A stretch of 64,000 bases of DNA from Pseudanabaena sp. UWO311 (lineage in GTDB: Bacteria > Cyanobacteriota > Cyanobacteriia > Pseudanabaenales > Pseudanabaenaceae), in assembly GCF_006937785.1 (NCBI RefSeq), contig NZ_SJEE01000021.1, forward strand, positions 1 through 64,000, in the 5' to 3' direction. The notes under the pieces were generated by a model that worked only from the letters and a program-made list of their open reading frames with translations, made no database searches and was not told the DNA's origin. Made by a program: the position numbers and the translations under genes. Below are positions 1-64,000 of the stretch, piece after piece (within the stretch, counting starts at the first letter, position 1; each line of letters opens with the position of its first letter).

Positions 1-151
1 TATAAAGTCTGGGAAATACCCCATCAGTCGCAGCTTATTTTTAGCGGCAAAAAGAACGACTAGTCCTGTTGTTAAACAATTTATCGAGTTTGCACTTTCT
101 CCGCAGGGGCAACAAATTGGGCAGAATCTGGGATTTATTTCAGTGCAATAA
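1..151 (+). CDS. C-terminal fragment of a PstS-like phosphate-binding protein (5' end outside the window)
   Basis: An open frame enters from the left edge (frame 2) and stops at TAA 149-151, giving the last 49 residues of a protein. The tail contains FIEFALSPQGQQIGQNLGF, the usual C-terminal helix of periplasmic phosphate/anion-binding proteins of the PstS/PBP-like family, which deliver substrate to an ABC permease. The preceding segment YPISRSLFLAAKR also fits. Only the end is visible, so the substrate (phosphate or another oxyanion) and the signal peptide cannot be judged. No transporter genes follow, so it is either the last gene of its operon or stands alone. Confidence 0.7.
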   Translation, partial: IKSGKYPISRSLFLAAKRTTSPVVKQFIEFALSPQGQQIGQNLGFISVQ

Positions 152-260
152 TTATTCGATTATGAAGGAGCCAGTGTAAAAGCGATCGCGACCTTCGGAG
201 ATCATTTTTGTATGGAAGTCCATAGAGCTAATTTCGCTAGAACTGTCTATACCTTATATC

Positions 261-743
261 TCAATACTTTAACTGGAATACATTTTTTCTAGCTTTGTTG
301 ATAGTGTCTTGCGTCCCTTCACTATCATTGACCTGAAAAGCTATGAGTTCATCGGCAATATCGATGATTTGGGTAATGCGATTAAAATACGCTTCTTTGT
401 CAATAATTTGAGCAGTCCCTTCAACCAAGCAACCCATTGACCTCACAGTTTCCAACTGCAAAATCAAAGTTTCCGCCTGTTCGCGAGTAATTACCCCCTC
501 ACTCGCACGATTCAAATAGTGAGCGCTGTATATTTCCAACGTAGACGGGATAATAATTTTTAATTGACTAGCATCAACACCAGCTTGTAATGCTTCATCA
601 GTAGCAAAGAAATCAACACCTAAAGCACCATCTGAAACAAGCCCATTGCTAAGGACAAGCAGCGATCGCACTTCCTCTCGCACCTTGCTTTCTATGTCAA
701 GATTAGTTTGTCGCCAACTTCCTGCGATCGCAGTCCATTTCAT
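261..743 (-). CDS. SLOG/DprA-like Rossmann-fold hypothetical protein
   Basis: 160 residues, ATG start. The segment SNGLVSDGALGVDFFATDEAL (residues 33-53) resembles the glycine-rich nucleotide-binding strand-loop-helix of SLOG-superfamily proteins (DprA, LOG and TIGR00725 relatives), where a G-A-L-G-V-D motif precedes a helix. The rest is mainly helical, with no signal peptide or membrane segment. SLOG proteins bind or cleave nucleotide ligands; the ligand here cannot be inferred. It sits alone between the PstS-like fragment and a small membrane ORF on the other strand, so context gives no function. The family call rests on one motif. Confidence 0.6.
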   Translation of the reverse strand: MKWTAIAGSWRQTNLDIESKVREEVRSLLVLSNGLVSDGALGVDFFATDEALQAGVDASQLKIIIPSTLEIYSAHYLNRASEGVITREQAETLILQLETVRSMGCLVEGTAQIIDKEAYFNRITQIIDIADELIAFQVNDSEGTQDTINKARKNVFQLKY

Positions 744-775
744 GAGTTAAATCTTTCCCCTAGAACAATTCAAAC

Positions 776-940
776 ATGGAACTAAAATCTGCTAAACCTA
801 AATCTAGACTCAGATACCTACGCATATTGTTTTTCATTCCTGCGATCGTTGCTTTGGGTGTGATGGCATATTGCATCTGGCAGATATTTCCTTGGTTTGT
901 GGCGATGGCGATCGCAGCCTTTTTTCGTCTTTGCCCATAG
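776..940 (+). CDS. small putative membrane peptide (54 aa)
   Basis: ATG at 776, TAG at 938-940. After a basic N-terminus (KSAKPKSRLRYLR) the chain is almost entirely hydrophobic (residues 17-50), enough for one long or two short membrane helices, and it ends FFRLCP. The positive-inside pattern and HIP1-containing codons make it look like a coded membrane peptide. There is no recognisable family, and it could be the 5' remnant of a longer membrane protein. It diverges from the SLOG-like gene, with 32 bp between the two starts. Confidence 0.35.
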   Translation: MELKSAKPKSRLRYLRILFFIPAIVALGVMAYCIWQIFPWFVAMAIAAFFRLCP

Positions 941-1187
941 GGATCGCTTGCCGAAACCCGATACTTGCCTTTATCAGGATATGGGATCGCTTAATTTATA
1001 TATGTCATGAATAGGCGATCAGAACTTATCCCAACTACTTTTATTTCACTTTACTGCACGATTAATCCCTGACTTGCAAATGTATAATTGTTTGTTAGGA
1101 AAAATCAATTACCCCGATTTTTACCCCGTAACCTTGTTGACAATACTCAAAAGCTTTACTCTACAATCTTTCCAGCAAATAACGATA

Positions 1188-1234
1188 CCACATTGACATC
1201 GTGGGGGTCGATGGTTCGAGTCCACTTGCGTTCA
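1188..1234 (+). pseudogene. tRNA-Val(GAC)-like 3' half, in the otherwise empty stretch 941-1374
   Basis: The segment reads as the anticodon arm, variable loop, T arm and 3' acceptor strand of a tRNA. Stem CCACA / loop TTGACAT / stem CGTGG puts anticodon GAC at 1195-1197 (four pairs plus one A-C mismatch). A five-base variable loop follows, then GATGG-TTCGAGT-CCACT as a T arm with one mismatch and one wobble, then TGCGTTC-A. The matching 5' acceptor strand GAACGCA and a D arm are not found upstream, so this is a fragment or decayed copy rather than a working tRNA. No other gene is visible in 941-1374; a 65-residue frame over it has no protein features. Confidence 0.4.
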
Positions 1235-1374
1235 TATGCTAAAAACACACTACTAGTATGGCTATTGGGATTTAACAAATCCTAATAGTCTGTTTCAAAC
1301 AATACTCATATCGATCATCCATTGCGCTGAAGGCGATCGCTAGTAATGTGAGTGATGATTTTCTTACACAAGTA

Positions 1375-2013
1375 TCAATCATTTCTTAGCAGCCAAACAT
1401 TCTCTTTTGCAGGGCATTTTCCCTTCATTCCACTAGGTAAATTTGTGCTTAGCATAAGAGTCAGATCATAATTATAACTGTAGTGCTGATTTAACTCCTC
1501 GTCACTGATTGAAAAAGGAGGACCTTCCATGAGGCTTTGGTCATACTCATAGCAAATCAGCAACTGTGGAGCTTTATCCGTAATCTCAGTTAAGTGCGCT
1601 GTGTATCGATCGCGCATTGCTCTGGGCAGAGCCACTAAAGCCGCCCTATCATAAATTGCCTCAACTAATCCAAGCATCTTGCTAGATAAATCAAAAATAT
1701 CTCCAACAAATATGTCGATATTTGCTGCACTGTAATGCTCTACTTCACCAACTCTTGATATTTGTGGCTCCACTTCAAGATGCGTAAATAATTGCTCAAT
1801 GGCAATATTGCTCAATTCAGCACCAGCAACTCGATAACCATTAGAAAGTAGCCAAGGAATATCAAGGGTTTTACCGCACAATGGTAAAAATACGCGACTG
1901 CCTTTTTCTAAAGAAAGTTCTTTAAAATATTTGACCAGTAGTGGGTTGGCTTCACTTTCATGAAAAGCAATATTATTTTCTCTCCACTTTGTGAGCCAAA
2001 AACTTGTATCCAT
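1375..2013 (-). CDS. tpm: thiopurine S-methyltransferase family protein
   Basis: 212 residues, matching the 200-220 of bacterial TPMT. The N-terminus (FWLTKWRENNIAFHE) is the signature opening of the family, followed by RVFLPLCGKTLDIPWLL (SAM-binding motif I region), VAGAELSNIAIEQLF, and IYDRAALVALPRAMRDRY around motif IV. These SAM-dependent enzymes methylate sulfur, selenium or tellurium compounds; in bacteria they are linked to metalloid detoxification, but the natural substrate is often unknown. It is cytosolic and monocistronic, and diverges from aguA. The family call is firm, the substrate is not. Confidence 0.88.
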   Translation of the reverse strand: MDTSFWLTKWRENNIAFHESEANPLLVKYFKELSLEKGSRVFLPLCGKTLDIPWLLSNGYRVAGAELSNIAIEQLFTHLEVEPQISRVGEVEHYSAANIDIFVGDIFDLSSKMLGLVEAIYDRAALVALPRAMRDRYTAHLTEITDKAPQLLICYEYDQSLMEGPPFSISDEELNQHYSYNYDLTLMLSTNLPSGMKGKCPAKENVWLLRND

Positions 2014-2151
2014 AAATACCCTCTACAGAAATTTACCGTTGCATGACTGGTAAAAGCCGCGTAAAGACTTAGTAGCGACTTAATTGTATAGCGCGATCGC
2101 CCAAAATAAAGGTAGGATTTGCGATGGATTACTAATAACACTGCAACCGTC

Positions 2152-3165
2152 ATGGATCACCCAAAAAAATTGGGCTACTCACAGCCAGCCGAATGGCAAA
2201 CACACCAATCCTGTTGGCTAGCATTCCCTAGCCATCGCGACCTGTGGTTAGAATATCTCGATATTGTTCAAGCTGAATTTGTCGCTCTGGCGAGAGCGAT
2301 CGCCAAATCTGAAAAGCTAGAAATACTGGTATTAGAAGAAACTGCCGCCCTCGCCAAAGAACTTTTAGGCGATTTACCAGTTCGATTCCATCAGATTCCC
2401 TTTGGAGACATCTGGATGCGCGATATCACTCCCATATACATCAAAAATGCTGAAGGAACAATTGGTGCATTGCAGTTTCAATGGAACGGTTGGGGTGGTA
2501 AATATATGCTCGAGCATGACGATCGCGTCGCGGAGAATATTCTTCAGACAATGGATATTCCTAAATTTGAATTTAATTGGGTACTCGAAGGTGGTGCGAT
2601 CGAAGTGGATGGCGAAGAAACTTGCCTTACCACTAAGCAATGCCTACTGAATCCCAATCGCAATCCGCAGATGAATCAAGATGCGATCGAGTCTGGACTA
2701 AAAAATGCTTTAGGCGTAGAAAAAGTTCTGTGGATCGAGGAAGGGCTTCTTAATGACCATACGGACGGGCATATCGACACGATCGCACGTTTCATTGCAC
2801 CGCATACAGTCATGTGTATGCAGCCAACCTCTGAGAAAGATCCCAATTATCAAGTCCTCAATCATATTGCTACTCAATTAGAATCAATGACCGATGCTAA
2901 GGGACGTAAATTGGATGTAGTTAAAATTCCTTCCCCTAGCCTCGTTCTTGATGATGAGGGCGAAATTATGCCTGCTAGCTATCTCAATTTCTACATCTCC
3001 AACGACAGCGTAATCATTCCGCTTTACGGTTCTGCTAATGATGAGTTAGCAGTTCAAGAAATCGCCAAGCATTTCCCAAATCGCAAAGCAATTGGTCTAT
3101 CAGCCAAACATATTCTCCTTGGCGGCGGTGCATTCCATTGCATTACCTGTCACCAGCCAAAATAG
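2152..3165 (+). CDS. aguA: agmatine deiminase
   Basis: The enzyme hydrolyses agmatine to N-carbamoylputrescine and ammonia, the second step of arginine-derived polyamine synthesis. The family landmarks are present: PAEWQTHQSCWLAFPS near the N-terminus, FGDIWMRDITPIYI, WVLEGGAIEVDGEETCL, NDHTDGHIDTIARFI (catalytic His/Asp region) and GGGAFHCITCHQP at the C-terminus with the catalytic Cys in HCIT. The frame is open from 2119, but I start at ATG 2152 (MDHPKKLGY) because homology begins there; the extra 11 residues look non-native. Length is 337 aa, normal for the family. prmA follows 54 bp downstream on the same strand, separated by a small hairpin. speA, which makes the substrate, is 30 kb away. 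Confidence 0.95.
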   Translation: MDHPKKLGYSQPAEWQTHQSCWLAFPSHRDLWLEYLDIVQAEFVALARAIAKSEKLEILVLEETAALAKELLGDLPVRFHQIPFGDIWMRDITPIYIKNAEGTIGALQFQWNGWGGKYMLEHDDRVAENILQTMDIPKFEFNWVLEGGAIEVDGEETCLTTKQCLLNPNRNPQMNQDAIESGLKNALGVEKVLWIEEGLLNDHTDGHIDTIARFIAPHTVMCMQPTSEKDPNYQVLNHIATQLESMTDAKGRKLDVVKIPSPSLVLDDEGEIMPASYLNFYISNDSVIIPLYGSANDELAVQEIAKHFPNRKAIGLSAKHILLGGGAFHCITCHQPK

Positions 3166-3167
3166 GC

Positions 3168-3190
3168 AGTTCAGCGCTTCGCGCTGAACT
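3168..3190. terminator. palindrome, 10-bp perfect stem, TTC loop
   Basis: AGTTCAGCGC-TTC-GCGCTGAACT lies three bases after the aguA stop. There is no following T-run, so it may attenuate rather than end transcription into prmA. It belongs to the GC-NNN-GC palindrome series of this window. Confidence 0.5.
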
Positions 3191-3218
3191 TTCTATATTT
3201 TTTGAGAGCACATTAATT

Positions 3219-4166
3219 ATGTCATGGATAGAATTGAGCCTCGATACCACCAATGAAGCCGTGGATTGGGTTTGTACATTACTTGCCAATGCGATCGCAG
3301 CCGAAGATATGCATATTAGTGAATATCGTGATCGCTCAGCCAAATGGACATTCACTATTCAATTGTATTTACCTGAAGACACCCAAATCTATCAACGCAT
3401 AGAAGCAATCGATTCTATCCTAAAACCACTCCATCGCACAGGCATGACTACCGAGTTACAAACTTTTGTAGTTGCTCAGAATCCCCCTAAGATAGAATAT
3501 AATCCCGAAAATTCATTGATTCGTTACATAGGCGATCGCTTTGTAATTCTATCTGCTGACTCTGATTATCAACCTAGCAATTCCCAAGAGATTGTTCTCC
3601 GTCTCCAAAATAGTCTCGCCTTTGGAAGTGGTCTCCATCCCGCTACCATCCTTAGTTTGCAACTAATAGAACGGCACACTCAGCCATCATTTTATGCCCT
3701 CGATCTTGGCTCAGGCTCAGGAATTCTGAGCGTGGCTTTAGCAAAACTTGGAGCAAAGGTTTTAGCGATCGATAACGATCGCATTGCCGTATCAGCCACT
3801 CAAGACGCAGTAGATCGGAATCAGGTCTCATCACTGGTCACAGTCAAAGAGGCGAGTCTTGGCAGTGCCAGCCAACTAGGAAATTGGATGGGCGGTGATA
3901 GCATTGAGTCAGTCACCGAAATCAAAGCTAATGGACAATTCGATCTCATCGTGGCAAATATTTTTGCGCGAGTGCATATTTCCCTCGCCGCCGAATTTTA
4001 CAAAGCTTTACGTAATACTTCTACACATTCAGGAATCTTGATTACCGCAGGTTATACCAGAGATCGCGAAGAAGATGTAACTTCCGCAATGATTGAAGCA
4101 GGTTTTGTCGTATGCGATCGCGCTCAGATTGATGAATGGATTGCGATCGCATATCACACTTTTTAG
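3219..4166 (+). CDS. prmA: ribosomal protein L11 methyltransferase
   Basis: SAM-dependent methylation of ribosomal protein L11 lysines. The start at ATG 3219 (MSWIELSLDT) matches the usual PrmA N-terminus; the longer frame from 3138 overlaps aguA. Motifs: FGSGLHPATILSLQLIE (the PrmA FGTGxHxTT region), YALDLGSGSGILSVALAKLGAKVLAIDND (SAM-binding motifs I and II), and FDLIVANIFARV (PrmA NIxA motif). Length is 315 aa against the usual 290-310. It differs slightly from the typical FGTGxH motif, having Ser for Thr, which should be conservative. The neighbour aguA is unrelated, so co-transcription is probably only positional. Confidence 0.95.
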   Translation: MSWIELSLDTTNEAVDWVCTLLANAIAAEDMHISEYRDRSAKWTFTIQLYLPEDTQIYQRIEAIDSILKPLHRTGMTTELQTFVVAQNPPKIEYNPENSLIRYIGDRFVILSADSDYQPSNSQEIVLRLQNSLAFGSGLHPATILSLQLIERHTQPSFYALDLGSGSGILSVALAKLGAKVLAIDNDRIAVSATQDAVDRNQVSSLVTVKEASLGSASQLGNWMGGDSIESVTEIKANGQFDLIVANIFARVHISLAAEFYKALRNTSTHSGILITAGYTRDREEDVTSAMIEAGFVVCDRAQIDEWIAIAYHTF

Positions 4167-4257
4167 AAATATTATTGCTGGTTAATAAAATGTGAATGTA
4201 AAAGCAATTTTTTGCTATACAGGTTTTAATTAATAAACATTAATTCTCACAAGCATC

Positions 4258-4581
4258 ATGAACTATCTAAAAGTATTACCAATATTGAGTATTTTCGCTT
4301 TTCCTGCGATGGCTATGGCTCAATATCCGATTATTTTTAATCACGTAAAATACGTTTCTATTAGTCAAGAGTCATGTATTAGAAGAGCAGAAATAGCCGC
4401 CAAAGACTCTGGGTTCGATAGTAACTTTGAACCTCTTGCTAATGGGGCTTTTGGAGTCAATGGCAACTACAGCGTATCAATACGCTGTGAAGCAAGACGG
4501 GGAGTTGTCTTCTTTGCTGTAGCAGGTCCTGACAACCGCACTGCAAGCAACCTCGTAAAGAGGGTACAGCAGTCTTTTTAA
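4258..4581 (+). CDS. small exported protein of unknown function
   Basis: 107 residues. The N-terminus MNYLKVLPILSIFAFPAMAMAQ is a clear Sec signal peptide with AMA cleavage near residue 21. The mature part (about 85 aa) has two cysteines (ESCIRRAEIAA and VSIRCEARRG) that could form a disulfide, and a pattern of one helix followed by beta strands (GAFGVNGNYSVSIRC, GVVFFAVAGPD). The layout recalls small periplasmic proteins with a helix-hairpin fold annotated only as DUFs. No enzyme motif is visible. The gene is monocistronic after prmA with a 90-bp gap. Confidence 0.7.
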   Translation: MNYLKVLPILSIFAFPAMAMAQYPIIFNHVKYVSISQESCIRRAEIAAKDSGFDSNFEPLANGAFGVNGNYSVSIRCEARRGVVFFAVAGPDNRTASNLVKRVQQSF

Positions 4582-4807
4582 ATCTTTTCCTTCTAGAGCG
4601 ATCACATCAATTTTCATTGTAATTGAACTTAACAATTACCGAAACATGGCTCAATACAAAAGATAAGCTAAAGGTTGATAATAGTGATAAGTTGAGCTAG
4701 TAGCGATCGCTACCGACTCAACTTATGTCTTGACTAGACTAATACCAGTTTAGAAATAGCTGGTACTATTTCTAAACTTTAAATTACACAGAGGAGTTGG
4801 AAAGTAT

Positions 4808-5035
4808 ATGGTGTATACCCCTTTGATCGGTTTCACTCTGTTTATCACCCTGTTTTTAGGAGCAGCATTTACACTAAGTTATTTCTGGTGGGCTGATCGC
4901 TACAAAACGCCAGAAGTCATTGCTGCAGAAGTCATGCAGTTCTCCGAACAAGTTACCAACGCTTTGTCAGTTTTTGCTGTTGGGATGCTCGCTTTTGGCA
5001 TCATGCTAATATTTCTAAACTTTTCCCTTAAATAA
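4808..5035 (+). CDS. small two-helix membrane protein
   Basis: 75 residues with two predicted membrane helices (about 5-30 and 50-72) joined by a hydrophilic loop YKTPEVIAAEVMQFSEQ. A good ribosome-binding site (GAGGAG, 4791-4796) precedes ATG 4808. No known photosystem or NDH small subunit matches, although the size and layout are of that kind. The 226-bp region upstream (4582-4807) holds a short inverted repeat around a HIP1 site (GTTGAG...CTCAAC) and no other gene. The stop codon lies inside a bidirectional palindrome. Confidence 0.65.
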   Translation: MVYTPLIGFTLFITLFLGAAFTLSYFWWADRYKTPEVIAAEVMQFSEQVTNALSVFAVGMLAFGIMLIFLNFSLK

Positions 5036-5070
5036 ATAAAGGCGAGTGCTATGCACTCGCCTTTATTTAT
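5032..5070. terminator. bidirectional palindromic terminator, 18-bp stem, TAT loop
   Basis: A perfect 18-bp stem centred on GTGC-TAT-GCAC. The left arm covers the stop of the 75-aa gene (5033-5035) and the right arm the stop of the convergent membrane gene (5067-5069). A/T tracts at both ends suit termination in both directions. Confidence 0.8.
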
Positions 5071-5417
5071 AAGAAACCTACAGCTCCACCCAGCAAAATA
5101 CTCATCAAAGCGATCGCGACAGGATGAATTACTAATGCCCAAATACTGGGAATCTTAATCCCTTCGCAAAGTGGAAATATTAAACGTGCAATTGTTGCAT
5201 TAATCAGCAAAAAGCAAATAGCCCATAAAGGAATCCAGCGCAAATTTAATCCTACTAAAGCAATCCAAACAAAAATATTGGCGATCGCAACTAACCCCAC
5301 CCCCTGCACCCAAGCTTTTCCAGATTCAATCGGGTGATTAGGAGACATCCATACTAGCCCCATCCATGTTAGTGATGCTAACAAACCGCAGGCGATCGCA
5401 TCGAAAAAAAAGTGCAT
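5067..5417 (-). CDS. four-helix membrane protein of unknown function
   Basis: 116 residues, nearly all hydrophobic, with about four membrane helices (roughly 5-25, 40-58, 63-82 and 92-114). Short polar connectors include SPNHPIESGKAW and CEGIKIPS. I recognise no family motif. It is probably an inner- or thylakoid-membrane protein. It converges with the 75-aa membrane gene and shares its terminator; the next gene on this strand, the SPOR protein, is 76 bp upstream of its start. Confidence 0.6.
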   Translation of the reverse strand: MHFFFDAIACGLLASLTWMGLVWMSPNHPIESGKAWVQGVGLVAIANIFVWIALVGLNLRWIPLWAICFLLINATIARLIFPLCEGIKIPSIWALVIHPVAIALMSILLGGAVGFL

Positions 5418-5493
5418 AGATTTTTGCGTCTCGCAAGTAACTTATCATTGCTAAATTGTGAAAGCACAAAGCGCTTTTACAATCTAGCAAATC

Positions 5494-7032
5494 TTATTCA
5501 ATTCTGGCTGGAATACCCTGACGGCGTAATTGCTCAATTCTTTGCTGAGCCGCATTAGCATCTCGATAAGAGCCAACTTGCACTTGTCCATCACTAGGGC
5601 GCACATAAGCATCTCGCTCAACCTGTTGAGCGCTTGCAGCATAGCTATTCTCAACAACTACCCGATAGCTGCTACTTGGGGCGGGAGCCGCAGGAGCAGA
5701 TGATAAAGGTGCAGCATATTTCACAGCAGTATTGCTACGCGGAGTTACATACACTGTCGTTGGCGCAGGATTGTCAGTAGGGCTGGTAGAGTTTGGAGGA
5801 GTCGATCTAGCGGGACTTGGAGAACTATTAGCTCTGCTAGTTGAAGGTCGGGGAGCGGGAGGATTGTAGGAGGGCGCAGGAGCCGAATCGTAGTTTCTGC
5901 TAGGAGGACTATAGGTACGCTCCGCAGGCGCTAAAGCAGGTGGTAGTGGGGCAACTGAAATGGGCGGTAATGCAGTTGATGGCACAGTTCTTAAAGGTGT
6001 GCTGGGAACAAAGGCGCTATTTGGAGCGAATAAACTTGATGACTTTGATGATGGGTTATTTAATGGATTTTTGGGCGCGATCGCAGGATTAGATAACGAT
6101 TTATTGCTATTTGTCAATGTATTTTTATCGCCAGCAAAAGGAACAAATGATAAACCTGCATCATTTGATTTTTGTTGCTGATTTTGGAGATTAATATCAC
6201 TACCTAAATCTGAGTTCTTGACATCATTTTGCGAAGATTTTTGTTTTGATTCAGGTTTAAAAAGTTTCATCACCCCAGATGGATCGACCATCAGATAGCC
6301 GATCGCAGCACTAGAGCAAAGCAACAATAACAGCGAAATAATCCCCACTGGATTCATTAAGCTGCGAAAGGCACTCTTTTCGTTTGGTGCGGAGGGAATC
6401 GGATAAGCAGACTCTTGTTCAATGGGTTGTTGATAGGAATCTGCATAATCATTGGCAAAGCTTTGCAAAATCTCATCATCGTCGGGTTCAGGTACTCTTG
6501 CCATCGTCGGCGAAGCCATACTGCTTGACTCACCATAGCCATTCATATCTTGAGCATAGGGCGAATCTTGTTCAAAGCCTCTGCCACTGAAACTTTCAAG
6601 ACTTTGCAGAGATTCTAGCCCTTTAAAGTTATGTAACTCGGCTGCCGAAATATTAATTGATGAATTTGCTGGTAATCCTGCGCCCATCGGTGGCATCACA
6701 GGCATTTGAATTGTCCGCCGATCGCTGGTAGTTGAATCAGTAATTGGAGCGATCGGGGAGAGTGCATCGGACAAACTTGGTGATGTCCAGATCGACTGCG
6801 TGGAGACAGCACGAGGTCTAAAGGGATTGAGATAAGAGATGGTTTGACCGTTGTCTTGCCAATGGCGATAGCGATCTAGCTCATCATTGAGGCTCGCATC
6901 CAAACCAGCCAAAGCGGTTTGCAAGACTGAAGACTGAGCGATCGCAGGCAAAAAATCAGTCTCTGCGTCAGTACCCCTTGGGTTGTATGTTCTGGAAATA
7001 GTTGGAGAGATGGTGGGACTCAATGTTTGCAT
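5494..7032 (-). CDS. single-pass membrane protein with C-terminal SPOR domain
   Basis: 512 residues. Residues 1-225 are acidic and presumably cytoplasmic, with a short conserved-looking helix (AGLDASLNDELDRYRHW, about 42-58) and VPEPDDDEILQSFANDY (about 180-196). One membrane helix follows at about 228-248 (GIISLLLLLCSSAAIGYLMV). A long Pro/Ser/Thr/Ala-rich stretch (about 330-440) is typical of a periplasmic linker. The C-terminus (VQVGSYRDANAAQQRIEQL, about 484-502) is a SPOR repeat, which binds glycan strands lacking stem peptides at septal peptidoglycan. It lies 10 bp downstream of a sigma-factor gene, so the two are almost certainly co-transcribed. A role as the cognate anti-sigma factor is possible but inferred. 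Confidence 0.8.
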   Translation of the reverse strand: MQTLSPTISPTISRTYNPRGTDAETDFLPAIAQSSVLQTALAGLDASLNDELDRYRHWQDNGQTISYLNPFRPRAVSTQSIWTSPSLSDALSPIAPITDSTTSDRRTIQMPVMPPMGAGLPANSSINISAAELHNFKGLESLQSLESFSGRGFEQDSPYAQDMNGYGESSSMASPTMARVPEPDDDEILQSFANDYADSYQQPIEQESAYPIPSAPNEKSAFRSLMNPVGIISLLLLLCSSAAIGYLMVDPSGVMKLFKPESKQKSSQNDVKNSDLGSDINLQNQQQKSNDAGLSFVPFAGDKNTLTNSNKSLSNPAIAPKNPLNNPSSKSSSLFAPNSAFVPSTPLRTVPSTALPPISVAPLPPALAPAERTYSPPSRNYDSAPAPSYNPPAPRPSTSRANSSPSPARSTPPNSTSPTDNPAPTTVYVTPRSNTAVKYAAPLSSAPAAPAPSSSYRVVVENSYAASAQQVERDAYVRPSDGQVQVGSYRDANAAQQRIEQLRRQGIPARIE

Positions 7033-7042
7033 AATCTTTACC

Positions 7043-7669
7043 TCAGGCAGTAACGGCGGTTTGAGCTAGGTAAATGTCTCGGATATCTTCGGGAAGGGCA
7101 TCTTCTAGGGCGTGATATGCCTTAACTAGAAGTTGTTTAACATCACTAGCAGAGATGTTTTCGCCTTCAGCATGTAAGTAAGCAGCGATGCGCGTATGGC
7201 TCCACTGAAAAGTTTGAGACAACAATAGTATCAGACGTAGGTTACCCGCCATCTGATTTAGCGCTTGATTAAGGTAGCACCAAAATACTGGTGGTGTATC
7301 TTTAAGTGAATATTGGATCTCTTCAACAGGAGGGACTTCAGCACGATTAATCATCATGGCCGCAATATTAATCAGCCAACTCTGCAAGGATAGACGCGGC
7401 GTATTCGCACGCAAGTCTAGCACTCGCATCTCGTGGTAGATATATTCCCAGGTTTTTACAAATAAGTAGTCTGATTGCACTGGCGATCTTGTTGCCGTAC
7501 CAATTAGGGTGTACAGCACTTGTCCATAGCGACAAAAAATCGCTGCAAAATATTGTCCCTCTTCAGGATGTCTTTGAAATAGCGTCACGAGTTCGCGATC
7601 GCTCTTCTGGAAAAGCGCCTGAATCTTAGGGTGATGAATTTCGGGAAGGGGGGGAAGCTGCACGGTCAC
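7043..7669 (-). CDS. ECF-like sigma-70 family factor
   Basis: 208 residues. The N-terminal half (DRELVTLFQRHPEEGQYFAAIFCRYGQVLYTLI, about 24-57, then SDYLFVKTWEYIYHEM) has the pattern of sigma region 2, including the aromatic-rich DNA-melting helix. The C-terminal half (LRLILLLSQTFQWSHTRIAAYLHAEGENISASDVKQLLVKAYHAL) resembles region 4 with a helix-turn-helix. Region 3 is absent, as in ECF factors. Conservation is weak, so it may be a diverged cyanobacterial group rather than a textbook ECF. It is the first gene of a two-gene operon with the SPOR membrane protein. Confidence 0.65.
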   Translation of the reverse strand: MTVQLPPLPEIHHPKIQALFQKSDRELVTLFQRHPEEGQYFAAIFCRYGQVLYTLIGTATRSPVQSDYLFVKTWEYIYHEMRVLDLRANTPRLSLQSWLINIAAMMINRAEVPPVEEIQYSLKDTPPVFWCYLNQALNQMAGNLRLILLLSQTFQWSHTRIAAYLHAEGENISASDVKQLLVKAYHALEDALPEDIRDIYLAQTAVTA

Positions 7670-7807
7670 GGCTATTGCTAGCTCACTTTTTTAGTTTTCA
7701 AATTTGATGCACACATACTAGCAGCAAAGTATGATAATGCAACCCGTAGTTCGTACTAATTGTTTTTTAGCACCACAATTACAACTCCTTGCGCTCAAAA
7801 TCCCAAG

Positions 7808-7860
7808 CAAGAAAATTTTTTAAGAGTGTTGCTTTGCAACACTCTTAAAAAATTTTCTTG
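7808..7860. repeat. 25-bp perfect palindrome, TTT loop, in a divergent intergenic region
   Basis: Perfect inverted repeat with centre TTGC-TTT-GCAA. It lies between the start of the sigma gene (7669, minus) and the start of the antitoxin (7981, plus), so it terminates neither gene. The rest of the 311-bp gap shows only A/T-rich promoter-like sequence. Confidence 0.85.
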
Positions 7861-7980
7861 GGGTTCGTTCGATCAGTAATTGCTATAGATGAGAGTGAGC
7901 GCTTCTTGTCTTTAGTTTTGGGCTTAGATTTTGGTATTCTAAAAGGTAACTTCCGCTCCAAAATCATGGAATAACTTGCT

Positions 7981-8229
7981 ATGCTCACAAGTTTTGAAGG
8001 TTTATACCGTAACGGTCAAATCAAGATCGGAGATCTGCCCTCAGGCATACCCGATGGCACAAGAGTTATTGTTACTTTCCTGAATTCGGGTGGGATTGAT
8101 TTAGAATCCCTCGGCATTAATAAGGCAGATGCGCAGATATTGAGATCCAGTTTATTTACTTTTGCCGAAGAGTGGGACAGTCCCGAAATGAGTATTTACG
8201 ATAATTACGATGCAGCAAAAAAACGTTAA
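7981..8229 (+). CDS. type II antitoxin paired with the MazF-like toxin
   Basis: 82 residues. The N-terminus (FEGLYRNGQIKIGDLPSGIPDGTRVIVTFL, about 4-33) has the beta-hairpin pattern of small AbrB/DUF104-type antitoxins that bind the operator. The acidic C-terminus (FAEEWDSPEMSIYDNYDAAKKR) is the likely toxin-wrapping tail. The 3' end overlaps the toxin start by 20 bp, the usual arrangement for translational coupling and autoregulation. The role comes mainly from context; the sequence itself is not strongly diagnostic. Confidence 0.75.
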   Translation: MLTSFEGLYRNGQIKIGDLPSGIPDGTRVIVTFLNSGGIDLESLGINKADAQILRSSLFTFAEEWDSPEMSIYDNYDAAKKR

Positions 8230-8563
8230 ACGTGGAGACGTAGCTCTCGTAGTGTTTCCTAACTCAGATATGATTACGGCTAAAATAAGACCAGCGCTAA
8301 TTGTCCAAGCTGATAATTTACAGACAGGACTACCACAAGTAGTAGTGGCGATGATTACTAGTCGCATGATCAGGAGTATTCATCCCAGTCGTGTTTTAGT
8401 GCTATTAAACACGATCGCTGGTAAGCAATCAGGGTTACTGACTGACTCAGTGGTAATGACCGATAATCTGACAACTATAACTATTTCATCGATTTACAAT
8501 GTGATCGGTTCGCTGCCAACAACCGAAATTGATAAAGCCTTAAAGCATACATTGGGAATATAA
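8210..8563 (+). CDS. MazF/PemK-family toxin endoribonuclease
   Basis: 117 residues. KRGDVALVVFPNSDMITAKIRPALIVQAD (about 7-35) is the standard N-terminal strand set of PemK/MazF toxins, including the conserved K-x-RPALIV element that carries the catalytic Arg. SGLLTDSVVMTDNLTTI follows, matching the usual central segment. Such toxins cleave mRNA at short motifs when the antitoxin is degraded. ATG 8210 lies inside the antitoxin gene. The last codons and the stop are part of a 28-bp-stem palindrome. Confidence 0.9.
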   Translation: MQQKNVKRGDVALVVFPNSDMITAKIRPALIVQADNLQTGLPQVVVAMITSRMIRSIHPSRVLVLLNTIAGKQSGLLTDSVVMTDNLTTITISSIYNVIGSLPTTEIDKALKHTLGI

Positions 8564-8648
8564 ATAAGAAAGGAGTCGCAAAGCGACTCCTTTCTTATTT
8601 ATATTCCCAAAGAAGATGACGACGCAAAGCGTCGTCATCTTCTTTGGG
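8552..8648. repeat. two overlapping perfect palindromes (28-bp and 20-bp stems, AAA loops)
   Basis: The first palindrome (8552-8610) is centred on GTCGC-AAA-GCGAC and its left arm starts inside the toxin gene, 12 bases before the end of the stop codon. The second (8606-8648) is centred on GACGC-AAA-GCGTC and shares CCCAA with the first. Either could end transcription of the TA operon. The perfection and length exceed an ordinary terminator. Confidence 0.85.
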
Positions 8649-8729
8649 TTTGGGTTCCTAAGCAAAATTTGTATTGCTATAGTGTCTAGAGCAAAAATAT
8701 TAAATGCAAAATTAAATGCAAAAATTATC

Positions 8730-9380
8730 ATGATTTATCGCAGTTTGGCTGACATTAATATTTACGACTCTCCAAAACTTGATCGCTTAGCAACGCAGAT
8801 GGCAAAGGGTAGATATTTGCAAGTATTAGAAGCTGAGCCAAATTTTCTCAAAATCCAATTACTCGAAGATGACTATACAGGGTTACTGGATCGTCAAGAT
8901 TTTGAAAAATTAGAACTTAGCGATCATCAAAGTTTTATCGATAATTTACCACCAGTTTTAAGTACTCAAGAAATTTGTGATCGACTTCCCGATGTGGTTA
9001 CTTTTATTCAAAAAGCTATGGCAATACCAAATGAATATTTGTGGGGAGGGACAGTTGCGCCAAATTATGATTGTTCAGGATTAATGCAAGCTGCTTTTGC
9101 ATCGGTCGGTATTTGGATACCCCGTGATGCCTATCAACAAGAAGAATTTGCAAAGACCGTGAGAATAGAAGAAATCCAAGTCGGCGATTTGATTTTTTTT
9201 GGCAATCCAACAAAAGCGACCCATGTTGGCATATACATCGGCAATGGTGAATATATTCATAGCTCAGGGAAAGAGCATGGACATAACGGAATTGCTATTA
9301 GTGAACTATCAGGATTAGATCAAGTTTCCCAATGGTATGCTAAGCAACTCCGTGGTGTAGGCAGAATTACAACATGTTAA
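8730..9380 (+). CDS. NlpC/P60 cell-wall peptidase with N-terminal SH3-like domain
   Basis: Predicted gamma-D-glutamyl-diamino acid endopeptidase acting on peptidoglycan stem peptides, as known for the cyanobacterial AvPCP/NpPCP group. From ATG 8730 (216 aa), an SH3b-like N-terminal domain (YRSLADINIYDSP to LLDRQDFEKL) is followed by NlpC/P60. It has YLWGGTVAPNYDCSGLMQAAF with the catalytic Cys, GDLIFFGNPTKATHVGIYIGNG with the catalytic His, and YIHSSGKEHGHNGIAI with the third polar residue. The frame is open from 8616, but that extension crosses the palindrome and lacks family character. No signal peptide is visible, which is usual for this group and points to a recycling role. Confidence 0.92.
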   Translation: MIYRSLADINIYDSPKLDRLATQMAKGRYLQVLEAEPNFLKIQLLEDDYTGLLDRQDFEKLELSDHQSFIDNLPPVLSTQEICDRLPDVVTFIQKAMAIPNEYLWGGTVAPNYDCSGLMQAAFASVGIWIPRDAYQQEEFAKTVRIEEIQVGDLIFFGNPTKATHVGIYIGNGEYIHSSGKEHGHNGIAISELSGLDQVSQWYAKQLRGVGRITTC

Positions 9381-9386
9381 TAAGAA

Positions 9387-9425
9387 CCAATATTGCGGTG
9401 CGGCGAAGCCGCGCCGCAATATTGG
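9387..9425. terminator. palindrome, 18-bp stem with one wobble, GAA loop
   Basis: Stem CCAATATTGCGGTGCGGC, loop GAA, begins 7 bases after the NlpC/P60 stop. It probably terminates that gene and belongs to the GC-NNN-GC series. Confidence 0.7.
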
Positions 9426-9510
9426 CAAGTTGGAACTCTCTATTTAGTTTTATGTCTTAACTAAAGGCGCGATCGCTATACTTAGAGTGCAGATATCAGG
9501 AGCAGGAATC

Positions 9511-10578
9511 ATGTTGCGAATTCGACTTGGCTTAATGACTGTGATGGCAAGCCTTACCTTTATTGGGTGTAGTAATCAAGATCCGCCAAAAACATCGCCA
9601 TCACCCAATAATTTGACGACAACCACGACAACTACTTCCAAAACGGTTTCTCCATCTCCTGATACAACTCCATCAAATACAAAGCCATCCCCCACATCTC
9701 CAAACACTTCTGCAAAAGCGATCGTTATTGGCGATATCAAAGAAATTGAAGGCGATATCATCTGCGGCAAAAACAAGGTGATTTATGCCTATGGAGAAAC
9801 TTCTAATTATCGAGTTTATATTTGTGCAGACTCAAAAGAGCCTGATCGCCCTAAATATTACATCAGCCGAAACAAAGATGGTAGTGGCGGTTTGGACTTA
9901 GAAGCGATGAATTATAATCCGCAGAAAGATGGGGCGATCGAGTTTAACAATGATGGATATATATATACGCTCGAATCACCTACCACTCAAAATCCTGAGC
10001 CTGTATTGCGTGTAACTTTCCCCAACAAAAAATTAACTGAAGAGCAATTATTCCGCTATCTGACGCGCTCAAATCCGTCTAAGCCAGAAACTAGTTCTGC
10101 TGCTGATCCATTGCAATATGTTCTACAAAACCGCGAAAGTTTAGGGGTTTGTAAGGATAACTTCCGTTCAGAAGATGGACAAAGAGGAATGGGTTCTAAA
10201 GCCTTCCAGCTCTCTGATAAAAAGTACTTGGTGCAAATTCAGTGCTTCCTAGCTGCTTATCAAGGAAACTTTGAATATGTCCTATGGATTGACGAAGCAC
10301 AAAAACCCCGTGCTGTCCCTCTTGAATTTGATAGTTTCCAAGAGCCAAAAGCAGGTGAAAAGCCACAACGGGTTACTTACAGGTCGATCGCAGGTTTACC
10401 TAGGGTTAATGTGCGATCGCAAACTATGACTAACTTCACCAAATTTCGAGGTGTTGGCGATTGTGGCTCATCGGCTCTTTATAAATTAGAAGGCGATCGC
10501 ATGGTTTTACAAGAATATCGAGCTAAATATGCCTGTGATGGCAATTATGTTCAAGATTTTCCAATAATTTATCCATAA
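9511..10578 (+). CDS. putative lipoprotein of unknown function
   Basis: 355 residues from ATG 9511; an in-frame GTG at 9487 would add eight residues, and I prefer the ATG because a lipoprotein signal peptide starts there. The sequence MLRIRLGLMTVMASLTFIGC ends in a lipobox (FIGC), so the protein is probably lipidated. A Thr/Ser/Pro-rich linker (about 30-75) follows, then a mature domain with scattered cysteines (IICGKNKVIYAYGE, YRVYICADS, GVCKDNF, YLVQIQCFLAAYQGNFEYVLW). The domain looks beta-rich, but I recognise no family. It ends at a pair of palindromes shared with the convergent TonB gene. Confidence 0.7.
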   Translation: MLRIRLGLMTVMASLTFIGCSNQDPPKTSPSPNNLTTTTTTTSKTVSPSPDTTPSNTKPSPTSPNTSAKAIVIGDIKEIEGDIICGKNKVIYAYGETSNYRVYICADSKEPDRPKYYISRNKDGSGGLDLEAMNYNPQKDGAIEFNNDGYIYTLESPTTQNPEPVLRVTFPNKKLTEEQLFRYLTRSNPSKPETSSAADPLQYVLQNRESLGVCKDNFRSEDGQRGMGSKAFQLSDKKYLVQIQCFLAAYQGNFEYVLWIDEAQKPRAVPLEFDSFQEPKAGEKPQRVTYRSIAGLPRVNVRSQTMTNFTKFRGVGDCGSSALYKLEGDRMVLQEYRAKYACDGNYVQDFPIIYP

Positions 10579-10641
10579 AAAGAAAGATGGCGCAATGCGC
10601 CATCTTTCTTTAGACCAAGGCGGCACATTGCGCCGCCTTTA
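10579..10641. terminator. two palindromic hairpins between convergent genes
   Basis: AAAGAAAGATGGCGC-AAT-GCGCCATCTTTCTT (10579-10611) is followed by a shorter GGCGGC...GCCGCC hairpin (10617-10639). Placed between the lipoprotein and tonB stops, they likely serve both strands. Confidence 0.75.
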
Positions 10642-10643
10642 GT

Positions 10644-11762
10644 TTAAGGGAATTTATATTTAGCTGTAACAAGACGATATACGCCACTAGCAGGATCTTC
10701 AATTGGTTTAAATTTGTATCCCTTAGCTGCTTCTCTAGCAATATCATCTAACTCAGGAATTCCACTTAAAACAAGAATTACAGTATCCTCTTCAATTTTA
10801 CCGTTTGGATCAACTAACCACATAAATGTGACTGTCCCACTTTTCCCAGAAGTATTTGCTCGCTTGGGCGGAATCCAATCCACTCCTTTTTCTCGCTTAC
10901 TGTTATCAAGATCAGATAGCAATGTATCAGGAGGCGCAATTTCTGTAATCTTGAGTAATTTTTTGTTATTTAAATCAAGAATTCTGGGATTTGCTATAAA
11001 AGCCGAAGTAGCATTGCCAATCGATTTTTCTCGGCGATCACCATTGCCTTCTTGTTGGTTTGTTGCAACTTTATCAGGGGCTTTGTTATTACCATTAGTT
11101 TTATTTGGTGCTATTCCATCCTTTTTGAGATTGCCGTTTTTAAACTCAGGCTTAAGGTTATCTGGCGGCTTCACAGGAGCAGTGTTATCGATCTGTCCAG
11201 ATTTAGTAAAGCGCTGGGGCTGCTGTTCTTTTGGTGGTGGAGACACAGGAGTTTGTGTTTTCACAAAATCAGCTTTATCAGTGTCACTGGCTAATGGTGG
11301 AACCGAGTATGAATCTGTAACTGGTGGTAAATCCTCAAGACTGTCGATGCTATTTAAGTCTAAGGTGGTTAACGGATTGCTAAGGGTATCGGAAAATGTA
11401 CTTTGGGGTGAGCCAGATTTGGGCGTATTTTTGACAAAGAAATTGTCTAAAGGTGATTTATTTGACTTTGAGTTATTTGGTATTGGCTTGGGAGGTAGCT
11501 TGACAACTGGAAGGGTTGAAACTGCGACTTCGCGAAGCTCTTCTTTTTTGATTGGATTTGGTGCGACTAAAGCAAAGGCAGTATGAATTCCGACCGAACC
11601 TGCTACAAGCAACCAAAAAGGGTTCTGCATAAACAGCCGACCTGCTTTATTCGTAAATTGAAGCATAGGATTATTCTTAGCCATAACTGTATGCACAGAT
11701 TTAAACATAGGGTTATCAGCTTGACTTACATTTAGATCGCTTTTTGGTTCAGTTGGCAACAT
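10644..11762 (-). CDS. TonB-family energy-transducing protein
   Basis: Couples the proton-motive force to outer-membrane TonB-dependent receptors. From ATG 11762 (372 aa) there is a cytoplasmic N-terminus of about 50 residues, then a membrane segment (NPFWLLVAGSVGIHTAFALVA, about 48-68). A very long Pro/Lys/Asn-rich periplasmic spacer follows, and the TonB C-terminal domain is at the end (SGTVTFMWLVDPNGKIEED to YKFKPIEDPASGVYRLVTAKYKF). A TTG at 11831 overlaps the exbD stop as TTGA and would add 23 residues; I prefer the ATG because the extension looks untranslated. exbD lies directly upstream; exbB is not in the window. Confidence 0.8.
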   Translation of the reverse strand: MLPTEPKSDLNVSQADNPMFKSVHTVMAKNNPMLQFTNKAGRLFMQNPFWLLVAGSVGIHTAFALVAPNPIKKEELREVAVSTLPVVKLPPKPIPNNSKSNKSPLDNFFVKNTPKSGSPQSTFSDTLSNPLTTLDLNSIDSLEDLPPVTDSYSVPPLASDTDKADFVKTQTPVSPPPKEQQPQRFTKSGQIDNTAPVKPPDNLKPEFKNGNLKKDGIAPNKTNGNNKAPDKVATNQQEGNGDRREKSIGNATSAFIANPRILDLNNKKLLKITEIAPPDTLLSDLDNSKREKGVDWIPPKRANTSGKSGTVTFMWLVDPNGKIEEDTVILVLSGIPELDDIAREAAKGYKFKPIEDPASGVYRLVTAKYKFP

Positions 11763-11827
11763 TGCTTTGTGCTTTATATAAGTATTTTGTTTTTGCAAGT
11801 ATAAATTTACGAAGCAAAGCACTCGAC

Positions 11828-12262
11828 TCAAGACCTAGATGTAGCGATCGCCACCCTATTACCAGCGATCGCCCTTAATTCTGACAACCGACTAATCACA
11901 ATTTGATATGAGACAGTTGAATCGTCAGCACTAAGTACAATCATCCCTCTGGTGGAAGCTGCTAAGAACCGAGTAATCTCTTGTGACAACTGCTGAGGTG
12001 ACATAGATTTGCCATCTTTTAACATTTGTCCCGCAGGATCAAGAGTGATTACGAAAACATCTTCTGGCTGAAGATCACCTGAATTTGAGTCGCCCTTACT
12101 ATTGCGATCGCTAATTGGTAAATCAATCCCCATCCGACTTGGCATAGTCAGTGCGGCTGATAGCAAGATAAAAAATGCCAGAATCGAAAATACTACATCT
12201 AACAAAGCTGTTAGATTGATCTCAGCATTAGCCGATACTTGGTATTTCTTACGAATTTTCAT
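11828..12262 (-). CDS. exbD: ExbD/TolR-family biopolymer transport protein
   Basis: 144 residues. Short cytoplasmic basic N-terminus, single membrane helix (about 15-42: INLTALLDVVFSILAFFILLSAALTM) containing the essential Asp of the ExbD/TolR proton path (LLDVVF), then a periplasmic domain of about 95 residues ending SELRAIAGNRVAIAT. Works with ExbB/TolQ to energise TonB. tonB follows within 70 bp in the same direction, supporting an ExbD-TonB pair. The usual exbB partner is not adjacent and must be encoded elsewhere. Confidence 0.92.
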   Translation of the reverse strand: MKIRKKYQVSANAEINLTALLDVVFSILAFFILLSAALTMPSRMGIDLPISDRNSKGDSNSGDLQPEDVFVITLDPAGQMLKDGKSMSPQQLSQEITRFLAASTRGMIVLSADDSTVSYQIVISRLSELRAIAGNRVAIATSRS

Positions 12263-12300
12263 AAATCAACTGCAATCATTTAAATGTGACGCATCTGTAG

Positions 12301-12687
12301 CTAAATTGTTTCTTGTGGCTTAGTGTAATTTACTTCCACAACTGTATGCACATTACCGCGAGGCGTAAAATCACCTTTGACATTAATTCTCAAGGGATCG
12401 CCTACCTTCACAAAATCATCAAGAATTTGATTAACCGCTTCTTCATGGGAAATGAAGCGATCGCGATAGCTATTGATGTACAGTTTAATTGCCTTGAGTT
12501 CTACCAACAATAGGTTGGGTGTATAGGTAATATAAATTGTGGCAAAGTCGGGATAGCCTGAAAATGGACATTTGCTAGTGAATTCAGGAAGAGTTATTTG
12601 AATTTTGTAATCTCTGCCAATTCGAGGATTCGGGAAAGTGGTTAGATTTACTTCTGCGATCGCTTGTTCGCCGTACTTAACAGTCAT
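12301..12687 (-). CDS. queF: NADPH-dependent 7-cyano-7-deazaguanine reductase
   Basis: Reduces preQ0 to preQ1 in queuosine biosynthesis. The short (unimodular) QueF type, 128 aa. Landmarks: FTSKCPFSGYPDFATIYITY with the catalytic Cys that forms the thioimide with the nitrile; LVELKAIKLYINSYRDRFISHEEAVNQILDDF, the QueF E(S/A)K...H-E motif; and a T-fold C-terminus (FTPRGNVHTVVEVNY). It lies 38 bp upstream of exbD on the same strand, so it may share a transcript, but the functions are unrelated. Confidence 0.95.
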   Translation of the reverse strand: MTVKYGEQAIAEVNLTTFPNPRIGRDYKIQITLPEFTSKCPFSGYPDFATIYITYTPNLLLVELKAIKLYINSYRDRFISHEEAVNQILDDFVKVGDPLRINVKGDFTPRGNVHTVVEVNYTKPQETI

Positions 12688-12756
12688 GTCTGCTCTGGTA
12701 TAAAAAATAAAACTGCGAGAAATTTGCTTTAGTCTTCTAGCGTAGCAAATTTAAAC

Positions 12757-12797
12757 TCAAAAAAAAGGAAGGACGCTAAGCGCCCTTCCTTTTTTGA
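12757..12797. terminator. palindromic terminator of lrtA
   Basis: Hairpin GGAAGGACGC-TAA-GCGCCCTTCC with flanking A and T tracts and one internal mismatch, 30 bp past the lrtA stop on the minus strand. Confidence 0.75.
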
Positions 12798-12829
12798 GGA
12801 ACTATTAGCGTCCTCTTCTGAAGTTTGTC

Positions 12830-13405
12830 TTAATTTTTTTTGACATCATGAGGTTGGATTACACCATAACCGCCATGATTTCGCTCATAGACAACGTTGA
12901 TTTCCCCCGTATCCGCGTTACGAAAAACATAGAAGTCATGATCGATTAACTCCAGACGTTCAAGAGCCTCATCAACCGATAGTGCAGGCATGGCAAAGTA
13001 CTTGTTTCGCACAACCTGATTTGGCAACTCAACCACACGATTGCCATTTGGTACTGGTATAGGAGGTTGCTCAACCACGGCAACACTGGTTTTTGCTGCA
13101 GCGCGATCGCTCTTGCGCTCCTTAAATTTCCGCAACTTGCGGGAAATCTTGTCAGCGACTAGGTCGATACTTGCATACAAATTCTCGCTCTTTTCCTCGG
13201 CGCGGATCACTGATCCATTGGCGTACACTGTTACTTCAGCCGATTGGCTAGAAGCAATGCGAGGGTTACGAGCCACAGATAGATGGACATCTACTTCTGT
13301 GGTTAATGCTTGGAAATGGCTCACCGCTTTGTCGATCTTTTGCTCGACGTACTCGCGAATGGCTTCCGTGACTTCAATATTCTTGCCTTGAATTACAAGT
13401 TTCAT
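12830..13405 (-). CDS. lrtA: ribosome hibernation-promoting factor, long form (light-repressed LrtA)
   Basis: Binds the 30S decoding region and promotes 100S dimers during starvation or darkness. The start at ATG 13405 ([16 protein letters not shown]) is the family N-terminus; 18 extra codons upstream look non-native. Residues 1-105 form the S30AE domain ([24 protein letters not shown]...[23 protein letters not shown]). After a linker, the C-terminal dimerisation domain (about 130-185) has [40 protein letters not shown]. Length is 191 aa, typical of the long form. In cyanobacteria lrtA has a long untranslated leader, which would fit the 670-bp gap to pgi. Confidence 0.95.
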
Positions 13406-13641
13406 CTCTATGACCTCGCTTCTGAGTTCCAAATCAGCTAAAAAATTTGAAACGCGCAATCTTGTTTTTAATTACCCCACTGCGCCGAATAGCTGATTTG
13501 GCTATGAGATCACCATAACACTTTGCAGGTATTAGCAACCCAACTTCGATGCACTTCTTAACGTACGCTTAACAACTGATTTTGGCGTTTTTATCGCCTA
13601 TACCACGAAAAATACGAAATACAAAAAATCTAAAATTCAAA

Positions 13642-13826
13642 GCAGCAATTCTCATTTTAAAAATCAATTTTTTGAAAGCTAAGTAGGCACGCTTAATTAA
13701 TTACATATCTCAACCCGTAAGATTTCGCCCCGCTGGGGCGAAATCTTACGGGTTGAGGTAATTTATTCTGCACAGGTACTTATCCTGCGACTAGCTTTCA
13801 AAAAATACGCTTAATGAGAATTACTG
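13642..13826. repeat. MITE-like repeat A, copy 1, with an internal palindrome
   Basis: The ends AGCAATTCTCATT and AATGAGAATTACT are near-perfect inverted repeats; inside them AAATCAATTTTTTGAAAGCT answers AGCTTTCAAAAAATACG. The middle holds a separate palindrome (13714-13758) centred on CGCCCCGCTGGGGCG, absent from other copies. It sits in the divergent lrtA-pgi gap (13406-14075), which otherwise holds only palindromes and A/T-rich sequence. Confidence 0.75.
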
Positions 13827-13967
13827 AAATCTAAAGTTGATCGCAATCTGTAGGAATAACAGCAACAAGGTTGCTAATTATCACTTACGATTGGTTTGGT
13901 GCGTAACCAAAGGTTATGCATATTTAAGCTATTCACATTTACAACAATTTGTATGAAGTTTTAACAC

Positions 13968-14016
13968 AATATTTTTGTTGAAAGGGTTGCAAAGCAACCC
14001 TTTCAACAAAAATATT
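13968..14016. repeat. 23-bp perfect palindrome, AAA loop, upstream of pgi
   Basis: The centre is GGTTGC-AAA-GCAACC and the outer arms are A/T-rich. It lies between the divergent starts of lrtA and pgi, so it is not a 3'-end terminator. It could be an operator-like structure or a leader hairpin in the pgi mRNA. Confidence 0.85.
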
Positions 14017-14075
14017 GGTTTTTACATCAGCGCAAAGCGCTGTAAGCTATTCACAAAGAGCAAAGTGAGGTTCGT

Positions 14076-15665
14076 ATGAGTTCGGCTGTGGAACTGTGGC
14101 AACGTTATCAAGACTGGCTGTACTACCATTCAGAGTTGGGTCTGTACGTGGATATCAGTCGGATCAGGTTTACGCCAGACTTTGTGACACAGATACAACC
14201 TAAGTTTGTTAGGGCTTTTGCTGATATGAAAGCCCTAGAGTTAGGAGCGATCGCCAATCCTGATGAGCAACGGATGGTGGGGCATTACTGGCTGAGGTCG
14301 CCTGAAATCGCCCCTACAGAAGAATTGCGCAGAGATATTACAGAGACTCTTGATCGCATAGAAGATTTTACAAAGAAGGTACATACGGGGATCATTCACC
14401 CACCAAGTGCACCAAAGTTTACAGATATTCTTTCGATTGGCATTGGTGGATCAGCCTTAGGGCCACAATTTGTTGCCCAATGTTTTGCTAAGGCGGATGT
14501 ACCCCTCAAAATCAGCTTTATTGATAATGCTGATCCTGATGGAATCGACTTAGTGCTTGACCTATTGGGCGATCGCCTTAGCACTACATTAGTGTTGGTG
14601 ATTTCCAAGTCTGGCGGTACTCCTGAAGCAGCAAATGGCATGAAAGAAGCTGAGTTTGCCTTTAAAAAAGCAGGCTTGGATTTTGCGAAACATGCGATCG
14701 CAATTACAGGTGTCGGTAGTGCATTGGAGAAATATGCGATCGCTAATGGCTGGATCGATCAATTCCCCATGTATGACTGGATTGGCGGCAGAACTTCGGA
14801 GCTCTCAGCAGTGGGTTTAGTACCTGCGGCTCTGCAAGGAATTGACATTCGCGAAATGTTGCGTGGAGCAGGTTTGATGGATGCCGCGACACGCATTGAG
14901 GATATTCGACAAAACCCTGCGGCTCTTCTAGCAATGTCATGGTACTTCACAGGCAATGGCAAGGGTGAAAAAGATATGGTTGTCTTGCCATATAAGGATC
15001 GACTTTTGTTGTTTAGTCGATATCTACAACAACTGGTGATGGAATCTCTCGGTAAAGAGAAAGATCTTGACGGCAATATTGTCTATCAAGGGATTGCGGT
15101 CTACGGCAACAAAGGATCTACTGATCAACATGCCTATGTGCAGCAACTGCGCGAAGGTGTCCCTAACTTTTTTGCAACTTTTATCGAAGTTTTACAAGAC
15201 TCGGCAAAACCACATCCCGAAGTTGAAGAAGGAGTCGTCTCTGGTGATTATTTACTAGGGTTTCTTCAAGGTACTCGGAGTGCTCTGTATGAAAACGGTC
15301 GAGACTCAATTACAGTGACGATCCCATTTGTCTCTGAGCTTACGGTAGGAGCATTAATTGCTCTGTATGAGAGAGCTGTTAGTTTTTATGCTTCATTGGT
15401 GAATATCAATGCTTACCATCAACCTGGGGTTGAAGCAGGTAAAAAAGCTGGCGCAAAAGTACTTGCTTTACAAATGAAACTTGTTGAAGCTTTGACAACT
15501 TCAAATGTGTCTCTCTCACTGGAAGAAATTGCCATCAAAATCGGCGCTCAAGATGAAATTGAGTCTTTGTACCACATTGCCCGACATCTTCATGCCAATT
15601 GCAAAATCCTATTTGAAGGAGATTTATCTAAGCCTAAAACCTTAAAAATGATGCTAATTTTGTAA
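14076..15665 (+). CDS. pgi: glucose-6-phosphate isomerase
   Basis: Interconverts glucose-6-phosphate and fructose-6-phosphate. 529 residues, the cyanobacterial size. Motifs: [23 protein letters not shown] and [23 protein letters not shown] (phosphate-binding SIS folds), [20 protein letters not shown] (PGI signature 1), [19 protein letters not shown] (catalytic His region), and [22 protein letters not shown] with the catalytic Lys (signature 2). ATG 14076 gives the usual N-terminus. It is monocistronic, with a palindrome in its leader and a strong terminator at its end. Confidence 0.97.
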
Positions 15666-15718
15666 CTTAATCCTAAAATAAAGGCGGCTCTTCACGCCGC
15701 CTTTATTTTAGGATTAAG
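15666..15718 (+). terminator. pgi terminator, 23-bp stem, 7-base loop
   Basis: A perfect stem CTTAATCCTAAAATAAAGG... with GGCGGC/GCCGCC at the tip, starting right after the pgi stop. Unlike most members of the series it has a TCTTCAC loop. Confidence 0.85.
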
Positions 15719-15846
15719 CATTACTCAGATAGCTATAAAAATTTAAAAATACTATTTCTTAAATTTTTTGATTTGCATTACTATTTTTACGAAAGAATCT
15801 GCAAGAATATGACTTCTTAAGTTTTATCCAGTTACCGAGGTTAAAT

Positions 15847-16383
15847 GTGAAGAAAATTTTACTTTTCTTTAGCGAACTCAATAATAGTGACCTTGACTGG
15901 CTTGTCCAGAAAGGAAAAAGCGAGACAATTGCCCCCGATCGCCTACTGATTCGAGAAGGTCAAATTAGTGAAGCTCTATATATCGTTGTGAGTGGATCGT
16001 TCAGTGTAGCTATTGAATCGCAAGATCACAAAGAACTAGCCAAAATTTCTGAAGGAGAAATCGTTGGTGAAGTATCTTTTATTGACACTAGACCACCTCT
16101 TGCTAGTGTGCGATCGCTGGAGGAAAGCATCGTATTATCAATACCAAGAGTTCAACTCTTGTCCAAACTTCAACAGGATATAAATTTTGCGTCGCGATTT
16201 TATCGCGCTATTTGCCTTTGCCTTTCTGATCGTCTGCGCGGTACAGTTAGTCGTCTTGGATATGGCTACGATATTGACAACTTAGAATCACATTTTGGTG
16301 GATTTGGTCAATCTATGTTGGGTAACTTAGAATTAGCCGAAGCAAAATTTAACTGGTTGATCAAAAATGTTCGCAAAGCTTAA
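15847..16383 (+). CDS. cyclic-nucleotide-binding-domain protein
   Basis: 178 residues, GTG start at 15847. Residues about 10-120 form one cNMP-binding domain: FFSELNNSDLDWLVQKGKSETIAPDRLLIREGQISEALYIVVSGSFSVAI, then GEIVGEVSFIDTRPPLASVRSLEES, which is the phosphate-binding cassette. The Arg of the usual R-(S/T)A motif is replaced (PPLASV), so nucleotide specificity is unclear. There is no C-terminal helix-turn-helix; the tail (about 125-178) is short and helical. So it is a stand-alone sensor domain rather than a CRP-type transcription factor. No partner gene is adjacent. Confidence 0.85.
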   Translation: MKKILLFFSELNNSDLDWLVQKGKSETIAPDRLLIREGQISEALYIVVSGSFSVAIESQDHKELAKISEGEIVGEVSFIDTRPPLASVRSLEESIVLSIPRVQLLSKLQQDINFASRFYRAICLCLSDRLRGTVSRLGYGYDIDNLESHFGGFGQSMLGNLELAEAKFNWLIKNVRKA

Positions 16384-16393
16384 ACTCAGTAGA

Positions 16394-16440
16394 GTTCAAA
16401 TCTTGATTGCCAAATAGGTTGGCGGCATCAAGATTTGAAC
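16394..16440. terminator. imperfect hairpin between convergent genes
   Basis: GTTCAAATCTTGATTGCC pairs with GGCGGCATCAAGATTTGAAC around an AAATAGGTT-type loop, 10 bp after the cNMP gene stop and 14 bp before the stop of the convergent small gene. Confidence 0.6.
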
Positions 16441-16453
16441 ATCAACAAACATT

Positions 16454-16690
16454 TTAAAAAACATGAAAAATGGTAACACCGAGCATTGCTTCGACGACTG
16501 AGGCAATAACTAGTCCTGTCCAAAATCTTCCAATGCTTTTACTAAATCCCAATGCATTGTCTTCGCGGCTTGCTGTAAAAAACATTGACCAAGCTTGGGT
16601 TTCACTTAAGCGAGCAAACTGATTAAAGTCTTCGCGAAAAGCGATCGGTGTAAAAAGGTTTTTGCCACTAAAGTCGAATTTGGTTTCCAT
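16454..16690 (-). CDS. small single-helix membrane protein
   Basis: 78 residues. The polar N-terminal part (FDFSGKNLFTPIAFREDFNQFARLSETQAWSMFFTASRED) is followed by a C-terminal membrane helix (about 56-76). A strong ribosome-binding sequence (minus-strand CTTCAGAGGAAAT) precedes ATG 16690. The size and C-terminal helix recall high-light-inducible proteins, but the chlorophyll-binding ExxNxR signature is missing, so I do not assign it to that family. Possibly a thylakoid small protein; function unknown. Confidence 0.6.
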   Translation of the reverse strand: METKFDFSGKNLFTPIAFREDFNQFARLSETQAWSMFFTASREDNALGFSKSIGRFWTGLVIASVVEAMLGVTIFHVF

Positions 16691-16786
16691 GATTTCCTCT
16701 GAAGGAGTTACTCAATGTTTGATGCAGACATCGTAACAATTGTTTACAATTAAAAGCAATATCTCTTAGGTGTGCTCTAGGATTGC

Positions 16787-16837
16787 CATAAGACATAGAA
16801 AAGGCGGCACAAAGTGCCGCCTTTTCTATGTCTTATG
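16787..16837. terminator. accB terminator palindrome, 24-bp perfect stem, AAA loop
   Basis: Centre GGCAC-AAA-GTGCC, stem CATAAGACATAGAAAAGG... It lies 19 bp beyond the accB stop on the minus strand and upstream of the next minus-strand gene. Confidence 0.85.
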
Positions 16838-16855
16838 AGTAATTGAGTCTAATCT

Positions 16856-17341
16856 TTAACTCGCTTCGATTCGCATTAAAACTTGACCATACTCAACTGG
16901 TTGAGTATTTTCCACTAGTATCTCTACAATTTTGCCAGAAGCCTCTGATTCGATCTCATTCATTAGTTTCATTGCTTCGATGATGCAAACTGTGTTGCCT
17001 TTTTTGACAGTATCGCCAATCTCAATGAAAGGGGACTCGTCTGGGGCAGGAGAACGGTAGAACGTACCAACCATGGGCGAGGTAATTTCTATCAGTTTTT
17101 TGGCTGGAAGAGAATCAGCGATCGTCGTGGTATGTGGCACTGTGCTAGCAGTAGTATTCTCGATCGCAGTTGAAGAAATTGCCGAGGCAACGGCAGTTGG
17201 CATTACCACAGGTGCGACAACTCTATTTTCGCTTTTACGGATGCTCAGACGGACATCGCCTGATTCTAGAGTCAGTTCGGTAATATCTGTCTTATTTAGA
17301 ATCGTGACTAATTCACGTACTTGCTCTAAGCTAAATTCCAC
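16856..17341 (-). CDS. accB: biotin carboxyl carrier protein of acetyl-CoA carboxylase
   Basis: Carries CO2 on biotin between biotin carboxylase and carboxyltransferase in the first step of fatty-acid synthesis. 161 aa. The N-terminal helical segment ([34 protein letters not shown]) is followed by an Ala/Thr/Val-rich linker (about 38-80). The C-terminal biotinyl domain has [24 protein letters not shown] and the biotin site in [17 protein letters not shown]. Its start codon immediately follows the efp stop. The efp-accB order is conserved in cyanobacteria and supports one transcript. Confidence 0.97.
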
Positions 17342-17902
17342 CTAATTTTCACGCCCCAAATACGTGTCTTCACGAGTATCAATTTTGATGCGATCACCAA
17401 TGTTCACAAACAGAGGAACATTGATTGATGCACCAGTTTCCACTTTTGCAGATTTGCTACCGCCTGTCGCTGTGTCACCCTTTAAACCAGGATCAGTCTC
17501 GATTACTTCGAGGACAACTGTGTTGGGCAATTCCACTTCAATGATTCTTTCGCCCCAGCGTACGACATTGACTTCCATCCCTTCTTTGATGTACTTGACG
17601 CGAGTACCTATCTGGGCAGTAGTTAATGTAGCTTCATCAAAGCTCTGCATATCCATAAAGACATAATCATCGCCTTCTTTATAGGTGTGCTGCATTGAGC
17701 TTTTTTCTAGAACCGCTTGAGGGAGTGTTTCGCCAGCCCTAAAGGTTTTTTCTAAGGTCTTACCTGTCATCGCGCTTTTTAGCGTGGTGCGAACAAATGC
17801 GGAACCTTTGCCTGGTTTTACGTGTAAAAATTCAACTACACGCCAGACTTCGCCATCAAGTTCAATTGTTACACCGGGTCGGAAATCGTTACTAGAGATC
17901 AT
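17342..17902 (-). CDS. efp: translation elongation factor P
   Basis: Relieves ribosome stalling at polyproline. From ATG 17902, 186 aa, beginning [20 protein letters not shown], the normal EF-P N-terminus; the longer frame to 18010 reads into a repeat and is rejected. [33 protein letters not shown] forms domain I with its tip Lys in PGKGSAF, the residue modified in several bacteria. The C-terminal signature region is [40 protein letters not shown]. No modification gene is nearby. Co-transcribed with accB. Confidence 0.96.
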
Positions 17903-18004
17903 TGCAGGTTGAGTAATAGCCAGTGACAATTTTAGCCTAGCGATGTAACCTTTGCGACAAAAAATATTAAAACCAACATAAAGATAGGAAAGAAATATTG
18001 CGTA

Positions 18005-18107
18005 CAGCAATTCTCATTATAAAAATCGGCTTTCAAAAACGATTTTGGTATTTCCAGATCCAAAGTTGCTGGAAACACCAAAATCAGTTTCATAAGAAGA
18101 ATTGCTG
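18005..18107. repeat. MITE-like repeat A, copy 2
   Basis: Ends are CAGCAATTCTCATTAT and ATAAGAAGAATTGCTG. Inside, AAAAATCGGCTTTCAAAAACG leads to GATTTTGGTATTTCC, then GGAAACACCAAAATCAG. This is the shortest clear copy and shows the second stem (TTTCC/GGAAA) shared with copy 4. It lies upstream of efp and trxA, which diverge. Confidence 0.75.
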
Positions 18108-18173
18108 TATTGCGTCTCTCCTACTTTTATGGCAATTGTTATAGAATTGAGTTTTTAGAGGAGCGATCGCCAC

Positions 18174-18491
18174 ATGTCAGTAAAAAAGCAATTTGGTAGT
18201 TTTGACGAATTGTTGGAGAGTTCAGAATTGCCTGTACTTGTAGACTTTTATGCGCCTTGGTGTGGACCTTGTCAGCTTATGACAGGGATTTTGGACAAAG
18301 TTAGTGAAAAGATGAAGGACAAAGTTCAGATTGTGAAGATCAATACTGATAATTATCCTGATCTAGCCTCGCAGTATAAGGTTTATGCTTTGCCAACATT
18401 GGTTTTGTTTAAGGATGGAGCACCTGTTGACAGAGTTGAGGGGGTAATTCAAGCTGAACAGCTATGCGATCGCATAGCTGTTCACGCCTAA
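18174..18491 (+). CDS. trxA: thioredoxin
   Basis: 105 aa thiol-disulfide reductant. DFYAPWCGPCQLMTGILDKV carries the WCGPC active site; YKVYALPTLVLFKDG has the cis-Pro opposite it. The N-terminus (MSVKKQFGSFDELLESSELP) is slightly divergent from the m-type. No signal peptide, so it acts in the cytosol. Diverges from efp across repeat A copy 2 and is followed by an ordinary terminator. Confidence 0.96.
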   Translation: MSVKKQFGSFDELLESSELPVLVDFYAPWCGPCQLMTGILDKVSEKMKDKVQIVKINTDNYPDLASQYKVYALPTLVLFKDGAPVDRVEGVIQAEQLCDRIAVHA

Positions 18492-18494
18492 TCA

Positions 18495-18575
18495 AAAAAA
18501 GCACCAGTAAAGGTGCTTTTTTCAGTCCTTAAGAGGCAATAATGAGCCGCGCGAAGCCGCTGCCCATTATTGCCT
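18495..18575. terminator. trxA terminator followed by a second imperfect palindrome
   Basis: AAAAAAGCACC-AGTAA-AGGTGCTTTTTT (18495-18522) is a standard intrinsic terminator. AGGCAATAATG...CATTATTGCCT (18534-18575) with a GCGCGAAGCCGC centre probably serves the convergent cobW-like gene. Confidence 0.8.
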
Positions 18576-18578
18576 GAT

Positions 18579-19691
18579 TTAGACGAGACAGTCTGTAAGT
18601 TTTGATAGAAGTTCTTCACGGTGTAAATTACGACCAATGATCACTAGTTGATTATTTAAAGACTTACCGCGATCATCTGTCTTGAGTTCGTAACGTTTGC
18701 CACTGAGTTGAAAGACATAGCGGCTGTCGATATTGGCGAAGCATAAAATACCCTTGGCGCGGAAAACATCGATTGGCAATTGTTTGTCAAGAAAGTTTTG
18801 AAATTTATCAAGATCAAAAGCACGATCGCTTTGAAATGAAATTGATATAAAACCGTCGTTTTCTAGATGATTAGAATGATGATGATCATGGTCGTGATGA
18901 TCATGCTGGCAGTTGGCATCATGGATATGTTCATGGACATGATCATGATCGTGGTCGTGGTGGGCGTGGTCGCCATGTTCGTGATGATCAGCCTCTTGAC
19001 TAGACTCTTTAGTAGCAGCGATCGCTGATTGGTCGATCTCAATATCCAGAATTAACTGTAATGGGACAACACCTAAATGAGATCGCAAAATTCTGGCTTT
19101 AGTTTTATTTGTGTTGATGTATGTTTCTAGCTCTTGAAGTTTTTCTTCGGGAACCAGATCGGTTTTATTAAGAATAATAATATCGCCATACATGATTTGA
19201 GCATAGGCTGCATCACTATTAAAGTGATCAGATGTAAAAGCTTCGGAGTCAACTACAGTCAGAATTGAATCTAGGCGAGTTAAGTGCTGTAGCTCAGTGC
19301 CTAAAAATGTTAGAGCGATTGGCAAAGGATCGGCAACACCAGTAGTCTCGACAATCATGTAATCAATGCGATCGCCTTTTTCAAGGACACTATAAACAGC
19401 ATCAACTAGACCATCATTGATAGTGCAACAAATACAACCATTGCTTAGTTCCATCATGTTTTCATCGACAGAAACTAACAATTGACTATCAATGTTGATA
19501 TCACCAAACTCATTTACTAAAACCGCAACCTTTAAATCCTGCTGGTTTTGTAAAATGTGATTAAGCAAGGTGGTCTTGCCACTGCCTAAAAACCCTGTAA
19601 TGATCGTAACTGGCATCCCGCGTTTGGGGACATCTACATCAATAATGTCTGGTGTAATTTCTTGTTTAACAATGCGATCGGAAGTGATCAT
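18579..19691 (-). CDS. CobW/ZNG1-family GTP-dependent metallochaperone
   Basis: 370 residues. GFLGSGKTTLLNHILQNQ (Walker A, about 32-49), NGCICCTINDGLVDAV (the CxCC metal-binding motif), ETTGVADPLPIALTFLG, IILNKTDLV (the G4 element), then a His/Asp-rich insertion at about 230-280 with more than 20 His. A C-terminal CobW_C domain follows (FISISFQSDRAFDLDKFQNFL). Family members deliver Zn or Co to client enzymes, powered by GTP. The His-rich loop supports metal storage or transfer. A TGATAATCA half-site upstream suggests zinc regulation, though this is weak. Confidence 0.92.
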   Translation of the reverse strand: MITSDRIVKQEITPDIIDVDVPKRGMPVTIITGFLGSGKTTLLNHILQNQQDLKVAVLVNEFGDINIDSQLLVSVDENMMELSNGCICCTINDGLVDAVYSVLEKGDRIDYMIVETTGVADPLPIALTFLGTELQHLTRLDSILTVVDSEAFTSDHFNSDAAYAQIMYGDIIILNKTDLVPEEKLQELETYINTNKTKARILRSHLGVVPLQLILDIEIDQSAIAATKESSQEADHHEHGDHAHHDHDHDHVHEHIHDANCQHDHHDHDHHHSNHLENDGFISISFQSDRAFDLDKFQNFLDKQLPIDVFRAKGILCFANIDSRYVFQLSGKRYELKTDDRGKSLNNQLVIIGRNLHREELLSKLTDCLV

Positions 19692-19713
19692 GGACTTTAG
19701 GCAAGAATAACTT

Positions 19714-19722
19714 TGATTATCA
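19714..19722 (-). promoter_or_regulatory. possible Zur/Fur half-site upstream of the CobW-like gene
   Basis: On the minus strand TGATAATCA lies 23 bp before the start of the CobW-like gene. Cyanobacterial Zur boxes are reported as TGATAATNATTATCA; the left half matches fully, the right half (AAGTTA) poorly. Suggestive only. Confidence 0.3.
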
Positions 19723-19746
19723 TTTTAGCTGATCATCACATAGCTC

Positions 19747-19809
19747 ATCAAAACCGATTTCAGGGATTTCAGAACCGTAGGCTCTGAAATCCCTGAAATC
19801 GGTTTTGAT
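19747..19809. repeat. 27-bp perfect palindrome in a divergent gap
   Basis: ATCAAAACCGATTTCAGGG... pairs with ...CCCTGAAATCGGTTTTGAT around a 9-base loop. Its outer arm resembles the CGATTTT/AAATCGG portion of repeat A, so it may be a derivative. Lies between the CobW-like gene and the AbiTii-like gene, which diverge. Confidence 0.8.
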
Positions 19810-19933
19810 TAATGCCCGTCGTCGGCAAACTTTCATCAAAATCATTCTTTAAAATGAGAAGTCCCGTAAAGCCCAGCATTTGTCTTTACTTTCTGAGTTT
19901 TATATCTTAGTTTTACTAAAGATAGCTTTATCA

Positions 19934-20434
19934 ATGCAGATCATCATGTCAGTTTCCGAAACTCGCATTCCCTTTAGTTTAGACAATATTTTAGCCGCCT
20001 TAGAATCGCGTCTAGAATTGGAAGAAGCGATCAATAAGTTGCCACTAACCCATGCATTAGAGAAATGTTTGGCATTTGCAGATGCTAATAACGCTATTGA
20101 GCTTTCTACGTTCATCAAACAAGAACTATATGGTTATGGTAGTCAAACCCCTAGCTATCGATATTTACAATTGAGCTATTTCGATGCTGGCGGACAGTTT
20201 ATCAATGGATTAAATCAATACAGTATTTACCCTGTAGTTACAGGAGCTTGTAAATTAGAACTGCATCTTAAAAATGGACTAACATTAATTTTGCCAAAAC
20301 AGATTTTGACATTTTTGTCGCAAGTTGCAGGTCGCGAGGTTGATACTGGTCATGTTTCACCAGACTTAATCCAAAATCTTTTAGAGACTATTCGCAAAGA
20401 AACTATTGTTAAACTTACAGCTATCGCTTCTTAA
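19934..20434 (+). CDS. AbiTii-domain-like protein
   Basis: 166 residues from ATG 19934; ATG 19946 (MSVSETRIPF) is equally plausible. The segment THALEKCLAFADANNAIELSTFIKQELYGYGSQTPSYRYLQLSYFDAGGQFINGL has the pattern of AbiTii domains: a helix with L-x-x-C-L-x-x-A, then EL-x-x-(W/F)-I-x-x-EL-x-GY, then a YR strand and a G-x-F-x-(N/G) element. AbiTii proteins are associated with abortive-infection or toxin-antitoxin loci. No partner gene is adjacent. The C-terminal part (LPKQILTFLSQVAGREVDTGHVSPDLIQNLLETIRKETI) is helical and uncharacterised. The family call is from memory of the pattern. Confidence 0.5.
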   Translation: MQIIMSVSETRIPFSLDNILAALESRLELEEAINKLPLTHALEKCLAFADANNAIELSTFIKQELYGYGSQTPSYRYLQLSYFDAGGQFINGLNQYSIYPVVTGACKLELHLKNGLTLILPKQILTFLSQVAGREVDTGHVSPDLIQNLLETIRKETIVKLTAIAS

Positions 20435-20484
20435 GCTAAAAAACAAAAAGACCAAGCGCCCGCTTGGTCTTTTTGTTTTTGGCT
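20435..20484. terminator. bidirectional terminator
   Basis: AAAAACAAAAAGACCAAGCG pairs with CGCTTGGTCTTTTTGTTTTT between the convergent AbiTii-like and STAS genes. The stem is perfect with a CC loop region and A/T tracts on both sides. Confidence 0.85.
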
Positions 20485-20827
20485 AAATCCATTCCAACTT
20501 AAGCGCAGGCATTAGTCTCTGCAAGTTTTTCAAGGATTTCCCCTGCCAAGGTATACTTTCAGAGCCTTGTACTGTGATCTTAATTGTTTCTTTTTGACGA
20601 ACTTTGATCACGAATTTAGATAGGACATTAATACCTGAACTATTTAAAAACTCTAACTGACAAAGATTTAAGGTGATCTTTTTGGGGCTTTGTGCAATTA
20701 CATTCTCTAAAACTTGCACAATTGGAGCATATTCTTCTGTCCCTGCTAAACGTAAAGATCCTTGACAATAGATAACTGTATCTGATTGTTCATACCAGAC
20801 ACGATAGTCATCTCCTTTAACTTCCAT
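20483..20827 (-). CDS. STAS-like regulator (slr1659 type)
   Basis: 114 residues. The layout VIYCQGSLRLAGTEEYAPIVQVLENVIAQSPKKITLNLCQLEFLNSSGINVLSKFVIKVRQ is that of a STAS / anti-sigma-factor antagonist fold, with the characteristic strand followed by LNSSGINVL, where the Ser residues occupy the phosphorylation-site position of SpoIIAA. This small group is known in cyanobacteria as the slr1659 superfamily. It lies 87 bp downstream of an HATPase gene of the matching slr1658 group, so the two likely form a kinase-antagonist pair. Confidence 0.85.
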   Translation of the reverse strand: MEVKGDDYRVWYEQSDTVIYCQGSLRLAGTEEYAPIVQVLENVIAQSPKKITLNLCQLEFLNSSGINVLSKFVIKVRQKETIKITVQGSESIPWQGKSLKNLQRLMPALKLEWI

Positions 20828-20914
20828 TATTTAAATTCTCCTGATAAAAAATTTGATTCATATTTTCTAAAAACTTCACTAGGGATTAACCTAATAATTT
20901 TGTTAAATATTCGG

Positions 20915-21499
20915 CTACAGGGGCAACTGCACCATTGTTGTCACTATTGTGGCTGGCTTATTAGAAATCTGTTCAAACTTCCATCCTAGAACTGCATCAT
21001 AGTCCATGATCATCGTCAAATAGCCAAGCCCAGAACTTTCGGATTCATCATTATCAGAACTTTTCTCGACTTGGTTTATGTACATTTCACCAATATCACT
21101 AGTAGTAATTTGCTGCAAATAGGTCTGAAAATCTGCGATCGCATCTTGGTGAACACTATTTTTTGATACAAATATTAGGCGATCGCTAAATAGATGTACT
21201 TCTAGATTGACTGGTTGTCCTGCACTTTTATCACTATATTTCATTGCATTCTCTAGCAATTCATTAGCGACAAAGCTAACTGCATGACGTACTTCAGTTT
21301 GTTTGCTTAAAGCAGCACTAGTATCTCCAGGGAAAAAGTTCTTGACATAATCTCCTAGAAAATCAGCCGAAAGCCCATTGGTCTTCCAACGTAGTTGGAT
21401 TGGTAAAGACGATGGAGAAAAACCTAGAACCAAAAATTCGCTTCTTTCAGAAAAATTTTCTGTAAATTCTCCAAAGACTTGCGCCGTAGTTAACGCCAT
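20915..21499 (-). CDS. HATPase-type regulator (slr1658 type), partner of the STAS protein
   Basis: 194 residues. RHAVSFVANELLENAMKYSDKSAGQPVNLEVHLFSDRLIFVSKN (about 69-112) is the N-box and following strands of an HATPase_c domain, and SSGLGYLTMIMDYDAVLGWKF (about 154-174) is a GLGY-type G2 box. The His-acceptor domain is absent, as in anti-sigma-factor serine kinases such as SpoIIAB. The family is annotated in cyanobacteria as the slr1658 superfamily. Its target is unknown; the downstream STAS protein is the natural substrate by analogy. Confidence 0.85.
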   Translation of the reverse strand: MALTTAQVFGEFTENFSERSEFLVLGFSPSSLPIQLRWKTNGLSADFLGDYVKNFFPGDTSAALSKQTEVRHAVSFVANELLENAMKYSDKSAGQPVNLEVHLFSDRLIFVSKNSVHQDAIADFQTYLQQITTSDIGEMYINQVEKSSDNDESESSGLGYLTMIMDYDAVLGWKFEQISNKPATIVTTMVQLPL

Positions 21500-21684
21500 T
21501 TTTTAATATTTGTAGTTATTTAGGATTTCTTAAGTAATCTGCAATATCTTACAAAAGCTTAACAAATCTATGCTTTCTTTTACTACGTTTGGGGACGCGA
21601 TGCAACCTGTTAAATTACATAAATATTAGAGTTCGTCTTCGGTAAACTTTAGTATTTATGTAATTTAGTACTGTGATAAATCCT

Positions 21685-21906
21685 ATGTCAGCTCAAATTG
21701 ACAACTCAAAAGATCTCGGTGATCGCACAGATTCAGAGCAATGGTTTATTTGTAAGCGTGATACGGGCATTTGCGAGATCGTCAAAAGCGATCGCAACGA
21801 CGAAATTCTGGATTCTGTGGAAACTTGGGGTGCTTTTGCCTCTCAGAGTGAAGCGATCGCCAAACGAGTCGGACTAATTCGCGCTGGAAAATGTAAACCA
21901 CAATAA
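21685..21906 (+). CDS. small conserved-looking cyanobacterial protein of unknown function
   Basis: 73 residues from ATG 21685 (MSAQIDNSK); an in-frame GTG at 21673 adds four. Soluble and acidic. EQWFICKRDTGICEIVKSD has two Cys eight residues apart, and the C-terminal part SETWG-like segment (SVETWGAFASQSEAIAKRVGLIRAGKC) is helical. No family recognised. Its last four codons and the stop are inside a 27-bp-stem palindrome. Confidence 0.65.
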   Translation: MSAQIDNSKDLGDRTDSEQWFICKRDTGICEIVKSDRNDEILDSVETWGAFASQSEAIAKRVGLIRAGKCKPQ

Positions 21907-21951
21907 ATTTAGAGTCAGCACCAAGTGCTGACTCTAAATTTATTGTGGTTT
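21895..21951. terminator. 27-bp perfect palindrome running through a stop codon, CAA loop
   Basis: The left arm AAACCACAATAAATTTAGAG... begins within the coding region (stop TAA at 21904-21906), and the right arm is an exact reverse complement, centred on AGCAC-CAA-GTGCT. Works as a terminator on paper but is far longer than needed. Confidence 0.85.
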
Positions 21952-21965
21952 GCCCCACCTGTGAC

Positions 21966-22050
21966 TACAATTCTCTTTGTAAAAATCGGTTTTTTGAAAG
22001 CCAGCCTTAGGCTGGCTTTCAAAAAACCGATTTTGGGGTTTCTAGAGCCT
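21966..22050. repeat. MITE-like repeat A, copy 3 (3' end missing)
   Basis: Starts ACAATTCTCTTTGTAAAAATCGG, continues TTTTTTGAAAGCCAGCC and mirrors it as GGCTGGCTTTCAAAAAACCG, then GATTTTGGGGTTTCTAGAGCC. The second TTTCC/GGAAA arm and the closing AGAATTGCTG are absent. Lies upstream of trpA. Confidence 0.7.
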
Positions 22051-22126
22051 TTAGCGGGGATCAGTAACAAGTAGCCATGAGGCGCTACTATAATACGGGA
22101 CTACACTTTGTGGGAATTTTTACGTC

Positions 22127-22921
22127 ATGATATCCGTTTCCGCTCGATTTGAAGAACTGCGAGCTAAAGGGCAAGCCGCGCTGATTCCATTTATTACGGC
22201 TGGCGATCCTAACTTAGAGACAACAGCAAAGGCTCTGCGGGTCTTAGATCAAAACGGCGCGGACATGATCGAGCTTGGTGTTCCTTACTCAGATCCATTG
22301 GCAGATGGGCCAGTAATTCAAGCCGCAGCTACCAGAGCCTTGCGAAATGGGACGACCTTAGAAAAAGTTTTAGATGTTGTGCGAACTGTTGCCCCAGAAC
22401 TGCGATCGCCAATTATTTTATTCACTTACTACAACCCGATTTTGAATATAGGTGTAGCCAAGTTTTTGCAAACAATTTATGAAGCGGGAGTGCGCGGTTT
22501 AGTTGTTCCCGATTTACCCTTAGAAGAATCTCATGTTTTGCTAGAACCTGCTCAAAAAGCAGGAATTGAAGTGATTTTGTTAATTGCTCCGACTAGCCCA
22601 CCCGATCGCGTAGCAGCGATCGCGGAGAAGTCTCAAGGCTTTATCTATGTAGTTAGTGCTACGGGTGTTACAGGCGTGCGCACCGAAGTTGCTAAGGGAG
22701 TAAAAACGATGATCGAGCAACTGAGGGTGATTACGGACAAACCGATCGCCGTTGGCTTTGGCATCTCGCAGCCTGAACATGCTAAACAGGTAATTGACTG
22801 GAACGCAGATGGTGCGATTGTTGGCAGTGCGATGGTTAGAAAGCTTGCAGAACCTGATGGTGGCTTACATGCGATTGCTGAACTTTGCAAAACTCTCAAG
22901 CAATCCATTAGTAGGGATTAG
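22127..22921 (+). CDS. trpA: tryptophan synthase alpha subunit
   Basis: Cleaves indole-3-glycerol phosphate to indole, which tunnels to TrpB. 264 aa TIM barrel. Motifs: [46 protein letters not shown] (catalytic Glu in IELG and Asp in SDPLADGP), [30 protein letters not shown] and [14 protein letters not shown] (phosphate-binding). ATG 22127 gives a standard start. No other trp gene is in the window, as is usual in cyanobacteria where trp genes are dispersed. Confidence 0.97.
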
Positions 22922-22924
22922 AGG

Positions 22925-22981
22925 TAATGAACAATTTTGTTGTGGCACGGCGAAGCCGCGCCACAACAAAATTGTTCATTA
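22925..22981. terminator. trpA terminator palindrome, GAA loop
   Basis: TAATGAACAATTTTGTTGTG... with a GGCACGGC-GAA-GCCGCGCC tip, stem above 22 bp with one offset near the tip. Begins 4 bp after the trpA stop. Confidence 0.8.
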
Positions 22982-23022
22982 TCCTTAGGACTTAAAGATT
23001 AGGAAGTAGGTATTTAAGGCTT

Positions 23023-24207
23023 ATGAATATTTTGATTGGTGTGGGTATTGCGATCGCGGTTTTGTCTGGTCTGGTTTTGCTGCTGTGGTTATTGTTTGAG
23101 TGGCAATACAAGACTCGTCAAGGAAACTTACTAGAGTTTGATAGCGGACAGTGGCAATTTTTGACCTACGAGCCAGAACGCTATCGAATTGAGTTATTAC
23201 TTACAGCAACCAATAAAACTCGTAATCTGGATGTCTTTCTAGTTGAAGTAAATCCTGTGATCTCGATGTTGTCAAGCGATAGCCTCGATGGCATTGATAG
23301 CAAAGTAGAGTTGCGATCGCGTCATCCAAATTCTGCTAGTCGCAACGATAATTATTGGGAGTCATATATTGTTACTCCCAATCACAGTACAGGTGTTGAG
23401 ATTCAGGTTGACCTAAGTGGCAAAAACTTAGAAGAACTAAAGACTGTATGGGTACGAGTTCATTACACTATCTACGGACCAGCAGGACGCGAAGAAAAAG
23501 TCAAACATTGCATTATTCCCTTACAGTTTCCTGATGCCAATCAAAGAGAGCGCTGGCGACCTACCCCTGATGCAGATGTATTGCCCATCCGCACACATAT
23601 CTTGTCAGCGGGAGATAATCCAGTTGAAGTGATGCAGCGCTATGTGATGAGTCATGCCCAAGCAGGTGATATCGTCACGATCGCTGAGACACCGATCGCG
23701 ATTATGCAAGGAAATTTTTACCACCCCAGTGACATTAAGCCTAAGTGGTTAGCTAAGCGTCTTTGTTATTACTTTAAAAGCACTTCTAGTCTCGCCACTG
23801 CTTGCGGTTTACAATCATTGATTAATGAGTCGGGTGCGTGGCGAGTTGCTTTTGCATTTATTGTCGGGGCTTTAGCCAAAGCATTTTTACGAATGCCAGG
23901 GGTGTTTTATATGCTGGCTGGTGATCAAGCAAGACTGATTGATGATGTGACAGGGACTTTGCCTCCCTATGACCAATTTATTGTTCTAGGGCCAAAAAAT
24001 CCTCAGACAGTAGTTGATGAAATCAAATCAGGGACTGGACTAGAAGCAGCGATCGTGGATGTAAACGATTTGCGACGTGTGAAGGTGTTAGCATCGACTT
24101 CAGGTGTATCTGAGAAACTTCTCAATCAAGCTTTGTTAATGAATCCTGCGGGGAATGCTGCTGAACAGACTCCTATCGTTTTGATTCGTCCCAATAGTGG
24201 AGCATAG
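23023..24207 (+). CDS. membrane-anchored CofE-like (F420-0:gamma-glutamyl ligase-related) protein
   Basis: 394 residues. One N-terminal membrane helix (about 2-27), a beta-rich region (about 40-165) with TATNKTRNLDVFLVEVNP, then a CofE-like domain: ADVLPIRTHILSAGDNPVEVMQRYV, AQAGDIVTIAETPIAIMQGNFYHP, GAWRVAFAFIVGALAKAF, DDVTGTLPPYDQFIVLGPKNPQTVVDEIKSGTG and AAIVDVNDLRRVKVLASTSGV. CofE adds glutamate to coenzyme F420 in archaea and actinobacteria; most cyanobacteria are not known to make F420, so the real substrate is open. Follows trpA by 101 bp, with a terminator between. Confidence 0.82.
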   Translation: MNILIGVGIAIAVLSGLVLLLWLLFEWQYKTRQGNLLEFDSGQWQFLTYEPERYRIELLLTATNKTRNLDVFLVEVNPVISMLSSDSLDGIDSKVELRSRHPNSASRNDNYWESYIVTPNHSTGVEIQVDLSGKNLEELKTVWVRVHYTIYGPAGREEKVKHCIIPLQFPDANQRERWRPTPDADVLPIRTHILSAGDNPVEVMQRYVMSHAQAGDIVTIAETPIAIMQGNFYHPSDIKPKWLAKRLCYYFKSTSSLATACGLQSLINESGAWRVAFAFIVGALAKAFLRMPGVFYMLAGDQARLIDDVTGTLPPYDQFIVLGPKNPQTVVDEIKSGTGLEAAIVDVNDLRRVKVLASTSGVSEKLLNQALLMNPAGNAAEQTPIVLIRPNSGA

Positions 24208-24413
24208 CTTTCCCCTTCCATTCAATTAGTTTTTGGGCAAAGCGTAGCTCCTTAATCCCTTGATTGCTCTGAAGATTTGAGAATAGGCTGTCTGAAGCCC
24301 TCATTCTTTAGGGATAAATATTTTTTGCCCAAATCACCTACTGAATGTAGGCTAGTAAAATTCTGCATTAGAAATTGGTATAAAATAGGAAAGTCCGATG
24401 CGATGAGAACTTT

Positions 24414-25937
24414 ATGGAGTCCGATCAATTGCCTGTAGAAGAAAATTTAAAAGAAAATTTAGATCAATCTCACCAAGAAAAACCCCCTGAAGCGATCGCA
24501 TCATTAGTAAACACATCAGACAATGAGTTCGTTGAAGTCGTTGGTGAGTCAATAGATGAAAATATCCACATAGAGCAATCTCTATTTGACAATCGAGGCG
24601 ATCAATCGACTGATGATAATAGCGAAGCCATTGAATCTAAAAGCTTAGAAATTAAGGCACTTATCTCAGAAACTGAACCAGAGGCACAGCCACAAGATAG
24701 TTTCAATACTTCAGAAATACTAACCATCATTAATCAACTTAAGCAAGAAGAATCTGAGCTTAGGGGAGAGCTAGAGAGCCTTAAAAATATCAAGTCTAAA
24801 ATCCTACAAGACCAGTTAGACGATTTACAGGCAGGGATTATTCGGTTAGCTCAAGCTGATGTCGCTCGGCTGGAATATCAAAAGCAAGAACTCCAAGCTG
24901 CGATCGCAGTTCTTGAAAAGCGAAAAGAGCGTCTTGACAAAGAAATGACTAGCACCTATGCAGGCACATCTCAAGACATCGCTATAAGAGTTCAAGGTTT
25001 TAAAGACTATCTGGTTGGCAGCTTACAAGACTTAGTGGCAAGCGCTGAAAAACTAAACCTTGTAGCGACCTCTCCTCAGCCTGTCACCGAAACTGTAGCC
25101 CCAATAGACAAGCAACCAGTTAAGGAAGCTGAGCCATTACGCCTATCGGAGCAAACCTTTGCTGAGTATAAACAAAGAGTCGATCAGCTTTTAGAGCGTT
25201 ACCGCACCTTGCCTGATTACTACGGGCCAGCATGGAAGCTCAGACGTACCTTCGAGCAAGTCCATGCCGATCGCGTATCAAAATGGTTTTTTGAGCAGTC
25301 TGGTCGTGGCGCTATCCGCACTATGGGAACGCGCTTGCAAAATATTCTGGTCACTTCGGCAGCAATCTCAGTTTTAAAAGCAGTTTATGGTGAAAAATTG
25401 CGCGTACTTGTCCTCGCCACCTCGCCCGAACGTCTTGGCGAATGGCGGCGAGGTTTTCAAGATTGTCTGGGCTTGACCAGAGAGCATTTTGGCTCTGATA
25501 AGGGTATTGCCCTATTTGAAGATCCTGAGCCACTCGCCACTAAAGGCGATCGCCTTGTAAAGGAAGGTCTAAGCCCTTTAGTTGTTATCGATGAGTCTGA
25601 AGAACTAATTGCCGTAGATTTGCTACGATTTCCCCTTTTGATTGCTTTTGGCGGCGCACCTGAATCTAAACCTGCGGCTCCTTCAGCCTATATGAACCGC
25701 GACAATAATCGCGATAACAGCCGCGAAAGCTCTAATAATCGCGACTATATTCGTGAACCATCAAGGGATATCTCCCGAGAGATGGGACGCGACTATTCAG
25801 CACCCAAAGACCGCGATAATCGTGATTATGGTTCACGGGATTATCCGAGCCGAAATTATAGCGATCGCGATCCTCGTGATACTAGCTATGGAAATAGTCG
25901 CGGACGTAATAATCAAGATTCTGATTGGGACTGGTAA
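24414..25937 (+). CDS. DUF3086 protein with coiled coil and RD-rich tail
   Basis: 507 residues. Residues 1-100 are acidic and disordered. A coiled coil follows at about 103-190 (EESELRGELESLKNIKSKIL..., QKQELQAAIAVLEKRKERL). The conserved DUF3086 core is at about 235-415 (EYKQRVDQLLERYRTLPDYYGPAWKLRRTFEQVHADRVSKWFF, then RLQNILVTSAAISVLKAVYG). The tail (about 425-507) is built of Arg-Asp/Asn-rich repeats ending DSDWDW. Known only from cyanobacteria; function unknown. The RD-rich tail resembles disordered tails of RNA-binding and condensate proteins. TATAAAAT at 24380-24387 is a plausible -10 region; the 206-bp upstream gap holds no gene. Confidence 0.85.
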   Translation: MESDQLPVEENLKENLDQSHQEKPPEAIASLVNTSDNEFVEVVGESIDENIHIEQSLFDNRGDQSTDDNSEAIESKSLEIKALISETEPEAQPQDSFNTSEILTIINQLKQEESELRGELESLKNIKSKILQDQLDDLQAGIIRLAQADVARLEYQKQELQAAIAVLEKRKERLDKEMTSTYAGTSQDIAIRVQGFKDYLVGSLQDLVASAEKLNLVATSPQPVTETVAPIDKQPVKEAEPLRLSEQTFAEYKQRVDQLLERYRTLPDYYGPAWKLRRTFEQVHADRVSKWFFEQSGRGAIRTMGTRLQNILVTSAAISVLKAVYGEKLRVLVLATSPERLGEWRRGFQDCLGLTREHFGSDKGIALFEDPEPLATKGDRLVKEGLSPLVVIDESEELIAVDLLRFPLLIAFGGAPESKPAAPSAYMNRDNNRDNSRESSNNRDYIREPSRDISREMGRDYSAPKDRDNRDYGSRDYPSRNYSDRDPRDTSYGNSRGRNNQDSDWDW

Positions 25938-26001
25938 AAAAAATAGGAGCGCATTGCGCTCCTATTTTTTTAAAGAAAAGGGCGCATCGCGCCCTTTTTT
26001 T
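25935..26001. terminator. two palindromic terminators between convergent genes
   Basis: AAAAAAATAGGAGCGC-ATT-GCGCTCCTATTTTTTT (25937-25971) is followed by AAAGAAAAGGGCGC-ATC-GCGCCCTTTTTTT. The first suits the DUF3086 gene, the second the convergent Tic22 gene. Confidence 0.85.
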
Positions 26002-26812
26002 ATTTCTTAGCTGGTGCTACCTGAGGTGTAGCGGATTGCTTAGTGTTCTTGAGAATGTACTCAAACGAAGAACGTGAGGGTACAAACTGGAAGCGTTCGA
26101 CTTCAGGGTTAGGCTTATTATCCTTGGACACCATCGAGTCTAGAACTTGGAAGAGTGAAGCAACTTGAATCTTAGTTGCCTTAGTAACATCGGGTTGATC
26201 TTTGCTAGCCCGATCAAGCAAGTTTTGCAAGTCAGTTTTATCAAGGAAGAAAGGCACAACTTGTTCCTTCTTGCCATTTTGATCAATACTCATGGTTAGT
26301 AAGCCTTGATTATTGGCTTGACCACCGATCGCGAAGAAAACAGGCACATTAGGGATTTTGTCAGCCGCAACTCCTTGCGAAGTCAAGATTGTCCTTGCTG
26401 AGTCAATACTTGCCTTAGCAGGGATAAACTGGAATACGACTTTTTTGTCTTTGTTTTCACGAATTACTTTATAGGCATCATTCATCGATCGCACAATGAT
26501 TTGCGCCTTTTTGCCAACTTCAGGATTCGACTTTTGGACTTGACTGAGCATCATTTGGGCTTCGTCGGGACCAAGGAAGAAAAACAAAAGCTGGCTATCA
26601 TCAGGCTTTGCATTTGGTTGCGGAGGAACTGCACCTAGAAGAGGTGAGCCTTTATCATCAGTAATCGTGAAAATGGGAATACTGCCCAATCTTTCCAAAA
26701 CTTGAGCTTCAGTGAGGGCTTCAGCTTTGAGAGTAAATATGGGACTAACAGCGATCGCCCCTGCGACACCTGCGGTGGCTGCTAGACTAACCAACGACTT
26801 GAATACGGACAT
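26000..26812 (-). CDS. Tic22-family periplasmic chaperone
   Basis: 270 aa from ATG 26812, which has a good ribosome-binding site (AGGAG); the frame open to 26911 is longer but lacks one. A signal-like N-terminus (SVFKSLVSLAATAGVAGAIAVSPIFTLKAEA) precedes the Tic22 fold: EAQVLERLGSIPIFTITDDKGSPLL and LLFFFLGPDEAQMMLSQVQKSNPEVG, then a second repeat with VPVFFAIGGQANNQGLLTMSIDQ and VVPFFLDKTDLQNLLDRASKDQPD. In cyanobacteria Tic22 assists Omp85-dependent outer-membrane biogenesis; in chloroplasts it helps protein import. Monocistronic. Confidence 0.92.
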   Translation of the reverse strand: MSVFKSLVSLAATAGVAGAIAVSPIFTLKAEALTEAQVLERLGSIPIFTITDDKGSPLLGAVPPQPNAKPDDSQLLFFFLGPDEAQMMLSQVQKSNPEVGKKAQIIVRSMNDAYKVIRENKDKKVVFQFIPAKASIDSARTILTSQGVAADKIPNVPVFFAIGGQANNQGLLTMSIDQNGKKEQVVPFFLDKTDLQNLLDRASKDQPDVTKATKIQVASLFQVLDSMVSKDNKPNPEVERFQFVPSRSSFEYILKNTKQSATPQVAPAKK

Positions 26813-27043
26813 ATTTCTCCTAGCTACAATAATAATTATGAGGTTTATTTGAGATTCGGGATGCACAACGGTGTGAATGAGCCTTGAAAAGTTAAAAGTC
26901 AAAGATAACAATTGTCCGAAAGTAACTTTCTGGCAACTTTAACAATATTTCACGCAAAAAGACAACCTTTTTATACCAGCTTCAGACTAGTTTGTGCGTA
27001 TATTGTTACCATTTAAGACTCGAATAACATAAGTATAGTTCCT

Positions 27044-27098
27044 AAAACCCAGAGGTGAAGTTGTGCCGCTTCGCGCCGCAACTTCACCTCTGGGTTTT
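27044..27098. repeat. 20-bp palindrome in a divergent gap
   Basis: AAAACCCAGAGGTGAAGTTG pairs perfectly with CAACTTCACCTCTGGGTTTT, with a TGCCGCTTCGCGCCG tip. It lies between the starts of the Tic22 gene and the DUF697 GTPase gene, so it is not at a gene end. Confidence 0.8.
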
Positions 27099-27146
27099 GA
27101 TTATGTCCTAAAATAGTTAACAGCTGTAGCTATACTTAGCGATGTT

Positions 27147-28568
27147 ATGCAACAAGACGAAAACTTTCTTAGCTTTGATGAGATTTTTGAGGAGCTAAAT
27201 TATCGCCAAGCACAGCGTACATTAAGAGATATTGTCGCAAACCTAGACTTATCAGAACGAGAGCGGCGCGGACTAGAGGAGCCACTAGAAGAGCTTCAGC
27301 TAATGCTGGATAAATTAGAGCGTCAAGTTCTGCAAATAGCAGTATTTGGTATGGTGGGGCGTGGCAAATCGTCAGTACTTAATGCGCTGATGGGTGGTCA
27401 AGTTTTTGAGACTGGCCCCCTGCATGGGGTGACTACAAGTCGGCAAGCCGCAGAGTGGCAGATATCACGAGAGGCGATGCAAACTAATGGCGATCGCACG
27501 ATTCTCAAAGCTTCATTTCAGGGACGAGGTGAGGCAAGAATCGAGTTGATCGACACCCCTGGGATCGATGAGGTGGATGGTGAAGGCAGGGCAGAATTAG
27601 CGAAACGGATTGCTCAGCAAGCCGATTTAATTTTATTTATCGTCGCGGGCGATATCACTAAAGTTGAATATGATGCGCTGTCGGAGCTGAGAGGGGCGAG
27701 TAAACCGATTTTGCTAGTCTTCAACAAAATCGACCAATATCCGCCTGAAGATCGTATAGCTATTTATGCCAAAATCCGTGATGAACGGGTAAGAGAGCTA
27801 TTAACCGAAGATGAAATTGTGATGACTGCTGCTTCACCATTGGTAGCCAAAGCGATCCGTCAGCCCGATGGCTCCTTTGAAGCCGAGCTAGTCAATGGGA
27901 AGCCCCAAATCGAAGATTTAAAGCTAAAAATTCTGGAGGTACTCGATCGCGAAGGCAAATCTTTAATTGCTTTAAACACGATGATGTTTGCGGATATGGT
28001 GCAAGAGCGAGTGGTACAGCGCAAAATGTTTGTTCGCGATCGCCAAGCTAATCGCATCATCTGGAATTGTGTAATTACCCAAGCTGTGGCGATCGCAGTT
28101 AACCCATTCACTGTAATTGATGTCATTAGTGCCGCAATTATCGATATTTCAATGATCGTGGCGCTGTCTAAGCTTTATGGCATAAATATGAGCAATCGGG
28201 GGGCAATTTCTCTGATGCAAAAAATTGCGATCGGTATGGGTAGCATTAGTGCCAGCGAATTTCTTGCCACATTTGGATTAAGTTCCCTCAAAGGTTTACT
28301 GGGTATCGCTGCACCTGTGACTGGTGGTTTAACTTTGGGTGGTTATGTGTCAGTTGCGATCGCGCAAGCAGGTGTGGCAGGTTTCTCTACCTACGCTCTC
28401 GGACTAGTCACTAAGGAATATCTCGCCAACGGCGCATCATGGGGAGCAGATGGACCAAAAGCAGTTGTTAAAAGAATCTTGGACACCATAGATGAAGATT
28501 CAATCTTGGCAAGAATCAAAGATGAACTTCGCGCCAAAATCGATCTGCGTAGACTGAGAAAAACTTAG
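27147..28568 (+). CDS. dynamin/Era-like GTPase with C-terminal DUF697 membrane domain
   Basis: 473 residues. An N-terminal helical segment is followed by a GTPase domain: FGMVGRGKSSVLNALMGG (G1, about 67-84), PLHGVTTSR (G2), LIDTPGIDEVDGEGR (G3) and LLVFNKIDQYP (G4). C-terminal DUF697 (about 300-440) has several hydrophobic helices (VITQAVAIAVNPFTVIDVISAAIIDISMIVAL, KGLLGIAAPVTGGLTLGGYVSVAIAQ). The type is widespread in cyanobacteria and assumed to be membrane-bound; its function is not established. Monocistronic. Confidence 0.9.
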   Translation: MQQDENFLSFDEIFEELNYRQAQRTLRDIVANLDLSERERRGLEEPLEELQLMLDKLERQVLQIAVFGMVGRGKSSVLNALMGGQVFETGPLHGVTTSRQAAEWQISREAMQTNGDRTILKASFQGRGEARIELIDTPGIDEVDGEGRAELAKRIAQQADLILFIVAGDITKVEYDALSELRGASKPILLVFNKIDQYPPEDRIAIYAKIRDERVRELLTEDEIVMTAASPLVAKAIRQPDGSFEAELVNGKPQIEDLKLKILEVLDREGKSLIALNTMMFADMVQERVVQRKMFVRDRQANRIIWNCVITQAVAIAVNPFTVIDVISAAIIDISMIVALSKLYGINMSNRGAISLMQKIAIGMGSISASEFLATFGLSSLKGLLGIAAPVTGGLTLGGYVSVAIAQAGVAGFSTYALGLVTKEYLANGASWGADGPKAVVKRILDTIDEDSILARIKDELRAKIDLRRLRKT

Positions 28569-28577
28569 ATTTGTAAC

Positions 28578-28724
28578 TGATGTTACGTGGAAGTTTCTAA
28601 AACCTCACCCCTAGCCCCTCTCCTTGCAAAGGAGAGGGGAACAAGAAAAAGCCCTGGCTCCCCTTCTCCTTGCAAGGAGAAGGGGTTGGGGGATGTGGTG
28701 CATTTTTCTTTCCACGTAACATCA
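28578..28724. mobile_element. MITE-like element with 15-bp perfect terminal inverted repeats (repeat B)
   Basis: Ends TGATGTTACGTGGAA / TTCCACGTAACATCA match exactly. The inside contains two copies of a CCCCTCTCCTTGCAAAGGAG-like hairpin and CCTCACCCCTAGCCCCTC, a sequence type seen scattered in many cyanobacterial genomes. No ORF inside. It starts 10 bp after the GTPase stop and may act as its terminator. The rest of the gap to xisH (28725-29007) holds no gene I can support. Confidence 0.75.
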
Positions 28725-29007
28725 CTTGTAATACTTAATTATTCTCTATCTCTGCCCCTCTAAGGTGCTGGTTCCGCCCAGTGAGGAGCAGAAAGTCTTA
28801 TTAAGCAAGGAGTGTAGGAATCTGTTGTCAAAGCTGGTTAACGTGGTTTTTGAGCAAAAGTGCGTGTACACCCTGTTTTTGTGTTAGGTTACTGCCATAC
28901 AAGATTCTTTTAATTAAAACCATAACCCTTACTATGCTTGGCTTTTACTTCCTCATATGGCGGAACCAGTGCCGACTTGTGTGACTAATACTATACTGAA
29001 ATTCCAA

Positions 29008-29427
29008 ATGTCTAGAAGAGATAGTTTGCATTTTGCATTACGTCACACACTCGAAAAAGACGGGTGGACAATTACGGATGATCCCTTGATTTTAGTTTTG
29101 GAACAAACGCTTTTGAAAGCCGATCTAGGAGCCGAAAAGTTTTTAACTGCGGAAAAAGAAAATCGTAAAATCGCCGTAGAGGTCAAAGATTTTGATGCTG
29201 ATTCTGTGATTAGCGAACTCGAAAAAACGATGGGACAGATTCAACTTTATCAATGGGCTTTAGATGTACAAGAACCCGAAAGGGAATTATTCCTAGCAGT
29301 TAGCCAATCCGTTTATATTAAGCACTTTCAAAAGCCTATTTTTCAACTAGCCATCCAACGCAATAAAATCAATTTACTAGTTTACGAACCCGATCAGGAG
29401 GCAATTCTGCAATGGATAACCTATTAA
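29008..29427 (+). CDS. xisH: XisH-family protein (PD-(D/E)XK-like)
   Basis: 139 aa from ATG 29008 (MSRRDSLHFALRHTLEKDGW), the family-typical N-terminus; the frame from 28957 adds 17 unlike residues. ITDDPLILVLEQTLLKADLGAEKFLTAEKENRKIAVEVKDF follows, where the Asp/Glu and the E-V-K triplet match a PD-(D/E)XK nuclease pattern, then QLYQWALDVQEPERELFLAV. In Anabaena xisH and xisI are needed with xisF for excision of the fdxN element in heterocysts. Here the pair stands alone, with no recombinase nearby. Overlaps xisI by 16 bp. Confidence 0.92.
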   Translation: MSRRDSLHFALRHTLEKDGWTITDDPLILVLEQTLLKADLGAEKFLTAEKENRKIAVEVKDFDADSVISELEKTMGQIQLYQWALDVQEPERELFLAVSQSVYIKHFQKPIFQLAIQRNKINLLVYEPDQEAILQWITY

Positions 29428-29723
29428 GCCATGTAGATATTCTTAAAAAGACTCTACAAGAAGCAACGATCGCTCAACCCCGCTTACAAGCAATTAAACT
29501 TTATCCTGTCTGCGATATCGAATCTGGTCATTTTCTCGTTCTCGCTACTGGCTGGGACAAACAGCGCTGGATGGACACAATTTTATTTCACGCCCGTTTA
29601 GTCGAAAATAAAATCATCATCGAAGAAGATAACTTTGAAGAAGGCTTAACCACTGCTCTGATTGCCGCAGGGATTAGAAAAGAAGATATTATTAGCAGTC
29701 TGGAAGCAGCGATCGCCGTTTGA
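29412..29723 (+). CDS. xisI: XisI-family protein
   Basis: 103 residues. Matches the XisI layout: HVDILKKTLQEATIAQPRL, YPVCDIESGHFLVLATGWDKQRWMDTILFHARLVENKIIIEEDNFEEGLTTALIAAGIRKEDII, including the GWD and the conserved (I/L)HxR(L/I)xxxKIWIxxD block, here with H-A-R and KIIIEED. Forms the second gene of the xisHI unit and starts inside xisH, typical of stoichiometric partners. Biochemical role unknown. Confidence 0.92.
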   Translation: MDNLLSHVDILKKTLQEATIAQPRLQAIKLYPVCDIESGHFLVLATGWDKQRWMDTILFHARLVENKIIIEEDNFEEGLTTALIAAGIRKEDIISSLEAAIAV

Positions 29724-29755
29724 TTTTAAGATCAAAAAATCACTTCATCATTTTT

Positions 29756-30535
29756 ATGGCAAAGCTAAGTAAAATCCTGATTTTCCCAGTCAAATCGCTA
29801 GACCCGATCGCTTTAGATGCAGTCGAGATATCTGGTGGTGGCGCATTAAAAGGCGATCGCGAATTTGCCATGTTTGATAAAAACGGAAAATACATCAATG
29901 CCAAGCGCTATTCTAAGATTCATTTAATTAGAGCAAAGTACGAATTAGGCGATCGGTTAGTGCATTTGCAAATCCAAGGGCAACAAGAAGTATTCACTTT
30001 TCATTTAGATCGAGATCGCATTGCGCTTACTGACTGGCTAAGCAAATTTTTTGAGCAACCTGTAGAACTTCGTCAAAATGTTAGTAATGGATTTCCTGAT
30101 GATCCTGAAGCATGGGGCGCAACTGTAATCTCAGAGGCAACTCTTGCCACTGTGCAGGGTTGGTATGCAAGCCCCCAAATCAGTCTTGAGCAAATTCGCG
30201 ATCGCTTCCGCACTAACTTAGAAATTGCTGATACCGAACCGTTTTGGGAAGATCATTTATTTGCTAAAGCTGGTGAAACAGTTCCCTTTAAAATTGGCGA
30301 TGTTCAGTTTTTCGGCACAAATCCCTGTCAACGTTGTCCTGTGCCCACCCGTGACACGTTAACTGGCGAAGTTTATCCTGAATTTCAAAAGATTTTTACT
30401 CGCCAAAGAGAAGCATCTTTACCAGCAAATATAGAGCGATCGCGTTTCAATCATTTTTATCGCCTTGCTCTGAATACACGCATTCCCATAATAGAGGCTG
30501 GCAAAGTTCTTAAAATAGGTGATATAGCTCTCTAA
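29756..30535 (+). CDS. MOSC-domain protein with N-terminal beta-barrel
   Basis: 259 aa from ATG 29756. The N-terminal MOSC_N barrel is KILIFPVKSLDPIALDAVEISGGGALKGDREFAMFDKNGKYINAKRYSK. The C-terminal MOSC domain is RFRTNLEIADTEPFWEDHLF through VQFFGTNPCQRCPVPTRDTLTGE, where the Cys of CQRC corresponds to the molybdenum-cofactor ligand of the mARC/YcbX group. Likely a Moco-dependent reductase of N-hydroxylated compounds. No iron-sulfur domain is fused at the C-terminus. Lies 32 bp after xisI but is probably unrelated in function. Confidence 0.9.
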   Translation: MAKLSKILIFPVKSLDPIALDAVEISGGGALKGDREFAMFDKNGKYINAKRYSKIHLIRAKYELGDRLVHLQIQGQQEVFTFHLDRDRIALTDWLSKFFEQPVELRQNVSNGFPDDPEAWGATVISEATLATVQGWYASPQISLEQIRDRFRTNLEIADTEPFWEDHLFAKAGETVPFKIGDVQFFGTNPCQRCPVPTRDTLTGEVYPEFQKIFTRQREASLPANIERSRFNHFYRLALNTRIPIIEAGKVLKIGDIAL

Positions 30536-30582
30536 CTTAAAAGTGAGTGGCGGCGTTTCGCGCCACCACTCACTTTTAAGTT
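30534..30582. terminator. bidirectional palindrome, TTT loop
   Basis: AACTTAAAAGTGAGTGG pairs with CCACTCACTTTTAAGTT; the left arm starts inside the MOSC stop codon and the right arm ends beside the ycf46 stop. Tip CGGCG-TTT-CGCG has a bulge. Confidence 0.8.
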
Positions 30583-32088
30583 TCACTTATTGAATACATT
30601 CTGTCGCGAAGCAAGCCTTGCTTTGCCTGACTCAGCCCATTCTTGGAGAACTTGAATTTCCTGCTGAGCAGTTTGCGCCAATGGCACAATTTGACTAGCA
30701 GCTTCGAGAATATCATCTGTAGTAAAGTCGCGATTTTGGCTGAAACCGATATGCATTGCTTCGATAATGCCCTGCTCGATTTCTGCCCCTGAGAAATCTG
30801 GCGTTTCGTAAGCGAGGCGATCAATGTCGTAGGCACGAGTATTGTGTGGGCGATATTTGCTTACATGCACCGAGAAAATCTGCGATCGCTCTTCTTGATT
30901 GGGTAAGCCCACAAAAAACACCTCATCAAATCTGCCCTTTCGCAATAATTCGGGCGGCAAGGTGCGAATATTATTTGCAGTCGCTACCACAAATACAGGT
31001 GAAGTCTTTTCTGCCATCCATGTGAGGAACGTGCCGAATACACGATTAGTTGTCCCTGAATCGCCTCTGCCATCAGTTCCCGCAAACGCCTTATCGATTT
31101 CATCAATCCATAATACGCAAGGAGAAAGAGCTTCAGCCAACTGAATCATTTGACGCGTGCGAGATTCACTCTCGCCGACTAGACCAGCGAAGAGACGACC
31201 AACATCTAGGCGCAGCAGTGGTAAATGCCAATGATGGGAAATCGCCTTAGCTGTGAGGGATTTGCCAGTACCTTGTATCCCTGCAAGTAGTAATCCGCGT
31301 GGATGGGGAAGTCCATACTTACGGGCGCGATCGCTAAAGGCACTACCTCGACGCAGTAACCATTCTTTGAGATTGTCTAAACCTCCGATATCACTAATTT
31401 CTGTTGTCGATGGATAGAATTCTAAAATCTGAGTTTGGCGAATGCTTTGGCGTTTTTCTTCGAGAATTAACTCGACATCGTCGGGACGTAAGCGACCATT
31501 TTCTGCGATCGCTTTTGCTAGCACACGCCTCATTTTCTCAAGAGATAAGCCTTGTCCAGCGCGAACAAGATCGTCGATCGCTTGTTTGTCTAGTTGAATA
31601 TCGCAAGTTGGATTAGCATAACTAACAGAACAGACAATTTGTTCGATTTCTGTTCTTAATTCACTAGGATTTGGAAGTGGAAATTCTAAAATTGAGAAAA
31701 ATTCACTGAGGCTATCGGGAATATTAATCTGTGAGGCAAGCACAATAATATTTTGGGCTTCACTTTTGAGTCTACGCGCAAGATTTTTGAGCTTACGCGC
31801 GATCGCTACATCGTCAAGAAAGCGATCAAAATCCCGCAATACAAACACCGCGCCTTTGGGAATTTTATCGACAAATTCTAGAGCCTGCAAAGGATTACGC
31901 TTACCCATCCCTGCATCAGTGGGATTGGACTGATAACCATCGACAAAATCCCATGCAAATATGCTGCGTCCTAAGGATTTTGCCACGTTAGTAATCACGG
32001 CTTCGACTCGTTCCTCTTCGGCTGAAGGTATGTAAATCAAAGGATAGCGGGCGCGGAGTGTGAGATTTAAGTCAGCTTCAAAATTCAT
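30583..32088 (-). CDS. ycf46: Ycf46 AAA-type ATPase
   Basis: 501 residues. The N-terminal domain (LTLRARYPLIYIPSAEEERVEAVI...IFAWDFVDGY) resembles a degenerate nucleotide-binding fold. The AAA core has LLAGIQGTGKSLTAKAI (Walker A, with GIQ rather than GPP), CVLWIDEIDKAFAG (Walker B) and TANNIRTLPPELLRKGRFDEVFFVGLP (sensor 1 and Arg finger). Conserved in cyanobacteria and red-algal plastids; linked to photosynthesis and inorganic-carbon use in Synechocystis, mechanism unknown. Monocistronic, diverging from a Uma2 gene. Confidence 0.94.
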   Translation of the reverse strand: MNFEADLNLTLRARYPLIYIPSAEEERVEAVITNVAKSLGRSIFAWDFVDGYQSNPTDAGMGKRNPLQALEFVDKIPKGAVFVLRDFDRFLDDVAIARKLKNLARRLKSEAQNIIVLASQINIPDSLSEFFSILEFPLPNPSELRTEIEQIVCSVSYANPTCDIQLDKQAIDDLVRAGQGLSLEKMRRVLAKAIAENGRLRPDDVELILEEKRQSIRQTQILEFYPSTTEISDIGGLDNLKEWLLRRGSAFSDRARKYGLPHPRGLLLAGIQGTGKSLTAKAISHHWHLPLLRLDVGRLFAGLVGESESRTRQMIQLAEALSPCVLWIDEIDKAFAGTDGRGDSGTTNRVFGTFLTWMAEKTSPVFVVATANNIRTLPPELLRKGRFDEVFFVGLPNQEERSQIFSVHVSKYRPHNTRAYDIDRLAYETPDFSGAEIEQGIIEAMHIGFSQNRDFTTDDILEAASQIVPLAQTAQQEIQVLQEWAESGKARLASRQNVFNK

Positions 32089-32169
32089 TGATCAGCAAGC
32101 CGTGAATAAAACGCTAGAATATCTATAGCCTATAATCTACAGCAAACTATAGCAATAGTAGCAACAGCA

Positions 32170-32733
32170 ATGGTTCAAACTCCAACCAAACCTTTGACCC
32201 TTACTGAGTTTCTCCAGATTCCTGAGACTAAACCTGCTAGCGAATTCATTGATGGTGACATCATTCAAAAACCAATGCCCCAAGGAAAACACAGTACTTT
32301 ACAACTCGATCTTGGTTCTAGTGTCAATCAAATCCTCAAAAATAAACGCATTGCTCGCGCCTATTCTGAATTACGTTGTACCTTTGGCGGCAGATCAATT
32401 GTTCCTGATATCTCAGTCTTTGTTTGGGAGCATATTCCCCGCGATCGCGATCGCAAAGTATCAAACCTTTTTGAGATCGCACCAGACTGGACAATTGAGA
32501 TTCTCTCACTTGACCAAAGCCAAACTAAAGTTATTCACAATATTCTCTATTGTCTCAATCACGGCTCACAGATGGGCTGGTTAATCGCCCCCAACGAAGA
32601 GATTGTATTTGTCTATTTTCGCGATCGCACATTAGCTATATTTGAAGATAAGAGTGACCTCTTACCTGTACCAGATTTTGCAGAAGGATTCCAACTTAGA
32701 GTTGGCGAATTATTTAGTTGGTTAGAGATGTAG
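32170..32733 (+). CDS. Uma2-family putative endonuclease (DUF820)
   Basis: 187 residues. A PD-(D/E)XK core can be followed: LTEFLQIPETKPASEFIDGDIIQKPMP, GRSIVPDISVFVWE (catalytic Asp), DWTIEILSLDQSQTKVIHN (Glu of the E-(I/V)-x-S motif; the usual ExK Lys is replaced in EILS), and C-terminal WLIAPNEEIVFVYF. Uma2 genes are present in many copies in cyanobacteria; their biological role is not established. A second Uma2 gene converges with it 13 bp away. Confidence 0.92.
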   Translation: MVQTPTKPLTLTEFLQIPETKPASEFIDGDIIQKPMPQGKHSTLQLDLGSSVNQILKNKRIARAYSELRCTFGGRSIVPDISVFVWEHIPRDRDRKVSNLFEIAPDWTIEILSLDQSQTKVIHNILYCLNHGSQMGWLIAPNEEIVFVYFRDRTLAIFEDKSDLLPVPDFAEGFQLRVGELFSWLEM

Positions 32734-32746
32734 CTATGACTATAGT

Positions 32747-33310
32747 TTAAACGCTCTGCATCACCTGATTCATCGTCAAGGAAATCTTAGGAAATAGGTT
32801 GGAGTTAATTAGTTCATCTTGTTTGTAAATTTTCTCGATATAAACTCCATCCTCCAAAGTTAAAACTGAAAAGATACCCAAGGTAAAATCCACGATCCAA
32901 TATTCGGCAATACCGAATTTTGCATATTCATCACGCTTTTCGATGGTATCGACAGAACGGCAGGTGGGACTGACAACTTCAACCACAAGCAAACATGGAC
33001 TGTATAAGATGTCTGGCTGATTTCCCAAACTCTGCGACTGGGCGATCGTCATCACCAAAATGTCTGGACGACGAGTTCTGCAACCATTGAAGATTTCTGT
33101 GCTATTCACAGAAACGCAGTACGCATAATGGGAATTTTTAATTTCTGTTTGCAAGCAGAAAGCTAAAAACATCATCACAAGGTTATGAAGTCTAGTTGCT
33201 GGAGGCATTTCCACCAATTTCCCATGATCAAATTCAAAACGCCTGTCTGTGCTGTCATCATAAGTCAGATATTGCTCAAAGGTGATCGGTCTGGTACTGG
33301 TGGTAGTCAT
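32747..33310 (-). CDS. Uma2-family putative endonuclease (DUF820)
   Basis: 187 residues. Core: ITFEQYLTYDDSTDRRFEFDHGKLVEMPPATRLHN, RRPDILVMTIAQSQSLG (catalytic Asp), PCLLVVEVVSPTCRSVDTIEKRDEYAKFGIAEYWIVD (E-V-x-S-P motif with the family's Y-x-x-x-G-I-x-E-Y-W-I-V-D ending). Closer to the consensus than its convergent neighbour, which belongs to a different subgroup. The two share only the family, not close sequence, so this is not a recent duplication. Confidence 0.93.
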   Translation of the reverse strand: MTTTSTRPITFEQYLTYDDSTDRRFEFDHGKLVEMPPATRLHNLVMMFLAFCLQTEIKNSHYAYCVSVNSTEIFNGCRTRRPDILVMTIAQSQSLGNQPDILYSPCLLVVEVVSPTCRSVDTIEKRDEYAKFGIAEYWIVDFTLGIFSVLTLEDGVYIEKIYKQDELINSNLFPKISLTMNQVMQSV

Positions 33311-33404
33311 TTAATGCCATCCTTACTTTCCGCAGAACTTGAAGATATATCACTCTAAATTTTAACACTTAATTTTGAGTTTTCCAGCGCCGCAGGCGCT
33401 AGAA

Positions 33405-33534
33405 CAGCAATTCTCATTATAAAAATCAGTTTTTTGAAAGCCCACCTAAGGCGGGCTTTCAAAAAACTATTTTGGTGTTTCCATCGCCTGCGATACTGGA
33501 AACACCAAAATCGGTTTCATAATGAGAATTACTA
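33405..33534. repeat. MITE-like repeat A, copy 4 (best-preserved)
   Basis: Ends CAGCAATTCTCATTATAAAA and ATAATGAGAATTACT. Inside are two hairpins: TTTTTTGAAAGCCC...GGGCTTTCAAAAAA and GGTGTTTCC...GGAAACACC. It occupies most of the 367-bp gap (33311-33677) between a Uma2 gene and speA, which diverge. The rest is A/T-rich. Confidence 0.8.
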
Positions 33535-33677
33535 TGTTCAAAAAGATCTAGACTATTTTCTGGCTTAGATACTAGATTTATTTGAAAGTGCTAAAGTTGA
33601 TACGGTGAGCGTAAAGTGCTAGCCATGCTTCACTATGTAGATCAAGGTTCATAGGGTTTATCAAAGGTTTATTAACA

Positions 33678-35603
33678 ATGTTGCAAGAGATTCAATTACC
33701 TGTTGTTGCAGATGCAAAAAAGTGGACTATTCAAGACAGTGAATCACTTTATCGCATCAATGGCTGGGGAGAACCTTATTTTAGTATTAACGAAGCAGGA
33801 CATGTGACCGTATCCCCCAAAGGCGATCGCGGTGGTTGCATTGACCTCTTTGATTTAGTTAACGATCTCAAGCAGAGAGGGTTACGTCTGCCCATATTAG
33901 TGAGATTTTCGGATATCTTAGCCGATCGCATTGAGCGCATTAATTCTACCTTTGCTAAAGCGATCGCACGCTATAACTACAATGGCGTTTATCGTGGCGT
34001 TTTCCCTGTCAAAGTCAATCAACAACGGCAATTGGTTGAAGAAATTGCCAAATATGGTAAACCGTTTCAGTTTGGTCTAGAAGCAGGTTCTAAGCCCGAA
34101 TTATTGATTGCTCTTGCTACTTTACGCACCCCTGGCTCGTTACTAATCTGCAATGGCTACAAGGATGCCGAATATATTGAAACGGCTTTACTGGCGCGAA
34201 AGTTGGGGCAAAATACGATCATTGTGATCGAGCAACTGGAAGAAGTGGAAATGATCATCCGCGCTGCAACTAAGCTGGGAATTGCCCCCGTGGTTGGAGT
34301 AAGAGCAAAACTGAGTGCTAAAGGTCTAGGTCATTGGGAAGACTCGACAGGCGATCGCGCAAAGTTTGGTTTGAGTATGTGGGAAATCCTAGAAACCTTT
34401 GAACAATTGGAAGCGGCAAATATGCTGGATTCCCTGAAATTGTTACATTTCCATATCGGTTCTCAAATTAGCAATATCAGCACGATCAAAGATGCCTTAC
34501 GCGAAGCAGGACAAATCTACGTGCAGCTTGCAGAAATGGGTGCACCGATGGGGCATCTCGATGTTGGTGGTGGCTTAGGCGTTGACTACGATGGTTCCAA
34601 AACCAATTTCTATGCCTCTAAAAACTATAGTATGCAGAACTATGCCTACGATATCGTGGCGGCAATTAAGGATGCCTGCGCAGAAAAAGGCGTACCTGTG
34701 CCAACTTTGACCAGTGAAAGCGGTCGTGCGATCGCATCCCATCAATCGGTTCTAGTCTTCGATGTAGTTGGCATTAGCGGTATCCCTAATCAGCCTATCG
34801 CACCGCTAAAAGAGGATGAGCATCTAATCGTCCGCAATCTTTTTGAAGCATTGGAAAACATCAATGAGAATAATTACCAAGAGATTTATCATGATGCCGT
34901 CCAGTTTAATCAAGAAGCAGTTAGCCTGTTCACCTTTGGCTATCTAAGCCTCAAGCAACGCGCCAGAGTTGAACGTTTGTTTTGGGAATGTTGCGATCGC
35001 ATTCTCAAAGTAACACGCAAACTGAATTACGTGCCTGACGATCTTGAAGATCTTGAACGTGCCATGGCACTGACTTACTATTGTAATTTCTCAGTATTCC
35101 AATCTGCTCCCGATAGTTGGGCGATCGACCAATTGTTCCCAATTATGCCAATCCATCGATTGCATGAAGAACCCATCTGTCGCGGCACGATCGCTGATCT
35201 CACCTGTGACAGCGATGGCAAAATTGATCGTTTCATCGATTTGCGCGATGTCAAGTCTGTGCTTGAGTTACATCCTTTTATTTCCGAAGAGCCTTACTTT
35301 CTAGCTTTGTTTCTAGGTGGAGCCTATCAAGAGATTCTTGGCGATTTGCATAATCTCTTTGGTGACACTGATGCAGTTCATATTCATGCAACTCCTAATG
35401 GCTATAAGGTTGAGCATGTAATTAAGGGTGACTCGATGACCGAGGTTCTGGAATATGTGCAGTACAATCGCGAAGCGATGCTGGAAAATATTCGTCAAGA
35501 GACAGAACGCGCTCTCCAAGAGAAGCAAATTACTCTGGATGAAGCAAGGTTGTTTTTGCAAAAATATGAACATTGCTTAAATGGTTACACCTATTTAAGC
35601 TAA
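33678..35603 (+). CDS. speA: biosynthetic arginine decarboxylase
   Basis: PLP enzyme converting arginine to agmatine. 641 residues. Landmarks: YRINGWGEPYFSINEAGHV at the N-terminus, NGVYRGVFPVKVNQQRQLVEEI with the PLP Lys, FGLEAGSKPELLIALA, LHFHIGSQISNISTIKDALRE, LDVGGGLGVDYDGS, and TLTSESGRAIASHQSVLVFDV. C-terminal DVKSVLELHPF and DTDAVHIHATPNGYKV complete the family. Provides the substrate of AguA, encoded about 30 kb upstream. Confidence 0.97.
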   Translation: MLQEIQLPVVADAKKWTIQDSESLYRINGWGEPYFSINEAGHVTVSPKGDRGGCIDLFDLVNDLKQRGLRLPILVRFSDILADRIERINSTFAKAIARYNYNGVYRGVFPVKVNQQRQLVEEIAKYGKPFQFGLEAGSKPELLIALATLRTPGSLLICNGYKDAEYIETALLARKLGQNTIIVIEQLEEVEMIIRAATKLGIAPVVGVRAKLSAKGLGHWEDSTGDRAKFGLSMWEILETFEQLEAANMLDSLKLLHFHIGSQISNISTIKDALREAGQIYVQLAEMGAPMGHLDVGGGLGVDYDGSKTNFYASKNYSMQNYAYDIVAAIKDACAEKGVPVPTLTSESGRAIASHQSVLVFDVVGISGIPNQPIAPLKEDEHLIVRNLFEALENINENNYQEIYHDAVQFNQEAVSLFTFGYLSLKQRARVERLFWECCDRILKVTRKLNYVPDDLEDLERAMALTYYCNFSVFQSAPDSWAIDQLFPIMPIHRLHEEPICRGTIADLTCDSDGKIDRFIDLRDVKSVLELHPFISEEPYFLALFLGGAYQEILGDLHNLFGDTDAVHIHATPNGYKVEHVIKGDSMTEVLEYVQYNREAMLENIRQETERALQEKQITLDEARLFLQKYEHCLNGYTYLS

Positions 35604-35605
35604 TC

Positions 35606-35656
35606 AAATTAAAAACTGTTGTACTGGGCTTTGCCCAGTACAACAGTTTTTAATTT
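35606..35656. terminator. speA terminator palindrome, 24-bp perfect stem, TTT loop
   Basis: AAATTAAAAACTGTTGTACT... centred on CTGGGC-TTT-GCCCAG, two bases after the speA stop. Confidence 0.85.
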
Positions 35657-35804
35657 GCGCTGCTCAGCGCGGATTAAGCATAATGTCGCAGTTTCTATTA
35701 AAGTTAAATTAGCCCCATAATGATTTGTTGTACTCTTGGCACAGCAAATTACTAATTGCTGTTACGCAGGACGCAGATGATGAATCTCTTGCTGCTAGCG
35801 AAGC

Positions 35805-35877
35805 AGGGCAACCACGGGGGGATTGCCCCTACCTGAATAATTTGTGTTCTGTAGGGGCAATCCCCCGTGCCAGCCCT
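35805..35877. repeat. inverted repeat of the GGGGCAATCCCCCGTG type (repeat C)
   Basis: AGGGCAACCACGGGGGGATT and AATCCCCCGTGCCAGCCCT face each other around CTGAATAATTTGTGTTCTG, with TGCCCCTAC / GTAGGGGCA arms. This sequence type recurs in many cyanobacterial genomes. It lies in the 355-bp gap between speA and the LpxB-like gene; the remainder (35657-35804, 35878-35958) shows no gene. Confidence 0.7.
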
Positions 35878-35958
35878 AAACCTCAGCTATCGTAGGAATT
35901 CTATCTACGTAAAGCAAATTATTAATTTAGAATTGCAAATTAGATTTTTTGGTAAAAC

Positions 35959-37170
35959 GTGGAAATTTTATGTATCAGTAACGGACATGGTGAAGATATC
36001 ATCGCTGCCCGTATCTGCATTGAACTAGAGAAATTGGGATTTTCAGCGATCGCCTTGCCGCTTGTGGGCGTGGGGCATGCCTATACTAAAGCAAATATCC
36101 CGATCGTCGAGAAATTTACGCAGGCGATGCCATCGGGGGGATTTGTCCGTATGGATAGCCGTCAGTTAGCGCGTGATGTCAAAAGTGGCTTGGTTGGACT
36201 AACACGTAAACAATTGGGGTTTGTATGGAATTGGTCACGGGAAAATCGTAGAAGCAAGCGGCTGATTTTAGCGGTGGGAGACATTGTGCCATTGCTGTTT
36301 GCATGGCTACCATCTCAGTTTAGTGGCTGTAATTTTGCATTTGTTGCCACGGCTAAGTCAGAATATTTTTGGCGTGATCGCAAAAGTAGTTTGCCCCATG
36401 TCAAAAAACCTTTTGGCGGCTCCAATTTTTTTCCTTGGGAACGCGCTTTGATGAACAGCAATCGCTGCAAGGCTATATTTGTCCGAGATCTATTAACTGC
36501 CGAAATCTTGAATCAAGACTTTAAACTGCCAGCGATCTATCTAGGTAACTCAATGATGGATGGGCTTGAACCAAAAGGCATGAGTTTTGGTATCGGCGAA
36601 GATGAATGGGCGGTAGCAATTCTTCCAGGTTCGAGAGCGCCCGAAGCCTATGAAAACTGGATGACATTGATGCTTTGCGCCCAAGTTGTTTCCCGTGCGA
36701 TTCCTCATAATGTCCATTTTTTAGTAGCGATCGCACCTGACTTAGATATGGAAATTATTGGGCAGAGCATAATCCAAAAGGGTTGGCAGCGAATTGATGA
36801 AACTACTTTTAAAGTTCAAAATGCACGGCTCATTTTATTGCAAGATGGCTTTAGTGATTGTCTACATCAATGTCATTTGGGATTGGCGATGGCAGGCACT
36901 GCGACAGAACAGATGGTGGGTTTAGGCAAACCTGTGATTACGATCGCGGGAAATGGCCCCCAATTCACGCGCAAGTTTGCTGAAGAACAAGCGGATCTGT
37001 TAGGCTGCTCAATTAATTTAATCGAAAAGCCAGCTCAGGTTGCGGATGTGCTCAATGAGATTTTGCAAGATCCTGATTACTTCCAAGAGGTAAGTCGCAA
37101 TGGTGAGGAGCGCATGGGCAAAGCAGGAGCATCTGCCCGAATTGCTAAATATATCGCTGAGAAAATCTAA
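35959..37170 (+). CDS. lipid-A-disaccharide synthase-related glycosyltransferase-fold protein
   Basis: 403 residues, GTG start at 35959 (reads MEILCISNGHGEDIIAARIC). The family (TIGR03492 type) is a cyanobacterial/plant branch of LpxB-like GT-B proteins. Landmarks are NGHGEDIIAARI, LPLVGVGHAYTKANIPIV, LAVGDIVPLLFAWL, FVATAKSEYFWRD, and the C-terminal donor-binding half VAILPGSRAPEAYENW and CHLGLAMAGTATEQMVGLGKPVITI. True LpxB makes lipid A; the activity of this branch is uncertain. Monocistronic. Confidence 0.88.
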   Translation: MEILCISNGHGEDIIAARICIELEKLGFSAIALPLVGVGHAYTKANIPIVEKFTQAMPSGGFVRMDSRQLARDVKSGLVGLTRKQLGFVWNWSRENRRSKRLILAVGDIVPLLFAWLPSQFSGCNFAFVATAKSEYFWRDRKSSLPHVKKPFGGSNFFPWERALMNSNRCKAIFVRDLLTAEILNQDFKLPAIYLGNSMMDGLEPKGMSFGIGEDEWAVAILPGSRAPEAYENWMTLMLCAQVVSRAIPHNVHFLVAIAPDLDMEIIGQSIIQKGWQRIDETTFKVQNARLILLQDGFSDCLHQCHLGLAMAGTATEQMVGLGKPVITIAGNGPQFTRKFAEEQADLLGCSINLIEKPAQVADVLNEILQDPDYFQEVSRNGEERMGKAGASARIAKYIAEKI

Positions 37171-37205
37171 GAAAAAAGGTTCACTTAGTGAACCTTTTTT
37201 CTTAG
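37167..37205. terminator. palindromic terminator, 18-bp stem, TTA loop
   Basis: CTAAGAAAAAAGGTTCAC-TTA-GTGAACCTTTTTTCTTAG; the left arm contains the stop codon (37168-37170) of the LpxB-like gene. Ends 30 bp before the convergent TpsB stop. Confidence 0.85.
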
Positions 37206-37234
37206 ACCGTTTGGAACGGGATATTTGACAATAT

Positions 37235-38878
37235 TTAGAACTGATAGCCCAAACTGAAATAAAAGGCGGATTCTTGTAGATTAGAGCCGCGATCGCTGAG
37301 ATTGACAAAGGGGATTGCATAATCTAATCGCATATTTAATCGTTCTAATGGTGTAAATAGCAATCCCACTCCACCGCCAGCTAAAAAGTTTTGACTAGGT
37401 AAAGTGTTTGGATTATTGGGATGATTCCAGATTGCCCCAGTATCTAGAAATGGAATGACTTGCAACAATGTTGCACCTAAGTCATTGCGGAGTGCCACAA
37501 AGCGATTTTCTAGGGAGAATCGAATTCCATTATCTCCAGTACGGGCATTTTGGCGAAATCCTCGCAAAGACTGACCACCGCCGATTGTAAATTGCTGCGA
37601 AGATAACAGCGGATCGGCAGATAGTTGCAGATCTAAAGCGCCAATCAGTAATGAATCTGTCCCCAAGGACTGCACACGCTGAATCTGTCCTAGCCAGCTT
37701 AGGAAGGAGCCACTCGGTGTTGTGACATTGGTGGAGCCAAATAAACCTGTGCCTATACTAAACTGCGATCGCAATGACCAAGCTCCTGCAAGATCGCGTA
37801 AGGTATAGTCTTGACCAAATTTGATTACACTAGTGCGAGTTGTCCCATCTGGCTCTGGCCCAATGCCAAAGGGTGTAGCCAGATTATTAAAAGCAAATGT
37901 TTGTCCTCTTTGATAGCTATAACCAATGGATAAAGCAAATTCTTCTACACTTGACCTAATTAAAGGCTGACGAAAATTCAAGTCAAAGAGATTGCTATTG
38001 CCGCGAATATTTAGGACATCAAATGGAGCTTGAGTGATTCGATAGTTGCTGGGAGAATATCGCAATGACAGGGTTCCATTCATGGGATTGAGTGGAATAT
38101 TGTATGAGAGATCATATTGATTGGAGCCTCCTGTCGTTGTTCCGTAATAGGAAGCTGCTAATGTGTCGCCATTGCCAGAAAGGTTTCTAAAGAATAGTCC
38201 TCCACCATAGCGTTCTGAGCCCACAGCAGGAGGAGAGAAGTTATCGATACTAGCAAATCCACCAAACTGATTTGCTTCTTTAACTGTAACCACAAGAATA
38301 CTGCTATCGGGCTGACTTCCTGATTTTAAACTTGCTTCAATATCGCTAAATATGGGATCTGCTCGTAACAAACGCAACTGATCTTCAAGTTTGGCAGTGT
38401 TAAGAGGTGTGCCAGTACCTAATTCCAATCGCGATCGCACATAATCTGGATTGGTATTTTTTAAGCCAACTATTTCAATTTTCTCGACTTTACCTTCAAT
38501 AACTTTAATAGTGACTATGCCATTAGCAGTTTTCTCTGTATCAACTACTGCTTGTGAAGTTATGTATCCGCGATCTGCATAGATTTGTGTAACTGATTGA
38601 GCTATTTTTTCGATCTGCTCAGGAGTTACTTGTTGCCCTTCTCCAGTTTTGGCGATCGCAGCTATCTCGGCACTAGTTAAGATTGTGCTACCAATAATTT
38701 CAACTTTTTTGACTGCGATCGCTTGAGCAATTGGTGACGAGACTACAGGCGATGGATTTGGTAGGGAAACGCGCGAATTAATCTTCTCTGCTGCTGCCAT
38801 TTCTACAGAGCCAAGGAGCATAAAGCTCACAGCGAACAGATTTGAGCGATGATGACTAATTAGTTTAAATAAGCTCAT
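37235..38878 (-). CDS. two-partner secretion outer-membrane transporter (TpsB, ShlB/FhaC/HecB family)
   Basis: 547 aa from ATG 38878 (MSLFKLISHH), where a signal peptide begins (LFAVSFMLLGSVEMAAA). A short linker is followed by two POTRA domains: KKVEIIGSTILTSAEIAAIAKTGEGQQVTPEQIEKIAQSVTQIYADRGYITSQAVV, then GKVEKIEIVGLKNTNPDYVRSRLELGTGTPLN. A 16-strand barrel comes next, with FGGFASIDNFSPPAVGSERYGGG and the FhaC-type motif QQFTIGGGQSLRGFRQNARTGDNG (the VRGY/LRGF motif). It ends in an aromatic (GYQF). Exports the TpsA protein encoded divergently 299 bp away. Confidence 0.95.
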   Translation of the reverse strand: MSLFKLISHHRSNLFAVSFMLLGSVEMAAAEKINSRVSLPNPSPVVSSPIAQAIAVKKVEIIGSTILTSAEIAAIAKTGEGQQVTPEQIEKIAQSVTQIYADRGYITSQAVVDTEKTANGIVTIKVIEGKVEKIEIVGLKNTNPDYVRSRLELGTGTPLNTAKLEDQLRLLRADPIFSDIEASLKSGSQPDSSILVVTVKEANQFGGFASIDNFSPPAVGSERYGGGLFFRNLSGNGDTLAASYYGTTTGGSNQYDLSYNIPLNPMNGTLSLRYSPSNYRITQAPFDVLNIRGNSNLFDLNFRQPLIRSSVEEFALSIGYSYQRGQTFAFNNLATPFGIGPEPDGTTRTSVIKFGQDYTLRDLAGAWSLRSQFSIGTGLFGSTNVTTPSGSFLSWLGQIQRVQSLGTDSLLIGALDLQLSADPLLSSQQFTIGGGQSLRGFRQNARTGDNGIRFSLENRFVALRNDLGATLLQVIPFLDTGAIWNHPNNPNTLPSQNFLAGGGVGLLFTPLERLNMRLDYAIPFVNLSDRGSNLQESAFYFSLGYQF

Positions 38879-39176
38879 GCTAATAATATCAATTTTGGAT
38901 AGCGACAGTTCATCAAAGAATAACTTGAGATTGGAGATTTGAGGCATATTTTTTTACTTCTTAGTGTTCAATACACAAAAGTTAATACGATTTACAACAT
39001 TTCTCAGATGTTTCAATGTTATAAAAGTTTTTTGTCATGCGCTCACAGTTCTATGATTTGAAAGATTAAGATCTGGTATAAGCATCCTCTCAATTAAAAT
39101 AATTAAAAGCGGTTAAAATAGCTAAGAATAGTTACAGAATAATATTCATTTCAACTTATAACAAAGGAGAAGCTCA

Positions 39177-41663
39177 ATGTCTTTAGTTGTCAAGAGTAAT
39201 TTTACGCAAATTAGACGAGCAGCGATCGCATTGCTATTGATGCAACCCTTTGTTATGGGAAGTGAAGCATTTGCTCAGTCAATTGTGCCAACTCAAGGCT
39301 CAGGTAATTTAGGAACACAAGTAGCCCCTGATATTACTAACGCTCAACAATTAAATATCACAGGTGGCACACAAGCCGCCGCAAATCTCTATCACAGTTT
39401 CCAGCAATTTGGCTTAACTCAGGGAGAGATTGCTAACTTTATGTCCAATCCCAGCATTCAGAATATTCTGGCGCGGGTGTCTGGTGGTAATGCTTCGGTA
39501 ATTAATGGACTAGTTCAGGTTACGGGTGGTAATTCTAATCTCTATTTATTAAATCCTGCGGGAATTATTTTTGGTGCGAATTCTAGTTTGAATGTTCCTG
39601 CGGCGTTCACAGCAACTACAGCAAATGGAATTCAAGTGGGAAATGGTTGGTTTGGAGTAAATACTGGGATTGATGATGTCAAGAAGTTAACTGGAACTCC
39701 TCAAGCTTTTGGCTTTGCTAGTTCTACTACGATGCCAACGAATGAGCAACCTGCTGCGATCGTTAATGCTGGCAATCTCACTGCTAAAGAAGGACAGAGC
39801 ATTACTCTCGTAGGTGGTTTGGTAATTAATACGGGCACCATTACTTCACCATCAGGCAAAATCACGATCGCTGCATCAGCAGATGGAAAATACGTCAAAA
39901 TCACACCTGAAGGAAGCTTGCTGAGTTTGCAACTACCGATCGCTGATCAGAATCAATTAGCGCAGTCAAATGTTCAGGCTAAGGATCTACCAAGTCTACT
40001 GACTGGTTCTGCAAACCTTCGGAATATGACGGGTTTAAATACTGATGCATCAGGCAATGTGCTTGTCGCTGGCATAGCAATTCCTAATACTGCGGGAACT
40101 GCAATCGCTTCAGGCAATCTCGATGTGTCAAGCACTACGGCTAAAGGTGGTGAGATTAATGTCTTAGGCGATCGCGTTGGTCTAGTTTCTGCAAATCTCA
40201 ATGCTTCGGGTGCGATCGGTGGCGGCACTGTCCTCATAGGTGGAGATTTACAAGGAAAAGGGATAGTTCCTAATGCCCAATATACTTTTGTGAGTAAAGA
40301 CTCAACAATTCTTGCAGATGCACTCCAAAGTGGTAATGGTGGCAAAGTGATTGCTTGGGCAGATCTGGCAACCACATTTTTAGGAAGCATCTCTGCAAAA
40401 GGTGGTTTAGTTATTGGTAATGGCGGCTTTGTCGAAGTATCGGGTAAAGAGAACTTACTGTTTCAAGGGAAAGTGAATACAACAGCCTTGAATGGGTTAG
40501 CTGGAACACTCTTGCTTGATCCAGCTAACATTACTATTAGCAGTGCGGCAAGTAGTGGAGGCGTTGCTGCGCAACTTTTATTAGGTGCAAACCCAACAAT
40601 CCCGTCTTCTTTTTTAGCTGGAACTGATATCAACATTCAAGATTCCGATCTTCGTGGTGTAGCAGGCAATGTTGTCCTGCAAGCAACTAACAACATCACC
40701 CTTGATAGCTCTACAACTTTCAACAATACTCAAGCTACTTCTATTACTTTTCAAGCTGGAAATGACATTAATATCAATGTCCCCAATTTTGGTTTTGATT
40801 TTGGTGGCGGAAATACTCAGTCTTTGAGCTTTATTGCTGGTCGAGATATTAATGTCGATACTAGTTTAATCGACACTGATGGGTTTAGTTCTTCGTTTTT
40901 CTTTGATTCAACGGTCAGTCCCACGCTTACACTTACTGCTCAGAATCGGAATGTTAATATCACTGGAAATTTCTTGATTCGCAACAGCCCAGCGGAAGCA
41001 GGTGTCACCTTGAATTTGAATGCACCCAATGGTGCTGTGCTAGTTAACAACGGTTTCTTACGAACTGGGCAAGTTTCGATGACAACTGATAGCATCATTA
41101 ACATTACGGCGGGGCAGTTTCGGGTAACGGGGACTCCGATAAATGGTGCTCCCACTTTTAATGGAGCAGTACAAAATACGAAGTACAGTATTTATACTTT
41201 TTCCGCAAATGCAAACTTAGCTTCTCAAGGGAATGTTTCCCTGCAATTTGGTAATGCAGCTCCTATTATTTCTGGTAATGGAGGTAATAATTTGATCAAT
41301 ATCCGCCTTCTCAATGACAGCAATTTTGTAGTTGGCAAAACTCCGACAACCAGTGGTGTCGATGGTCAAATTGGCATTGGCATTGCGAGTATTCCACCTC
41401 AAGTTTTTACTTTACTTTCTGACCAGTCATTTACCTCTAATACTGGGCTGGCGAGTACCTTGGCTGCTAATACTTTGAATAGTGATGCGATCGCATCTGC
41501 ACGGACGGCTGACTTGCAAGCAAATGCTGGTGAAATTAAGGACTGCGAACCTACTGGGACAAAGAAACCAATTCTGAATTTCACGGCTTCTTTGCCTTCG
41601 GCGACAGTAACTCGCACTGCCCAAAATCCAAATCGCTCTAAATTGCCACCATGCAAAGAATAA
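39177..41663 (+). CDS. two-partner secretion exoprotein (TpsA, filamentous haemagglutinin N-terminal domain)
   Basis: 828 residues. Ribosome-binding site AAAGGAG precedes ATG 39177. Signal peptide ending ...GSEAFAQ (about residue 34). The TPS domain (about 35-290) has GTQVAPDITNAQQLNITGGTQAAANLYHSFQQF, SGGNASVINGLVQVTGGNSNLYLLNPAGIIFGANSSLNV (NPxGI element) and FTATTANGI. The rest is a repetitive beta-helix rich in Gly/Asn/Thr. The only two cysteines visible in the mature chain are at 790 and 826, near the C-terminus (KDCEPTGTKK, LPPCKE). Compared with large adhesins it is short. The partner transporter is divergent; a CHAT protease follows 9 bp downstream. Confidence 0.94.
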   Translation: MSLVVKSNFTQIRRAAIALLLMQPFVMGSEAFAQSIVPTQGSGNLGTQVAPDITNAQQLNITGGTQAAANLYHSFQQFGLTQGEIANFMSNPSIQNILARVSGGNASVINGLVQVTGGNSNLYLLNPAGIIFGANSSLNVPAAFTATTANGIQVGNGWFGVNTGIDDVKKLTGTPQAFGFASSTTMPTNEQPAAIVNAGNLTAKEGQSITLVGGLVINTGTITSPSGKITIAASADGKYVKITPEGSLLSLQLPIADQNQLAQSNVQAKDLPSLLTGSANLRNMTGLNTDASGNVLVAGIAIPNTAGTAIASGNLDVSSTTAKGGEINVLGDRVGLVSANLNASGAIGGGTVLIGGDLQGKGIVPNAQYTFVSKDSTILADALQSGNGGKVIAWADLATTFLGSISAKGGLVIGNGGFVEVSGKENLLFQGKVNTTALNGLAGTLLLDPANITISSAASSGGVAAQLLLGANPTIPSSFLAGTDINIQDSDLRGVAGNVVLQATNNITLDSSTTFNNTQATSITFQAGNDININVPNFGFDFGGGNTQSLSFIAGRDINVDTSLIDTDGFSSSFFFDSTVSPTLTLTAQNRNVNITGNFLIRNSPAEAGVTLNLNAPNGAVLVNNGFLRTGQVSMTTDSIINITAGQFRVTGTPINGAPTFNGAVQNTKYSIYTFSANANLASQGNVSLQFGNAAPIISGNGGNNLINIRLLNDSNFVVGKTPTTSGVDGQIGIGIASIPPQVFTLLSDQSFTSNTGLASTLAANTLNSDAIASARTADLQANAGEIKDCEPTGTKKPILNFTASLPSATVTRTAQNPNRSKLPPCKE

Positions 41664-41672
41664 TTCGCTCCT

Positions 41673-44093
41673 ATGAAAAGTAAAGGCTTTGCGATCGCCA
41701 TCTTATTTGCAATTGGCTTAACATCGCCGATCGCAGTATTGGCAGCAGGAATTCAGAATCCTACGATCCCATCTCAAGATGCGCGATCATCCGCAGATGA
41801 GCTTGTCCAGACTGGGTTACAGCAATTTCGAGCACAAAAGTTTGATCTTGCGATCGCGAGTTGGCTGCAAGCACTAAACCTCTATCAGCAGCAAAAAAAT
41901 ATTAAGGGCGCAATAGATGTCCTTGGGGGCTTAGCAGAAGCATCTAAACAGCTCAGCAAATACGAACAAGCGATCGCTTACTCACAGCAATTGCTAGCTT
42001 TAGCACAAAGTCTAGGCGATCGCCGCACTGAAGCCAATGCCCTCGGAAATTTGGGTAACAACTATCGCGTGGTCGGGAACTATGCCAAAGCTCTGGAAGT
42101 GCAAAACCAAGGATTAGCAATTAGAAAAGAACTAAACGATCAGCAAGGAGAAGGACAGGTTCTGGCTAGTCTTGGTAATATTCACTATGACCTTGGCAAT
42201 TACCGTGTAGCCGAGAGTTTTTTTCAGCTTAGTCTTAAAATTGCCAAGGCAGTAGGTAATGGCAATGGAATTGTTTCTTTGCTAAATAGTTTGGGTGCGA
42301 TCGCAGGTACACAAGAAGAATATCCCCAAGCAATCAAGTATTATCAGGAAAGCCTTGCTAACGCGAGAAAAATTGGTTTTCGAGAAGCAGAAGGAAACGC
42401 GCTGAATAATATCGGCTCTAACTATCATGTTCAGCGCAAATATAAAGAAGCAATTTCGTATTACGAGCAAGCATTAACCGTTGCTAAGGAACTTAAAAAT
42501 CCTCGTATGGAAGGAGCCGCAGTCGTTGGTATGGGGTTAGCCTATGTGTTTTTGGAAGAATACGACAAAGCTTTATTTTTGCAAGAGCAAAGCTGGCAGC
42601 TAGCCAAGCAAATCGGCGATCGTCGCTTAGAAGCAACGACTTTAGGCAATTGGGGCTATACACTTTGGCGATCACAAAAGTATGCAGAAGCAGAGCAGAA
42701 GTTTCTCACGAGTCTGAACCTATTGGAATCTCTGCGTTCTAACTTAAGTGATGGTGATAAGGTTTCGATTTTTGATACACAGCTTCATGCTTTTAATTTG
42801 TTGCAACAGATTATGGTTGCTCAGGGCAACCCTGAAGCAGCTTTAGAGATTGCCGAGAGAGGTCGAGCCCGTGCTTTTGCAGAGCTTCTCTCCCGTCGTG
42901 TCAGCTCAAGCTCTGCACCAAAAGCAGTACAGAAAAATGAAGCCATTATTCCATCTTTAGCACCTGTTAGTATTGCCGATATTCGTCGTATAGCAAAACA
43001 ACAGAATGCGGTAATGGTGGAATATTCTCTGATTGCTGATCCTAGCTTTATCGGTCAGGGAAAGCTTAAGGGTGAATTTATCAAGCTCTATATTTGGGTA
43101 GTGCAGCCTTCGGGTGCGATCGCGTTTCGTGAGGTTGATCTCAAAAAATCTGATGTTTCTATAGTGGATTTGGTTGCGGATATTCGCAGCTTGTTTAACG
43201 ATGCGAATGGAATTGTTCGAGATCCTAAGGAAGTACTAGAGAAGTATGGGGATCTCAAGCAATTATATGCAGTTCTGATTCAGCCAATCCAAGACTTACT
43301 GCCTAAAGATGCAAATACCAGAGTGATTTTCTTGCCTCAAGGATTGCTTTTCCTAGTTCCATTTGCAGCACTAATTAATTCTAAGGATCAATTCTTAATT
43401 GAGAAGCATACAGTCCAAATCGCTCCTGCTATTCAAGTTCTCGATTTCACTCACCAACTTAGACAACAAGTAAAAAAAGTTGATTTGCAGGAAGTTCTCA
43501 TAGTTGGCAATCCCACTATGCCTAGTCTCGGAAATCCGCCCACCCAATTACAAACTTTATTAGGAGCTGAAAAAGAGGCAAAAGCGATCGCAACTTTGCT
43601 AAATACTACTTTTTTGACAGGCGACAGCGCTACGAAAGTAGAAGTTGTTAGTAAGATGAAATCTGCTCGTTTTGTCCATCTCGCTACCCATGGACTATTA
43701 GAAGAATATCGTAAAGGCGATATCCCAGGTGCGATCGCCCTTGCACCTAGCTCAGGAGATGATGGATTTTTGACGGCTAGCGAAATTGTGACGATGCGGT
43801 TGAATGCGGAGATGGTGGTACTAAGTGCTTGCAAAACTGGACAAGGCTTATTAACGGGTGATGGTGTGATAGGGCTATCGCGATCGCTAATTAGCGCGGG
43901 TGTTCCCAGTGTTGTCGTGTCGCTATGGGCTGTACCTGATGAGCCAACAGCATTGCTAATGACCGAGTTTTATAAAAAGTTTCAGGCTGAACAGAACAAA
44001 GCGCAAGCCATTCGTCACGCTATGCTTGCCACCAAAGCTAAGTATCCTGACCCACTGAATTGGGCAGCATTTACATTAATCGGTGAGAATTAA
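41673..44093 (+). CDS. exported TPR-CHAT cysteine protease
   Basis: 806 residues. Signal peptide MKSKGFAIAILFAIGLTSPI... ending near LAAG (about residue 26). TPR repeats span about 45-370 (for example QLLALAQSLGDRRTEANALGNLGNNYRVVGNYAKALEVQNQGL, with further repeats of the FDLA/YEQA type). The C-terminal CHAT domain is about 430-806, with LPQGLLFLVPFAAL, ARFVHLATHGLLEE (catalytic His673) and AEMVVLSACKTGQGLLTGDGVIGLSRSLISAGVPSVVVSLW (catalytic Cys720). CHAT is a caspase-clan peptidase. It starts 9 bp after tpsA, so it is co-transcribed, and should act in the periplasm or outside the cell. Confidence 0.94.
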   Translation: MKSKGFAIAILFAIGLTSPIAVLAAGIQNPTIPSQDARSSADELVQTGLQQFRAQKFDLAIASWLQALNLYQQQKNIKGAIDVLGGLAEASKQLSKYEQAIAYSQQLLALAQSLGDRRTEANALGNLGNNYRVVGNYAKALEVQNQGLAIRKELNDQQGEGQVLASLGNIHYDLGNYRVAESFFQLSLKIAKAVGNGNGIVSLLNSLGAIAGTQEEYPQAIKYYQESLANARKIGFREAEGNALNNIGSNYHVQRKYKEAISYYEQALTVAKELKNPRMEGAAVVGMGLAYVFLEEYDKALFLQEQSWQLAKQIGDRRLEATTLGNWGYTLWRSQKYAEAEQKFLTSLNLLESLRSNLSDGDKVSIFDTQLHAFNLLQQIMVAQGNPEAALEIAERGRARAFAELLSRRVSSSSAPKAVQKNEAIIPSLAPVSIADIRRIAKQQNAVMVEYSLIADPSFIGQGKLKGEFIKLYIWVVQPSGAIAFREVDLKKSDVSIVDLVADIRSLFNDANGIVRDPKEVLEKYGDLKQLYAVLIQPIQDLLPKDANTRVIFLPQGLLFLVPFAALINSKDQFLIEKHTVQIAPAIQVLDFTHQLRQQVKKVDLQEVLIVGNPTMPSLGNPPTQLQTLLGAEKEAKAIATLLNTTFLTGDSATKVEVVSKMKSARFVHLATHGLLEEYRKGDIPGAIALAPSSGDDGFLTASEIVTMRLNAEMVVLSACKTGQGLLTGDGVIGLSRSLISAGVPSVVVSLWAVPDEPTALLMTEFYKKFQAEQNKAQAIRHAMLATKAKYPDPLNWAAFTLIGEN

Positions 44094-44127
44094 AAAAGGG
44101 GGGCGCAACGCGCCCCCCTTTTTTTAT
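44091..44127. terminator. palindromic terminator between chat and petN, AAC loop
   Basis: AAAAAAGGGGGGCGC-AAC-GCGCCCCCCTTTTTTT begins at the CHAT stop and ends 3 bp before the petN stop on the other strand; suits both genes. Confidence 0.85.
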
Positions 44128-44129
44128 TC

Positions 44130-44219
44130 TTATAGACCGTTGCGTCCCCAGACGACAAAAGCGATCGAAAGTGTAAACATACCAAGCACGCCAAACCAAC
44201 CCAATGACAAGATATCCAT
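44130..44219 (-). CDS. petN: cytochrome b6f complex subunit PetN (29 aa)
   Basis: Reading the minus strand from ATG 44219 to TAA 44130 gives [19 protein letters not shown] followed by [10 protein letters not shown], 29 residues. This is the PetN pattern: MDI-L-x-LGW, a single membrane helix, and the conserved end VVWGRNGL. PetN is a small subunit needed for stability of the b6f complex in the thylakoid. It is embedded between the CHAT and DUF928 genes on the opposite strand, and its stop abuts the shared terminator. Confidence 0.95.
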
Positions 44220-44286
44220 AGTTTCGTAACAATTTTAATAAATTTTTCTAATTATCATAATATGCTTTACCGCCAAAAACAATTTT

Positions 44287-44366
44287 ATTGAAAGTCCGCC
44301 GACAGCGGACTTTCAATGAAACTAAATAAGTAAGAATAGGCGGCGCTTTGCGCCGCCTATTCTTAC
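44287..44366. repeat. two palindromes in the divergent petN-DUF928 gap
   Basis: ATTGAAAGTCCGC-CGACA-GCGGACTTTCAAT (44287-44317) and GTAAGAATAGGCGGCGC-TTT-GCGCCGCCTATTCTTAC (44330-44366). Both lie upstream of petN and upstream of the DUF928 gene, so neither is a 3'-end terminator. The rest of 44220-44527 has no ORF; GAGGCGATCGCATC precedes the DUF928 start. Confidence 0.8.
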
Positions 44367-44527
44367 CATATAAATCCTTTCCTAAAGTTAAGTCGAATGT
44401 CTATAGCAACTTTTTGATAAGAGATGCATTCTTTATTAGTATCTAACTATCTCATGGGTATTATTAGGTGATGAGCTAAACTGCACACCATACCCATACA
44501 GATCACTTTTCTAGAGGCGATCGCATC

Positions 44528-45355
44528 ATGTTTTTATCCAAATTTGCATCAAAAAAGATTTTAATAGCATCGGCTTGCTCTTGTTTAGCTGTAAGTACAG
44601 TAGCCTTGCCCTTGTCTTTGAGTCTTTTTACCCCTTTAGCTCAAGCTCAGTCTCGCAGGGTTCGCTATACCCCACCTAGCAATCTTGGTACTCCTATAGT
44701 CTCAACTCCAGGTGCTACTCGGAGTGTTTGTGAAACGACAGAAGCTTGTCTAATTGGGCTAGTTCCAGACTTAAAAGCAGAAAATGCTCCTGTCCCTCAG
44801 ACGATTTCCGAAAGTCCAACATTTTATTTCCTCATTCCAGAAACTGATGGTCGAGGGTACTTTTATCTTTCTGAAGCCGATAGTTCATTACCTGAAGGTA
44901 AACGAGTTTACCGCACATCTTTTAAGGTCAAAAGCAAGGCAGGTATTCTCGCTTTTAAAATGCCTACTGTTAAAGGGGCTTCAATCTTAAAACTTGACAA
45001 AACCTATGTATGGAAATTTACAGTTGGAGGTTTAACTGATTCTGGGACAGTGCGCGGCTCTATTCGCCGAGTTTTGCCAAGCCCAAATTTAGTTGTTCAA
45101 CTCAAAAAAGCCTTGCTACCTTTAGATCGAGCTGCTTTGTTTGCTCAAGAGGGAATCTGGTTTGAAACTGTCCAAACTTTGGCTGATGCTCAGCAAGGTA
45201 TTTCTAAAAAGCCAGAGATTGTCAGTGAATGGAATGATTTACTGAAATCAGCTAAGCTAGATCGTGTTCTTCCATATTCATTTTTGAAAGGCGTAGTCTT
45301 AAGTGAGCCGACTTCTGAGCGCACTTCGCCACCTAAACAGAGCTACGTCTATTAG
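44528..45355 (+). CDS. exported DUF928 protein
   Basis: 275 residues. Signal peptide with a long hydrophobic core (ILIASACSCLAVSTVALPLSLSLF) and cleavage near PLAQAQ (about 41). The mature protein has the DUF928 pattern: RRVRYTPPSNLGTPIVSTPGATRSVC, LIGLVPDLK, SPTFYFLIPETDGRGYFYLSEAD, LDKTYVWKFTVGG and the C-terminal helical block LLPLDRAALFAQEGIWFETVQTLAD. DUF928 is largely restricted to cyanobacteria and often sits beside CHAT, haemagglutinin and CHASE2 genes. Probably periplasmic; function unknown. Confidence 0.92.
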   Translation: MFLSKFASKKILIASACSCLAVSTVALPLSLSLFTPLAQAQSRRVRYTPPSNLGTPIVSTPGATRSVCETTEACLIGLVPDLKAENAPVPQTISESPTFYFLIPETDGRGYFYLSEADSSLPEGKRVYRTSFKVKSKAGILAFKMPTVKGASILKLDKTYVWKFTVGGLTDSGTVRGSIRRVLPSPNLVVQLKKALLPLDRAALFAQEGIWFETVQTLADAQQGISKKPEIVSEWNDLLKSAKLDRVLPYSFLKGVVLSEPTSERTSPPKQSYVY

Positions 45356-45359
45356 TAAT

Positions 45360-45398
45360 GGTAAGGAAGGTCGGAGCTTTGCTCCGACCTTCCTTACC
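45360..45398. terminator. palindrome between DUF928 and cyclase genes, TTT loop
   Basis: GGTAAGGAAGGTCGGAGC-TTT-GCTCCGACCTTCCTTACC, 18-bp perfect stem, 22 bp before the cyclase start. It could limit read-through or control cyclase translation. Confidence 0.75.
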
Positions 45399-45419
45399 TG
45401 TTTAAATATTTCCGAGTAT

Positions 45420-47723
45420 ATGGCAATTAGATCTCGATTTAAGAACAGCTTGTGGAAATGGCGCGGGATTGCGATCGCTGCGCCGACAATTTCCCTATTG
45501 GTGATCGGGTTACGGCTAATTGGAGCACTTGAATCGCTTGAATTAGCCATGCTCGATCAGTTTTTTCGATGGCGATCGTCTGAACCTACAGATCAACGGA
45601 TCGTGATTATTGGCATTGATGAAGCTGATATACGCCAATACCAATGGCCGATTGATGACGCTTTATTGACAACGTTGTTAGATAAAGTCAGGCAACAAAA
45701 GCCGCGTGCGATCGGCTTAGATCTAGTTCGAGACAAAACAGATAATGCTGGCTATCCCCAATTAGAAAAACTATTTAAGACCACTCCTAATTTGATAGGA
45801 GCTTACAAAACATCTGATTTAGTTACGTCAAATTTCTCGGTTTCAGACATTAAACCTCCGCCTGCGCTTGCCCAACTGGATCAAATTGGTGCAATCAATC
45901 TTGTCCACGATGGAGATGGTCGTCTTCGTCGTGGATTACTATCCTTGAGTTTACCTGATGGCAAAGTGGGGCTTAGTTTTGGTTTGCAACTAGCCTTACT
46001 CTATCTGGATGAGGAAAAAACTATTCCCCTTGAACAAATTGAGCAAGCTCTAAAGCCTCCAAAATTAAGAGCTAATGATGGTGGTTATAATCGAATTGAC
46101 GTGGGAGGACATCAATTTATAATTAATTACCGTCGATCACTTCAAGGTTTTCAGACTGTGCGAATGGCGGATGTATTGGAGGGGAAAATAGCACCAGATT
46201 TATTCCGCGATCGCATCGTGATGATTGGGGTAACTGCTGTAAGTATTAGGGATTGGTTTTTCACTCCTCTGGATGGTGGATTTGGCAGTACAAGAATTTT
46301 GACCGCAGGAATAGAAGTTCATTCTCAGATTGTGAGTCATATACTTAGCAGCACTCTTGATGGCAGAGCCACAATCCAGACATGGGATAAACCTTGGGAA
46401 TGGCTGTGGATTTTTGGTTGGTCTTTAGCTGGTTCTTTTTTGATTTGGCAATGGCGGAACGTTAAGACTAGCAACCTAGACTTTCTGGTGATAGTTTTGC
46501 GATTGCCCATTGTCCTAGGGCTGACATTAGGCTTAGTTGGTTCTTGTTTCATCGCCCTTAGCTATGGTTGGTGGTTGCCTTTTGTACCTGCGGCGATCGC
46601 GTTTATTGGTGGTGGGGTGATTGTCACTAGCTATCTAGCAATTACGGCGGCGCAAATTCGCACTTACTTTAGCCGCTATTTAACCGATGCCGTAGTTAAA
46701 AGTTTATTAGAAACGCCTGAGGGTCTAAAGCTAGGGGGAGATCGCCGCAAAGTCACAATTCTCATGTGTGACCTGCGCGGCTTTTCCACAATTTCCGAAA
46801 AGATGCCTCCTGAAAAAGTAGTGGAAATTCTCAATATTTTTCTTGGCACAATGACCGAGGCGATCGCGACTTACCAAGGCACGATTGATGAATTTATTGG
46901 CGATGCGATCTTAGTGCTATTTGGTGCGCCGATTTATCGTGAAGATGATGCGGTTCGGGCAGTAGCTAGTGCGATCGCTATGCAATTAGCCATGCGATCG
47001 GTGAATGAGAAACTCACTCAACAACAACTCCCTGAAATCGCGATGGGAATCGGTATTAATACAGGTGAAGTCGTTGCTGGTAATATCGGTTCTCAATCTC
47101 GCGCTAAATATGCTGTAGTTGGTAATCATGTGAATCTCACAGCGCGGATTGAATCCTATACTGTGGGTGGACAAATTTTAATATCGGAAGCTACTTACAA
47201 GGAAATTGAAGACATCGCTAAGATCAACGGATCGATGGAAGTAGAACCTAAAGGCGTATCACATCCAATTTCCATCTACGATATTTGTGGTCTTGGTGGA
47301 ATATATAATCTAGAACTTCCTTCTCTCAGCGACTCCTTACAATTGTTGCCAACTCCAATTCCAATCACCTATCGCATTTTAGAAGAGAAGCATTTAGGTA
47401 CAGAAATGTTTGAGGGAGAGCTAAAGCAGCTATCTCCCTATGGGGCGGAGATTTTCTCTGATCACGATGTTCCTGAATTAACTAATCTCAAACTACATCT
47501 CCAGATCTATGACCAAGATCAGCAACTAGAGATCGAAGGTGAAATCTATGCCAAAGTTTTAAAGCATCAGCACGAGCATCAAGTGATATCTGAGTCTCTA
47601 CCGCCTGCGGTCGCAACAGACATTTCTGCAAAGCGATCGCAATTTACTCAACCTATTTATGTCCATTTTACTACAGTACCGAATAATCTCAAAGATTGGA
47701 TTAGTCAGAAAACAAGTTGCTAA
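45420..47723 (+). CDS. CHASE2-domain class III nucleotide cyclase with PilZ-like tail
   Basis: 767 aa from ATG 45420 (MAIRSRFKNS); the frame open from 45303 overlaps DUF928. One N-terminal helix is followed by an extracytoplasmic CHASE2 domain (about 35-330: QRIVIIGIDEADIRQYQWP, GLDLVRD, RIVMIGVTAVSIRDWFFTP). Helices follow (LIWQWRN..., FIALSYGWWLPFVPAAIAFIGGGVIVTSYL), then the cyclase domain: ILMCDLRGFSTISEKMP and GTIDEFIGDAILVLFGAP carry both metal Asp. The substrate-specifying Lys is Glu (DEFIGD), as in guanylate cyclases. The C-terminal 120 residues include ELKQLSPYGAEIF, a PilZ-like xLSxxG motif. Same strand as DUF928, 64 bp apart. Confidence 0.9.
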   Translation: MAIRSRFKNSLWKWRGIAIAAPTISLLVIGLRLIGALESLELAMLDQFFRWRSSEPTDQRIVIIGIDEADIRQYQWPIDDALLTTLLDKVRQQKPRAIGLDLVRDKTDNAGYPQLEKLFKTTPNLIGAYKTSDLVTSNFSVSDIKPPPALAQLDQIGAINLVHDGDGRLRRGLLSLSLPDGKVGLSFGLQLALLYLDEEKTIPLEQIEQALKPPKLRANDGGYNRIDVGGHQFIINYRRSLQGFQTVRMADVLEGKIAPDLFRDRIVMIGVTAVSIRDWFFTPLDGGFGSTRILTAGIEVHSQIVSHILSSTLDGRATIQTWDKPWEWLWIFGWSLAGSFLIWQWRNVKTSNLDFLVIVLRLPIVLGLTLGLVGSCFIALSYGWWLPFVPAAIAFIGGGVIVTSYLAITAAQIRTYFSRYLTDAVVKSLLETPEGLKLGGDRRKVTILMCDLRGFSTISEKMPPEKVVEILNIFLGTMTEAIATYQGTIDEFIGDAILVLFGAPIYREDDAVRAVASAIAMQLAMRSVNEKLTQQQLPEIAMGIGINTGEVVAGNIGSQSRAKYAVVGNHVNLTARIESYTVGGQILISEATYKEIEDIAKINGSMEVEPKGVSHPISIYDICGLGGIYNLELPSLSDSLQLLPTPIPITYRILEEKHLGTEMFEGELKQLSPYGAEIFSDHDVPELTNLKLHLQIYDQDQQLEIEGEIYAKVLKHQHEHQVISESLPPAVATDISAKRSQFTQPIYVHFTTVPNNLKDWISQKTSC

Positions 47724-47765
47724 CCCAAAAGAAGGTTGCGGTGCGCCGCAACCTTCTTTTGGGTT
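47722..47765. terminator. bidirectional palindromic terminator
   Basis: AACCCAAAAGAAGGTTGCGG pairs with CCGCAACCTTCTTTTGGGTT around TGCG; the left arm contains part of the cyclase stop codon and the right arm ends 9 bp before the stop of the convergent GGDEF gene. Confidence 0.85.
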
Positions 47766-47773
47766 TTGGGAGA

Positions 47774-49030
47774 CTATCTAGCTAAGACAATGCGATTACG
47801 ACCTCCCTGTTTGGCTTGGTATAAAGCTCTGTCTGCCAACGAAATTGGCACTTCCCAAGAAAGATCATCGTTAGGTACAACACAAGCCACACCGATACTT
47901 AAGGTGACGCGATCGCTTACTTGTGATTCGGCGTGAATAAGATTGAGATCATAGATAATGGATATAATCCCCTCGGCAACTTTTTTTGCTCCTTCAATTG
48001 GGGTATGCGGTAATATCACAACAAACTCTTCTCCACCATAGCGAGCTACCAAGTCTTGAGGACGCATTAGTAATTTACTAATACCTTGAGCAATTTGCCT
48101 TAAACATTCATCTCCAGCTAGATGTCCGTAATGATCGTTGTAGTTCTTAAAATAGTCTACATCCATAAGTATTAATGAAAGAGGTTGCTTCTCTTCCTGT
48201 AGTAGAATCCACTGTTGAAGCCAATATTCATCAAAGCAACGACGGTTTGCCACCTGTGTTAAACCATCTATTGTTGCTAGACGCAGAAGCTTTAGATTAG
48301 CTGTCTCTAGCGCTGATGTCCGTTCAGCAATTTTCTTTTCTAAAGTAAACGCATATTCCTCAAGTTGAATTTGACTTTCCTGCAACTTCTCAAGAGCTTG
48401 TGCTAACTTGATTTTCTGATGTTCTATTGTGATGATATCTCGATAAGCTCGAAGAGAAGCGAGCAAAGTTGTCAGTAGGTTCTGGCGAGTCAGATCTACC
48501 TTAAGTTTGTAATCGTTGATATCGTAATTAAGTATGACAGAATCCTCAGGAGCCTCCCCAGAATTCCCTGTTCTCAAAACAATACGAATCTGATGATTAT
48601 CTAACTCTTCGCGAATATACTTTACCAATCTCAGTCCTGCATCATTAGTTTCCATGACTACATCAAGAAGTATCAAGGCAGCGTCAGTATGTAGATTTAT
48701 TAATTGCTTACATTCTTCTCCAGAATATGCCGAGACAAAAACTACTGGTTTGCTCTCAAATATAAGATTGTCAAGCGCTATTTGAGTTGCTCTATGCACA
48801 TCAGGTTCATCATCAGCAATAATCACTTTCCATCTATCTAAATTAATTTGTGTTTGATTTATTCCTAAATCAGGAGTATTTTCTATGTCTACGTAATCTT
48901 CGTCCATAAAAATGATTTCATCATCTTTATCGCTATCTTCATCGCTAGAAAGAAAAATATTTTGTTGTTGATTATTTAAGATGGTATTTTGAGGCTTATT
49001 AGAAGTTGACATGGTGGTAAATATATGCAT
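47774..49030 (-). CDS. response regulator with GGDEF diguanylate cyclase output
   Basis: 418 residues from ATG 49030; ATG 49012 (MSTSNKPQN) is an alternative. An acidic N-terminus (about 1-55) leads to a receiver domain (KVIIADDEPDVHRATQIAL; phospho-Asp in LILLDVVME; about 65-190). A coiled coil follows (about 205-250), then a GGDEF domain (RLATIDGLTQVANRRCFDEYW, LILMDVDYFKNYNDHYGHLAGDECLRQIA, ARYGGEEFVVILPHT). The GGEEF active site is intact, so c-di-GMP synthesis is expected. The I-site RxxD before it is not obvious (LLMRPQDLVARYGGEEF has RPQD, which could serve). Last gene of the FIST-kinase-regulator set. Confidence 0.93.
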   Translation of the reverse strand: MHIFTTMSTSNKPQNTILNNQQQNIFLSSDEDSDKDDEIIFMDEDYVDIENTPDLGINQTQINLDRWKVIIADDEPDVHRATQIALDNLIFESKPVVFVSAYSGEECKQLINLHTDAALILLDVVMETNDAGLRLVKYIREELDNHQIRIVLRTGNSGEAPEDSVILNYDINDYKLKVDLTRQNLLTTLLASLRAYRDIITIEHQKIKLAQALEKLQESQIQLEEYAFTLEKKIAERTSALETANLKLLRLATIDGLTQVANRRCFDEYWLQQWILLQEEKQPLSLILMDVDYFKNYNDHYGHLAGDECLRQIAQGISKLLMRPQDLVARYGGEEFVVILPHTPIEGAKKVAEGIISIIYDLNLIHAESQVSDRVTLSIGVACVVPNDDLSWEVPISLADRALYQAKQGGRNRIVLAR

Positions 49031-49059
49031 TTATTATGATTTAAAAACTACAACTAAAA

Positions 49060-50052
49060 TTATTTGAAAGCTTCTATAGAGACAGGTAATCTTACTGTAA
49101 ATATTGTACCTTTTCCTAATTCACTTTCACAATCAATGCTGCCCTGAAGCTTTTGAGTTACTAAGTTATAGGTAATATGCAGCCCTAAACCTGTTCCACC
49201 TTTATCCCGCGCAGTAGTAAAGAATGGATCATAGATCCGACCAAATATTTCTGGATCGATCCCAGATCCATCATCTCTATATTGAATAATTACCTGATCG
49301 CTTTCTTGTTGAATATAAATACTAATATTCCCAATCTTATTAGGTAAATAAGCATGGAGGATAGAATTATTAATAAAGTTTGTTATTACTTGAGCTAGAG
49401 CCCCTGGATAGCTGTAGATTTGTATCGTATCATCTCCACTAATAGACACTTTCCATAAGTTCTGTTTAAATTGAGGTAAAATGCTTATAATTACTTCCTG
49501 TATATATTCTTTGACTTTAAAACTACGTCTCTCAGAGCTAGATTGATCTACTGCAACCTGCTTAAAGCTCTGCACTAACTCCCCCGCACGATTTAAATTA
49601 CTCAATATTAAACAGCTTACTTCTGTAGCAATTTCTAGATAATGCTTTAATAGTGATTTTTTTAAACATCCAGCTTCGATCAATGTGGACAACAATTGAG
49701 TTTCATCCCTTAGAGTAGAAGCTAGGGTGATACTTGTCCCAACTGGCGTATTGATTTCATGGGCAACACCAGCTACTAGTCCACCCAAAGCCGCCATTTT
49801 TTCTGCTTCAACTAATTTATTTTGCATGAGTGACAAATTGGTTAACGTCTGCTCTAGATCATTACTCTTCATTTCGAGAATACTTTGATATTCTTGCAAG
49901 TCACAAATCACTTTTTTTAGCAAAGTTTCTTTGTTCCGATCAGCTGCTTCAAGCATAGAGCGATCAATCTCTGATCGCTCTAGTTTCTTTTTGAGAATGC
50001 GATTTTCTTTCTCTAAACTTTTGATTTTAGATGTGTAGTCTTCAACTTCCAT
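49060..50052 (-). CDS. cytosolic sensor histidine kinase
   Basis: 330 residues without membrane helices. Residues about 3-85 are a coiled coil (KIKSLEKENRILKKKLERSE..., SNDLEQTLTNLSLMQNKLVEAEKM). The H-box is ALGGLVAGVAHEINTPVGTSITLAS (His about 99). The ATP-binding part has VITNFINNSILHAY (N box), YRDDGSGIDPEIFGRIYDPFFTTARDKGGTGLGLHITYNLV (G1, F, G2 boxes). It lacks its own sensory domain, consistent with receiving a signal from the upstream FIST protein. 29 bp separate it from the regulator gene. Confidence 0.93.
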   Translation of the reverse strand: MEVEDYTSKIKSLEKENRILKKKLERSEIDRSMLEAADRNKETLLKKVICDLQEYQSILEMKSNDLEQTLTNLSLMQNKLVEAEKMAALGGLVAGVAHEINTPVGTSITLASTLRDETQLLSTLIEAGCLKKSLLKHYLEIATEVSCLILSNLNRAGELVQSFKQVAVDQSSSERRSFKVKEYIQEVIISILPQFKQNLWKVSISGDDTIQIYSYPGALAQVITNFINNSILHAYLPNKIGNISIYIQQESDQVIIQYRDDGSGIDPEIFGRIYDPFFTTARDKGGTGLGLHITYNLVTQKLQGSIDCESELGKGTIFTVRLPVSIEAFK

Positions 50053-50077
50053 AGTTTTTTACTAGTTGTTTGGGTGA

Positions 50078-50155
50078 GATGCTCAGCGCTTCGCGCTAAG
50101 CATCCTAATCTTTTATAGTAATAGTGGGCGGCGCGAAGCGCCGCCCACTATTACT
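50078..50155. terminator. two palindromes between the FIST and kinase genes
   Basis: AGTAATAGTGGGCGGCGC-GAA-GCGCCGCCCACTATTACT (50117-50155) begins right after the FIST stop; GATGCTCAGCGC-TTC-GCGCTAAGCATC (50078-50104, one mismatch) follows. They may set the expression ratio between FIST and the downstream kinase. Confidence 0.75.
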
Positions 50156-50158
50156 TAC

Positions 50159-51307
50159 TTAATGATTGCCAAGTAGCAAAGTTACAAAAGTTGTATTGTG
50201 GAAAAAAGATTGTCCATTTCCGCGCAATGGAGAAATTTCTCCATGGGTATAGAATCCACAACAAGTCAAAACTTGCTTGAGCGAACCTGCGATCGCCCGA
50301 TATTCTTCATTGGTTCTTGTACCCAAAATTTGTCTACGCCAAGCACAGGAGAAAAACAGCGCGGCTTCAGGTTCTTGCCCTGCATAATTAGCTTTTGCTT
50401 CAGCAAATGAGACCTGCGACGCAGCAATAACATCTTCAAGTGATGTATAGGTAATTTGGACGCTCGAGTTTTCTGGGATATTGTCTGACACTGTAATGCT
50501 GCCTGTTTGCAGATCGTAAGCAATGGCTCCCCGCAGAAAAAACGTTTCTTCATTGGGAGGAAATACTGCTAGAGGATAAACATTATCAGGTTTATCAATA
50601 TCAAGGTAATAGTGATAAAAATCTAAGGCAGGTTTGTGGTCAATTTCGTAAATGATATTTTTATCGACTTTAGTAACTAAGCTACGTTTGCCAATGGGTT
50701 GCCATCCACTAGCAGTTCCGTTAGAAAACAGAATATTTCCCGCAAATAGCAATGTCGCCACGGCATCGCTAAGCACTTCAGTTTTATAGAACTGGTAAGT
50801 ACGTTTATACCGCCATTGGTCGGCAGTGGCTCCACCAAAGATTGGCAAGTTGCCGAGGGCTAATTCTAAGCCTTGCAAAATAGAGACGATACTGGTGGTA
50901 AGACTCTCAGTCACAGCAATACAAAACTTGGCGGGTAGAGTAAGCTGCTGCTCAGCAGCCTCAACCGATTTGCGAGAGATTTCGATAGGATCTTCAGAAA
51001 CATTTCGCCCAATGGATGCTCGAATTTCGATCTCGTCCGAACAGAAGAGCATTAAGGTTATCGAGTCTTGCTGAAATTCCAAGACTGAGGACACTTCACC
51101 ATCAGTAGTACCGCCGATTAGTTCAATATTGGGAAATGTCTCGTTAATACGTTGCAGAATTAAGCTATGTTCAAAATCGATCGCAGCAAACAAAATACCC
51201 GCTTGAGGTATTTCCCCATCAAGAGATTGTTGGCATTGTTCTATGGTTTCGTTGATAGCTTCTAGACTATCAGGATCGTTACTATGACCTACAGCTACCT
51301 TGAACAT
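50159..51307 (-). CDS. FIST-domain sensory protein
   Basis: 382 residues. FIST_N (about 1-200): MFKVAVGHSNDPDSLEAINETIEQ, AGILFAAIDFEHSLILQRINETFPNIELIGGTTDGEVSSV, and GNLPIFGGATADQWRYKRTYQFY. FIST_C (about 225-370): DHKPALDFYHYYLD, YPLAVFPPNEETFFLRGAIAYDLQTGSITVSDNIPENSSVQITY, AALFFSCAWRRQILGTRTNEEYRAI, and CCGFYTHGEISPLRGNGQSFFHNTTFVTLLL. FIST domains are thought to bind small ligands such as amino acids. As first gene of the set it is the likely sensor for the kinase. Confidence 0.94.
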   Translation of the reverse strand: MFKVAVGHSNDPDSLEAINETIEQCQQSLDGEIPQAGILFAAIDFEHSLILQRINETFPNIELIGGTTDGEVSSVLEFQQDSITLMLFCSDEIEIRASIGRNVSEDPIEISRKSVEAAEQQLTLPAKFCIAVTESLTTSIVSILQGLELALGNLPIFGGATADQWRYKRTYQFYKTEVLSDAVATLLFAGNILFSNGTASGWQPIGKRSLVTKVDKNIIYEIDHKPALDFYHYYLDIDKPDNVYPLAVFPPNEETFFLRGAIAYDLQTGSITVSDNIPENSSVQITYTSLEDVIAASQVSFAEAKANYAGQEPEAALFFSCAWRRQILGTRTNEEYRAIAGSLKQVLTCCGFYTHGEISPLRGNGQSFFHNTTFVTLLLGNH

Positions 51308-51413
51308 ATTACTTACCTAAAATTTCTTGGTTCGGGTTTGATCGAAAATCACTGTAAACAGTGATCGCGATAATTGTGATGTCCACACTGACTATATTTT
51401 ATGCGATATCCAC

Positions 51414-51462
51414 CCCAAACAATCAAATGGTGTTGCTTCGCAACACCATTTGATTGTTTGGG
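51414..51462. repeat. 23-bp perfect palindrome, TTC loop, in a divergent gap
   Basis: CCCAAACAATCAAATGGTG... centred on GTTGC-TTC-GCAAC, between the starts of the FIST gene and the DUF255 gene, so at no gene end. The rest of 51308-51565 shows no gene. Confidence 0.85.
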
Positions 51463-51565
51463 CTTAGGGCTCTATTACGTTGTTTTGCTTGGCGATATTT
51501 GTGAAACAAAGAGTTAGACTGTTTACAATACCTTTACCCATTTTCGCAAAGTCAAATTTTGCCCT

Positions 51566-53614
51566 ATGCCCAATCGTCTCGCGCAATCGCAAAGTCTCTA
51601 TCTCCGTAAACACGCTGATAACCCGATTGATTGGTATCCTTGGGGCGATGAAGCCTTAGAAAAAGCGAGAACTGAAAACAAGCCAATCTTTTTGTCAATT
51701 GGTTACTCTAGCTGCCATTGGTGCACTGTGATGGAGCATGAGGCATTTTCGGACACAGTAATTGCGGACTATATGAACGATCGCTTTGTGGCGATTAAGG
51801 TCGATCGCGAGGAGCGCCCTGACCTCGATAGCATCTATCTACAAGCGGTGCAGATTATGGGTGAAAGTGGTGGCTGGCCTCTAAATTTGTTTCTAGCTCC
51901 CGATGATTTGGTTCCATTTTATGGTGGGACATACTTCCCGATTGAGCCACGCTATGGACGACCAGGGTTCTTGCGAGTACTGCAATCAATTCTAGAAATC
52001 TATCACGATCGCAATCAAGATATTCAAGATTATAAAGAGCAAATAGTTCGTAATCTGCACCAAGTTAATAAACACACGCCCGTACCAATCATTAACGATG
52101 AAGTATTGGCAAATGGAATTGCTAAATGTGCAGAAGTCGTCACTAATCGCGATTATGGAACTTGTTTTCCGATGATTCCCTATGCCAATTTTTTATTAAG
52201 AGCGAGTCGTTTTGAATCTTTAAAACCTGAATCGAGCGACAATATCCTCAAAGATAAAGCCCAACAGCGTGGTTTATCTTTAGCTCTTGGCGGTATATTT
52301 GACCATGTGGCGGGGGGATGGCATCGCTATACTGTCGATCATACTTGGACAGTACCCCACTTTGAGAAGATGCTCTATGACAACGGTTTGATCATGGAAT
52401 ATCTGACTAATCTCTGGATGTCGGGACTGAGAGAACCTGCGATCGCTCGTAGTTGTGAGCTAACTGCCATATGGCTCCAGCGCGAAATGCTTGCCGAAGA
52501 AGGATGCTTTTATGCTTCACAAGACGCAGATAGTGAAGGAAGAGAAGGAAAATTTTGGGTGTGGAGCTATTCGGAACTCAAAAAGAATTTTAGTGCGGCA
52601 GAACTTGACTTATTGGTTCAAGAATTTACGATTTCTGTGACTGGTAACTTTGAAGAAACCAATGTTTTGCAACGCAAAAAAAATGGTGAACTATCTCCAG
52701 AGGTTGAAACTTGTTTAACTAAACTATTTCGACTACGTTACGGGGAATATTCACGCCCAACTGATGCATTTCCTGTGGCTCGAAGCCAAGCGGATATTCG
52801 CGAAATTGATTGGGAAGGGCGCGTACCACCTGTGACAGACACCAAGGCAATCACAGCTTGGAATGCGCTGATGATTTCAGGCTTGGCAAATGCCTATCGT
52901 GCTTTTCAAAAGCCTATTTATAAACAACTCGCAGTCAATGCAGCTAAGTTCATTCTCGAAAATCAATGGATTGAAGGGCGTTTACAACGGATTAATTATG
53001 AAGGTCAAGCTGCCGTAGTAGCCCAATCAGAAGACTATGCTTTCTTGATTAAAGCGCTTCTCGATATGCATCAAGCTATTCCAGAAGAGGCACATTTTTA
53101 TTTGCAACAAGCGATCGCAATTCAAGCTGAATTCGATCGCGATTTCTGGGATGCTCTATCTGGTGGTTATTTCAACACTACTAGCGAATCCAGCCAGCAT
53201 TTGCTGTTACGAGAGCGCAACTATCAAGATAATGCTACGCCTTCACCCAATGGAATTGCGATCGCGAATCTTGTCCGCATTGCTAGCCTGACTGAAAAAT
53301 TGGAATATCTTGACCGTGCTGAGTTAGCTCTCAAACGCTTTGGTCATGTAATTACGAATAGCCCTGTGGCTTGCCCTAGTCTGTTAGCTGCCTTTGACTG
53401 GTTCCGCAATCACACCCTTGTCCGTACTATGCCTACGCAGTATGAATATCTGAATCGTCAATATCTGCCTGCGGTGATGTTACGCCTTGATAAACATTTA
53501 CCAAATCCTGATGCGATCGCGATCGTTTGTCAGGGTTTAGCTTGTTTGGAGCCTGCCATGAGCGTAGAAATATGCGATCGGCAGCTATTACGAAGTACAA
53601 CTAGGGTCAAATAA
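51566..53614 (+). CDS. thioredoxin-domain DUF255 protein (YyaL/SPATA20 type)
   Basis: 682 residues. N-terminal thioredoxin-like domain (1-160): [47 protein letters not shown] (the CHWC motif typical of this family), [38 protein letters not shown]. The remainder is an (alpha/alpha)6-type barrel with HYTVDHTW-like [21 protein letters not shown] and [21 protein letters not shown], resembling sugar epimerases. Substrate unknown across the family. The next gene starts 1 bp after its stop, indicating an operon. Confidence 0.93.
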
Positions 53615-53615
53615 A

Positions 53616-54014
53616 ATGACCAATAAATATTCGACTGACGAATTTAAAATAGATCAAATTGTTTGTATTGATTTCCCAAGAGATAGACGACGTGAGAAGT
53701 TGCACCTATTTGCAGAAGTGATCGACAACATCCCTATCTCATCACGATGTTGGGCTAGACCACTTGCGATCGCAAGATCTAATCCCGAAAGTTTTGAATT
53801 AGAATTTTTGCATGATCTACGAGATGCAGCTCAATTGATTTTACCAACACACCTTTTTCGCTATGCTTTAGATACAGAAGTCATCCCCCTTCTTTCCGAA
53901 TTATATAATCCAACACAGGAATTAAAACGATCAGAGAATGCTCAAAGCATATTGTATCAATTCATCTCCGATCTTTACCAATTACGAGAATTAGACCAAA
54001 GAAAAATAAATTGA
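53616..54014 (+). CDS. conserved-looking soluble protein of unknown function
   Basis: 132 residues, cytosolic. IDQIVCIDFPRDRRREKLHLFAEVID suggests a small beta-barrel, followed by SRCWARPLAIA and ELEFLHDLRDAAQLILPTHLFRYALDTEVIPLLSELY, then a helical tail. No recognised motif. Starts at 53616, one base after the DUF255 stop, so it is co-transcribed and may be functionally tied to it. The 198-bp region after it (54015-54212) shows no gene. Confidence 0.7.
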   Translation: MTNKYSTDEFKIDQIVCIDFPRDRRREKLHLFAEVIDNIPISSRCWARPLAIARSNPESFELEFLHDLRDAAQLILPTHLFRYALDTEVIPLLSELYNPTQELKRSENAQSILYQFISDLYQLRELDQRKIN

Positions 54015-54193
54015 GTATTAATTCAGGTTTTACTAAAGTATCGAGAATACCTAGTTGCGATCGCTTAATATTATTTTTATGGCGTAATCCCCCCACTGCA
54101 AGCATCGTCTACAACTTATCTGTAAGAATATTTCAATAGATTATCTCTCAAAAAATTTATTGCGAATCAATTTGATTTTTGTCCAAATCCTGA

Positions 54194-54210
54194 TTTCATC
54201 TTGGTTTCAT
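54194..54210 (+). promoter_or_regulatory. TTTCAT-N5-TTTCAT direct repeat (CopR-box-like operator)
   Basis: TTTCATCTTGGTTTCAT, exact direct repeats with an 11-bp period, 54 bp upstream of the RND start. The form matches the binding site described for the OmpR-type regulator CopR in Synechocystis at copper-efflux promoters. Here the neighbouring OmpR-type regulator RppA is the obvious candidate to bind it. Confidence 0.6.
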
Positions 54211-54263
54211 AGTTGTATGCGAGAGTGAGATGCTACAGCTACTTACACTCGATAATTGACTTC

Positions 54264-57200
54264 ATGCTCAGTGCCATCATTAAATGGGCGATCGCTCGTC
54301 GTTGGTTGGTTATTTTTGGGGCGATGATTCTTAGCATTTGGATATTTCGTACCATTGTCCAAATGCCCTTAGACGTATTTCCTCCCTTTGCACCACCACA
54401 AGTTGAGATTCAAACAGAAGCCGCAGGATTCGCCCCTGAAGAAGTAGAGTCACTGGTGACATTGCCGATTGAGAGCGCCATTAATGGCACTGCGGGAGTA
54501 ACTGCGGTGCGTTCTTCGAGTGCCGCTAGCATCTCCGTGGTGCGCGTGATTTTTAACTGGGGAACCGATATTTATCAAGCTCGGCAACTGGTAACAGAGC
54601 GATTACAGGCGGCTCGAAGTAAATTACCCGCATCCGTGGAAGCTCCCAAAATAGCTCCCATTAGTTCACCAATTGGGACAATTATTACCTATGCTTTTAC
54701 TTCTAAAAGTAATGACTTAATGGAAGTGCGGCGATTTGTCGATTGGCATGTTACTAATCGCTTGCTTGCTGTATCTGGGGTTGCCCAAGTGATTGTATTT
54801 GGCGGCGATGTACGGCAATATCAAGTTCTAGTTGCACCTGAAAAATTACAGGCTTTTAATGTATCGCTGCAAGAGGTATCAGATGCGGTGGCGGCGGCTA
54901 ATGTGAATGCTGCGGGTGGTTATTTGATTACGCCCGATCGCGAAAAATTGATTCGAGGTATTGGGCGGATTGAAGATATTGAAGCTCTCAAACAATCAGT
55001 GATTACGTCTCGTAATGGTGTACCTGTGAAGATTAGTGATGTCGCTGATGTAAAAATTGGTGCAGCAGTGAAGCGGGGTGATGCTAGTGTGAATACAGAA
55101 AAGGCGGTCGTGGCAATCATTAATAAACAGCCGCAAGCGGATACACTCTCCGTTACCCGTGCCGTAGAAGCCGCTATGAATGAGGTGAAGGCAGGCTTAC
55201 CTGAAGGTATTAAAATTAACACCACCTTCCGTCAAGAAGCTTATATCGATGCTTCAATTGAGAATGTGCAGGAAGCCTTAATCGAAGGCAGTATTATCGT
55301 TGCCCTAATTTTGATTCCCTTCTTGATGAATTGGCGGAACTTATTGGTATGTTTGGCGGCTTTGCCTTTGTCTTTATTGATCGGAGTATTGGCTCTCAAC
55401 TGGTTAGGGCAAGGCTTGAATACGATGACTCTAGGTGGTTTGGCGGTAGCGATCGGTTCGGCGGTGGATGACGCGATCGTTGATGCTGAAAATGTGTACC
55501 GATGTCTGAGGGAAAATAAACATTCTGATCATCCTAGACCAGTTTTAGAGGTGGTTTTTGATGGCTGTCAGGAAGTGCGCGATTCGGTATTTGGAGCCAC
55601 CGTGATTACAATTGTTGTCTTCTCTCCCATCTTTGCGCTCACTGGTGTGGAAGGAAGTATTTTTATTCCGATGGGATTGGGCTATTTAGCCGCAGTAATA
55701 GCCTCTAGCTTTGTGGCGCTTACAGTTACACCTGCCCTCTGCGCGATTTTGCTGCCTCATGGACATCTCCCTGAGCGAGAACCTTGGGTAGCGAGGTTCT
55801 TCAAAAAACTTTATCTGCCACTCATCAAATTTGCGATGCAGCGATCGCAGATCACTATTGGTATTGCAGCAACGAGTTTACTGGTCTCTGCGATCGTAGT
55901 TCCATCCTTCGGGCGCATCTTTCTCCCCGAATTTCAGGAGCAATCGCTAGTTAATACATTACTGCTCTATCCCGGCTCATCCCTAGAAGCAACCAACAGC
56001 GCCGCCTCGGTAATAGAGCATAAGCTGAAAGACAATCCTAGATTCCAAAACATTCAAGTGCGTTCTGGTCGGGCGGAAGGTGATGCTGATGCCGCTGGGG
56101 TAAACTTGGCGCATGTCGATGTGGAGTTGAGTGAGATGGGCATGAAGGATCGCAAAGCAAGCATTGATTTATTGCGCCAAGAGTTTGGGAAGGTGATCGG
56201 AGCGGCTCCAAATGTCGGCGGATTTATTTCGCACCGCATGGATGAAGTGTTGTCTGGGGTCAGAAGTGCGATCGCGGTCAAGATTTTTGGTGCGGAACTA
56301 GAACAACTTCGCACTTTAGGACAGCAAGTAAATGATGTCATGCGATCGGTTGAAGGCGTAGTCGATCTGCAACTAGAACCGCAGATTCCTGTAGAACAAA
56401 TTCAAATTAAATTTGATCGCATTGCAGCAGCAAGATATGGTTTGACCATTGGCAAACTTTCGGAAACAGTTGAAACAGCTTTAAACGGGAAAGTAGTTTC
56501 TCAAGTTTTAGAACAACAACAAACCTTTGATCTGGTGGTATGGCTGAAGCCTGAAGCGCGTCAAAATTTAGATCAGATCGGTAATCTGATGGTGGATACT
56601 CCCGCTGGGAATAAAATTCCATTGGCGCAAGTAGCTAAGGTAATCGATGGCAAGGGTGCAAATACAATTAACCGTGAAAATGTTTCGCGATTGATTGTCG
56701 TGGCGGCAAATGCACAGGGGCGAGATTTGCGATCGGTCGTGAGCGAAATTCAGGCAAAGGTTAAGCAACAGGTTCAGATTCCTGCGGGTTACTACATCCA
56801 ATATGCAGGACAATTTGAAGCCGAAGGAAGGGCTTCACAAAATATTGTGCTGTTCAGCGCGATCGCCTTCGTGGTGATTACAGTAATCATGTATCTCTCA
56901 GTCAAATCAGTTGCCTCCACTGTGATGATTATGATTAATCTGCCCCTAGCAATGGTGGGCGGTGTGATAGCGGTGGCGCTGATGGGTGGCGTTTTGTCGA
57001 TCGCCTCTTTGGTGGGTTTTGTGACTCTATTTGGGGTCGCAACTCGCAATGGTCTATTGCTAGTAGACAACTACAACACCAAGTTTGCGTCAGGAATGCC
57101 TTTAAGAGATCTATTGATCCAAGGATCAATGGAACGCCTCAATGCGATTCTGATGACTGCCTTCACATCTGCTCTAGGGTTAGCGCCCCTAGTTGTGGCA

Positions 57201-57356
57201 GGTGGTGCGGGTAAGGAATTACTGCAACCATTATCCATCGTGGTTTTGGGCGGTTTATTTACTTCCACCGCTCTTACTTTGCTCGTACTTCCAGCGATCT
57301 ACTCTCAGTTCTGGAAATACCTCGTACCCAAACCCAAATTATCTATCAACATATAA
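54264..57356 (+). CDS. heavy-metal RND efflux permease (CusA/CzcA family)
   Basis: 1030 aa from ATG 54264 (MLSAIIKWAIARRWLVIFGAM); the frame open from 54213 adds 17 residues unlike the family. Landmarks: MPLDVFPPFAPPQVEIQTEAAGFAPEEVESLVTLPIE (HME-RND signature), VSGVAQVIVFGG, LNTMTLGGLAVAIGSAVDDAIVDAENVYR (TM4 with the proton-relay Asp pair and Glu), SIASLVGFVTLFGVATRNGLLLVDNYN, and TALTLLVLPAIY at the end. Twelve membrane helices in two halves. Exports divalent or monovalent metals; which one cannot be told. No membrane-fusion (CzcB) or outer-membrane (CzcC) gene is adjacent. Confidence 0.93.
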   Translation: MLSAIIKWAIARRWLVIFGAMILSIWIFRTIVQMPLDVFPPFAPPQVEIQTEAAGFAPEEVESLVTLPIESAINGTAGVTAVRSSSAASISVVRVIFNWGTDIYQARQLVTERLQAARSKLPASVEAPKIAPISSPIGTIITYAFTSKSNDLMEVRRFVDWHVTNRLLAVSGVAQVIVFGGDVRQYQVLVAPEKLQAFNVSLQEVSDAVAAANVNAAGGYLITPDREKLIRGIGRIEDIEALKQSVITSRNGVPVKISDVADVKIGAAVKRGDASVNTEKAVVAIINKQPQADTLSVTRAVEAAMNEVKAGLPEGIKINTTFRQEAYIDASIENVQEALIEGSIIVALILIPFLMNWRNLLVCLAALPLSLLIGVLALNWLGQGLNTMTLGGLAVAIGSAVDDAIVDAENVYRCLRENKHSDHPRPVLEVVFDGCQEVRDSVFGATVITIVVFSPIFALTGVEGSIFIPMGLGYLAAVIASSFVALTVTPALCAILLPHGHLPEREPWVARFFKKLYLPLIKFAMQRSQITIGIAATSLLVSAIVVPSFGRIFLPEFQEQSLVNTLLLYPGSSLEATNSAASVIEHKLKDNPRFQNIQVRSGRAEGDADAAGVNLAHVDVELSEMGMKDRKASIDLLRQEFGKVIGAAPNVGGFISHRMDEVLSGVRSAIAVKIFGAELEQLRTLGQQVNDVMRSVEGVVDLQLEPQIPVEQIQIKFDRIAAARYGLTIGKLSETVETALNGKVVSQVLEQQQTFDLVVWLKPEARQNLDQIGNLMVDTPAGNKIPLAQVAKVIDGKGANTINRENVSRLIVVAANAQGRDLRSVVSEIQAKVKQQVQIPAGYYIQYAGQFEAEGRASQNIVLFSAIAFVVITVIMYLSVKSVASTVMIMINLPLAMVGGVIAVALMGGVLSIASLVGFVTLFGVATRNGLLLVDNYNTKFASGMPLRDLLIQGSMERLNAILMTAFTSALGLAPLVVAGGAGKELLQPLSIVVLGGLFTSTALTLLVLPAIYSQFWKYLVPKPKLSINI

Positions 57357-57411
57357 GAATTGCTGTGCGGCTTTGCCGCTCAACACTAAACAACTAAAGG
57401 AGCTTATTATT

Positions 57412-57963
57412 ATGCGATCGCTAAAATCCTTGAAATCTCTCACCATCGTATCAAGCTTAATTTGCCTCATCGCGATCGCTGCCTGTTCTAGTCCTACCCC
57501 AGAGACAAAACCAGCGCCGCCAAATCCTATCCAAACTTCCGCGAATCCTAGCGCATCAACTAAAGCCACTGCTCCAAAAAGTAGTGACAAAAATAGTGAC
57601 CAAGCCAGTGACAAGCCCAATGATAAAACCAGTGAGAATCATGGCAAAGCTAATCAAGGCGGACAAGTTGTTGAAGTTGGCGCATATCATTTAGAATTGG
57701 TCTCGATCAACGAAGATGGGGGTGTGCATATCGATCTATTTTTGCAAAATGGTAGTGACCATTCACCAATCCCTGATGCAAAAGTAAGCGCACAGGTACA
57801 ACTCCCCAATGGCACAAAAAAATCTCTGGATATGCCATATAAGGCGGATGGGAAACATTATGGAGCATTGTTGTCTGAGACAATTGCAGGGGAATACAAG
57901 GTCGTAATCCTCAGCGAAATTAAAGGTGAGAAGATCAATGGTAGATTTGCTTTTAAGCGATAA
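57412..57963 (+). CDS. lipoprotein accessory of the metal-efflux module
   Basis: 183 aa from ATG 57412, with AAAGGAG just upstream; a longer frame from 57193 overlaps the pump and is rejected. Lipobox IAIAAC (about 20-25) indicates lipidation. A Thr/Ser/Lys/Asp-rich linker follows (about 28-78), then a compact beta domain: GGQVVEVGAYHLELVSINEDGGVHIDLFLQ, IPDAKVSAQVQLPNGTKKSLDMPY, HYGALLSETIAGEYKVVI. The domain has the YtkA/FixH-like pattern found with CusB-type adaptors, here as a separate lipoprotein. A role in periplasmic metal handling is inferred from context. Confidence 0.75.
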   Translation: MRSLKSLKSLTIVSSLICLIAIAACSSPTPETKPAPPNPIQTSANPSASTKATAPKSSDKNSDQASDKPNDKTSENHGKANQGGQVVEVGAYHLELVSINEDGGVHIDLFLQNGSDHSPIPDAKVSAQVQLPNGTKKSLDMPYKADGKHYGALLSETIAGEYKVVILSEIKGEKINGRFAFKR

Positions 57964-57971
57964 TTTTTTTG

Positions 57972-58000
57972 TAATGTGCGGCGCAAAGCGCCGCACATTA
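57972..58000. terminator. palindrome, 13-bp stem, AAA loop
   Basis: TAATGTGCGGCGC-AAA-GCGCCGCACATTA follows the lipoprotein stop and a T-run, 21 bp before rppA. May attenuate between the efflux genes and the regulators. Confidence 0.7.
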
Positions 58001-58021
58001 TATGATTACTAGAAATAACCT

Positions 58022-58744
58022 ATGCGTATTCTGTTAGTAGAAGATGAACCTGACCTTGGCGCAGCGATCGCAAATCGTTTGCGCCAAGAAAAGTATGTTG
58101 TAGATTGGGCTAAGGATGGCGCTGAGGCTTGGAATTATCTGGAGAGCCAATGGACTCAATATACCGTTGGGATTTTTGATTGGATGTTGCCGAAATTGTC
58201 AGGATTGGAACTATGTAAGAAATTGCGATCGCAAAAAAGCACCTTGCCAATTTTAATGCTCACCGCCAAAGATAGCATCGAAGATCGAGTCACTGGGCTG
58301 GATGCAGGAGCCGATGACTATCTGGTGAAACCTTTTGGAATGGTTGAGTTGTTGGCACGATTGCGAGCATTACAAAGGCGATCGCCTCAATTGCAAGCGA
58401 TTCAATTAAAAGTAGGAAATCTCACCCTTGATTACAATACGGCAACGGTTTCTTCTAAAGATACTAATGGAATCACGCAAGTTCCCTTAACCGCTAAAGA
58501 GTTTCAGCTTTTAGAATACTTCATGCAGCGTCCCAATCAGATTATTTCTCGCGATCAAATTCTCTATCAACTATGGGAAATTCAATCAGAACCAGAAAGC
58601 AATGTGGTTGCCGCCCAAATGCGTTTACTGAGACGTAAACTAGCAGATAGTAATTGCCTCATCTCCATTGAAACCATCTATGGATTAGGGTATCGCCTGA
58701 ATCAGAAGCCTGAATTAATAAAGGAATTAGATGAACCAGAATAG
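58022..58744 (+). CDS. rppA: OmpR-family response regulator (RppA type)
   Basis: 240 residues. Receiver domain (1-120): MRILLVEDEPDLGAAIANRLRQ, phospho-Asp in GIFDWMLPKLSGLELC, LMLTAKDS and DDYLVKPFGMVELLARLRAL. A winged helix follows (about 140-230) with PLTAKEFQLLEYFMQRPNQIISRDQILYQLWE and NVVAAQMRLLRRKL. The F-D-W-M-L-P receiver and RPNQIISR match cyanobacterial RppA/NrsR, which controls nickel and redox responses in Synechocystis. Overlaps rppB by 14 bp, so the two are translationally coupled. Confidence 0.88.
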   Translation: MRILLVEDEPDLGAAIANRLRQEKYVVDWAKDGAEAWNYLESQWTQYTVGIFDWMLPKLSGLELCKKLRSQKSTLPILMLTAKDSIEDRVTGLDAGADDYLVKPFGMVELLARLRALQRRSPQLQAIQLKVGNLTLDYNTATVSSKDTNGITQVPLTAKEFQLLEYFMQRPNQIISRDQILYQLWEIQSEPESNVVAAQMRLLRRKLADSNCLISIETIYGLGYRLNQKPELIKELDEPE

Positions 58745-60065
58745 TCTATTTTTTCGCGCCCGTTGGCGACTTGCCCTCTGGTATTCAGGTGTGATGGGCA
58801 TCATCCTCTGCCTCGCGGGAGTAGGCGCTTATCACATGATGGTTCATGCTCATTGGCAAGGCTTACAAGACGAAATCGAAGCAGTGGCGGGAACTCTGCA
58901 CGATACGCTTGAGCCAATGTTGCACCAGCCTGATCAAATGAATCCATACGTTCAGAATGTACTTCCCAATCTCTGCATAATCACTGAACCATGTGCTAAT
59001 TCTCCACAAAATCAAAGCAAGCGACATATTCTCGGTGTCACCCAAACCAATGATTATTACATTCATTTTCGCGATCGCAGTTACCAGACCATCGCCACGG
59101 TCGGCAACTTGCCAGAATCAGAAGTAAATCGGGAAGCAGTTTGGCAAATACTCAGAGATCCGCAAGGCAGGAACTATTATCAATTTTCACTATTGCTCAA
59201 AAATTCCGCAGGATTACCTTGGGGCTATATGCAAATCGGGCGATCGATGGCAGATTATGATCGACATTTGAGCGAGTCAAGACTAGCTCTATTATTGGGG
59301 CTTCCCATTGGATTTGTGGCGATCGCGATCGCCAGTTGGTATTTAGCCAAAATCGCTATGCAACCCGTTTATACCTCTTATCAGCAGATCCAACAATTCA
59401 CTGCTGATGTCGCCCATGAGTTACGCACACCCCTCGCCGCCATCCAAGCTACGGTTGAATCATCCTTAGCGATGGATGTACTTCCAGAAACCGATTCTCG
59501 CAATGTCTTAAATGTGATTGAGCGCCAAAATAGTCGCCTGTCTCAACTAGTTGGGGATTTATTACTATTGTCCCGATTAGATATCGAGACTAATCCACCA
59601 AAGTTTTCACACTGTTGTCTGAACGATATTCTCTGCGATCTTGTCGAAGAATTAGCATCCCTAGCCTTAGCTTCGGATATTAGCCTAAATCTCGATCTCA
59701 AGACCGAAACACCTATATATATTATGGGCAATGAGTCCCAGCTATATCGGCTATTCTCTAATCTCATCGCCAACGCTATACAATATTCCAATCTAAATGG
59801 AACTGTTTCTATTTCCCTGACTCTCCAAGATCGCGATGCGATCGCCCAAATCCGCGATACAGGTATCGGCATCGCTGAGCAAGATTTGCCACATATTTTT
59901 GATCGCTTTTATCGAGTAAATAGCGATCGCTCACGGACTACAGGCGGTTCTGGGTTGGGACTGGCCATTGCCAAGGCGATCGCCAATAGGCATCGCGGGA
60001 ATATTCAGGTAACTAGCGAATTAGGAAAAGGCAGCAAATTTATAGTTTCTTTCAAGTCAGTTTAA
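58731..60065 (+). CDS. rppB: membrane sensor histidine kinase (RppB type)
   Basis: 444 residues. TM1 at about 12-35 (RLALWYSGVMGIILCLAGVGAYHMM), a periplasmic sensor region of about 150 residues with a Cys pair (LPNLCIITEPCANSP), TM2 at about 184-206, no clear HAMP. HisKA is FTADVAHELRTPLAAIQATVESSL; HATPase is FSNLIANAIQYSNLNGT, IRDTGIGIAEQDLPHIFDRFYRVNSDRSRTTGGSGLGLAIAKAI. The order pump-lipoprotein-regulator-kinase resembles the Synechocystis nrs nickel-efflux locus. The ligand (Ni, Co, Cu or redox) is not evident. Confidence 0.9.
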   Translation: MNQNSLFFRARWRLALWYSGVMGIILCLAGVGAYHMMVHAHWQGLQDEIEAVAGTLHDTLEPMLHQPDQMNPYVQNVLPNLCIITEPCANSPQNQSKRHILGVTQTNDYYIHFRDRSYQTIATVGNLPESEVNREAVWQILRDPQGRNYYQFSLLLKNSAGLPWGYMQIGRSMADYDRHLSESRLALLLGLPIGFVAIAIASWYLAKIAMQPVYTSYQQIQQFTADVAHELRTPLAAIQATVESSLAMDVLPETDSRNVLNVIERQNSRLSQLVGDLLLLSRLDIETNPPKFSHCCLNDILCDLVEELASLALASDISLNLDLKTETPIYIMGNESQLYRLFSNLIANAIQYSNLNGTVSISLTLQDRDAIAQIRDTGIGIAEQDLPHIFDRFYRVNSDRSRTTGGSGLGLAIAKAIANRHRGNIQVTSELGKGSKFIVSFKSV

Positions 60066-60071
60066 TATACA

Positions 60072-60121
60072 CTTAAGAAGCCTGTACGGCTTACTCAGAA
60101 AGCCGTACAGGCTTCTTAAAG
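60072..60121. terminator. bidirectional palindromic terminator
   Basis: CTTAAGAAGCCTGTACGGCTT and AAGCCGTACAGGCTTCTTAAG face each other around ACTCAGA, between the convergent rppB and cysK genes. Confidence 0.8.
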
Positions 60122-60151
60122 CCTTTGTAATGGGAGTACAAGTCAGGAGTA

Positions 60152-61105
60152 TTAACTCAGCGCCATCAATTCAGGATCTTGGAATAGAGGCGTACTCAAG
60201 TAACGTTCGCCAAAACTAGGCTGAATCATCACCACCATTTTGCCTGCATTCTCAGGACGCTTGGCAATCTGTACTGCTGCATAAAGGGCTGCTCCACTAG
60301 AGATTCCCGATAGAAGTCCTTCTTCACGCGCTAATCTGCGTCCATAGGCGATCGCTTGATCGTCAGTCACAGGAATAATCTCGTCAATCAGTTCTGTTTT
60401 GAGAACTTCAGGGATAAATCCTGCGCCGATGCCTTGGATTTTGTGGGGACCTGGGCGACTGCCTGCTAAAACTTGGCTATTGGCTGGCTCGACTGCGATC
60501 GCTTTAAACGATGGCTTGCGTGATTTAATCACCTCAGCAATCCCTGTAATCGTACCGCCAGTGCCAACGCCCGAAATCAGAAAGTCAACTTGTCCTTCAG
60601 TATCTTCCCAAATTTCTTCAGCAGTAGTCTTGCGATGGATCGCAGGATTAGATGGATTACGGAACTGTTGCAACATATAAGCATCGGGAGTGCTTTCGCT
60701 GATTTCCTTAGCGCGACGGATTGCGCCGCCCATGCCTTCAGTACCAGGAGTAAGTTCGAGGGTAGCTCCATAGGCGCGTAGCATCGATCTCCTCTCCATA
60801 CTCATGGTTTCGGGCATAGTCAGGATTAATTTGTAGCCCTTAGCAGCAGCCACCATCGCGAGCGCGATCCCTGTATTACCCGAAGTAGGCTCCACCAAAA
60901 TCGTCTTATTTGGCGCAATCAAGCCCTGCTCTTCAGCTTCTTGGATCATGTTCACCCCGATCCGATCCTTGACCGAGGCGGCGGGATTCATGCCCTCTAG
61001 CTTGACAATAATTCGTGCCACGCAACCTTCAGCCTTGGGGATACGCTGCAATTCGACCAGTGGGGTACGTCCGACTAATTCGGTTATGTTATTGGCGATT
61101 TTCAT
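60152..61105 (-). CDS. cysK: cysteine synthase A (O-acetylserine thiol-lyase)
   Basis: PLP enzyme making cysteine from O-acetylserine and sulfide. 317 residues. Motifs: [33 protein letters not shown] with the PLP Lys, [33 protein letters not shown] (substrate loop TSGNTG), [15 protein letters not shown] (PLP phosphate) and [11 protein letters not shown]. No regulatory domain. Monocistronic, diverging from a ChuX-like gene; the 218-bp gap contains two HIP1 sites and A/T-rich sequence but no gene. Confidence 0.96.
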
Positions 61106-61323
61106 AGATAAATGCTTAATTGAGTGCGGGTAAATGAGCTTGTAGTCAACTTTAGAGCATTTTTGAGGTCTTGGGAATTTCTTAAGGCAAAGAGGCGATC
61201 GCTGCTTTTATCTCCCAAAAGCTACACACACTAACCCTTTTCGGCTTTAATAGGTATATTGCGATCGCAAAAAAATTTCACAACATCATCACAAACTTAT
61301 TAATTAATATTAAATAAACTCCT

Positions 61324-61731
61324 ATGGCTGCTACTTTAAAAGATTTTTTAGAAGAATGTCACACTCTCGGCTTAGTGCGTCTGATCGTCACCAGTGATGC
61401 GGGTGTGCTAGAAGCAAGGGTAAATATCGAGAAGTTGTTTTATGCGGAGTTGCCTAAGGGCAAATATGCGAATATGCATTCTGAGCATATCGAGTTTCAC
61501 CTAAACATGGACAAAATCACTGATGTCCGCTTTGAAACAGGTGAAGCCAAGCGCGGCAATTTCACCACCTACGCTATCCGTTTCCTCGATGCCGATGATA
61601 AGGCGCAAATGAGTGCTTTCCTGCAATGGGGGAAACCAGGTGAATATGCCGAAGGTCAAGTCGAGGCATGGTCTGCGCTCAAAGACAAGTACGGCGAAAC
61701 TTGGAAACCTGAACCTGTTGAGAGCGTATAG
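61324..61731 (+). CDS. ChuX/HutX-like putative haem-binding protein
   Basis: 135 residues, cytosolic, mixed alpha/beta: LKDFLEECHTLGLVRLIVTSDAGVLEARVNIEKLFYAELPKGKYANMHSEHIEFHLNMDKITDVRFETGEAKRGNFTTYAIRFLDADD, then FLQWGKPGEYAEGQVEAWSALKDKYGETW. The order EFHLNMDKI-(T/K)-x-V-x-F and the C-terminal tryptophan segment match what is annotated in cyanobacteria as ChuX/HutX family. Those proteins carry or store haem. The assignment is by remembered similarity; no haem ligand can be pointed out with certainty. Confidence 0.6.
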   Translation: MAATLKDFLEECHTLGLVRLIVTSDAGVLEARVNIEKLFYAELPKGKYANMHSEHIEFHLNMDKITDVRFETGEAKRGNFTTYAIRFLDADDKAQMSAFLQWGKPGEYAEGQVEAWSALKDKYGETWKPEPVESV

Positions 61732-61756
61732 GTCATAATTGTCAATATTTCTATCT

Positions 61757-61825
61757 GCGATCGCTCCAGAGCGAAAATCCATTCAATTTTCCCACCCACA
61801 TCAAACAGCGATCGCCTCCAGCACA
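61757..61825. repeat. HIP1-containing 55-bp repeat, partial copies (block 1)
   Basis: Two HIP1 sites with CCACCCACATCAAACAGCGA between, matching the unit seen downstream. Precedes the brnT-like gene. Confidence 0.55.
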
Positions 61826-61883
61826 AAACTTTTGGATGAACTTGTATTGACAACGTAAATACGCTTTGACTAAAATACACAGT

Positions 61884-62243
61884 ATGGATTTGTATTTTGT
61901 ACTGAACGGGATTAAATTTGTTTGGAATGAGGAGAAGGCTCGGATTAATCCTATTAATCATGATGGAGTGACATTTCAGCAAGCTACTGAAGCCTTTTTT
62001 GATCCATTTTTAGTAGTAGTTGATGCAAGTCGTAATGATGAAGAGAGAGACGCTGTGATTGGCTTAGATAAACGATGAAATCTTCTTTACGTTGTTTATG
62101 TTGAACGGGAGAACGATTTAGTTCGGATTATTTCTGCAAGAAAAGCAACACGCAAGGAGCATGAATATTATGAAAACTGCAGCTTTAAAAAAACGATTGG
62201 ATCGAAATCGTCCGATGGCAACGGTGACAATCCGTATTCCTGA
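61884..62243 (+). pseudogene. brnT: BrnT-family toxin gene interrupted by an in-frame TGA
   Basis: BrnT is a RelE-fold ribonuclease toxin. From ATG 61884 the frame gives FVWNEEKARINPINHDGVTFQQATEAFFDPFLVVVDA and EERDAVIGLDKR, the standard BrnT N-terminal two-thirds. TGA then interrupts at 62076-62078. Beyond it the same frame continues with NLLYVVYVERENDLVRIISARKATRKEHEYYE, the family's C-terminal part with the catalytic Arg and Lys region. Without the stop a normal-length BrnT would result. Either the toxin is inactivated or the stop is a sequencing error. brnA follows directly. Confidence 0.85.
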
Positions 62244-62448
62244 GGATGTAATTGAAGATTTGAAAAAAGTTGCCCCATTATTAGGATTTTCTGGATATCA
62301 GCCTTTAGTTCGTGCTTATATTGGGCAGGGGCTTCGTGCTGATCTTGAGAGATTGGATGGATATTCTGTTTCTATATTTATTGAGAGTTTAAAGCGTCAC
62401 GGTGTAAGTGATGAGGTGATTCGTGACGCTTTGAGTGAGGTTGCTTAA
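62161..62448 (+). CDS. brnA: BrnA-family antitoxin
   Basis: 95 residues from ATG 62161; ATG 62170 (MKTAALKKRL) is an alternative. RPMATVTIRIPEDVIEDLKKVAPLLGFSGYQPLVRAYIGQGLRADLERL has the ribbon-helix-helix form of BrnA/CopG antitoxins: strand VTIRIPEDV, helix, then LGFSGYQPLVRAYI. The C-terminal helices (FIESLKRHGVSDEVIRDALSEV) would contact the toxin. It overlaps the tail of the brnT frame. With brnT broken it may be an orphan regulator. Confidence 0.85.
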   Translation: MNIMKTAALKKRLDRNRPMATVTIRIPEDVIEDLKKVAPLLGFSGYQPLVRAYIGQGLRADLERLDGYSVSIFIESLKRHGVSDEVIRDALSEVA

Positions 62449-62580
62449 AATCAAACAGCGATCGCCCCTCACCAAAACCTGATCGCCTATTTCCATCAAA
62501 TAAAACAGCTATCGCCCCCTTCATCACCCACAAACCCAATCTCCTAAACTCAACATCAAACAGCGATCGCCTCTCAGTAA
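62449..62580. repeat. HIP1-containing 55-bp tandem repeat (block 2)
   Basis: Units 62459-62508 (50 bp) and 62509-62563 (55 bp) followed by a partial unit. Each runs from CGATCGCC through CATCACCC and a second GATCGCCTA to AAACAG. Separates brnA from the next TA pair. Confidence 0.75.
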
Positions 62581-62624
62581 ATATGTTAATCTGAATTAGG
62601 TTGATGCTTTAAGCAAAGGTAAAA

Positions 62625-62801
62625 ATGGATACTTTAGCGGAAACATTAAATGTAAGATTAGCCAAATGGGAACCAGATGTTGCTGAATTGGCGAGAAAGT
62701 TCATTTTGGAAATAATTGATTTAGCTGATCAGGATGCGTTAGATATTTTGCGATCGCGTTCTGTGGAACAAGAGGTATTGGATTTGCTGGATGAATATTA
62801 A
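62625..62801 (+). CDS. small antitoxin upstream of mazF (58 aa)
   Basis: ATG 62625 to TAA 62799-62801. Sequence starts MDTLAETLNVRLAKWEPDVA and contains LARKFILEIIDLADQDALDIL, ending VEQEVLDLLDEY. Acidic and helical, of the kind found as short MazE-like partners. It overlaps the toxin start by 11 bp, which with its size makes the antitoxin role likely. Confidence 0.75.
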   Translation: MDTLAETLNVRLAKWEPDVAELARKFILEIIDLADQDALDILRSRSVEQEVLDLLDEY

Positions 62802-63114
62802 GCAGGGTGAAGTTTGGTTAGCGGATTTGGGGATAGCAGCAAAGACTCGTCCTGTTGTCATTGTTTCCCGTTATGATGCAAATCCTCCAAGAGTTTTAGT
62901 GATTTATGTTCCTTTGACGACTCAGTATAGAAATAGTGAGTATGAGGTCGTACTTCCTAATTTGAAGTTTCTTAATCAATCATCCATAGCTAATGTTCAG
63001 GGTATTGCTTCTATTCCTACTGCAAGGTTAGAACGCAAGTTGGGAGATTTGCCAATTGATGTGATGTTACAAATCAAGAAAGCGATTATTTTTGCATTGG
63101 ATTTAAGTTTGTAA
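62791..63114 (+). CDS. MazF/PemK-family toxin
   Basis: 107 residues. MNIKQGEVWLADLGIAAKTRPVVIVSRYDANPPRVLVIYVPLTTQYRNSEYEV is the canonical MazF opening with the G-E-V-W motif, the RPVVIVS strand and the catalytic Arg-Pro and Thr region (PLTTQ). SSIANVQGIASIPTARLERKLGDLP follows as in most MazF proteins. An mRNA interferase, inhibited by the antitoxin encoded just upstream. A different subgroup from the MazF-like toxin at 8210. Confidence 0.93.
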   Translation: MNIKQGEVWLADLGIAAKTRPVVIVSRYDANPPRVLVIYVPLTTQYRNSEYEVVLPNLKFLNQSSIANVQGIASIPTARLERKLGDLPIDVMLQIKKAIIFALDLSL

Positions 63115-63232
63115 GGTAGCGATCGCCCCTCATCACCCAAAAAACGATCGCCCAAATCTCAAAAACAAACAGCGATCGTCCCATACCCACCATAACCCCG
63201 ATCGCCTATTCCCCACATCAACCAACAGTAAT
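63115..63232. repeat. HIP1-containing 55-bp tandem repeat (block 3)
   Basis: Units 63120-63172 (53 bp) and 63173-63228 (56 bp) of the same repeat, ending 5 bp before the stop of the convergent yoeB-like gene. Confidence 0.75.
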
Positions 63233-63514
63233 TTAGTAGTGAAAGCGGCAGGCGAGAATTCTGATTTTATCGTCTAAAACTTCATAAACTAGACGATGTT
63301 CTTGATCGATACGGCGCGACCAACAGCCAGACAGATCGTGTTTTAGAGCTTCGGGCTGTCCTGTACCTTCAAATGGATTACGTTGGACTTCACGAATCAG
63401 CTTGATAATTTTTAATGCTTTTTTACGATCATTTTCAATCCACCAAGCTAAGTCCTCAAAAGCATCTGCATCAAATTCCAAGTTTTTCACAGGCAGATTC
63501 CAAAGAGATTCCAT
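63233..63514 (-). CDS. Txe/YoeB-family toxin
   Basis: 93 residues. FDADAFEDLAWWIENDRKKALKIIKLIREVQRNPFEGTGQPEALKHDLSGCWSRRIDQEHRLVYEVLDDKIRILACRFHY shows the full YoeB pattern, including the E-x-L-x-W-W helix, NPFEGTGQPE, L-S-G-C/Y-W-S-R-R-I and the C-terminal H-Y. YoeB cleaves mRNA at the ribosomal A site. The gene overlaps the end of its antitoxin gene by 44 bp, so the start could lie slightly downstream (at MESL or a later codon). Confidence 0.94.
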   Translation of the reverse strand: MESLWNLPVKNLEFDADAFEDLAWWIENDRKKALKIIKLIREVQRNPFEGTGQPEALKHDLSGCWSRRIDQEHRLVYEVLDDKIRILACRFHY

Positions 63515-63677
63515 CTTGACGTTTTCTGGCTTTAAGCAGTCTTTCTTTCATTGCTGGACTGCTAAGTAAATATGCTGTTTCTCTTTCTGCCATTAGTTCT
63601 TGCCAGAAGGCAATGGGGACAACTACGGAAACTGTTTGTCCTTCTGAATCACAGATGTATTGTAATGCGTTAGTCAT
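63471..63677 (-). CDS. Phd/YefM-like antitoxin
   Basis: 68 residues. Smaller than typical YefM (80-90) and lacking a clear N-terminal DNA-binding region; VSVVVPIAFWQELMAERETAYLLSSPAMKERLLKARKRQDGISLESACEKLGI matches the C-terminal toxin-binding part. SSPAMKERLLKA is characteristic. Positioned directly before the YoeB-like toxin. Overlap of 44 bp suggests coupling. Confidence 0.85.
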   Translation of the reverse strand: MTNALQYICDSEGQTVSVVVPIAFWQELMAERETAYLLSSPAMKERLLKARKRQDGISLESACEKLGI

Positions 63678-63714
63678 AGCAGTCAGTACAACTTACTTGA
63701 TTAATCATAATTAT

Positions 63715-63935
63715 AACTGATCGCCCCTCACCATCTATCACACCCGATCGCCTATTTCCCAATCAAACAGAGATCGCCCCTCACCACCCATAAAACCCGA
63801 TCGCCTAAATCTCAACATCAAACAGCGATCGCCTCTCAACACCCACAAAACCCGATCGCCTATTCCCCCAAACCAAACAGCGATCCCACTTCATCACCCA
63901 TAAACTGCGATCAACTATTTTCAAGCAAAAAGTGG
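63715..63935. repeat. HIP1-containing 55-bp tandem repeat, four units (block 4)
   Basis: Units at 63718-63770, 63771-63825, 63826-63880 and about 63881-63935. Typical unit: CGATCGCCTCTCAACACCCA, then CAAAACCCGATCGCCTATTC, ending AAACAG. Units 2 and 3 are both exactly 55 bp and differ by point changes, so this is a diverging tandem array, not a CRISPR. The remaining 65 bases to the window edge show no gene. Confidence 0.8.
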
Positions 63936-64000
63936 GATCACCCCAAAACTCATGCAGATATTCTAAAATGATTTGTGGGAAATGTGTTTTATTGAATTAG

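Follow-up and report, generated by a model that had tools for sequence, protein, structure and literature searches.

A recurring cyanobacterial gene cassette pairs a two-partner secretion passenger and a predicted exported CHAT protease with DUF928 and a CHASE2 receptor

In the 64,000-nucleotide stretch of Pseudanabaena sp. UWO311 DNA analyzed here (the window), genes for two-partner secretion (TPS), a TPR-CHAT protease, a DUF928 protein, and a CHASE2 receptor lie side by side. Do these five genes belong to one envelope system, as the initial annotation proposed, or are they neighbors by chance? Their Pfam matches were all over the curated cut-offs (Table 1), and the gene order described earlier, with tpsB and tpsA divergent and the CHAT gene starting 9 bp past the tpsA stop, was borne out by Pfam and the open reading frames (ORFs). 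A TPS domain at the N terminus of TpsA, together with POTRA and an Omp85-type barrel in TpsB, identifies a predicted type Vb secretion pair; Pfam detected no domain beyond TPS in TpsA, and no pretoxin or toxin domain. The protease carries a CHAT domain with a His-Cys dyad, and the receptor joins CHASE2 to a cytosolic output. The tpsA-CHAT and DUF928-CHASE2 pairs are 434 bp apart. Because a terminator-like hairpin (44092-44124) directly follows the CHAT stop, the pairs look like two separate transcription units in the window. The cyclase probably starts at the ATG at 45420 rather than at the ORF opening at 45303, since CHASE2 then begins at residue ∼24, matching homologues.

Table 1. Features of the five-gene block, in window coordinates
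Feature	Position	Strand	Basis
tpsB, ShlB/FhaC-type outer-membrane transporter (POTRA + barrel)	37235..38947	-	Pfam ShlB 2e-30, POTRA_2 6e-17, Omp85 match
tpsA, exported passenger, 828 aa	39177..41663	+	Pfam TPS 2.4e-32, residues 46-270
TpsA C-terminal tail Cys790...Cys826, predicted periplasmic anchor	41544..41654	+	Sole two Cys of TpsA
TPR-CHAT protease: signal peptide ~residues 1-25, TPR repeats, CHAT 528-805	41673..44093	+	Pfam CHAT 4e-68, TPR_12 1.4e-48
His673 codon, predicted catalytic	43689..43691	+	Kept in 51/51 aligned CHATs
Cys720 codon, predicted catalytic	43830..43832	+	Kept in 51/51 aligned CHATs; sole Cys of TPR-CHAT
Strong terminator-like hairpin immediately 3' of CHAT stop	44086..44130	+	Sequence
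DUF928 protein with signal peptide	44528..45355	+	Pfam DUF928 9e-37
CHASE2 transmembrane receptor, class III cyclase output, weak PilZ-like C terminus	45420..47723 (ORF from 45303)	+	Pfam CHASE2 9e-68, Guanylate_cyc 4e-27
Perfect inverted repeat of 20 nt lying between the cyclase gene and a convergent GGDEF gene; closes block	47722..47765	.	

The arrangement recurs well beyond the window. In the same genome, the cassette is complete or nearly so at four more loci (C3, C27, C47, and C6), and partial loci are also present. Among 80 stretches centered on DUF928 and drawn from 41 further cyanobacterial genomes, 51 contained CHASE2, 39 CHAT, and 30 TPS, where chance predicts 2.6, 5.4, and 2.9, respectively. 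A related-locus search with a single DUF928 protein returned only seven loci, from Nostocales and one uncultured cyanobacterium. TPS was found in 48 of 49 DUF928-bearing genomes (Fisher, 2e-12). The neighborhood conservation on which the initial annotation had staked its proposal was thus found. Partner trees were also correlated (TPS-CHAT, r = 0.50; CHAT-DUF928, r = 0.55; DUF928-CHASE2, r = 0.63), values reached by none of 3,000 shuffles of partners within genomes. CHAT and CHASE2 trees correlated within genomes as well (r = 0.36, p = 0.0007). In contrast, TPS and CHASE2 trees were uncorrelated (r = 0.10, p = 0.11), so a direct link between TpsA and the receptor is unsupported; nor do correlated trees by themselves imply contact, as adjacent genes travel together. 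Taken together, these data show that the five-gene cluster is more than chance: it is a recurring cyanobacterial cassette of two tight pairs, whose paralogous partners co-diversify within genomes. The proposal of one five-gene system stands as a recurring cassette, but the terminator-like hairpin appears to split the window block into two transcription units.

The first pair is arranged as a compact operon: CHAT lies downstream of TPS on the same strand in 44 of 48 TPS-CHAT pairs, and the intergenic gap is often ≤25 bp. Seven cases encode TPS and CHAT as a single ORF, in at least two forms: a complete tpsA tail joined to TPR-CHAT (L174 and L178), or a beta-helix followed by a low-complexity linker and CHAT (L056, L125, and L182, the last with an (EP)n linker). 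Counted from TPS, CHAT is present at 21 of 40 TPS-anchored loci, and about half of the TPS loci lack CHAT within 10 kb. The window TPS domain groups, by nearest neighbors, in a clade of TPS-CHAT fusion proteins. We considered whether the window pair is a recently split fusion; this was unsupported, since the window CHAT has its own signal peptide and is not close kin of the CHATs fused to the nearest relatives of the window TpsA.

The dyad listed in Table 1 is intact in every aligned CHAT, which indicates that catalysis matters. By a crude signal peptide test, 39 of 48 TPR-CHATs passed, and most of those that failed had a hydrophobic N terminus or a truncated or misplaced start. Cysteine is scarce in the exported CHATs (4.3 per 1,000 residues, versus 14.4 in cytosolic CHAT-like domains). 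The signal sequences, the low Cys content, and the seven fusions to TpsA support the predicted export of TPR-CHAT, upholding the earlier placement of the protease outside the cytosol. A folded CHAT might instead travel with TpsA to the surface rather than remain periplasmic.

The C-terminal tail of TpsA differs between separate and fused forms: 26 of the 28 TpsAs adjacent to CHAT carry two Cys there, and none of the seven fusions does. The same tail was found at eight of nine congeneric orthologous loci (short loci only) and in 23 of 31 TpsAs without a nearby CHAT. Since TpsAs with and without a linked CHAT share the tail, it is predicted to mark a periplasmic anchor, resembling those of HMW1 and CdrA, rather than a CHAT cut site. 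Cys hooks (PMC11898600) and protease release of CdrA by LapG (PMC5422565) offer precedents. A nearby motif, GxGG(L/V)P, was dropped as evidence of a CHAT cleavage site because it is common without CHAT too (16 of 31 TpsAs, versus 19 of 28 CHAT-adjacent) and absent from the window TpsA. The LapG family (PF06035) was detected in 0 of 146 genomes, including that of the window, in a search whose control was positive in Caulobacter.

In the second pair, 53 of 62 DUF928-CHASE2 pairs are co-directional, and at 16 of 80 DUF928 loci CHASE2 is the sole partner, with no TPS or CHAT nearby. Given this co-directionality, DUF928 is better described as an operon partner of the CHASE2 receptor than as the TpsA accessory first suggested. 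Receptor outputs are of at least five types: cyclase, histidine kinase, N-terminal cytosolic CHAT-like, AAA_35, and triple TIR. Cyclic-nucleotide signaling through CHASE2, as originally envisaged, hence describes the cyclase type but not the other four. The window cyclase domain is closest to PDB 2w01, and the PilZ at the receptor C terminus is under the Pfam cut-off in the window and over it in L105. A structure model of the window DUF928 (7 sequences) had a mean pLDDT of 42; that of a relative (L196) reached 71 and comprised an Ig/FN3-like sandwich with C-terminal helices. The best VIA fold match of the L196 model was the MtxA C-terminal domain (4z29; Z 8.7, rmsd 4.3 over 147 residues), and its best Foldseek match was a carbohydrate-binding module (8wae). 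These matches are middling, and therefore no function was drawn from them. A DUF928 profile search against solved structures gave nothing credible.

We propose a two-pair envelope cassette, a model to which we give roughly even chances, in which CHAT cuts or releases TpsA while DUF928 and CHASE2 act as a coupled sensor. TpsA would be exported through the TpsB pore and retained on the cell surface by the two-Cys tail left in the periplasm as an anchor. TPR-CHAT, exported to the periplasm, would recognize TpsA by its TPR part and cut near the Cys anchor, maturing or releasing the adhesin in the manner of LapG on CdrA; CHAT would thus be the cyanobacterial counterpart of LapG. In the fusions, the CHAT domain would take the place of the Cys anchor, after a low-complexity linker or a normal tail, giving a tethered, self-releasing protein. 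Periplasmic DUF928 would partner the CHASE2 receptor, which would convey surface or periplasmic conditions to an exchangeable cytosolic output, a cyclase in the window. Processing of TpsA by CHAT is plausible on indirect grounds: the fusions, the co-diversification, the predicted Cys anchor, and the absence of LapG. Within the model, we infer TpsA cleavage, DUF928-CHASE2 binding, and the coupling of the two pairs together with its direction.

TPS-CHAT and DUF928-CHASE2 could instead be separate modules, neighbors because each serves the envelope, with CHAT acting on TpsA and nothing signaled from TpsA, a reading we consider possible rather than probable. It would account for the window terminator between the pairs, the loci with CHASE2 as the only partner of DUF928, and the uncorrelated TPS and CHASE2 trees. 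However, it sits poorly with the within-genome correlations of CHAT trees with those of DUF928 and CHASE2, with the near restriction of DUF928 to TPS-bearing genomes, and with L177, where the genes of the series TPS-TpsB-CHAT-(TIR)3-CHASE2 share one orientation and lie <60 bp apart. On another reading, the whole cassette could form a surface-to-cytosol proteolytic relay, in which contact with or damage to TpsA is passed through periplasmic CHAT and DUF928 to CHASE2 and an immunity-type output (a second CHAT-like domain, TIR, cyclase, or kinase). Its layout would be similar to that of animal extracellular protease cascades feeding TIR receptors, but we regard it as a long shot.

Other readings concern CHAT itself. 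The TPR part could be a periplasmic chaperone for TpsA, or CHAT could be a protease that clears stalled passengers as quality control; neither would be an agent of regulated release. TPR repeats bind polypeptides, and a position immediately after tpsA in the operon is expected of a dedicated chaperone; nevertheless, the dyad retained in every aligned CHAT and the linkage to DUF928-CHASE2, which this reading leaves unexplained, make it rather unlikely. TpsA-CHAT might also serve as a weapon, either contact-dependent or defensive, whose active end is the exported CHAT, in the style of polymorphic toxins with C-terminal caspase domains; we judge this improbable. CHAT is C-terminal in the fusions, and caspase-like domains of polymorphic toxins are releasing peptidases and sometimes toxins (PMC3482391). 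Yet CHAT is conserved rather than swapped, most TPR-CHATs are separate proteins with their own signal peptides, and the window TpsA is free of toxin-related domains. Where contact-dependent inhibition (CDI) and polymorphic toxin systems have a variable C-terminal toxin and an immunity gene, the gene following tpsA here encodes a conserved, predicted exported TPR-CHAT, and no small immunity gene was seen in the window block.

The coupled two-pair model finds its closest parallel in the Pseudomonas aeruginosa CdrAB-LapG-LapD system, which comprises a Cys-anchored TPS adhesin, a periplasmic cysteine protease, and a transmembrane second-messenger protein (PMC5422565, PMC11898600). The cassette likewise has a TPS adhesin with a C-terminal Cys tail, a predicted exported cysteine protease, and a transmembrane receptor. 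However, its protease is a caspase-like CHAT with TPR encoded within the tps operon; the outputs of CHASE2 are exchangeable, and its family precedent is for inward signaling, in contrast to the outward signaling of LapD; and DUF928 has no counterpart there. With Csx29, the TPR-CHAT of the type III-E CRISPR Craspase, the protease shares TPR + CHAT architecture and the His-Cys dyad, but it carries a signal peptide and its partner is a secreted beta-helical protein; no cas families, including the gRAMP/Cas7-11 partner, were found by Pfam in the nine genes scanned at 35.9-51.3 kb. Bordetella FHA (FhaB/FhaC) and SphB1 similarly combine a TPS passenger with a dedicated protease for surface release, although SphB1 is an autotransporter of the subtilisin type whose gene lies elsewhere, and the cassette CHAT adjoins or is fused to tpsA. 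Cyanobacterial CHASE2-metacaspase and CHASE2/DUF928/WD40 arrangements are known (PMC2853523, PMC5587647), likewise linking CHASE2 to a caspase-family domain and placing DUF928 beside CHASE2; the passages concerned report no TPS, TPR-CHAT, or interchangeable receptor outputs. Our search of open-access journal papers returned no description of a TPS adhesin paired with an exported CHAT and no relevant paper on CHAT with hemagglutinin, TPS, or DUF928.

In the papers searched, the CHAT relatives described work intracellularly. Exported CHATs, which are numerous in cyanobacteria, here gain a concrete, testable role in the release of a secreted adhesin, and the cassette supplies both a candidate CHAT substrate and a receptor partner. 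DUF928 gains a first structural and genomic context. The findings suggest that LapG-type adhesin release has a second, caspase-like solution. Many cyanobacteria carry, adjacent and in several copies, genes for a secreted surface adhesin, a caspase-like protease that is exported, and a membrane-spanning sensor. This arrangement suggests cutting or release of the adhesin by the protease, with the sensor relaying that event to the cell interior.

All five genes lie where the initial annotation placed them and belong to the families it named, each exceeding the Pfam curated cut-offs; the divergence of tpsB and tpsA (229 bp between them) and the start of the CHAT gene close behind tpsA (9-bp gap) were likewise borne out. 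The TPR-CHAT protein (806 residues) carries a His673-Cys720 dyad in which Cys720 is the sole cysteine of the protein. Because a strong terminator-like hairpin stands immediately 3' of the CHAT stop, tpsA-CHAT and DUF928-CHASE2 probably form two transcription units. For the cyclase, ATG 45420 is a likelier start than the GTG overlapping DUF928.

Features of the cassette in the window, its copies elsewhere in the same genome (C loci), and further observations in the window and in stretches from other cyanobacterial genomes (L)
Locus	Position	Strand	Content
Window	37235-38947	-	tpsB
Window	39177-41663	+	tpsA
Window	41673-44093	+	TPR-CHAT
Window	44528-45355	+	DUF928
Window	45420-47723	+	CHASE2-cyclase
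Window	44287-44317, 44329-44367		CHAT-DUF928 gap: two more near-perfect hairpins, possibly small repeat elements
Window	47223-47720		PilZ-like C terminus of the cyclase, Pfam cut-off missed
L105	10287-12515		CHASE2-cyclase, PilZ-like C terminus, Pfam cut-off exceeded
C27			CHASE2-cyclase, TpsB, five TpsA, TPR-CHAT, DUF928
C47			TpsB, two TpsA, TPR-CHAT, DUF928, CHASE2
C3			TpsA, TPR-CHAT, DUF928, divergent CHASE2 kinase
C6			CHAT, DUF928, CHASE2-cyclase
C35			TpsB, TpsA, TPR-CHAT
C22, C2			TPS and CHAT in a single ORF (1474 and 1454 residues), TpsB adjoining
L060	5973-7799		Two tandem DUF928 genes; no CHASE2, CHAT or TPS within the 15-kb stretch
L177	9518-19496		Operon TPS, TpsB, TPR-CHAT, triple-TIR CHASE2 fusion receptor; gaps <60 bp
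L056	7593-12017		TPS-CHAT fusion, DUF4347 between TPS domain and repeats
L080	4109-9577		TPS-CHAT ORF, in-frame N-terminal glycosyltransferase family 2 domain, start uncertain; fusion, remnant or misassembly
L073, L162, L171	3-4325, 9597-13922, 6027-10409		Single ORFs, TPS passenger and own ShlB-type TpsB as one polypeptide

The cassette is real and widespread; the open-access literature searched yielded no earlier report of it. It recurs in the window's own genome (loci annotated with local profiles), where profiles matched DUF928 10 times, TPS 13, CHAT 27, CHASE2 11 and ShlB 7. Across the phylum, DUF928 occurs in 49 of 146 genomes, 48 of which also have a TPS match (Fisher p 2e-12 within class, to which genome size may contribute). 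The initial annotation had read the cluster as one system and proposed checking neighborhood conservation of the five families across cyanobacteria; in that check, co-occurrence near DUF928 far exceeded the genome-density expectation. The best-scoring DUF928 matches, which may bias the sample, served as centers for 80 stretches (20 kb at most) from 41 genomes; of these stretches, 51 contained CHASE2, 39 CHAT, 30 TPS and 15 ShlB, and 17 contained none of the four. About 2.6, 5.4 and 2.9 were expected by chance for CHASE2, CHAT and TPS, and no simulation approached the observed counts. With TPS as the anchor instead, 21 of 40 stretches contained CHAT, 8 contained DUF928 and 8 CHASE2.

Within 3 kb, 44 of 48 TPS-CHAT pairs were co-directional with CHAT downstream, about half overlapping or separated by at most ~25 bp; DUF928-CHASE2 pairs were co-directional in 53/62, mostly within 110 bp. 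Partner-tree distances correlated for TPS-CHAT (0.50), CHAT-DUF928 (0.55), DUF928-CHASE2 (0.63) and CHAT-CHASE2 (0.36), each exceeding shuffles made only inside each genome to control for species history (p 0.0007 or below); TPS-CHASE2 distances did not correlate. This pattern fits a chain TPS-CHAT-DUF928-CHASE2, but linkage alone could produce it, since the chain is also the usual gene order.

TPS and CHAT share one ORF in seven cases. In two (L174, L178), TPR-CHAT without a signal peptide is attached to a normal TpsA tail that appears to stop just short of the last cysteine; in L056, L125 and L182 the beta-helix end leads through a low-complexity linker, a long Glu-Pro repeat in L182, to CHAT. 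By TPS domain, the window TpsA groups with the fusion proteins, although its CHAT is a separate, divergent protein.

A crude signal test was passed by 39 of 48 nonfused CHATs. Cys content per 1000 residues is 4.3 for exported CHATs, 14.4 for cytosolic CHAT-like receptor domains and 9.0 for other window proteins. TpsA bodies are nearly Cys-free, yet 26/28 CHAT-adjacent TpsAs end in a cysteine paired with another, typically some 100 residues upstream; in the window protein the two lie 39 and 3 residues before the C terminus. This two-Cys tail also occurs in 23/31 TpsAs with no nearby CHAT; of the seven TPS-CHAT fusions, none has it. At nine congeneric orthologous loci, the window-type tail is kept in eight and DUF928 follows CHAT in seven. 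Tails of this kind in HMW1 and HxuA are considered to remain in the periplasm; for CdrA, anchoring by a cysteine hook has been proposed, and its periplasmic tail is the LapG cleavage target (PMC5422565, PMC11898600).

CHASE2 outputs at DUF928 loci were cyclase (14), N-terminal CHAT-like (12), histidine kinase (11), AAA_35 (2), three TIR domains (1) and none assigned (11); the CHAT-like domain has invariant His and Cys in 16/16 aligned receptors. The natural PDB sequence nearest to the window cyclase, 2w01, is annotated there as adenylate cyclase; we take it to be Cya2, reported as a guanylyl cyclase. Given this, and a Glu at the position typically occupied by Lys in adenylyl cyclases, our guess from sequence is that the product would be cGMP. 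Canonical c-di-GMP motifs were not evident in the PilZ-like C termini of CHASE2-cyclases. The model of a DUF928 from a relative shows an Ig/FN3-like sandwich followed by C-terminal helices; this predicted fold is common and says little on function.

We infer both the cleavage of TpsA by CHAT and the direction of signaling. In the best explanation, a dedicated CHAT protease would act on the periplasmic anchor of a TPS adhesin, and the pair would be coupled to a sensor, DUF928-CHASE2, whose outputs are exchangeable. The LapG family was absent from all 146 genomes searched. The proposed system would work like CdrA-LapG-LapD of Pseudomonas aeruginosa, yet it is no member of that family.
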